This document shows positions 1-35,726 of a DNA stretch of 35,726 bases, in pieces. The DNA is from Verrucomicrobiaceae bacterium. GTDB taxonomy: Bacteria; Verrucomicrobiota; Verrucomicrobiia; Verrucomicrobiales; Akkermansiaceae. A program made the position numbers and the translations under genes. The notes under the pieces are model-generated. The model saw only the letters and a program-made list of their open reading frames with translations. It made no database searches and was not told where the DNA came from. The DNA lies in the NCBI GenBank assembly GCA_029977225.1, contig JAPOLH010000009.1:1-35726 (forward strand). The letters run 5' to 3'. Numbering within the stretch: position 1 is the stretch's first letter; each line of letters starts with the position of its first letter.

Positions 1-196
1 CCCAAGAAGCCGAAGTGCTCAGCCTCGGCACCGGCGGCAAAGATGAAGATGAGGACTTCCTGTCCGTCGACTTTTACTTCGGTGCCGCCGTATTTCGAGA
101 TAAGCACTTTGTCGCCAACCTTGACGGAGAATTCGATGGTCTTGCCATCTTCATCTTTGCCGCCGGTGCCGAGGCTGAGCACTTCGGCTTCTTGGG
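1..196. repeat. 51-bp perfect inverted repeat at the contig edge (likely assembly fold-back)
   Basis: Bases 1-51 are the exact reverse complement of bases 146-196, separated by 94 bases. The right arm is ordinary groES coding sequence, around codons 36-52. The left arm begins where the last codons of groES should be, so the groES frame runs into an antisense copy of its own middle. A long perfect inverted repeat ending exactly at the first base of the window is what a chimeric read or fold-back at a contig end produces. A genuine inverted duplication is possible but less likely. Everything left of about base 52 should be treated as unreliable. Confidence 0.85.
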
Positions 197-302
197 GTTT
201 TTCCTTTGCGGTGTCGGGAAGGACGATTCCGCCGGCGCTGACGGCGTCGGCTTCAATACGCTTCACGAGTACGCGTTGTCCGAGTGGTTTGATGTTTGCC
301 AT
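52..302 (-). CDS. groES: Co-chaperonin GroES, 3' end missing
   Basis: GroES is the small ring that caps the GroEL folding chamber in the cytoplasm. The minus-strand frame from ATG at 300-302 gives [15 protein letters not shown] followed by the mobile-loop region ([15 protein letters not shown]) and then [23 protein letters not shown]. This is the whole GroES fold except the last ten or so residues of a usual 95-97. After about residue 85 the frame stays open to base 1 but reads through the inverted-repeat artefact, so the true C-terminus is not in the window. It lies 77 bases downstream of dnaK on the same strand, so the two are probably co-transcribed, and groEL would be expected next. The leader is A/C-rich (repeated AAC/ACA) with no Shine-Dalgarno sequence. 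The six-frame track misses it because it has no stop codon. Confidence 0.9.
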
Positions 303-334
303 ATGTTGTTGTGTGTTTGTTGTTGTTTTTGGTG

Positions 335-366
335 AGAGACCACTCCACGTGCGCGGAGTGGAAATT
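335..366 (-). promoter_or_regulatory. CIRCE-like inverted repeat upstream of groES
   Basis: On the minus strand the dnaK-groES gap holds CACTC, ten bases, then GAGTG. The perfect stem is 7 bp (CCACTCC/GGAGTGG, bases 340-346 and 355-361). The classical HrcA operator CIRCE is TTAGCACTC-N9-GAGTGCTAA and normally sits just before groES. Here the core half-sites and the position agree, but the spacing is ten and the outer bases differ. It could be a divergent HrcA operator or simply an intercistronic mRNA hairpin. No U-tract follows in the direction of transcription, so it is not an obvious terminator. Confidence 0.4.
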
Positions 367-379
367 TTTTATCGAATGA

Positions 380-2296
<1,917 letters not shown>

Positions 2297-2529
2297 GAGT
2301 GTGATTTCCTTTCAATTTTGGCCTTTGGGGCCTTTTGGTTCAGACCAGCTTTCGCATCCCTCATGCCAGCATCGACAATTTTTCTGCAACTTATTGATTT
2401 TGAACAAATTAAAAAATTCTGCCATCGACCCGAGACGCTCTATAGTCTCCCCAAAGCGACAAAATGACGCGTTTTTTGCGCGCCAAAGTGTCGCAGTGTC
2501 ATGAAATGCACGTCAGAAATTTTCCGACC

Positions 2530-2559
2530 TTGAAAGATAGTGAATTCCCTTTCTAGGGT
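2530..2559 (+). promoter_or_regulatory. Candidate sigma-70-type promoter for recJ
   Basis: TTGAAA at 2530-2535 and TAGGGT at 2554-2559 are separated by 18 bases. The -35 box is good and the -10 box is weak. The expected transcription start, about 2566, lies only a few bases before the preferred recJ ATG at 2573, so the message would be nearly leaderless. It would also exclude the GTG start at 2540 used in the ORF track. Confidence 0.4.
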
Positions 2560-2572
2560 CCGTTCAGGGGTT

Positions 2573-4273
2573 ATGCGCGTTCAAGCATCGAGATGGATTC
2601 CACGGGGTGAGCCGTTCCAAGCGAATGGCGACGCGCCCTCGGGCGGATTTCCGGCCGTACTCGAGCATTTGGTGCGTCAGCGGGGCCTGCCGGAAGGAGT
2701 CGATTTGGAGGGGTATTTGCGGCCGCGGCTGCGGGATCTGGCCGATCCGTTTCTGATCCCCGACATGCGCCCGGCGGTCGAGCGGATCCTACAGGCCGTG
2801 GATCGCGGTGAAAAAATTTGTATTTACGGTGACTACGATGTCGACGGCGTTTCATCGATCACCCTCATGCGGCGGATCCTGATGGCCTATGGCTTGCAGC
2901 CGCGGCATTTCATTCCGAGACGCGGACCAGAGGGTTACGGCTTGAGCGATGCGGCACTTGAACGTTGCATGGCCGAGGGGCCGAAGCCGGATCTGCTGAT
3001 CACCGTCGACTGCGGAACGGTGTCGATCCCGCAATGTGCGGCGCTGCGTACGGCGGGGGTCGATGTGGTGATTGTCGATCATCATGAGCCGCTGCTCGAC
3101 GGGCGACCTGACTGCTGCGCGTTGGTTAACCCCAAGTGCGGCACAGAATTCACTTATCTCTGCGCGGCCGGCGTGGTGTTCAAGCTGGGTCACGCCTTGC
3201 TGAAAACGCGCCAGACCGATCTCGATCTCAAGGAGCTCATCGATCTCGTCGCGGTGGCAACCATTTCCGACATCGTGCCGATGGTGGGGGAAAACCGATT
3301 GCTCGTGCGCCACGGCTTGCAGCACTTGTCGCGCACGCTCAACCCCGGCCTGCGCGCGCTGCAGGAAGTGGCGGGGATCAGCGGGCTCACCACTTCGATG
3401 GATGTCGGCTTCCGCATCGGGCCGCGACTCAATGCCGCAGGGCGCATGGATGTGCCCGAAGACGCGCTCGAGACGCTCACCACCGATTGCCGCAGGCTCG
3501 CACGCGACCTCGCCTTGAAGCTCGATGATTACAATCGCGAGCGTCAGGCCTTTGAAAACCGCATCCGCACCGATGCGGTCGAGATGCTCAATGAAAGCTT
3601 CGATCCGCAACGCGATCCGGTGATCGTGCTGGGCTCGCGCACTTGGCATCACGGTGTGGTGGGCATCGTCGCCTCAAGGCTCATGCGTCAGTATCACAAG
3701 CCGACCTTCATCATTGCCATCGACGAAGACGGCATCGGCAAAGGCTCGGGCCGCAGCATCGAAGGAGTTTCACTCGTCGAGGCTCTGCGTGCTTGCGATG
3801 ACGACTTGCTCGCGGGTGGAGGTCACGCCATGGCGGCAGGCCTCTCGATCGAGGAGGATAAAATCGATTCATTCCGAAAAAATTTCAGCGACTATGTGCT
3901 GCGTCATACCAGCGAGGAGCAACGCCAGCCGACGCTGATGTATGACATGGAGCTGGGCTTTGATCAGCTGTCACTCGACTTCATGGCCGACTACGACCTG
4001 CTGCAACCCTTCGGCAACGGCAACCCGCAGCCGGTTTTCATTTCACGGCGCGTGGGCCTGAGCCGTTCGCCGCAGCACATGAAAAACCATCACCTGCGCC
4101 TGATGCTGCGTCAGGGTTATCACGAACAGGACGCGGTCTTTTTCGGCGGCGGCGAGCACCCCTTGCCCGATCCACCCTGGGACATCGCCTACACCATCGA
4201 CCGCAACCACTTTCGCGGCCGCACGACCCTTCAGCTCGTCATCCAAGCCGTCCGCGCAGCGGAGGAGTGTTGA
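2573..4273 (+). CDS. recJ: Single-stranded-DNA-specific exonuclease RecJ
   Basis: RecJ degrades single-stranded DNA 5' to 3' in recombinational and mismatch repair. From the ATG at 2573 the protein has 566 residues, a normal RecJ length. The DHH phosphoesterase core shows YGDYDVDG (residues 85-92), LITVDCGT and the signature DHHEP (169-173). The DHHA1 domain carries SGRSIEGVSL and GGGHAMAAG, and a C-terminal OB-like domain contains QPFGNGNPQPVF. The ORF track starts at an upstream GTG (2540). I prefer 2573 because CAGGGG lies just before it and the candidate -10 box falls inside the longer version. It is divergent from dnaK and monocistronic as far as I can see. No terminator is visible after the stop. 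Confidence 0.95.
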   Translation: MRVQASRWIPRGEPFQANGDAPSGGFPAVLEHLVRQRGLPEGVDLEGYLRPRLRDLADPFLIPDMRPAVERILQAVDRGEKICIYGDYDVDGVSSITLMRRILMAYGLQPRHFIPRRGPEGYGLSDAALERCMAEGPKPDLLITVDCGTVSIPQCAALRTAGVDVVIVDHHEPLLDGRPDCCALVNPKCGTEFTYLCAAGVVFKLGHALLKTRQTDLDLKELIDLVAVATISDIVPMVGENRLLVRHGLQHLSRTLNPGLRALQEVAGISGLTTSMDVGFRIGPRLNAAGRMDVPEDALETLTTDCRRLARDLALKLDDYNRERQAFENRIRTDAVEMLNESFDPQRDPVIVLGSRTWHHGVVGIVASRLMRQYHKPTFIIAIDEDGIGKGSGRSIEGVSLVEALRACDDDLLAGGGHAMAAGLSIEEDKIDSFRKNFSDYVLRHTSEEQRQPTLMYDMELGFDQLSLDFMADYDLLQPFGNGNPQPVFISRRVGLSRSPQHMKNHHLRLMLRQGYHEQDAVFFGGGEHPLPDPPWDIAYTIDRNHFRGRTTLQLVIQAVRAAEEC

Positions 4274-4734
4274 GGGGAAGAGTTATTGGTTATTTGTGAT
4301 TGGTGATTGGGAGAGAGCAAGAAGAGGCCGCAACTTTACAAGTGGGGCATGGAACATTCTGTTCCAAGTGCTGTACGGCCAATGTTCCAGTCGACTCATC
4401 TGAGAAAAAATTTTTTTGAAAATGGCGGCCAATATTCCAAATCGTGTCGCAAAATGGAATCATCGCCACGATTTTTGAGTCCTGCCTTGGATCATTTTTT
4501 CCTGCTCGGCCGATAGGATCGGGCAATTACATGGCCGGCATTAAAACAGCAGAACTACAATTTCGAGCGATCGCACCAGACTAAGCCTGTGGGAAAGCGC
4601 CATAGAAGAAAAAATCGGGGGTTTTTGGCGAAAGCATCGGTGCCGTGAGTCGCATCGCCCTACCTGGGTTGCAGTGGCGGGCTGGTGCAACCATTTCACC
4701 TTTTTTAACTTTTCTTAAATTTTTTCCCTTGCGC
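4274..4734. other. Non-coding stretch with short palindromes and near-repeats
   Basis: No convincing gene is present. The stretch begins with an ATTGG/TTATTG-rich simple sequence (about 4282-4311). A perfect palindrome TGGAACA-TTC-TGTTCCA lies at 4350-4366. The 14-base element CGGCCAATRTTCCA occurs at 4376-4389 and again exactly 50 bases later at 4426-4439. The second copy can also pair with TGGAAT at 4455-4460. All share the word TGGAAYATT or its complement. This could be a dispersed intergenic repeat or an operator cluster. The ORFs called here on both strands (69-78 residues) have no recognisable content. From 4500 to 4700 I see nothing else, and 4690-4730 is T-rich. Confidence 0.45.
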
Positions 4735-4902
4735 GGATGAGGCATGTGGGTTACAGGTCCCTCGTCGCAAGACAAGGCGGTCCGACTGAGATGCCCTTCA
4801 GGTTATTGGGTTTTTCCTGCTGGGATGATCGGTCGGGCCGCTTCTTTTTTACTGGGCTCCGCCGATGGCGAGCTTATCCGATCCACCGCCCGAGAAGGGC
4901 AT
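4735..4902 (+). ncRNA. Possible structured leader upstream of the FAH/pqi operon
   Basis: Several complementary segments are packed together. GATGAGG (4736-4742) can pair with CCTCGTC (4760-4766, one G-U pair). ATGCCCTTC (4791-4799) is perfectly complementary to GAAGGGCAT (4894-4902). GCTCCGCC/GGCGAGC near 4855-4873 forms a bulged hairpin between these arms. The short GGCAT at 4741-4745 could also pair with the 5' half of ATGCCCTTC, which would allow two alternative folds. I do not recognise a known riboswitch, SRP, 6S or RNase P core. The call is inference from base pairing by eye only. Confidence 0.25.
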
Positions 4903-4920
4903 TTTCCCGCGAAATGGGGA

Positions 4921-4949
4921 TTGGGTCAGGGTCAAAAACCTGCTAGAAG
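4921..4949 (+). promoter_or_regulatory. Candidate promoter directly before the FAH-family gene
   Basis: TTGGGT (4921-4926), a 17-base spacer and TAGAAG (4944-4949) resemble a sigma-70 promoter. The projected start site falls at about the A of the ATG at 4956, which would make the transcript leaderless. If this is the promoter, the possible structured region upstream would not be in the mRNA, so the two calls compete. Confidence 0.3.
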
Positions 4950-4955
4950 TGAGCC

Positions 4956-5816
4956 ATGAGATTGATCCGTTTTGGTGATTCCGGCCGTGAAGAGCCGGGG
5001 GTTTTGCTGCCGGACGGGCGGCGGGTGGATGCCAGCGGCGAATTTCATGATTACGACGAGGGTTTTTTTGCCTCGGGCGGCCTTGAGGGCCTGGCCGAGT
5101 GGGTGGCGGATGGCTGCCCCGGTGGGGCCTTGGTCGATCCTGCGGCGCGGCTGGGCCCGCCGGTGAACCGGCCGTCAAAGATCGTCTGTGTCGGGAAAAA
5201 TTATTTGGATCACGCCAAGGAAATGGGCGGTGAAATCCCCTCCGAGCCGGTGCTTTTCATGAAGGCCAGCAGCGCGTGGAGCGGTCCGCACGACGATGTA
5301 ATCATTCCGCGCGGTGGCACGAAAGTGGATTACGAAGTCGAGCTGGCCCTGGTGATCGGCCGCACGGCATCGTGCATCGACGAGCGCGAGGCGATGGATC
5401 ATGTGGCGGGCTACTCGGTGTTTTGCGATTATTCCGAGAGGTCGTTTCAATTGGAGGGTGGGGGTCAGTGGACCAAGGGCAAAAGTGCCGACAGTTTTGC
5501 GCCGATGGGGCCATGGTTGGTGACCGGCGATGAGGTGGCTGATCCGCAAAAACTTCGGCTTTGGTGCAAGGTGAATGGCGAATTGCGACAGAATAGTTGG
5601 ACTGGCGACATGATGTGTTCCGTGCGGCAGCTGGTGGCCTACATCAGCCGCTTCATGACTTTGCTGCCGGGAGACGTGGTCGCGACCGGCACGCCGGCGG
5701 GCGTGGCCTTGGGCATGGCGCCGCCGCGTTATCTGCAGGCGGGGGATTTTGTCGAATGCGGCATTGAAGGCCTTGGCGAGTTGGCGCAACGCGTGGTGGC
5801 GTATCATGAAACATGA
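4956..5816 (+). CDS. Fumarylacetoacetate hydrolase (FAH) family protein
   Basis: The FAH superfamily comprises metal-dependent hydrolases, isomerases, decarboxylases and lyases acting on 2-oxo or 2,4-dioxo acids. The 286 residues have a short N-terminal domain and then the catalytic fold: GKNYLDHAKEMG (80-91), the metal-ligand pair in DYEVEL (E127, E129), a likely third acid in CDYSER (D158), GPWLVTGDE, and the closing LLPGDVVATGTPAGVALG. The N-terminus resembles members annotated as ureidoglycolate lyase or 2-hydroxyhepta-2,4-diene-1,7-dioate isomerase, but the substrate cannot be read from sequence. Its stop overlaps the pqiA-like start by four bases (ATGA), so it is translationally coupled to the Pqi genes. 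I know of no functional reason for that link. Confidence 0.9.
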   Translation: MRLIRFGDSGREEPGVLLPDGRRVDASGEFHDYDEGFFASGGLEGLAEWVADGCPGGALVDPAARLGPPVNRPSKIVCVGKNYLDHAKEMGGEIPSEPVLFMKASSAWSGPHDDVIIPRGGTKVDYEVELALVIGRTASCIDEREAMDHVAGYSVFCDYSERSFQLEGGGQWTKGKSADSFAPMGPWLVTGDEVADPQKLRLWCKVNGELRQNSWTGDMMCSVRQLVAYISRFMTLLPGDVVATGTPAGVALGMAPPRYLQAGDFVECGIEGLGELAQRVVAYHET

Positions 5817-6475
5817 AGGCCGGTTTTTCCAAAACCTGGAAGGCCTTGCTCTCGTGGCCGAAACCACTAGGCGCGCGCTATGCTGCCTGCGAATTTTGTG
5901 ACACCTTGCACGAAGCCGGAACGCTCGAAGAGGGTGCCGCCGCACGCTGCATCCGCTGCGGCAAAGTACTTTACCAGAATCGCGTGGCTTCGCTGACAAG
6001 GGCTTCGGCTTGCTCGCTTGCGGCGTTGATTCTGATGGCGCTCGCGCATGTGTTTCCCTTTCTCACGATGGACGCCGCGACGCTGCGCAAAAGCCTCACA
6101 CTGCTGGGCGCGGCGGTCGCACTGATCGATGAAGGCACGCCGGTGCTGGGCATCGCGATCGTGCTTTTCACCATCGTCGCGCCATTTGTGCTGGCCGGCG
6201 GGATGCTGTATGTGAGCCTGCCGCTGATGTTTGGCCGTCTGCTTCCCGGCTCCTTCACGATCGCCAAGTGGATGCACCTCAGCGAGCCATGGAACATGGT
6301 CGAGGTGTTCCTGCTCGGCGTGTTGGTGAGTTTGTTGAAATTGGCACAAGTGGCGGATGTCACTTTCGGCATCGGCTTTTGGGCCTTTGCGGGCTTGATG
6401 CTGTGCTTGGCATTTGCGGTGGCGGGCATCGATCGCGAAGAACTTTGGGACCGCATGGAGGTGGCGCGAAGATGA
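5813..6475 (+). CDS. Paraquat-inducible protein A-like membrane protein, first half-size copy
   Basis: PqiA is the inner-membrane partner of the PqiB tunnel in an intermembrane lipid-transport system. The 220 residues contain one PqiA unit: an N-terminal zinc ribbon with C26-x2-C29 and C46-x2-C49, then about four hydrophobic segments, among them ACSLAALILMALAHVFPFL and IAIVLFTIVAPFVLAGGMLY. The characteristic MVEVFLLGVLVSLLKL stretch of the family is present. E. coli PqiA carries two such units in one chain of about 417 residues; here they are separate genes. The ATG overlaps the preceding stop as ATGA, and its own TGA overlaps the next ATG. Both are marks of a tightly coupled operon. Confidence 0.88.
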   Translation: MKAGFSKTWKALLSWPKPLGARYAACEFCDTLHEAGTLEEGAAARCIRCGKVLYQNRVASLTRASACSLAALILMALAHVFPFLTMDAATLRKSLTLLGAAVALIDEGTPVLGIAIVLFTIVAPFVLAGGMLYVSLPLMFGRLLPGSFTIAKWMHLSEPWNMVEVFLLGVLVSLLKLAQVADVTFGIGFWAFAGLMLCLAFAVAGIDREELWDRMEVARR

Positions 6476-7122
6476 GCGGGCATTTTGAAAAAGCAGCCGA
6501 TCGCGGGCTTGCAGGCTGCCATGTCTGCGGCCGTGTCGCGGAGGTGACTTTGGAAAATTGCCCGCGCTGTGCGAGCAAGCTCGAGCTGCGCAAGTCCAAC
6601 AGCATCCAAAACACCGTGGCGCTGATGGCAGCCGCCATGGCCCTCTACATTCCCTCGCACATTTTGCCGATCATGACCGTCGTCGAGATCGGCGTGGTGA
6701 CGCCCAATACGATCATCGGGGGCATGATGACCTTTTGGCGCACCGGCGCTTATCCGATCGCGATCGTGATTTTCACCGCCTCCATCCTCATTCCGATTCT
6801 CAAAATCGCGGCCCTCAGCTGGCTCTGCGCAGCGGCGGCCGGCTGGATTCACCCGTCGCCGACCGCACTGGGCCGACTGCACGGCATCACCGAGTTGCTC
6901 GGCCGCTGGTCGATGATCGACATTTTCGTGGTCGGCATTCTCGTCTCGTTGGTACAGCTGGGAAACTACATGAGCATCACCCCCGGGCCGGGAGCGCTTG
7001 CATTCGCAGGGGTGGTCATGCTTACCATGTTCGCGGCGATGAGCTTCGATCCTCGTTTGCTATGGGATCGGCTCGATGAAATGGCCAAGGATCCACTGAC
7101 CTCGAAAGACCAAAGCCCTTGA
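6472..7122 (+). CDS. Paraquat-inducible protein A-like membrane protein, second half-size copy
   Basis: This is the second single-unit PqiA, 216 residues from the ATG at 6472. The ORF track begins it at 6268, but that extension is a shadow of the preceding gene. The zinc ribbon has C16-x2-C19 and C30-x2-C33, followed by four hydrophobic stretches (VALMAAAMALYIPSHILPIM, IAIVIFTASILIPILKIAAL, MIDIFVVGILVSLVQLGNY, ALAFAGVVMLTMFAAMSF). The start overlaps the upstream stop by four bases. Together the two genes correspond to the N- and C-terminal halves of E. coli PqiA and may form a heterodimer in the inner membrane. Confidence 0.9.
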   Translation: MSGHFEKAADRGLAGCHVCGRVAEVTLENCPRCASKLELRKSNSIQNTVALMAAAMALYIPSHILPIMTVVEIGVVTPNTIIGGMMTFWRTGAYPIAIVIFTASILIPILKIAALSWLCAAAAGWIHPSPTALGRLHGITELLGRWSMIDIFVVGILVSLVQLGNYMSITPGPGALAFAGVVMLTMFAAMSFDPRLLWDRLDEMAKDPLTSKDQSP

Positions 7123-8678
7123 GCGATAAACCGACATCACCAAAAGCACCCAAGCCCGAGATCCAGCGCGCCAAGCGTTGGAATGCCGTGTGGGTGGTGC
7201 CGATCGTGGCCCTGCTGCTTGGTATTTGGTTGCTGTATCGGAATTTCACCGCGCAAGGCGAGGTTGTGCATGTGCGCTTCGAGACGGCGGACGGCATCGA
7301 GGCGGGAAAAACCGAAGTGCGTTGCCGCTCAGTGAAGGTCGGCATGGTGCGACATGTGAAACTGGCGGATGATTTGAAGTCGGTGATGGTCGATATTGAT
7401 GTCGATCGTGATGAAGAGAATCTGCTGCGCAAAGGCACACGCTTTTGGGTCGTGCGGCCACGGATCACCGGTACCGAACTTTCCGGCGTCTCAACGCTAA
7501 TCACTGGTGCTTACATCGAGCTCGATCCGGGGCCTGCGAATGCGCCGCGTGACGAATCCTTCAAAGGCCTTGAAACCCCCCCTGCCACAAACCGCAATGT
7601 GCCGGGACTGCGGCTCACGCTCGTCGCCGATCAGGCCGGATCGCTGGCCACCGGAGCACCAATTTATTTTCGCGGATTCGAAGTCGGCCGCATCGAAGGC
7701 CGCAAGTTGAGCGAGGATGGATCGCAGGTCAGCTACGATGCCTTCATTGGCGAAACCTACAGCGGCTTGGTCACGGAAAACACGCGCTTCTGGAACACCA
7801 GCGGCATCGACATCAGCGCCGGTGCCGATGGCTTCAAGCTGCGCACGCCCTCATTCCAAGCCATGATTTCCGGCGGCGTTTCTTTTGGCGTGACGCAAGG
7901 CGAGGAACCGGGTGCCGCAGCTACCGATGGCCGCTCGTTCACGCTCTACAAGGATGAGGAGTTCGCCAAAAAATCCTCCTTCGATCCGACGATGCGCCTG
8001 TTGTTGCTGTTTGACCAAACCGTGCGCGGCCTCAGCGAAAGAGCACCGGTCGAATACCGCGGCATCACGATCGGTCGCGTGTCGCGCATTTCCTTCGACC
8101 TCATGCCCGGCGCGCAAAACATGTCGGTGCCGGTGTTGATCGAGATCGATCCGCGCCTGATGGTTCCGGAAAATCCGAACAAAGAAAAAGATGCCGACAT
8201 CGCCTTCATCCGTCAGGCGGTCGACAAAGGCCTGCGCGGCGCATTGAAAACCGGCAGCCTCATCACCGGCGCGCTTTTTGTGGATCTTGATTATTACGAC
8301 GATGTCTTGCCGCAAGGCATGGGCAAGGTCGGCGAGTTCGACACCGTGCCGACGGTCTCGTCCGGTCTCGCACAACTTGAAGCAAAACTTTCTGCGGTAC
8401 TCGACAAGTTCCAGGCTTTGGAAATCGACAAGGCGGTGACCGGCATCGGCGCGGCCGCCAAGGAAATCGAAGCGACCGCCGCCGCCACACGAAAGTCGGT
8501 CTCAAGCCTTGGGCCCGATGGCCCGATGCAAGGCGACATGTTGCGCGTGCTGGACGAACTGCGCGCATCGCTGCGCTCGCTCAAATCGGTCACCAACACG
8601 ATCGAAGAAAAACCCAATGCCTTGCTCTTCGGTCGCGAGTCATCAAACAATCCGGTGCCCAAGAAAGCCGAACGCTAA
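7119..8678 (+). CDS. pqiB: PqiB-type MCE (MlaD) domain protein
   Basis: PqiB proteins form hexameric MCE tubes that bridge the periplasm and carry lipids between the membranes. The 519 residues show an N-terminal membrane anchor (VWVVPIVALLLGIWLLY, about residues 24-40). Three successive MCE repeats start near VVHVRFETADGIEAG, LRLTLVADQAGSLATG and LLLLFDQTVRGLSERAP. A helical C-terminus ends in RVLDELRASLRSLKSV and EEKPNALLFGRE. Three MCE domains match E. coli PqiB (546 residues) rather than single-domain MlaD. The likely start is a TTG at 7119 that overlaps the previous stop as TTGA, implying coupled and perhaps lower-level translation. Confidence 0.93.
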   Translation: MSDKPTSPKAPKPEIQRAKRWNAVWVVPIVALLLGIWLLYRNFTAQGEVVHVRFETADGIEAGKTEVRCRSVKVGMVRHVKLADDLKSVMVDIDVDRDEENLLRKGTRFWVVRPRITGTELSGVSTLITGAYIELDPGPANAPRDESFKGLETPPATNRNVPGLRLTLVADQAGSLATGAPIYFRGFEVGRIEGRKLSEDGSQVSYDAFIGETYSGLVTENTRFWNTSGIDISAGADGFKLRTPSFQAMISGGVSFGVTQGEEPGAAATDGRSFTLYKDEEFAKKSSFDPTMRLLLLFDQTVRGLSERAPVEYRGITIGRVSRISFDLMPGAQNMSVPVLIEIDPRLMVPENPNKEKDADIAFIRQAVDKGLRGALKTGSLITGALFVDLDYYDDVLPQGMGKVGEFDTVPTVSSGLAQLEAKLSAVLDKFQALEIDKAVTGIGAAAKEIEATAAATRKSVSSLGPDGPMQGDMLRVLDELRASLRSLKSVTNTIEEKPNALLFGRESSNNPVPKKAER

Positions 8679-8691
8679 AACATTCGCCGCC

Positions 8692-9249
8692 ATGATCACC
8701 CGCACCCTTTCCCTGTTCATCGGCATCCTGCTCGCCGGCTGCGCCACTTCGTCCAAATCATTCTATGTCCTCACTGCCGACGGATCTGCGCCATCCGGCA
8801 GCGGCATGGGCATCGGCGTTGGACCGATCGCGCTCGCCGAATACATCGATCGCCCGAACCTCGTCATCGCCGAGTCGCCCAACCAACTCAGCATCGCCGA
8901 CGATCACCGCTGGGCCGGCGATCTTGGCTCATCGGTGGCACGCGTCACCGCTGCCAACCTCGGTCGCCGTCTCGGCACCGGCAATGTGCGCACCTACCCG
9001 TGGCGCGATGACAACGGCCTGCGTTATCAAGTGACCATCGACATCCGCCAGCTTCACGGATCGGGCGACGGTCATGCGGTCATCGAGGCTGGCTGGCGGA
9101 TTTACGCGCTGCCCGAACGCAGGGTCGCTGCGGCAAGAACCTTCGTCGATCGCGAGCCCTTGCAAGCAGATGGCTACCCGGCACTCGTCGCCGCGCAATC
9201 GAAGTTGCTCTCGAGGCTCGCCGCCGACATCGCATCGGCGATGAAATAA
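8692..9249 (+). CDS. pqiC: PqiC-like lipoprotein (ABC-type transport auxiliary family)
   Basis: The 185-residue lipoprotein starts at the ATG at 8692; the ORF track's longer version from 8509 overlaps pqiB and is a shadow. A signal peptide ends in the lipobox LLAGC (C17). A domain with the family hallmarks follows: SFYVLTADG, GVGPIALAEYIDRPNLV and DHRWAGDLGSSVARVTAANL. In E. coli PqiC is an outer-membrane-anchored partner that docks PqiB. The gene sits 13 bases after pqiB on the same strand and completes a PqiA-PqiA-PqiB-PqiC set. No Shine-Dalgarno sequence is visible. Confidence 0.9.
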   Translation: MITRTLSLFIGILLAGCATSSKSFYVLTADGSAPSGSGMGIGVGPIALAEYIDRPNLVIAESPNQLSIADDHRWAGDLGSSVARVTAANLGRRLGTGNVRTYPWRDDNGLRYQVTIDIRQLHGSGDGHAVIEAGWRIYALPERRVAAARTFVDREPLQADGYPALVAAQSKLLSRLAADIASAMK

Positions 9250-9286
9250 GCCGCACGCGAAACGCGCAAAAATACAAACGGCGATC

Positions 9287-9643
9287 ATGCTCAAGGTTTA
9301 CATTTATCAAAAATGCAGCACCTGCCGCGATGCGCTCAAGTGGCTCGACGCGCGTGGCATCAAGTACGAAGTCAAAGCCATCCGCGAAACGCCACCGACA
9401 AAGGCCGAACTCAAGGTCGCGCTCGATGCCGCTCATGGTGACCTGCGAAAAATTTTCAACACCTCGGGCATGGACTACCGAGCCCTCGGCCTCAAGGACC
9501 TCCTGCCAAACATGAGCGAAAAAGAGGCGCTCGAAATGCTCTCAACCCATGGCAATCTCGTGAAGCGCCCCTTCGTGATCGGCGATGGAAAAGTGCTCGT
9601 CGGCTTCAAGGATGCGGCATGGCAAAGCGCGCTGATGAACTAA
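9287..9643 (+). CDS. ArsC/Spx/YffB-family thioredoxin-like protein
   Basis: This is a 118-residue thioredoxin-fold protein of the ArsC superfamily. The N-terminal YIYQKCSTCRDALKWL carries a CxxC pair (C10, C13), followed by an ArsC-like helix-rich insert (IFNTSGMDYRALGLKD) and a C-terminal KRPFVIGDGKVLVGFKD. The KRP motif is typical of both arsenate reductases and Spx/YffB proteins. Its function could be thiol-disulfide chemistry, arsenate reduction or stress regulation; the sequence does not decide. No arsenic genes are adjacent. It lies 37 bases after pqiC on the same strand and may share its transcript. It converges on the SDR gene, only 12 bases away. Confidence 0.85.
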   Translation: MLKVYIYQKCSTCRDALKWLDARGIKYEVKAIRETPPTKAELKVALDAAHGDLRKIFNTSGMDYRALGLKDLLPNMSEKEALEMLSTHGNLVKRPFVIGDGKVLVGFKDAAWQSALMN

Positions 9644-9655
9644 GGGTGGCCGCCC

Positions 9656-10318
9656 TCACATCGGCGCGATGCGGCTGTCGAGTTGGAAGACTTGGCCTGA
9701 AGTATTGGGCATGTGGTGGTGAAGAAATCGGATGAACTCTGCCGCGTGTGCGCAGGTGTTGAAACGGCCGAGCGTATGGTCGGCGAGGATTTGTTCGCGG
9801 CGTATTGGGGTGATGCCCGAGGTCATGGCGGTTTCGAGAAAGCCCGGAAGCACCGCGTTGATCCGAACATTGGAAGGCCCGTGTTGCGATGCGAGATCGG
9901 CGACGAGACCAAGCAAAGCGGCTTTCGCGGCCGCGTAGGGCGCCTGACCCCGCGGTGGTCGCAGCGCTGAAAAACTTGAGATCAACACGATGTGACCATG
10001 GCGGCGTTCGATCATGTTGGGAAGCACCGCACGAATGCAGGAAAGCGCGCCGCTGAAGTTGACCGACCATGTTTCGTCCCAAGCTTCTTCGCTGAGCTGG
10101 CCAAGCGATGCGTCGCGCGTGATGCCGGCCGCGCATACCAGTAGGTCAACATCACGCGCTTCGAAATAACCGCGCACATGTGCGGGATCCCTTACATCAA
10201 GCTCGCGGCTGCCGGGTGCGCCGATCGACCAATCAGGCGCAGCAAGCGCCTCGGCGATAGCCTTGCCAAGGCCACCGGTGCCTCCGGTGATGACTGCATG
10301 ATGGGTCGCCGCCTGCAT
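9656..10318 (-). CDS. Short-chain dehydrogenase/reductase (FabG-like)
   Basis: NAD(P)-dependent oxidoreductase of the classical SDR family, 220 residues. The Rossmann glycine motif TGGTGGLG is at residues 11-18, CAAG at 62-65 takes the place of the usual NNAG, and the catalytic residues are Ser114/115 (LISSFSA), Tyr128 and Lys132 (YAAAK). INAVLPGFLETAM gives the post-catalytic PG motif. The chain is shorter than usual (about 245 residues), mainly because the segment after the glycine motif is compressed (IGAPGSRELDVRD). The substrate is unknown. It is the last of a minus-strand group, 40 bases after folD. Confidence 0.9.
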   Translation of the reverse strand: MQAATHHAVITGGTGGLGKAIAEALAAPDWSIGAPGSRELDVRDPAHVRGYFEARDVDLLVCAAGITRDASLGQLSEEAWDETWSVNFSGALSCIRAVLPNMIERRHGHIVLISSFSALRPPRGQAPYAAAKAALLGLVADLASQHGPSNVRINAVLPGFLETAMTSGITPIRREQILADHTLGRFNTCAHAAEFIRFLHHHMPNTSGQVFQLDSRIAPM

Positions 10319-10358
10319 GATGTTTCAAAATGTGCTGTGACAGCGGCGCGGTCGGGAA

Positions 10359-11240
10359 TCAGGCCTGCGATTGTCGTGCCGCTTGCAGCGTGTTCTTCAT
10401 CAGCATCGCGATGGTCATCGGCCCGACGCCGCCGGGCACCGGAGTGATCGCCGAGCAGAGCGGCGCCACTTCTTCAAAGGCCACATCGCCGGTGAGACGG
10501 TAGCCGGATTTTTTCGACGGATCAGCTACGCGGTTGATGCCGACATCGATGACGACCGCGCCAGGCTTGACCCAATCGGCCTTGACCATTTCAGGCCTGC
10601 CGACAGCGGCGACGAGGATGTCCGCACGGCGGCAAATTGCTGGCAAATCGCGTGAGCGCGAATGCGCGATGGTGACGGTGGAGTTGGATTTTTTTGAAAC
10701 CAAAAGGAGCGCCATCGGCTTACCGACGATCATGCTGCGGCCGACGACCACCGCTTCGGCGCCGTTGGTTTCGATGCCGGCGACTTCGAGCAACTTCATG
10801 CAGCCTGCGGGCGTGCAGGGGACAAATCCTGTCGGGTCTTCCAGAGCGAGCTTGGCGACATTTTCCGGATGAAATCCGTCAACATCCTTGCGCGGGTCGA
10901 TCGCGCGAATGATTTCCTCTTCGTTGATGTGTGCCGGTGGTGGCGATTGCACGAGGATGCCGTGGATCGCGGGGTCGGCATTGAGATCGCGTACGACCTT
11001 GAGCAGTTCGTCTTGCGTGGTGTTCGCGGGCAACTCGATCTTGCGCGAAAAAATTCCGAGCTCGCCGCAGGTGCGGACTTTGGATCCGACATACACATGC
11101 GAGGCTGGATCATCGCCGACCAACACGACCGCAAGGCCGGGCGTGGTGCCGCGGGATTTGAGGGCTTCGACTTCCGCGCGGCACTCATCGAGCACGGCGG
11201 CGGCCACGGATTTTCCATCAAGCAATCGGGGCTGGTTCAT
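10359..11240 (-). CDS. folD: Bifunctional methylenetetrahydrofolate dehydrogenase/cyclohydrolase FolD
   Basis: FolD interconverts 5,10-methylene-, 5,10-methenyl- and 10-formyl-tetrahydrofolate in cytoplasmic one-carbon metabolism. The 293 residues begin [14 protein letters not shown]. Visible motifs are the catalytic YVGSK (Y50, K54), [27 protein letters not shown], the NADP-binding [11 protein letters not shown] and the C-terminal [12 protein letters not shown]. The ORF track adds 41 N-terminal residues (start 11363) that overlap the upstream acyltransferase gene. The family start favours 11240, 19 bases after that gene's stop. No Shine-Dalgarno sequence is seen; the leader is TCAACCAACCCT. 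Confidence 0.97.
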
Positions 11241-11259
11241 AGGGTTGGTTGAAAAAATT

Positions 11260-11937
11260 TTACGCATCGTCGGTGCCGGACACGAGCAACGATTCAATTT
11301 TAAGTCGCTCGTTTTCCAACGCCTCAGCATCAATGCCTTTTGACACATGAAGTGGTTCGCCAAAAGTGACGGACACGCGACTGAATGGCCTAGGGATCAC
11401 AAAGCGGTCCCAAGTTCCAAGCCGCCATGCCGAAGAGAATCGCACATGCACCGGAACGATCGGCGCGCCGGTGGCTTCGGCGAGCTTGATTGCCCCTGCC
11501 TGCACCTTGTAGCGCGGGCCACGCGGGCCATCGGGCGTGAGGCAAACATCCTGCCCGGCTTCCAGTGCGCGCTTGAGTCCGACCAAGGCCGCCACCGCCC
11601 GGCGCGATGAAGAACCGCGAATAGCATTGAATCCAAAGACTGCCATCGCATTTGCGACCATGTCGCCATCGCGGCTCGCGCTGGTGAGAATGCTTACCCG
11701 GCGCTTGCTGCGAAGCATTTTGAGCCATACCCCCGGCACGACAAAAAAGCGGCTGTGCCAAAGCATCAGAATCATCGGCGGCACGGCTTTGTTCGGGTCG
11801 CCGATGTGGCCAGGGTTGTGAAGATCGACCCGCAGCGTCGCGGTGGTGACCTTCATCACCCAGCCCAACAAGGTGCCGAGCATCGACGATTTCCAATCGC
11901 CGCGTATCTCGTGCCTCGTTTTCCTTTTCTCGCTCAT
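11260..11937 (-). CDS. DUF374 lysophospholipid acyltransferase-like protein
   Basis: This 225-residue protein belongs to the DUF374 family, distantly related to LpxL-type and glycerolipid acyltransferases that act at the inner membrane. Family markers are the N-terminal hydrophobic region ([12 protein letters not shown]), [12 protein letters not shown] (a displaced His motif), [23 protein letters not shown] and [20 protein letters not shown]. Members are proposed to acylate lipid A or phospholipid precursors, but the substrate cannot be deduced here. It is co-directional with folD, 19 bases upstream of it, and probably co-transcribed. Confidence 0.88.
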
Positions 11938-11982
11938 GGGGTGAAAATAGCCAAACCGTTGCTTACAGGGGGATGAAAATGC

Positions 11983-12168
11983 CTAAGCTTCGGGCCGGGC
12001 GAGTGTCGCCAATGCGCGCCCGATGACAAGCCTGCGGCTTTCTAGCCACTTCTTTTGCCTTGCAGCTAAGCCCGCATTATCTAGCTTCACCAGTCGTAAG
12101 GCCGTCGTCCGCTGGTTGAAGAGCCAAGGCACCGAGCAGGCCACGCAAGTTTCGCTCAAATCCAACAC
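11983..12168 (-). CDS. Possible small protein upstream of the DUF374 gene
   Basis: A 61-residue reading frame starts at a GTG and ends 45 bases before the DUF374 start on the same strand. The sequence is basic and looks helical towards its end (QKKWLESRRLVIGRALATLA). I do not recognise it. GGGG lies close before the GTG. It would make sense as the first gene of the minus-strand operon. The opposite strand is also open and nothing else supports coding, so this is tentative. Confidence 0.3.
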   Translation of the reverse strand: MLDLSETCVACSVPWLFNQRTTALRLVKLDNAGLAARQKKWLESRRLVIGRALATLARPEA

Positions 12169-12208
12169 AACCCCGGATACGCTCCCACATCCTCATCCCC
12201 CAGCATCC

Positions 12209-12373
12209 ATGACACGCCTCATCTCTGCACTGACCATTGCCGGCCTCGCTCTGATTGCCGCCTCCTGCTGCTGCACCAGTGATTCGAAGCCGCCGAAGCT
12301 GCGCCCGCTTCCTATTTTTCAGGAGATTCAGACCGAAGCTCCCATGGAGCCGGAAATTCGTCCCTCGAAATAA
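12209..12373 (+). CDS. Small putative lipoprotein
   Basis: The 54-residue product begins MTRLISALTIAGLALIAASCCC, a classical lipoprotein signal with Cys20 as the probable lipidated residue and two further Cys after it. About 30 proline- and acid-rich residues follow (KPPKLRPLP, MEPEIRPSK). It is followed within 20 bases by a strong intrinsic terminator, which supports a real transcription unit. The ORF track starts it at 12023, but the signal peptide fixes the start at 12209. The function is unknown. Confidence 0.65.
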   Translation: MTRLISALTIAGLALIAASCCCTSDSKPPKLRPLPIFQEIQTEAPMEPEIRPSK

Positions 12374-12392
12374 GCCGCGCGAAACCATTTTC

Positions 12393-12429
12393 AAAAACGC
12401 CCTTCCGCATCGTGGTTGGGCGTTTTTGC
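12393..12429 (+). terminator. Rho-independent terminator after the small lipoprotein gene
   Basis: A perfect 10-bp stem AAAAACGCCC/GGGCGTTTTT (12393-12402 and 12418-12427) encloses a 15-base loop and ends in a T-run. The A-run on the other side means it could also act on minus-strand transcripts. Confidence 0.85.
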
Positions 12430-12505
12430 TTATTTGCCACCTACTGGATTGCGGGCTTTCCAATCACACGGCTCCTCTGCAGAGTGCCATAGACTCCGAA
12501 ACATC

Positions 12506-12727
12506 ATGAAACCCCGCCGCACACTCGATGAAAACTCACGCTTCAGGGGGAGCGTGAGGCACTACCATCGGGCTGCACGCTCCAACCAAAAAAACTGGGA
12601 AGAATGGATCAACGGCACGAGCAGCGGGCCCATAAGAGCTAGAAACTGGACCAAAATCCTTCTCCTCTTCGTGGGCAGTCTCGCCCTTTTGGGGGTCATC
12701 ATCGGCTTGGTGATCGAGATGCGATAG
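12506..12727 (+). CDS. Small single-span membrane protein of unknown function
   Basis: The 73-residue product starts at the ATG at 12506; the ORF track's 12416 start runs back towards the terminator. The N-terminal 45 residues are hydrophilic and basic (MKPRRTLDENSRFRGSVRHY, then AARSNQKNWEEWINGT). They are followed by one strong transmembrane helix (ILLLFVGSLALLGVIIGLVI) and a short EMR tail, so it looks tail-anchored with the N-terminus in the cytoplasm. I do not recognise a family. It lies 106 bases before leuC on the same strand, but leuC appears to have its own promoter. Confidence 0.7.
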   Translation: MKPRRTLDENSRFRGSVRHYHRAARSNQKNWEEWINGTSSGPIRARNWTKILLLFVGSLALLGVIIGLVIEMR

Positions 12728-12769
12728 CGCAACAAATGCGTGGAACCTCCGCCTGATGCGCATGCGGCT

Positions 12770-12798
12770 TTGACATTTTCGCGCCACAAAGGCAGTTT
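12770..12798 (+). promoter_or_regulatory. Candidate leuC promoter
   Basis: A perfect TTGACA (12770-12775) is followed after 17 bases by CAGTTT (12793-12798), a poor -10 box. It lies 36 bases before the leuC ATG. No leader peptide rich in Leu codons and no T-box is visible in this short leader. Confidence 0.35.
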
Positions 12799-12833
12799 TC
12801 CCGCCCGCCACCAACCCCGGCGGTCAGTTCACC

Positions 12834-14255
12834 ATGGGAAAAAATCTCTTCCAGAAAGTTTGGGACGCCCACACTGTTGGCACGCTTGCCGACGGACGTA
12901 CGCAGCTCTTCATCGGCACGCACCTGATTCACGAGGTCACCTCGCCGCAGGCCTTCGGCATGCTTCGCGACCTTGGCCTCAAGGTGAAGTTCCCCCAACG
13001 CACCTTTGCCACCGTCGACCACATCGTGCCGACCGTCGACCAGGATGCGCCACAGGATCCGCTTGCCGCGGAAATGATGCAGGCGCTGCGCAAAAATGCC
13101 GATGACTTCGGCGTGACTTATTTCGACCTCGCCTCTGGCAAACAGGGCATCGTCCATGTCGTCGGCCCCGAGCAGGGCATCACCCAGCCGGGCACCACGA
13201 TCGCTTGCGGCGATTCGCACACCGCCACTCACGGCGCGTTCGGCGCGATTGCCTTTGGCATTGGCACCACGCAAGTGCGCGATGTACTGGCCTCGCAAAC
13301 TCTCGCACTCGAAGCTCTCAAAGTCCGCCGCATCGAGGTCAATGGCAACCTTCGCCCCGGAGTCTACGCCAAGGATGTGATCCTTCACATCATCCGCCTG
13401 CTCGGTGCCAAAGGCGGCATCGGCTATGCCTACGAATACGCCGGCGATGTCTTCGACCGCATGTCGATGGAAGAGCGCATGACCGTTTGCAACATGTCAA
13501 TCGAAGGCGGCGCACGCTGCGGATATGTGAACCCCGATGCCAAGACGGTCGCCTATCTCAAGGGTCGCCCTTATGTCGACATGAGCGACTTCGATGCCAC
13601 CGCGACGCGCTGGTTGTCCTTCGCCTCCGATGCGGATGCGAAGTTTGACGACATCGTCCGCATCAACGCCGCCGATATCGAGCCCACTGTCACCTGGGGC
13701 ATTTCACCCGATCACGGCATTTCGATTTCCGAAAGTATCCCCGACCCCGCCAAGGCTGCATCTGCGCAGGACAAGGCCTCGATCGACGAGGCACTTGCCT
13801 ACATGAAATTGCCCGCAGGTACGCCCATCAAGGGTGTGAAGATCGATGTCGCGTTCATCGGCTCCTGCACCAACGGCCGGATTTCCGACTTCCGCGAAGT
13901 GGCGAAATACATTCAAGGCCATCGCGTCGCAGCGGGCGTCAAGGCGATCGCCGTTCCCGGCTCGCAAATCGTCGCGATCCAATGCGAACAGGAGGGCATC
14001 CCGGAAATTTTCCGTGCCGCCGGATTCGAATGGCGCGGTGCCGGATGTTCGATGTGCCTTGCAATGAATCCCGACAAACTCGTCGGCGATCAACTTTGCG
14101 CCTCATCCTCAAACCGCAACTTCAAAGGCCGCCAAGGCTCGCCCACCGGCCGCACGGTCCTCATGTCGCCGGTAATGGTCGCTGCCGCCGCCATCAACGG
14201 CAGCATCGCCGACGCACGCGAGGTCTTTGATCTTCAGCAGGCCGCTGTCGCGTAA
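12834..14255 (+). CDS. leuC: 3-isopropylmalate dehydratase large subunit
   Basis: LeuC with LeuD isomerises 2-isopropylmalate to 3-isopropylmalate in leucine biosynthesis. The 473 residues are the normal length for the bacterial LeuC of the aconitase family. The [4Fe-4S] ligands are Cys345 (FIGSCTNGR), Cys405 and Cys408 ([11 protein letters not shown]). Substrate-binding motifs include [20 protein letters not shown] and [11 protein letters not shown]. leuD follows after 51 bases, so the two form a leuCD unit; leuA and leuB are not in the window. Confidence 0.97.
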
Positions 14256-14306
14256 GCCAAAAGCGCGATCACTCAGCACTAAACCATCAGCAATTCATAC
14301 TCAACC

Positions 14307-14909
14307 ATGCCCCTCGATCCCGTAACTCAAGTTTCCGGCCGCGCCGTTTTCATTCCCGGCGCCGACATCGACACCGACCGCATCATCCCCGCGCGCTTCA
14401 TGAAGTGCGTCACCTTCGACGGGCTCGGCGAGTTCGCGTTCTACGATGTGCGCTTCAATTCTGAAACCGGGGAGAAAACCGATCATCCGCTCAACGACCC
14501 ACGCTTCGAAGGGGCATCGATCTTGCTTGCGGGTGTTAACTTCGGCTGCGGATCATCGCGCGAGCATGCTCCTCAATCGTTGAAAAAATACGGCTTCAAC
14601 GGTGTCGTCGCCGAATCGTTTGCGGAGATCTTCTTCGGCAACTCGACCACTCTCGCCATGCCCTGCGTGATCGCCACGGCCGCCGACATTGCAGCACTGC
14701 GCGATGCGGTGGAGAATGACCCAGCGACCATCATTACCATCGATGTCGACGGCCTGCGCGTGCGTAGTTCAAGCGGACTCGACTTCCCCGTCACCATGCC
14801 CGACTCAGCACGCGACGCGCTCGTCTCCGGTCGCTGGGATCCGATCCAGGAACTTCTCGACAACGACTCTGCCATCGAGTCGAAGGCTCGCGAACTTCAC
14901 TATGTCTGA
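14307..14909 (+). CDS. leuD: 3-isopropylmalate dehydratase small subunit
   Basis: This is the swivel-domain partner of LeuC, 200 residues, the usual LeuD length. Typical segments are GADIDTDRIIPARFMK, the loop FGCGSSREHAPQSLKKYG and VVAESFAEIFFGNS. It starts 51 bases after leuC without a Shine-Dalgarno sequence (leader ATACTCAACC). It ends 26 bases from the convergent U32 gene, with only a 4-bp GGCG/CGCC hairpin between them. Confidence 0.97.
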   Translation: MPLDPVTQVSGRAVFIPGADIDTDRIIPARFMKCVTFDGLGEFAFYDVRFNSETGEKTDHPLNDPRFEGASILLAGVNFGCGSSREHAPQSLKKYGFNGVVAESFAEIFFGNSTTLAMPCVIATAADIAALRDAVENDPATIITIDVDGLRVRSSSGLDFPVTMPDSARDALVSGRWDPIQELLDNDSAIESKARELHYV

Positions 14910-14935
14910 GCTCAGGCTGTTGGCGTCTAGCGCCG

Positions 14936-17395
14936 TCACATTTTGAGGGTGCCTTCGGTGACGCCTAGTTTCTCGATTGCTTCGACCTGTTCGAGCAGAT
15001 CAATCGCCCCAGCCCGGCCTGCGAGCAGGTCCTGATACGCACGAATGGTCTTGGTGGCGGTGGCCTCGTCTTCATCAAGCAACTCGACGCGAAACTTCGC
15101 AAGCCCGGTCGAGCGCAGTTCATCGTAATACCTCGCGCCGGTCTGCGCGCGGCCGTTGAAGAGCGTGTTGCGACAGCCGACGTCGGCCTGCAAGCGGTGC
15201 AACTGGCCAACGCGATCACGCAAATGCACGACATGTTTTTCGCAGGGCCGGCCGCAGTCCTTGTAGGTCGTGCCGTTGCTCAAAAATGTGCAGAACACAC
15301 AGTGCTCCATATGAAACATCGGCATGTGCTGGTGAAGTGATAGCTCAAACCACTGCGGCGGAGCAGCATCGAGCAGATCCAGCACCTGGCCAATGTTGAG
15401 GTCGTAGGACACCGTCATGAAATCCAAACCCGCGCCTTCCATCATCACGCGAGCGGTCAGGGGATTGGAAACATTGAGCGAGAAATCACCGGCCTTGATG
15501 AAATTGCTACGGCGTTTGTAGTAATTCAACGCCGAGAGATTGCGCAACAAGGCACCATCGGGCGCGGCGTTCTCGACGAGCTTGAGGTAGCCGATTTCAC
15601 CGGGCTTGAGAATGCGTGGTGTGGCGAGCAGGATTTTGGCATCGGCCCTAACGCCCGAATTTCTGAAAACCGCCACCGCATCCTTGTAGCGGCGCGGGTC
15701 TTCGAAGTCACAATAGACCAGCTCCACCCCACAGGCGATCGCAGCATCGAGCTGAGCAAAGTTGCGACAAAGCACCGATAATCGCGCAGCAGCGCCATCA
15801 TTTTGCGCCATGGCAGGCATCAAATCCTCACGACTGGCGTGGTTCACCACCCGTGAAGGTTTTTCCTTGTCCGCATCAAGCTTCGCGACGAGATCGCGGC
15901 GCAGTTGGTTGAGCGCCGAAAGCGGAAAATGGCAATCGCCTTCAAGTTGGTTGTCGATCGCCGCCAGCTCGAATGGCGTATCGCCCAAACGCCCAAGCTG
16001 CGCCGCCAGCGTCTCTGCATCGAGCGCGCGCTTCGCCGCCGGCTGCAGGGTGATTTCACTGCGCACATGGACATTCCCACAACGCAACTCAAGCACATCG
16101 CCTGGCTTACCGCGCACCTGCATCTCGAGCGGAATTTTTTTCTCAAGCGGACGCGTGTTTTGCCAAAATTTCCTCAACTCGGATTCGAGCTTCGGATCTG
16201 ATGTCTTGTACACCGTGTGCCCCGGATGGATGCGCTCGAAGTTGATGCCGCTGTAAGTTCGATGAAAAATGATGCGGCCATTTTCGATTTTCCAAATCCG
16301 CGCACCTTGCTCGAGGTCGCGATTCTCACCGGCATCAAAGACAACCCCATCACCGGCCGCCAGCGGCACGCCGGTGGTGTTCGTCAGCTTGATCCATCCC
16401 TCACCACACTCGGCAATCTCGCCGAGAAGCGGTCCACGCTTTTTACCGAAGCGCCCGTGCGTCAGATAAGGATGATTCGTCCCCGCGAGCCAGCCGCTCG
16501 TGAGCCCACGTGAAAAGGTCATTTCGAGCGCATAGCGGTCGTGATCGGTGACCTCCGACGCAGCATCGGCCATCGCCGCATCAAGCGCCTTGCGATAGAC
16601 CCGCGTGACCGCCGCCACATACTCGGGCGACTTGAGGCGGCCCTCGATCTTGAACGATTTCACACCCGCGCGGACTAGATCGGGAATGAGGTCAACGGCA
16701 GCAAGGTCCTGCGGGCTGAGCAGATAACGGCGCTCGCCCATGTCGCGCACTTCACCATCGACGACCAACTCGTATGGCATGCGGCATGCCTGCGCACACT
16801 CGCCGCGATTCGCACTGCGTTGTCCGAGCGATTCGCTGGTGAGGCACTGACCCGAATACGCGACGCACAATGCACCATGCACAAAGACCTCGAGCGGTGT
16901 GCGGGTTTGTGAATGGGATTTTTGAAATCGTTCGATCTCGCGCACCGAAAGTTCGCGCGCCAGCACCGCGCGCTCCATCGGGAAAAGTGACTCGATAAAT
17001 TCCAGGCCTTCCGGCGAGGTGATCGACATCTGCGTCGAGCCGTGCAGCTCGACATCGGGTGCCACCAAGCGCGCAAGCTTTGCCAAGCCAAGATCCTGGA
17101 TGATCAAGGCATCGACCCCCGCATCGGCGATCAGGCGCAGCTGCTTTTCTGCAGCCTCGAGCTCGCCGGTGAACACCAGCGTGTTCATCGCGACAAAACC
17201 TTTCACGCCATGACGGTGCAGGTAATCCATCAACTCCGGCAGGTCCTCTGCGCCAAAGTTATCCGCACGCAGCCGCGCATTGAATCGTGGCAGGCCAAAA
17301 TAAATCGCATCGGCACCGGCCACCACCGCCGCCCGCGCGCAATCCCAGTTACCCGCAGGCGAAAGCAGCTCGGGCCTTAAATCAATGCTGTTCAC
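14936..17395 (-). CDS. U32-family (RlhA-like) 23S rRNA hydroxylase/peptidase-family protein
   Basis: The 819-residue protein of the U32 family matches the RlhA/YdcP branch, which in E. coli hydroxylates C2501 of 23S rRNA. An N-terminal TIM-barrel-like domain starts ELLSPAGNWDCARAAVVAGA. The U32 signature spans residues 169-187 (EVFVHGALCVAYSGQCLTS), and C177, C184, C200 and C204 (RGECAQACRMPY) are candidate Fe-S ligands. A DUF3656-like middle follows. A second barrel-like region carries another Cys set, EHCVFCTFLSNG then KDCGRPCEKH (C-x2-C, C-x3-C). It is longer than E. coli RlhA (about 650 residues) because of this C-terminal part. It is convergent with leuD and divergent from the DUF1800 gene. 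Exact activity is inferred. Confidence 0.85.
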   Translation of the reverse strand: MNSIDLRPELLSPAGNWDCARAAVVAGADAIYFGLPRFNARLRADNFGAEDLPELMDYLHRHGVKGFVAMNTLVFTGELEAAEKQLRLIADAGVDALIIQDLGLAKLARLVAPDVELHGSTQMSITSPEGLEFIESLFPMERAVLARELSVREIERFQKSHSQTRTPLEVFVHGALCVAYSGQCLTSESLGQRSANRGECAQACRMPYELVVDGEVRDMGERRYLLSPQDLAAVDLIPDLVRAGVKSFKIEGRLKSPEYVAAVTRVYRKALDAAMADAASEVTDHDRYALEMTFSRGLTSGWLAGTNHPYLTHGRFGKKRGPLLGEIAECGEGWIKLTNTTGVPLAAGDGVVFDAGENRDLEQGARIWKIENGRIIFHRTYSGINFERIHPGHTVYKTSDPKLESELRKFWQNTRPLEKKIPLEMQVRGKPGDVLELRCGNVHVRSEITLQPAAKRALDAETLAAQLGRLGDTPFELAAIDNQLEGDCHFPLSALNQLRRDLVAKLDADKEKPSRVVNHASREDLMPAMAQNDGAAARLSVLCRNFAQLDAAIACGVELVYCDFEDPRRYKDAVAVFRNSGVRADAKILLATPRILKPGEIGYLKLVENAAPDGALLRNLSALNYYKRRSNFIKAGDFSLNVSNPLTARVMMEGAGLDFMTVSYDLNIGQVLDLLDAAPPQWFELSLHQHMPMFHMEHCVFCTFLSNGTTYKDCGRPCEKHVVHLRDRVGQLHRLQADVGCRNTLFNGRAQTGARYYDELRSTGLAKFRVELLDEDEATATKTIRAYQDLLAGRAGAIDLLEQVEAIEKLGVTEGTLKM

Positions 17396-17477
17396 GCGCT
17401 CATTGAATCAGCCCAGCGACAAATGACCAGCAGAAGGCGCGGCAAGAAAGACCGCGATTTGCGCAACTTTTTACGCG

Positions 17478-19013
17478 ATGCAGGGTTTCATTCGCATGAT
17501 CCCCAAAGCGGCAGATTCATGGACGCTCCGCGAGGCCGCCCATTTGCTCAATCGCGCGGGCTTTGGTGGCAGCCCTGATGCGATCCGGGCCTTCCACACG
17601 CTCGGTCGCAAGGGCGCTGTTGAATCGCTTCTTTCCGCCCAAGATGCACCTGATGAATTTCCATCTCCCGATTGGGCAAACAAGGAGCAAGCACTTGCAA
17701 GCTTCAGCGAACATCGCGAACGCATGCGGCAAATGAAAATGCCTACCGCCGAGATGACTCCGCAAAAAACGGAGGAAACGAGACGCCGGCTGAGGAAAGA
17801 ACAGCAAATCCAAGATCGGCAACGTGGACTCGAGGCGCAATCGTGGTGGGTGAATCGCATGCTTCGGAGCAAAGCTCCCTTGCGCGAAAAAATGACGCTC
17901 TTCTGGCACGACCACTTTGCAACATCGCTTCAAAAGGTGAAGCAGCCCATCATCATGGTCTGGCAAAACGATCTGTTTCGTCGTCATGCGACGGGAAGTT
18001 TCAAGAACCTGACCCATGCCGTAATGATGGACGCGGCGATGATGCGCTACTTGGACACGCAGGATTCGCGAAAGGGCAAACCGAATGAAAATTTTGCGCG
18101 GGAAATCATGGAACTCTTCACACTCGGGGAGGGCCATTACACCGAAAACGACGTTCACGAGGCCGCCCGCGCCTTCACCGGATATCAATTCAGCCTCAAC
18201 ACCGGAGCCGTGCAGCACAACAAGCGGCGCTGGGACGAGACGCCAAAAACCATCTTTGGGAAAACCGGAAAATTCAACGGCGCGGATGTCATTGATCTCA
18301 TCTTCGAACAACCGCAAACGGCAAGATTCATGGCGGGAAAAATATGGGAATTTTTCGCTTATGAAAATCCGCCGCCACGAGCGGTCGAGGCGCTGGGCGA
18401 CACGCTGAGGGAATCGAATTACGAAATGGTGCCGCTGTTGCGCGAAATTTTCCTATCGAAGGAATTTTATGGCGAAACTGCGATGGGCACCCAAATCAAA
18501 TGCCCGATCCAGTACATCATCCAGTTGCACAAAGAGCTGGAGATCGTCGATTCGCCACGAGGATTTGCGCACAATGCCCAGCAGCAGCTTGGTCAGGTGC
18601 TTTTCATGCCGCCCAATGTCGCAGGGTGGGACTGGGGAAAATCATGGATCAACACCAACACCCTGCTCTCGCGTTACAACCTCGCCGGCGTGCTTTGCGG
18701 AATCAACGGCAAAGGCGAAGCGACGCAACCAATGCGCGGCAAAAAAAATCCGCGATTCGCAAAAAAGCGGTCGATGACTCAAGATAAGTCGGGACCCGAT
18801 TACCAAAAAATCGCGCCGACCGACCTGCGCGAAAACCCGAAAAAATTGGTCGATTCACTGGTCTTGCGGTTTTTCCACCAACCCCTTCCCGCCAATACCT
18901 CTGCCTCATTCGTCGAATATGCCGAGTCGAAAAAAGGTGCGTCATTCACCGACAAACAGGTCGCCGAGCTTTGCCATCTGATGCTTAGCACACCCCACTA
19001 CCAGCTTTGCTGA
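17478..19013 (+). CDS. DUF1800 family protein
   Basis: DUF1800 proteins are common in Planctomycetota and Verrucomicrobiota and nearly always sit next to a DUF1501 gene, as here. The 511 residues contain AAHLLNRAGFGGSPDAI at the N-terminus, then LREKMTLFWHDHFATS, NFAREIMELFTLGEGHYTENDVHEAARAFTGY and FMPPNVAGWDWGKSWIN, all family hallmarks. There is no signal peptide. A second ATG 18 bases downstream (17496, MIPKAADS) is an equally good start. The molecular function is not established to my knowledge. DUF1501 follows after 28 bases, so the two are probably one operon. Confidence 0.88.
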   Translation: MQGFIRMIPKAADSWTLREAAHLLNRAGFGGSPDAIRAFHTLGRKGAVESLLSAQDAPDEFPSPDWANKEQALASFSEHRERMRQMKMPTAEMTPQKTEETRRRLRKEQQIQDRQRGLEAQSWWVNRMLRSKAPLREKMTLFWHDHFATSLQKVKQPIIMVWQNDLFRRHATGSFKNLTHAVMMDAAMMRYLDTQDSRKGKPNENFAREIMELFTLGEGHYTENDVHEAARAFTGYQFSLNTGAVQHNKRRWDETPKTIFGKTGKFNGADVIDLIFEQPQTARFMAGKIWEFFAYENPPPRAVEALGDTLRESNYEMVPLLREIFLSKEFYGETAMGTQIKCPIQYIIQLHKELEIVDSPRGFAHNAQQQLGQVLFMPPNVAGWDWGKSWINTNTLLSRYNLAGVLCGINGKGEATQPMRGKKNPRFAKKRSMTQDKSGPDYQKIAPTDLRENPKKLVDSLVLRFFHQPLPANTSASFVEYAESKKGASFTDKQVAELCHLMLSTPHYQLC

Positions 19014-19041
19014 TCCAAAAAACCAAGCCACAACACATTCC

Positions 19042-20352
19042 ATGAAAACCCGCCGCGAATTTCTTCGCTCGACCATGCTCGGCGCCTCCTCGGCATGGAC
19101 GGTGCCGATGTTTGTCGAACGCACCTTTGCGCAGCTTCACACAGAGGCAAAGGACCTCGCCATTCAGGCGACCACGGGCAAGGATGATACGATACTCGTA
19201 GTAGTTCAACTGGCGGGAGGAAATGACGGGCTCAACACTCTGATTCCATACGCGGACGATGCCTATCACAAAGCCCGTCCGCGATTGGCAAAAAAGGAAA
19301 AAGAAATCATACGCCTCAGCGACCATGTCGGCTTGAACGCCGCGATGCCCTTCCTTGGCTCACTGTACAAGGAGGGCGGGCTGGGCATCGTGCAAGGGGT
19401 CGGATACCCGAATCCGAACCGTTCGCATTTCGTTTCCACCTCGATCTGGGAAACCGGCGACACCAGCAATCGCTCCACCACCGGCTGGCTCGGACGCTAT
19501 TTCGACAATGCCTGCCCGGGCGCCGATCCCGCGGTCGGCATGAGCTTCAACAAAACACAACCAGAGAGCTTTGGCGCACTCAAAAACCCCGGCGTGAGCC
19601 TCGGTTCACCCGAGCTGTACCGATGGATCCACAGTGGTGGCGAACAGGCGCTGGCCGAGGAATTTTTTGCGGAACTCAACCAACCAACCGACGACGATGA
19701 CACGGTCTCTGGCTCCTCGATCGCCATGCCCGCAGGGGGGCGGCACGGCGGCATTCACGGCGAAACCAACCTCGCATTCCTCGAGCGGGTCGCACTCGAT
19801 GCCCGCGTCAGCTCGGCAAAAATTCTCGAGTGCGCAGCAAAGCACAAAACCAGCGTCCCCTATGACGGCACGCCGCTTGCCCGCAACCTCAACCTGGTCG
19901 CACGCATGATTGCAGGAGGCATGTCGACGCGTGTTTATTACGTCAGCCACGGCGGCTTCGACACCCACAACCAACAGGTGAACACACACGACCGCCTGCT
20001 CGGCCAACTCGACAGCGGACTCAAGTCGTTCTTTGCCGACCTGAAGGAACAAGGCAATGACAAGCGCGTCGTGCTAATGACCTTTTCAGAATTTGGCCGC
20101 CGCGTGGCGGAAAACGCCAGCGCCGGCACCGACCACGGCAAAGCCTCATGTTTGTTTGTGGCAGGCGCCGGAGTTGCGGGCGGTCTCCATGGCAAACACC
20201 CGAGCCTCACCGAACTCTCGGAAGGCGACATCACCCACAGCGTCGATTTCCGCAGCGTCTATGCCAGTCTTCTCGGTGATTGGCTGCGCGCCCCCAACCT
20301 CAAACCGATCCTCGGCGCAAACTATCCAAAACTCGGATTGATACGAGCATAA
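19042..20352 (+). CDS. DUF1501 family protein with a Tat signal
   Basis: The 436-residue exported protein belongs to DUF1501, distantly related to alkaline-phosphatase-type sulfatases. The N-terminus MKTRREFLRSTMLGASSAW is a twin-arginine signal (R4, R5), indicating export of a folded protein. Family motifs include VVVQLAGGNDGLNTLIPY, GYPNPNRSHF, YVSHGGFDTHNQQ, LMTFSEFGRRVAEN and TDHGKASCLFVAG; the Asp/His residues could bind metal. Its partner DUF1800 lies directly upstream. The substrate and role of the pair are unknown. Confidence 0.9.
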   Translation: MKTRREFLRSTMLGASSAWTVPMFVERTFAQLHTEAKDLAIQATTGKDDTILVVVQLAGGNDGLNTLIPYADDAYHKARPRLAKKEKEIIRLSDHVGLNAAMPFLGSLYKEGGLGIVQGVGYPNPNRSHFVSTSIWETGDTSNRSTTGWLGRYFDNACPGADPAVGMSFNKTQPESFGALKNPGVSLGSPELYRWIHSGGEQALAEEFFAELNQPTDDDDTVSGSSIAMPAGGRHGGIHGETNLAFLERVALDARVSSAKILECAAKHKTSVPYDGTPLARNLNLVARMIAGGMSTRVYYVSHGGFDTHNQQVNTHDRLLGQLDSGLKSFFADLKEQGNDKRVVLMTFSEFGRRVAENASAGTDHGKASCLFVAGAGVAGGLHGKHPSLTELSEGDITHSVDFRSVYASLLGDWLRAPNLKPILGANYPKLGLIRA

Positions 20353-20395
20353 GCGCTGAACCGCTTTCGGCTTTGCGGCAGCGGAGAATGTGGCC

Positions 20396-21703
20396 ATGGT
20401 CGTGGCAATGCGCAATGACACCCGCCGCTGGATTGAGGCCGACCGCGCGCACTGCTGGCATCCGTTCACGCGGCAGGCCGAGTGGTGCGCGCCGGAGCAC
20501 GAACCCGTGGTGATCGTGCGCGGTGAAGGTGCGTGGCTGTGGGATTCGGAGGGTCGACGCTACCTCGATGGCAACTCGACGATCTGGACGAACATCCACG
20601 GCCACGGGCATCCAGCGATCAACGAGGCGATCACCAAACAGCTGGAGGAAATTTCGCATGTATCGTTTTTGGGGTTCACCCACCCGACGGCGATCGAGCT
20701 CGCGAAAAAACTTTGCGGTTTCTTTCCTCCTCACACGCTTGAGCGGGTGTTTTATTCCGACGACGGCTCGACCGCAGTCGAATGTGCGCTGAAGCTCGCG
20801 CTGCAATACCGCCAGCAATGCGGCGAACCCGAACGGAAAAACTTCATCGCCTTTGCTGATGGCTATCACGGCGACACGCTTGGTGCGGCATCGCTGGGTG
20901 GCGTGAACCGGTTTTTCGAGCGCTTCAAAGGCAGCGGCTATGCTGTGCAGCATGTCGATTCGCTCGAAACCTTGCGCGGCTTGCCAAACAGTGAACTGCA
21001 TGAGGTCGCAGCCGTGGTGATCGAGCCGCTCATCCAGGGCGTCAATGAAATGCGGCCATGGCCAACTGGCATGCTGGCGCAACTGCGTGAGTGGTGCGAC
21101 GCGCATGGCATCCAGTTGATCCTCGATGAAGTCATGACCGGCTTCGGCCGCACCGGAGCAATGTTTGCCTGTCAAAAAGAAGGCGTGATCCCGGATTTCC
21201 TCTGCCTCGCCAAGGGCCTCACCGGCGGCTACTTGCCCCTCGCCGCCACACTCACCACCGGCAAGGTGTACGAGGCATTCCTCGGCTCTGCCGACCGCGC
21301 CTTTTACTATGGGCATAGTTTTTCGGCAAACCCGCTTGGCTGCGCCGCCGCACTTTCCAGCCTCGAACTTTTTGAAACCGAAAAAACCCTCGAAAAGCTC
21401 CCCGCCAAAATTGATCACCTGCAGTCCGGTCTCGCCGAATTGAAAGCAAGGCACCCGCTGGTGCACGAGGTCCGCCAATGCGGATTCGTCGCCGGCATCG
21501 AGCTGCGCCACGCCGATGGCACAAAGTTCCCAGTCGAGTCCCGCATCGGCGAACAAATCTGCCGCGAGGCGCGAAATCACGGTCTCCTCACTCGCCCCAT
21601 TCTCGACACGATCGTCCTGATGCCACCACTTTGCGCCAGCCCGGAAGAGCTCGATCACGCCCTTGCCGCTGTGGATAAGGCGATTTCGACAATCCTGCGT
21701 TGA
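20396..21703 (+). CDS. bioA: Adenosylmethionine-8-amino-7-oxononanoate aminotransferase
   Basis: BioA transfers the amino group of S-adenosylmethionine to KAPA to make DAPA in biotin synthesis. It is a PLP enzyme of about 435 residues, the usual length. CWHPFTRQAEW near the N-terminus is the BioA-specific motif. GDGSTAVE-like DDGSTAVECALKLA, DGYHGDTLGAASLGG, LILDEVMTGFGRTG and the PLP lysine in LAKGLTGGYLPLA follow. I chose the ATG at 20396 because GGAGA lies eight bases before it; GTG 20390 and ATG 20408 are alternatives. The leader can form a weak CCGCT/AGCGG hairpin next to that GGAG. No other biotin gene is nearby. Confidence 0.95.
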   Translation: MVVAMRNDTRRWIEADRAHCWHPFTRQAEWCAPEHEPVVIVRGEGAWLWDSEGRRYLDGNSTIWTNIHGHGHPAINEAITKQLEEISHVSFLGFTHPTAIELAKKLCGFFPPHTLERVFYSDDGSTAVECALKLALQYRQQCGEPERKNFIAFADGYHGDTLGAASLGGVNRFFERFKGSGYAVQHVDSLETLRGLPNSELHEVAAVVIEPLIQGVNEMRPWPTGMLAQLREWCDAHGIQLILDEVMTGFGRTGAMFACQKEGVIPDFLCLAKGLTGGYLPLAATLTTGKVYEAFLGSADRAFYYGHSFSANPLGCAAALSSLELFETEKTLEKLPAKIDHLQSGLAELKARHPLVHEVRQCGFVAGIELRHADGTKFPVESRIGEQICREARNHGLLTRPILDTIVLMPPLCASPEELDHALAAVDKAISTILR

Positions 21704-21750
21704 CAAAGCCGGTACCCACCGCTACCAAATCGCTCCCGCGCCAAGCGCAC

Positions 21751-21825
21751 GGCGGAGTAGCCAAGTGGTAAGGCAATGGTTTGCAAAACCGTCATCCGTG
21801 GGTTCGATTCCCACCTCCGCCTCCA
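21751..21825 (+). tRNA. tRNA-Cys (anticodon GCA)
   Basis: The acceptor stem GGCGGAG/CTCCGCC (21751-21757 with 21815-21821), D-arm AGCCAAGTGGTAAGGC, anticodon loop TTGCAAA with GCA, and T-loop GGGTTCGATTCCC form a complete cloverleaf. The discriminator is T, as expected for Cys, and CCA is encoded (21823-21825). The last 19 bases are also the start of a downstream tandem repeat. Confidence 0.97.
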
Positions 21826-22016
21826 GTCGCGTTGCTCCTTGCATCTCCGGTGGCTGTGCCGGTTTCCGCTTCGCGGAGGTTTCTGATTTCCGGCAAGCCG
21901 AAAGCCGCATTCCCACCTCCGCCTCCAGTCGCGTTGCTCCTTGCATCTCCGGCGGCTATGCCAGTTTCCGCTTCGCGATGGCTCTTGATTTCCGCCAAGC
22001 CGAAAGCCGCATTCCC
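21807..22016 (+). repeat. 102-bp tandem repeat that begins inside tRNA-Cys
   Basis: Unit 1 is 21807-21908 and unit 2 is 21909-22010; they differ at about 9 of 102 positions. A third copy starts at 22011 but keeps only ATTCCCA before a terminator. Each unit opens with the 19 bases ATTCCCACCTCCGCCTCCA, which in unit 1 are the 3' end of the mature tRNA including CCA. Because 102 is a multiple of three, several frames stay open and the ORF track lists repeat-like peptides; I do not think these are proteins. Confidence 0.9.
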
Positions 22017-22044
22017 AGCTTCGTAGCTGAAGCTTTTTAATTTT
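22017..22044 (+). terminator. Intrinsic terminator closing the tRNA-repeat transcript
   Basis: The stem AGCTTC/GAAGCT (22017-22022 and 22029-22034) with a 6-base loop is followed by TTTTTAATTTT. It replaces the remainder of a third repeat unit. From here to 22167 there is an A/T-rich stretch with no gene. Confidence 0.7.
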
Positions 22045-22191
22045 GGGTGAGTGCTATTTTGTATTCGAGCATTCGTTTCCAGATCTAAATAAAAAAATAT
22101 TTCGGAAAGCCGGATCATTTAGGATCAACTACTAAATATGCCGTAGTTTTTGGATTGACCCTACCACATGCGCGATCATCATCGCGGCTGC

Positions 22192-22683
22192 ATGCGTTGC
22201 GTCCAATGTGCGTCCCAAAAAGACAAGGTGCTCGATTCCCGATCATCGAAGGACGGCACCACGATTCGCCGCCGCCGCGAGTGCCTGCAATGCGGCTACC
22301 GCTACACGACCTACGAGCAGATCGAACGCACCGAGCTGCGGGTCGTGAAAAAGGACGGTACGCGCGAAGCCCTCAACCGCGAGAAGCTCATGAGCGGCCT
22401 CATCAAGGCCTGCGAAAAGCGGCCGGTGCCGATGGATCGCCTCGACCGCGCCGTGGAGGAAATTCTCACCGACCTCCACAAGGATCACACCAGCGAGGTG
22501 CCTTCGGCCAACATCGGTGCCAAGGTCATGGACAAGCTCCACCAGATCGACCCGGTCGCCTATGTCCGCTATGTTTCGGTGTACCGCCAGTTCAACGATG
22601 TGAACGAGTTCATCCAGGAAATCCAATCGCTCTCGCGCCGCGCCGCACGCGACCCCTTCCAACGCCGACTTTTCAAAGACTGA
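22192..22683 (+). CDS. nrdR: Transcriptional repressor NrdR
   Basis: NrdR senses ATP/dATP and represses ribonucleotide reductase genes by binding NrdR boxes. The protein has 163 residues from the ATG at 22192, which places the zinc ribbon at the very N-terminus as in the family (MRCVQC, C3/C6; CLQC, C31/C34). KVLDSRSS and TIRRRRECLQCGYRYTTYE are diagnostic. An ATP-cone domain follows (VVKKDGTREALNREKLMSGLIKACEKRPVPMD). The ORF track starts at 22168, eight residues earlier, which is also possible. No reductase gene is in the window. Confidence 0.95.
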   Translation: MRCVQCASQKDKVLDSRSSKDGTTIRRRRECLQCGYRYTTYEQIERTELRVVKKDGTREALNREKLMSGLIKACEKRPVPMDRLDRAVEEILTDLHKDHTSEVPSANIGAKVMDKLHQIDPVAYVRYVSVYRQFNDVNEFIQEIQSLSRRAARDPFQRRLFKD

Positions 22684-22699
22684 ACCCAATCCCTCAGCC

Positions 22700-23290
22700 G
22701 TGATCGCTTTCATCGCCAACCGCCCCGCCCTGCAAATCGGCCGTCATCAGGTTTTCGATTACGACACTTCATGTCTGGAGGAAGCCCTGCGCCGCGCCGC
22801 TCTCGCCGCCGACCAGGAGGATTTCCCCTTCGTCCACGATATCCACAGCGGCGTGGTAAAATACCTCGAAACGAAATGCACGCTGCGCCTGCTCACGCTC
22901 AACGAGCTCTACGAACGCATGCGCAAGATGCTGATGAAAATCGGCTGCGTGAAAATCGCCGGCGAACTTAAACCGCTCGCGCCACCCCTCACGCTTTCAC
23001 TCGTCGAATCCGCCAATGAGGCAGGCAACGGATTCGAGCTCGCGTTCTTCGAGAAGCTTCGCGCAGAGATCAGCGAACTGCGCGATGCGGGCGTGGAAAA
23101 AATTCATTTCACCGGTCTGCGCGAAAGCTCGCTGATCCTTCAGGGTTCGGCCAAATGGAATAAGCATTGCCAAAGAATGCTCTCGGAAGTGGAGGCCTTC
23201 CTGCAAAAATGCGGATGCGAGCCGCTTGACGAAGGCCAAGCCGAGCGCGGTGCGCAAAGTTGCCAGTCGAGTGCCGTAGCAATGGATTAA
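22700..23290 (+). CDS. Unrecognised protein encoded next to nrdR
   Basis: The 196-residue product starts at a GTG 16 bases after nrdR and is probably co-transcribed with it. I do not recognise a family with confidence. The first 90 residues (FDYDTSCLEEALRRAALAA, then DIHSGVVKYLE, LTLNELYERMRKMLMKIG) are helical and have a pattern loosely like an ATP-cone, the regulatory domain found in NrdR and ribonucleotide reductases. The C-terminal part is a charged helix-strand region (LAFFEKLRAEISELRDAGV, HFTGLRESSLILQGSAKWNK). There is no signal peptide or membrane segment. A role linked to NrdR or nucleotide sensing is a guess from position. Confidence 0.75.
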   Translation: MIAFIANRPALQIGRHQVFDYDTSCLEEALRRAALAADQEDFPFVHDIHSGVVKYLETKCTLRLLTLNELYERMRKMLMKIGCVKIAGELKPLAPPLTLSLVESANEAGNGFELAFFEKLRAEISELRDAGVEKIHFTGLRESSLILQGSAKWNKHCQRMLSEVEAFLQKCGCEPLDEGQAERGAQSCQSSAVAMD

Positions 23291-23295
23291 AAATT

Positions 23296-23320
23296 GCTTT
23301 GCTGTCGATCCAGGCAAAGC
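23296..23320. terminator. Inverted repeat between convergent genes
   Basis: The perfect 7-bp stem GCTTTGC/GCAAAGC (23296-23302 and 23314-23320) lies between the 3' ends of the NrdR-linked gene and the aquaporin gene. There is no clear T-run, so termination is plausible from position only. Confidence 0.35.
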
Positions 23321-23332
23321 CCCACGAAAGTC

Positions 23333-23998
23333 TTATTGCGCAAATCTGCCGCGGACCAACCAACACAGCGGCACCGCGAGCAAGGCCCCCAGCACCGTCG
23401 CCGACGGATACAGCCACAGATGCTGGAAATTTCCACTCAGCACTGCAGGAGCTAGCGAACGCGCGGGATTCATCGACGCACCGCTGACGGGACCCGCAAA
23501 CATCGCCTCCAGCCCAACAACCCCGCCAATCGCGATCGCCGCGGTGATTCCCTTTTCTCTCGCGCCCGTCGACACGCTCAAAATCGTCAGCATCAAAACT
23601 GCGGTCAGCACGACTTCCAGCACAAAAGACTGACCCACCGATCCCGCCGGCAGGGTTGCGCCCAGAGTGGCCGACGCCGGAAACAACAATTTCAGCAATC
23701 CGCTCGCTGAAAACGCACCCGCCAACTGCGCGATGAGATAGCCCGCCACCCGCGACCATGAAAAACGCCCAGCCACCGCAAAGGCCAGCGTCACCGCAGG
23801 ATTCAAATGCGCACCACTGATGTCGCCAAAGGTCTGGATCATCGCCATCACCACCAAGCCAAAGGTCAGCGCGACCCCAACATGGCCAATCACGCCGCCA
23901 TGTGCCTGATCAATCACGATCGCTCCTGTCCCCGCAAAGACCATGGTGAGGGTCCCGAGAAATTCGGCGGCAAGCTTGCCCGTGGAGCGCATCGACAT
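23333..23998 (-). CDS. Aquaporin of the NIP-like (AqpN) type
   Basis: The 221-residue MIP-family channel has six membrane spans and two NPA half-helices: SGAHLNPAVTLAFA and SGASMNPARSLAPAVL. The second, preceded by GPV, resembles plant nodulin-26-like intrinsic proteins and their bacterial AqpN relatives more than E. coli AqpZ. At the selectivity filter the arginine after NPA is kept, while the AqpZ His174 position appears to be Ala, which suggests a wider pore able to pass small neutral solutes such as glycerol, boric or arsenious acid. That is inference from alignment by eye. The gene is divergent from the ABC-F gene and has no Shine-Dalgarno sequence. Confidence 0.9.
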   Translation of the reverse strand: MSMRSTGKLAAEFLGTLTMVFAGTGAIVIDQAHGGVIGHVGVALTFGLVVMAMIQTFGDISGAHLNPAVTLAFAVAGRFSWSRVAGYLIAQLAGAFSASGLLKLLFPASATLGATLPAGSVGQSFVLEVVLTAVLMLTILSVSTGAREKGITAAIAIGGVVGLEAMFAGPVSGASMNPARSLAPAVLSGNFQHLWLYPSATVLGALLAVPLCWLVRGRFAQ

Positions 23999-24027
23999 GC
24001 ACGGGAAATAAACCGCCCAAGGGGACT

Positions 24028-24063
24028 CGTCACGAAGATTTTCGTGACGATAATTTTCGTTAC
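24028..24063. repeat. Hairpin and 15-bp tandem repeat between aquaporin and ABC-F genes
   Basis: CGTCACGAA-GATT-TTCGTGACG (24028-24049) is a perfect 9-bp hairpin. It overlaps two imperfect 15-base units (24029-24043 and 24044-24058) plus a partial third (GTTAC). It lies in the divergent promoter region and could be an operator or an intergenic repeat. Its core CGAAGATTTTCG recurs before gyrB. Confidence 0.6.
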
Positions 24064-24152
24064 ATAAACAGCGCTTGTTTGCAGGAATCGCCCAAATGCC
24101 GGGCGCTCATCGGAGTTGACGCTAGCGGTGTTCCGTGCCATCTCCGCGCCCG

Positions 24153-26135
<1,983 letters not shown>

Positions 26136-26216
26136 CCCCACCCGCTCGAACCCTATCATGCCGCGCACGCCGCCCGCGTGGCTGATCTTCGAAACATTTT
26201 TCCACATCACTCCCTC

Positions 26217-27440
26217 ATGAACAAAGTCCTCATCATCGGTGCCGGCGGAGTCGGCAATGTCGTCGCTCACAAATGCGCCATGCTGCCCGAGGTCTTCGGC
26301 GAAATCACCCTCGCCTCCCGCACGCTCTCGAAGTGCGAAGCGATCGCCGATTCGATCCAACAACGCACCGGCCGCACGATCCACACCGCGCAAGTCGATG
26401 CCGACAACTCCGTCGAAACCGCCGAGTTGATCCGCAAGACAGGCGCCAAGTTGCTGATCAATGTCGCGCTGCCCTACCAGGACCTCCACCTCATGGACGC
26501 CTGCCTCGCCGCAGGCTGCGATTACATGGACACGGCCAACTACGAGCCCAAGGATGTCGCGAAATTTGAATACTCGTGGCAGTGGGCCTACCAAGAGCGC
26601 TTCGAAAAAGCTGGGCTCTCCGCGCTGCTCGGCTCGGGCTTCGACCCTGGCGTCACGAATGTTTTCACCGCCTGGGCGCTCAAGCACCACTTCGACGAGA
26701 TCCACACGCTCGACATCATCGATGTGAACGGTGGCAACCACGGCAAGGCCTTCGCCACCAACTTCAACCCTGAAATCAACATCCGCGAAGTCACCGCCGA
26801 ATGCCGTCATTTTGAAAATGGCAGCTTCGTCGAAACCCCACCAATGTCGCTCCACCAATCGTTCACCTGCCCGGACGGAGTCGGTACCTACGAAATTTAC
26901 CGCATGTACCACGAGGAACTCGAATCCCTCGTCAAACACATCCCCACGATCCGCCGCGCGCAGTTCTGGATGTCATTCTCACCAAACTACCTCAAGCACC
27001 TCGAGGTACTCGGCAATGTCGGCATGACCCGCATCGACCCAGTCACTTACAACGGCGTCGAAATCATCCCGCTCCAGTTCCTCAAGGCCGTGCTGCCCGA
27101 CCCCGGCGACCTCGGCAAAACCACCAAAGGCAAAACCTGCATCGGCAACATCATTACCGGACTCAAAGACGGCCACTTCAAGGCGATCTACGTCTACAAC
27201 ATCTGCGACCACGAGGCCTGCTTCGCCGAGGTCGGATCCCAAGCGATTTCCTACACGACCGGCGTCCCCGCGATGATCGGCGCCAAACAGATGCTCGAGG
27301 GCCAATGGCGCAAGGTCGGCGTCTGGAATATGGAGCAACTCGACCCCGATGGTTTCATGGCCGACCTCAACCAATTCGGCCTCCCATGGAAATGCGTCGA
27401 GCTCACTCACCAGCAGGCCGAAAAACTTACGGTGATTTGA
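26217..27440 (+). CDS. Carboxynorspermidine/saccharopine dehydrogenase family protein
   Basis: The 407 residues from ATG 26217 show the NAD(P)-binding start MNKVLIIGAGGVGNVVAHKC, then SRTLSKCEAIAD, the family segment GCDYMDTANYEP, LGSGFDPGVTNVFTAW and IDVNGGNHG. This is the pattern of carboxy(nor)spermidine dehydrogenase, which condenses a diamine with aspartate semialdehyde in the alternative polyamine pathway. The usual partner, a carboxynorspermidine decarboxylase, is not within the window. The related saccharopine dehydrogenase function is less likely because of the length and the start motif. The ORF track's start 39 bases upstream lacks family support. Confidence 0.88.
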   Translation: MNKVLIIGAGGVGNVVAHKCAMLPEVFGEITLASRTLSKCEAIADSIQQRTGRTIHTAQVDADNSVETAELIRKTGAKLLINVALPYQDLHLMDACLAAGCDYMDTANYEPKDVAKFEYSWQWAYQERFEKAGLSALLGSGFDPGVTNVFTAWALKHHFDEIHTLDIIDVNGGNHGKAFATNFNPEINIREVTAECRHFENGSFVETPPMSLHQSFTCPDGVGTYEIYRMYHEELESLVKHIPTIRRAQFWMSFSPNYLKHLEVLGNVGMTRIDPVTYNGVEIIPLQFLKAVLPDPGDLGKTTKGKTCIGNIITGLKDGHFKAIYVYNICDHEACFAEVGSQAISYTTGVPAMIGAKQMLEGQWRKVGVWNMEQLDPDGFMADLNQFGLPWKCVELTHQQAEKLTVI

Positions 27441-27563
27441 GAAAATCGTAGCTACAATGTAAACTTTTTCAAACCCGGGGCGGCAATTTCAACTTGTCAG
27501 CGAGTTCACCCGAAACCATGCTCGCGGGCATGAAGCCGCCGCACCAAATCCGCCTGATTGCAA

Positions 27564-27609
27564 GGGGATTGCGGCCACTCGCGGGCCCTATGGGATCCGC
27601 CTTATCCCC
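27564..27609 (+). other. Possible hairpin in the RNase D leader
   Basis: GGGGAT (27564-27569) and GCGG (27571-27574) can pair with CCGC (27597-27600) and ATCCCC (27604-27609). This gives an interrupted 10-bp stem in the 205-base gap before rnd. No T-run follows. It may be a terminator for the upstream gene or a leader structure. I see no gene in the gap. Confidence 0.3.
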
Positions 27610-27645
27610 TTCCCGCCCACCCGTCGGCCCACGACGGCTCACCCC

Positions 27646-31337
<3,692 letters not shown>

Positions 31338-31365
31338 GGTGTCGAGCGTCGGTCATTTGCAAAAC

Positions 31366-31403
31366 TTGACATCATATTGACGCCTACATTACATTGACAT
31401 CAT
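31366..31403 (+). promoter_or_regulatory. Promoter and repeated operator-like sites of the toxin-antitoxin operon
   Basis: A perfect -35 box TTGACA (31366-31371) is followed by a 17-base spacer and a weak -10 (TTACAT 31389-31394, or TACATT one base later). The 10-mer TTGACATCAT occurs at 31366-31375 and again at 31394-31403 over the start codon, with a third TTGAC at 31377. RHH antitoxins typically bind short repeats over their own promoter, so autoregulation is likely. The projected start site is at the antitoxin ATG (31402), which suggests a leaderless mRNA. Confidence 0.6.
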
Positions 31404-31656
31404 GACCCGGACTCAAATCCAACTCCCCGAACCCCTTTTCCAACGTCTTCGCAGTATCGCCAAGGCGCGCGACTGGTCGGTGGCCGAGTTGATCCGCAGA
31501 GGCATGGAGTCCTATGTGCAGACCTGCCCGGAAACGACCCACGCCAAGACGGAGTGGTCCATGCCCGTTCTTCGCGGCAGCGGCGGTCATTTGATCGATC
31601 CTGCCAGCACGCGCGCGGAAGCCGACGCCATCGAGCACCGCTCCCACATCCGTTGA
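31402..31656 (+). CDS. Ribbon-helix-helix antitoxin (VapB-like)
   Basis: The 84-residue protein has an N-terminal RHH/CopG DNA-binding domain (TRTQIQLPEPLFQRLRSIAK, then WSVAELIRRGMESYV). The C-terminus (WSMPVLRGSGGHLIDPAST) would wrap the toxin. It precedes the PIN toxin by five bases, the standard antitoxin-first order. It probably represses its own promoter through the TTGACATCAT repeats. It belongs to a RHH-PIN type II system; finer family names would need a search. Confidence 0.87.
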   Translation: MTRTQIQLPEPLFQRLRSIAKARDWSVAELIRRGMESYVQTCPETTHAKTEWSMPVLRGSGGHLIDPASTRAEADAIEHRSHIR

Positions 31657-31661
31657 CCAAC

Positions 31662-32099
31662 ATGCTCACTGCCGACACCAACCTCTTCATCCATGCCGCG
31701 GATCCGGATTCGCCGCGGCACCGGGAGGCGTGCGGATTTTTTGCGCAGCTCGATACCTTTGACGACGAGTTCGTTCTCTGTGAACTCATCCTCATCGAGC
31801 TCTACATGCAGCTTCGCAATCCGGCAATCTTCCGCAAACCCTACAGCGCGAAGGAGTCCGCATCCTATTGCGATGCCCTCAAACAAAATCCGAATTGGCG
31901 CTGCGTCGATTATGATCCTCTGGTTTCACCAAAACTATGGAATTGGGCCGCCCATACCAAAGCGGGCTTTCGCCAGATGATCGACGCCCGCATCGCATTT
32001 ACCTTGCTACACCACGGGATCAACCGATTCGCCACCGCCAACATCAAGCACTTCAAGCCCTTCGGATTTTCCGAAGTCTGGAATCCACTGGAAGCGTGA
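31662..32099 (+). CDS. PIN-domain toxin (VapC-like ribonuclease)
   Basis: The 145-residue PIN-domain protein is a predicted Mg-dependent endoribonuclease toxin. The start at 31662 places the first acid in LTADTNLFIHA (D5), with further acids in CELILIELY (E41 or E46) and MIDARIAFTLL (D108). The last motif, FATANIKHFKPF, has Asn where many PIN proteins have Asp, a variation common among VapC-like toxins. The ORF track's longer 5' extension from 31554 overlaps the antitoxin gene out of frame. It ends 17 bases before gyrA, so read-through into gyrA is possible. Confidence 0.88.
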   Translation: MLTADTNLFIHAADPDSPRHREACGFFAQLDTFDDEFVLCELILIELYMQLRNPAIFRKPYSAKESASYCDALKQNPNWRCVDYDPLVSPKLWNWAAHTKAGFRQMIDARIAFTLLHHGINRFATANIKHFKPFGFSEVWNPLEA

Positions 32100-32116
32100 T
32101 TCTTCTTTTTTAAGCC

Positions 32117-34720
32117 ATGTCCAACGACTCCATCAAGCCCATCAATGTCGCCGAGGAACTTTCCCAATCGTTCCTGGAATACTCGATGTCGGTCATCATT
32201 TCGCGCGCGCTGCCGGACGTCCGTGACGGCCTAAAGCCCTCCCAGCGCCGCGTGCTTTACGCCATGCGCCAACTCGGCGTCACTCCCGGCAAGTCCCACG
32301 TCAAATGCGCCAAAATCGTAGGCGAAACCATGGGTAACTTCCACCCTCACGGCGACCAATCCATCTACACGACACTCGTCAATATGGGGCAACCATGGTC
32401 GATGCGCGAAATGCTCGTCGATGGTCAGGGAAACTTTGGATCAGTGGAAGGTGATGCTGCCGCCTCCATGCGTTACACCGAGGCCCGCCTCCACCATCTC
32501 GGCATGGCGATGATGGACGACCTCGATAAAAACACGGTCGACTTCCAACCGAACTACGACGGCTCGCAAGAAGAGCCCTCAGTGCTGCCTTCGGCATTTC
32601 CCAACTTCCTCGTCAACGGCGGCACCGGCATCGCTGTCGGCATGGCCACCAACCTCGCGCCCCACAACCTCGGCGAGGTGATCGATGGCATCTGCGCGCA
32701 AATCGATAAGCCCGACATCACGCTGCCCGAGCTGATGCAATACATCAAGGGCCCGGACTTTCCGGTTCCCACCGAAATCCGCGGCATTCGTGGCATCGAA
32801 AGCTACTTTGCCACCGGCCGCGGCTCAATGCGTCTTCGCGGCAAGGTCGAGATCGAAGAAAACGAAAACGGCAAATCTCTCATCGTCATTCGTGAGGTCC
32901 CCTACGGCGTCAACCGCGCCACCCTGCAGGAGCGCATCGCCGAACTGGTGAATGAAAAATCCCTCACCGGCATCTCCGGCATGCGCGACCTTTCCGACGA
33001 GGAAACCCGCATCGAAATCGAGTTGAAACGCGACGCCCGCCCGCAGGTGATCGTCAACCAACTCTTCAAGCTCACGGCTCTGGAAACCTCGTTCAGCGTC
33101 AACATGCTGGCGATCCACGAAAATCGCCCAAAGCAACTCTCTCTCAAGGAAGCGATCGACGCATACATCGAGCACCGCCGCGAGGTCGTCATTCGCCGCA
33201 CGCGCTACCTTCTCGGCAAGGCCGAAGAACGCGCGGAACTGCTCGAGGCCTTCCTCCTCGCGCTCGGCCACCTCGACGATTTCATCAAGATCATCCGCGA
33301 TTCAAAAAACCGCGACGAAGCCCGCGAGCGCCTCGCCGCGTATCAGTTTTCCACCGCCACCGCAGAATCACTCGGCATCCTCATCCGCTCGCAAGCCGCC
33401 ATCCAGGGCGACCGCTATGTGTTCTCCGAACGCCAGGTCAACGCGATCCTCGAACTGCGCCTCTACCAACTCACCGGCATGGAGCGCGACAAGGTGAAGG
33501 CGGAGTACGACGGCGTGCTCGTCGACATCAAGGACCTGCTCGACATCCTCGCTCGCGAGGTCCGCGTGCTTACGATCATCAAGGACGAGCTTGGTGCCAT
33601 TCGCGACAAACACGCCACCCCGCGCAAGTGCCCGATCCTTGCCGAGGCCGGCGAAGTCGCCATCGAGGATCTGATCGCCAACGACGCGATGATCGTTACG
33701 CTTTCCCATCGCGGATATGTGAAACGCACGCCCGCCACCGAATACCGCCTGCAAGGCCGCGGCGGCAAAGGCCTCAAAGGCATGGAAACGAAGTCCACCG
33801 CCAAGGGCGAGCCGGATGATTTCGTCGAACACTTGTTCTCAGTCCAAGCGCACGACTACCTGATGTTCTTCACCAACACCGGCCGCGTCTATGTCGAGCG
33901 CGTCTATGAACTCCCCGAAGGATCACGCACCTCGACCGGACGCAGCATCCGCAATGTGCTCAACCTCAAACCTGAGGAAAAAATTGCCGCGATGCTCCGC
34001 CTCGAACGCACCACCGACGAGGCCGGCAATGACGTCACTTTCCGCGAGGACGCGGGCTTCGTTTTCTTCGCCACCCGCTCGGGCAAGGTGAAAAAAACCG
34101 CCCTCAACGACTTCCGCAACTACCGCAAGGACGGCATCATCGCCATCATCCTCGAGGAAAACAACGAACTCATCGGGGTGCGCCTCACCTCGGGCTCCGA
34201 CGAAATCATCCTCGTCACCCACGAAGGCCTCAGCCTGCGCTTCCACGAAGAAGACACCCGCTCGCAAGGCCGCGCCTCCATGGGCGTCATGGGCATCCGC
34301 CCGCGCGACGAAGACTTCGTCGTCGGCCTCGCCCTCGCCACCGCCGATTCAACCCTGCTCGTCGCTTCCGAAAACGGCCTCGGCAAACGCACCCCCTTCG
34401 ATGACTACCGCAAGCAATCCCGCGGCGGCAAAGGCATCATCACGATGAAGGTCACCGACAAGACCGGCCCGGTCGTCGGCGCTGTTACGGTCACCGAAGA
34501 GGACGAGCTCATGCTCATGACCTCCACCGGCCAGAGCATCCGCATCCGCGTCAACGAAATCCGCGAAACCGGCCGCAACGCCCAAGGCGTGAAACTCCTC
34601 ACCCTCAAGGAAGGCGAAAAACTCCAAGACATCTCCCTCGTCATCCCCGATGGCGACGATGCCGAAGGAGCCGCCACCGCCGAGAGCGAGGAAAGCCCCG
34701 CAGAAGACGAAGCCGGTTGA
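32117..34720 (+). CDS. gyrA: DNA gyrase subunit A
   Basis: GyrA is the DNA-cleaving subunit of gyrase. The 867 residues are close to the E. coli length (875). The catalytic tyrosine is Y120 in AASMRYTEARL. The GyrA box that marks gyrase rather than topoisomerase IV is present as QGRGGKG, with a second QSRGGKG in a later blade of the C-terminal beta-pinwheel. The tail is acidic (DGDDAEGAATAESEE). In the quinolone-determining region HPHGDQSIYTT, Gln81 and Thr85 replace E. coli Ser83 and Asp87. It begins 17 bases after the PIN toxin, with no Shine-Dalgarno sequence. Confidence 0.97.
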   Translation: MSNDSIKPINVAEELSQSFLEYSMSVIISRALPDVRDGLKPSQRRVLYAMRQLGVTPGKSHVKCAKIVGETMGNFHPHGDQSIYTTLVNMGQPWSMREMLVDGQGNFGSVEGDAAASMRYTEARLHHLGMAMMDDLDKNTVDFQPNYDGSQEEPSVLPSAFPNFLVNGGTGIAVGMATNLAPHNLGEVIDGICAQIDKPDITLPELMQYIKGPDFPVPTEIRGIRGIESYFATGRGSMRLRGKVEIEENENGKSLIVIREVPYGVNRATLQERIAELVNEKSLTGISGMRDLSDEETRIEIELKRDARPQVIVNQLFKLTALETSFSVNMLAIHENRPKQLSLKEAIDAYIEHRREVVIRRTRYLLGKAEERAELLEAFLLALGHLDDFIKIIRDSKNRDEARERLAAYQFSTATAESLGILIRSQAAIQGDRYVFSERQVNAILELRLYQLTGMERDKVKAEYDGVLVDIKDLLDILAREVRVLTIIKDELGAIRDKHATPRKCPILAEAGEVAIEDLIANDAMIVTLSHRGYVKRTPATEYRLQGRGGKGLKGMETKSTAKGEPDDFVEHLFSVQAHDYLMFFTNTGRVYVERVYELPEGSRTSTGRSIRNVLNLKPEEKIAAMLRLERTTDEAGNDVTFREDAGFVFFATRSGKVKKTALNDFRNYRKDGIIAIILEENNELIGVRLTSGSDEIILVTHEGLSLRFHEEDTRSQGRASMGVMGIRPRDEDFVVGLALATADSTLLVASENGLGKRTPFDDYRKQSRGGKGIITMKVTDKTGPVVGAVTVTEEDELMLMTSTGQSIRIRVNEIRETGRNAQGVKLLTLKEGEKLQDISLVIPDGDDAEGAATAESEESPAEDEAG

Positions 34721-34729
34721 TCCACAGTA

Positions 34730-34750
34730 GCGGCGATCACCGGTCGCCGC
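34730..34750 (+). terminator. GC-rich hairpin after gyrA
   Basis: The perfect 7-bp stem GCGGCGA/TCGCCGC (34730-34736 and 34744-34750) with a 7-base loop starts ten bases after the gyrA stop. No T-run follows, so it may be a weak or factor-dependent terminator or an mRNA-stabilising stem. Confidence 0.4.
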
Positions 34751-34885
34751 AACTCACCGCATTCCCACCCAAAATCCCTGCATTTTTTCCGAAAGCACGC
34801 TTGCCCGGCAGGGATCGGCCCGACATAGTCCCGCGCGTGCGGGCCGGGCGATTTGGCATACCGCGCCCGGTTAAACTTCGATGCC

Positions 34886-35726
34886 ATGAGCGACACACCC
34901 TCTGCGACTGCGGAACTGAAATTGCCAAAGGACCTTGCTGCCGAAAAAGGCATGGTCAATGTACAGATCGACGGCGTTTGGCGCCAGTTCCCTAAAGGCA
35001 CACGGATCATTGAGGCATGCCGCAGCGTCGGCAGCATCGTGCCCCACTACTGTTATCACCCGAAGCTCACCGCACCCGGCAACTGCCGCATGTGCCTTGT
35101 GCAAACCGGCATGCCACCGCGCCCCGCGCCCGGCCAAGAGCCCCAGCGCGATGAAAAGGGCTACGAGCCGATCGGCTGGATGCCGCGCCCCGTCATCGCC
35201 TGTGCCAACACGGTCGCCGAAAACATGGGCATCCGCACCTCCGGCGAGTTGGTGGAAAAATGCCGCGAGGGCGTGATGGAATTTCTCCTCATCAACCACC
35301 CGCTCGACTGCCCGATCTGCGACCAAGCCGGCGAATGCCGACTCCAGGAACACTCGGTCGGCCACGGCCGCGGCGTCTCGCGCTTCATCGACATGAAGGT
35401 GAAAAAGCCGAAAAATGTCGATATCGGCCCACGCATCCGCCTCGACGACGAACGCTGCATCATGTGCAGCCGCTGCATCCGCTTCATGGATGAAGTCGCC
35501 GGCGACCCAGTCCTCGGTTTCACCCAGCGCGGTACCCACACGACCCTCACCGTCCACCCCGGCCGCCTGCTCGACTCGAATTATTCGCTCAACACCGCCG
35601 ATATCTGCCCGGTAGGCGCGCTCACATCGAATGATTTCCGTTTCCAAATGCGCGTGTGGTTCCTCAAGGAAACACCAAGCATCGACGTCAATTGCGGCAC
35701 CGGTACCAACATCACCATCTGGACCC
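34886..35726 (+). CDS. nuoG: NADH-quinone oxidoreductase subunit G, 3' end missing
   Basis: NuoG is the iron-sulfur-rich peripheral-arm subunit of respiratory complex I. The first 280 residues are present and the frame runs off the window. [2Fe-2S] ligands are C56 (HYCYH), C67 and C70 (GNCRMC) and C106 (VIACANT). A His/Cys [4Fe-4S] site is H138, C142, C145 and C151 (NHPLDCPICDQAGEC), and a second is C191, C194, C197 and C241 (CIMCSRC, ICPVGAL). The start is the ATG at 34886, with a short N-terminal extension before MVNVQIDG; an overlapping ATG at 34881 opens only a two-codon frame. No Shine-Dalgarno sequence is visible. The ORF track omits it because it has no stop. Confidence 0.93.
   Translation, partial: MSDTPSATAELKLPKDLAAEKGMVNVQIDGVWRQFPKGTRIIEACRSVGSIVPHYCYHPKLTAPGNCRMCLVQTGMPPRPAPGQEPQRDEKGYEPIGWMPRPVIACANTVAENMGIRTSGELVEKCREGVMEFLLINHPLDCPICDQAGECRLQEHSVGHGRGVSRFIDMKVKKPKNVDIGPRIRLDDERCIMCSRCIRFMDEVAGDPVLGFTQRGTHTTLTVHPGRLLDSNYSLNTADICPVGALTSNDFRFQMRVWFLKETPSIDVNCGTGTNITIWT

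Follow-up and report, generated by a model that had tools for sequence, protein, structure and literature searches.

For decades, since 1991, the tyrT operon of Escherichia coli has posed an isolated puzzle, rtT, which is, to our knowledge, the only named case of tRNA-tail repeats. The tyrV locus of E. coli K-12 carries 3.1 units of 178 bp, each of which opens with tRNA bases 58-76; its spacer contains, in this order, an inverted tRNA arm GGGGAAGGATGAGAA, AAGGTTCGA, palindromes and AATCC. In Salmonella Paratyphi A, rtT is a 175-bp VNTR (PMC2658671), and covariation and a tandem-GA motif have been published for RtT (PMC7657543, PMC8250186). GTAG-tagged REPs have been reported in Verrucomicrobia (PMC3733652), members of a BIME cluster resemble E. 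coli rtT (PMC2965389), and the crossover sites recognised for tRNA islands include the T loop and the T/acceptor junction (PMC4383910). In the open-access literature, we found no tRNA-tail repeat arrays beyond rtT.

Here, we describe an array of this kind behind a tRNA-Cys gene in a window from a Verrucomicrobiaceae bacterium, that is, the whole stretch of 35,726 nucleotides that was analyzed; this window and most of the relatives used for comparison are metagenome assemblies. The features of the locus are as follows.

21751..21825, + strand: tRNA-Cys(GCA) gene (ARAGORN; Rfam tRNA, 68.7 bits), with the CCA encoded at 21823-21825
21807..21825, + strand: 19-bp repeat copy 1, corresponding to tRNA bases 58-76 and lying inside the tRNA gene (sequence; boundary analysis)
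21826..21908, + strand: 83-bp spacer of the first unit, containing CCGCTTCGCGG and further short palindromes, with the 3' end GC/ATTCCC
21909..21927, + strand: 19-bp repeat copy 2, CCA included, equal to the tRNA end at 19/19 positions
21928..22010, + strand: spacer of the second unit, sharing 89 % identity with the first spacer
22011..22017, + strand: third 19-bp copy, a 7-bp stub, ATTCCCA
22017..22044, + strand: intrinsic-terminator-like hairpin with a T-rich tail (consensus match only)

The original prediction, a tRNA-Cys extended by a 102-bp tandem repeat that opens with the 19-base tRNA 3' end, was reproduced by ARAGORN, by TRF (2.1 copies, score 359, the sole tandem array reported in the window) and by alignment: the in-register 102-nt copies at 21807-21908 and 21909-22010 are 91 % identical, and the first 19 bases of each are ATTCCCACCTCCGCCTCCA, which are tRNA-Cys bases 58-76 with the CCA. 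The predicted truncated third unit in front of a terminator corresponds to the 7-bp stub and the hairpin that follows it; by consensus matching, three terminator-like sites occur in 601 bp versus 1.0 expected. Alternatively, the stub may be what remains of a full 19-bp copy after the loss of 12 bp between two CCA motifs, and ATTCCC stands at the same junction in a close relative, G030. As judged by eye, the flanking genes are bioA-like upstream and nrdR-like downstream. Elsewhere in the window, a gyrB-like and a gyrA-like gene enclose two small ORFs (31402-32099) that resemble, again by eye only, VapBC (an antitoxin and a PIN-domain toxin). A search of the window's own genome (a 1.75-Mb, 167-contig assembly) for the 102-bp unit found no copy elsewhere, so that the unit occupies a single site rather than being scattered, although distant relatives of its spacer are dispersed, as described below.

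The likeness to E. coli tyrT/rtT that was originally proposed holds in two respects: in both cases the units open with tRNA bases 58-76, and throughout the phylum the RtT model (RF00391) detects relatives behind genes for tRNA-Ser and tRNA-Pro. This model gave eight matches in 6 of 195 Verrucomicrobiota genomes (E <= 0.01, all below the gathering score), every one of them directly behind a tRNA-Ser or tRNA-Pro gene; three of these loci form tandem arrays (111, 127 and 184 bp) in which the unit begins at AATCC. The pattern GGATGAGAA-N{8,38}-GGTTYGA was found in 34 of the 195 genomes, with two control matches in all; among the loci read, those close to the 3' end of a tRNA belong to tRNA-Ser. 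In the window's own genome, the spacer behind tRNA-Ser(GGA) has the same order of parts as that of E. coli tyrV; the GATGAGAA helix arm is present behind tRNA-Ser(GGA) and tRNA-Pro(GGG), and behind tRNA-Thr(TGT) it appears as GGACGAGAA. Within the genus, an inverted arm of 16 bases is clearly significant only behind Ser(GGA) and Pro(GGG); elsewhere the arm is short. In a comparison of 14 rtT-like units, inverted arm and tail show covariation: six of nine arm pairs change on both sides, and the covariation score, computed on rows cut and placed by hand, is 0.193 compared with 0.080 for shuffled rows (0/500). On inspection, the window's Cys units contain no inverted tRNA arm with the GATGAGAA helix, and the RtT model has no match in the window region up to E = 5 and none at E <= 0.01 in the same genome. 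We therefore do not file the Cys unit under RF00391; the array is rtT-like in its tRNA boundary and its tandem form, and it stands outside that family. Of the Rfam identities considered for the window, only the tRNA match was credible.

The boundary at base 58 recurs at other tRNA genes. Of 22 loci (Cys, Ser, Pro, Thr, Arg, Met and E. coli tyrV/rtT), which were partly chosen by searches favouring this architecture, 18 have a repeat that begins at base 58; in two it begins at base 59, and in one each at bases 60 and 61. When the tRNA genes of three genomes (the window's own, G004 and G192) were scanned for tail copies with at least 15/19 identity within 300 bp downstream, 11 of 143 tRNAs had such a copy, as against two in the upstream control. 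Ten of these 11 copies lose identity immediately to the left of base 58, and the remaining one is a longer duplicate; because the scan is blind to copies that start well right of base 58, part of the sharpness on that side stems from its design. In the window's own genome, tail copies also follow tRNA-Ser(GGA), Ser(GCT), Thr(TGT) and Arg(TCT). One contig of this genome, C116 (L068), carries tRNA-Thr(TGT) and tRNA-Ser(GGA) with rtT-like units, an inverted arm and tail copies of 18-19/19, the Thr(TGT) case being a partial tandem of ~147 bp. The tRNA-Arg(TCT) gene and one tRNA-Met gene encode no CCA; their copies likewise have none and share the adjoining flank bases, which argues for copying of DNA and not of mature tRNA. 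On another contig, C95 (L090), a tRNA-Ser(GCT) gene without an encoded CCA is followed by a tail copy with CCA.

We compared the same locus among relatives using a covariance model of the Cys spacer (R1), run over 73 genomes of the genus, the window's own included, with rough E-values. The unit 1 spacer itself scores 107.5 bits with R1, which was partly built from this spacer. Matches at E <= 0.01 were obtained in 8 of the 73 genomes, seven of them strong. Strong matches lie behind tRNA-Cys in G000, G085, G030, G080, G094 and G082; the match in G020 is a contig-end fragment bearing the tRNA-Cys tail, that in G004 is weak and away from any tRNA, and the spacer of G005 is more distant and beyond the reach of R1. 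G000, G080 and G085 have two units each (the second being incomplete in the latter two), G030, G094 and G082 have one, and most congeners have no repeat at this tRNA-Cys; the copy-number comparison that was proposed with the original prediction thus returns two, one or no units, depending on the congener. In G080 (L143/L191), the second unit ends within the spacer and is followed by what appears by eye to be the C-terminal part of a restriction enzyme gene. In the contig collection, a tail-spacer-tail pattern matched 67 times: two matches overlap a tRNA-Cys gene, two more are the G005 and G020 loci, and those tied to a tRNA-Cys tail are from Verrucomicrobiota only; most of the 67 are chance matches with no tRNA there. 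The named records of these Cys loci are metagenome-assembled genomes labelled Verrucomicrobiaceae, Prosthecobacter debontii and Verrucomicrobia.

Units in the relatives are 93-104 bp long, with noncoding interiors of 74-99 bp whose sequence is related across several species. A 125-aa reading frame runs through the window array, but a coding repeat was rejected, as these unit lengths break the frame. Spacer identity is 84-100 % inside a clade, 62-77 % across clades and 52-62 % for G005. Spacer 1 is closer to the single unit of G030 (94 %) than to spacer 2 (89 %), and therefore the duplication of the unit is not recent. Moreover, the divergence of the spacer from G030 is about that of the neighbouring DNA (91-94 % identity), so that no special constraint is seen.

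An empty site was found in G075, in which the CCA of tRNA-Cys is directly joined to TTCTTCGCT and the upstream flank matches. In G094 and G005, the spacer and the 19-bp copy lie exactly between the CCA and TTCTTCGCT; in G005, an island additionally lies between the whole tRNA-Cys and the terminal 19-bp copy. Judged by eye, G094 and G005 have almost the same downstream flank, while their spacers are 62 % identical, so that the content of this slot was exchanged or inserted twice. The polarity may be either a gain in G094 and G005 or an exact loss in G075.

The genus also contains a dispersed palindromic repeat. A second model (R2), derived from seven palindromic copies that are either dispersed or Pro/Ser-linked, with no Cys members, and again giving rough E-values, finds 10 copies in G000, 12 in G085 and 13 in G030, which are close genomes, and one or none in five other congeners. 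Many of these copies are at non-tRNA sites, often flanked by ATT on both sides. R2 matches unit 2 of the window at 21921-22014 (E = 5e-4 per genome; 2.5e-5 in 83 kb), and over 20 tRNA-Cys loci (83 kb) it gives seven matches up to E = 1 (2.5e-5 to 0.93), all of them in Cys arrays. This indicates a weak but significant relationship between the Cys spacer and the dispersed repeat; relative to the tRNA, the Cys spacer is oriented opposite to the Ser/Pro copies of the dispersed family. In the window's own genome, three tRNA-Pro genes are clustered with palindromic elements (C2:1280-2020; L096), and the T-loop of tRNA-Pro(AGG) is interrupted by an R2 repeat, reading GGGATT, the element and then ATTCGAACCC on the reverse strand; this interrupted gene is probably a pseudogene. 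At several non-tRNA sites in G085 (L201, L206, L209), the dispersed repeat lies within a larger palindrome, GGACCTTTG...CAAAGGTCC. Y1_Tnp genes are present in all 10 congeners tested, both with and without the array.

Taken together, these results make it somewhat probable that a REP/BIME-like element was placed behind tRNA-Cys with a copy of bases 58-76 and was then amplified through the 19-bp repeats, as one member of a wider tRNA-tail class that includes rtT. This reading builds on direct observations: the fixed boundary, the exact filled/empty difference behind the CCA, the copy-number differences and the kinship of the spacer with a dispersed palindrome. The first three also support the recombination mechanism at tRNA 3' ends that was originally suggested. 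In such a scheme, a palindromic element with the copy of bases 58-76 on its 3' side would land, presumably by transposition, immediately after the CCA of tRNA-Cys; with the upstream copy in place, the tRNA would stay whole, and the insertion should therefore be harmless. The 19-bp direct repeats may then change the observed copy number by recombination or slippage. Because the array precedes the terminator-like hairpin, it is probably transcribed with the tRNA, and its RNA would be trimmed off the tRNA transcript as a by-product. For cutting or priming at base 58, the first candidate would be a single-strand transposase (Y1/RAYT) that acts on the hairpin of the T arm. Several points count against this element model: we saw no transposition event, the repeats have no specific transposase linked to them, array-free congeners carry Y1 genes as well, the match of the Cys spacer to the dispersed family is only weak, its orientation is opposite to that of the Ser/Pro copies, and the Cys unit has no rtT-like inverted tRNA arm. 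On a broader level, the chances seem about even that a widespread bacterial process duplicates bases 58-76 together with a palindromic insert at many tRNAs in distant phyla, the window being the tRNA-Cys case, with an insert akin to a dispersed repeat.

Alternatively, each unit may yield a structured RNA of the RtT class from the tRNA transcript, the arrays being kept under selection and the Cys array being a divergent form. The restriction of the verrucomicrobial RtT-model matches to tRNA-Ser and tRNA-Pro (8/8), the arm/tail covariation in the 14 rtT-like units and the published covariation and tandem-GA motif (PMC7657543, PMC8250186) argue for such an RNA. For the Cys array, we regard it as unlikely, since the window is unmatched by RtT, RNAalifold on the Cys spacers gave no net covariation support, the single-sequence fold of the Cys unit is weak (z = -1.7) and the spacer changes about as fast as the neighbouring DNA; moreover, cognate arms could also come from inverted copying of the tRNA.

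The att site that was initially put forward as an alternative is disfavoured in its usual form. In this genus, tRNA-Cys is a hot spot for islands, and the island duplications begin at about base 26-38, whereas the array begins at base 58. In G005 (L094), G011 (L095) and others, second tRNA-Cys fragments of ~40-50 bp that start near the anticodon lie ~5-66 kb away. The array repeat is not equal to the island core at tRNA-Cys, the element contains no integrase and its 83-bp interior is too small for a gene; an ordinary island remnant is therefore unlikely. An att of the T-loop type would be another reading: a tyrosine integrase crossing over in the T loop could have left bases 58-76 as direct repeats (attL/attR) around a mini-element or an interior since deleted, tandem units then being tandem insertions. 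The known crossover sites at the T loop and the T/acceptor junction (PMC4383910), the exact insertion behind the CCA with a 19-bp direct repeat and the extension of some tail copies into bases past the acceptor are consistent with this. Nonetheless, we consider it quite unlikely, given the anticodon-side duplications of the genus islands, the noncoding interior of 74-99 bp with related sequence in several species and the recurrence of RtT-model units in distant genera. Circles of 100 bp are, in addition, an unlikely substrate for recombination.

Reverse transcription of the tRNA 3' end, with the enzyme halting at base 58 and the copy then integrating, would account for the boundary, as base 58 is the m1A58 site in many tRNAs and retroviral enzymes stop at m1A58; the CCA in the copy behind the CCA-less tRNA-Ser(GCT) gene also fits. 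It is very improbable, however, because the copies of two CCA-less tRNAs are themselves CCA-less and share genomic flank, which disfavours mature tRNA as the template, and because we know of no m1A58 in E. coli, although the same boundary occurs there. Plain slippage on a chance 6-7 bp match such as ATTCCC, with nothing specific to tRNA, would suffice for the single unit of G030, which is closed by ATTCCC, but it is extremely improbable overall, as it leaves unexplained the common boundary at other tRNAs, the empty site with its exact insertion and the presence, in G094, G005 and G020, of terminal copies with all 19 bp.

Returning to the REP/BIME-like element and the wider tRNA-tail class, the recurrence of the base-58 break point behind many tRNA genes of the phylum and in rtT makes rtT look like one case of a widespread process. 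Since Verrucomicrobiota show such breaks behind tRNA genes for Cys, Ser, Pro, Thr, Arg and Met, rtT becomes a comparative problem, and the combination of an empty site, copy-number variants and differing inserts makes both the origin (transposition, integrase or RNA copying) and the function (structured by-product RNA or junk) directly testable.

Among known systems, E. coli rtT (rttR, RF00391) shares with the window array a tandem arrangement directly behind a tRNA, a start at bases 58-76 with the CCA, a GC-rich spacer bearing palindromes and a variable copy number. The window array differs in lying at tRNA-Cys and not tRNA-Tyr, in its unit of 102 rather than 178 bp, in a spacer that is unmatched by the RtT model and lacks the inverted tRNA arm GGATGAGAA...GGTTCGA, and in units that keep no reading frame across species (93-104 bp, not all multiples of 3). 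Islands integrated at tRNA genes resemble it in being inserted behind a tRNA whose 3' end is restored by a direct repeat; unlike them, the array carries neither integrase nor cargo, its interior is only 74-99 bp and it starts at base 58, not near the anticodon as the island duplications at this tRNA do. REP/BIME elements with RAYT (Y1) correspond to it in being short, palindromic and dispersed in close relatives (10-13 per genome), with the fixed end motif GC/ATTC and with Y1 transposases present, whereas the element in the window is tied to a copy of the tRNA tail.
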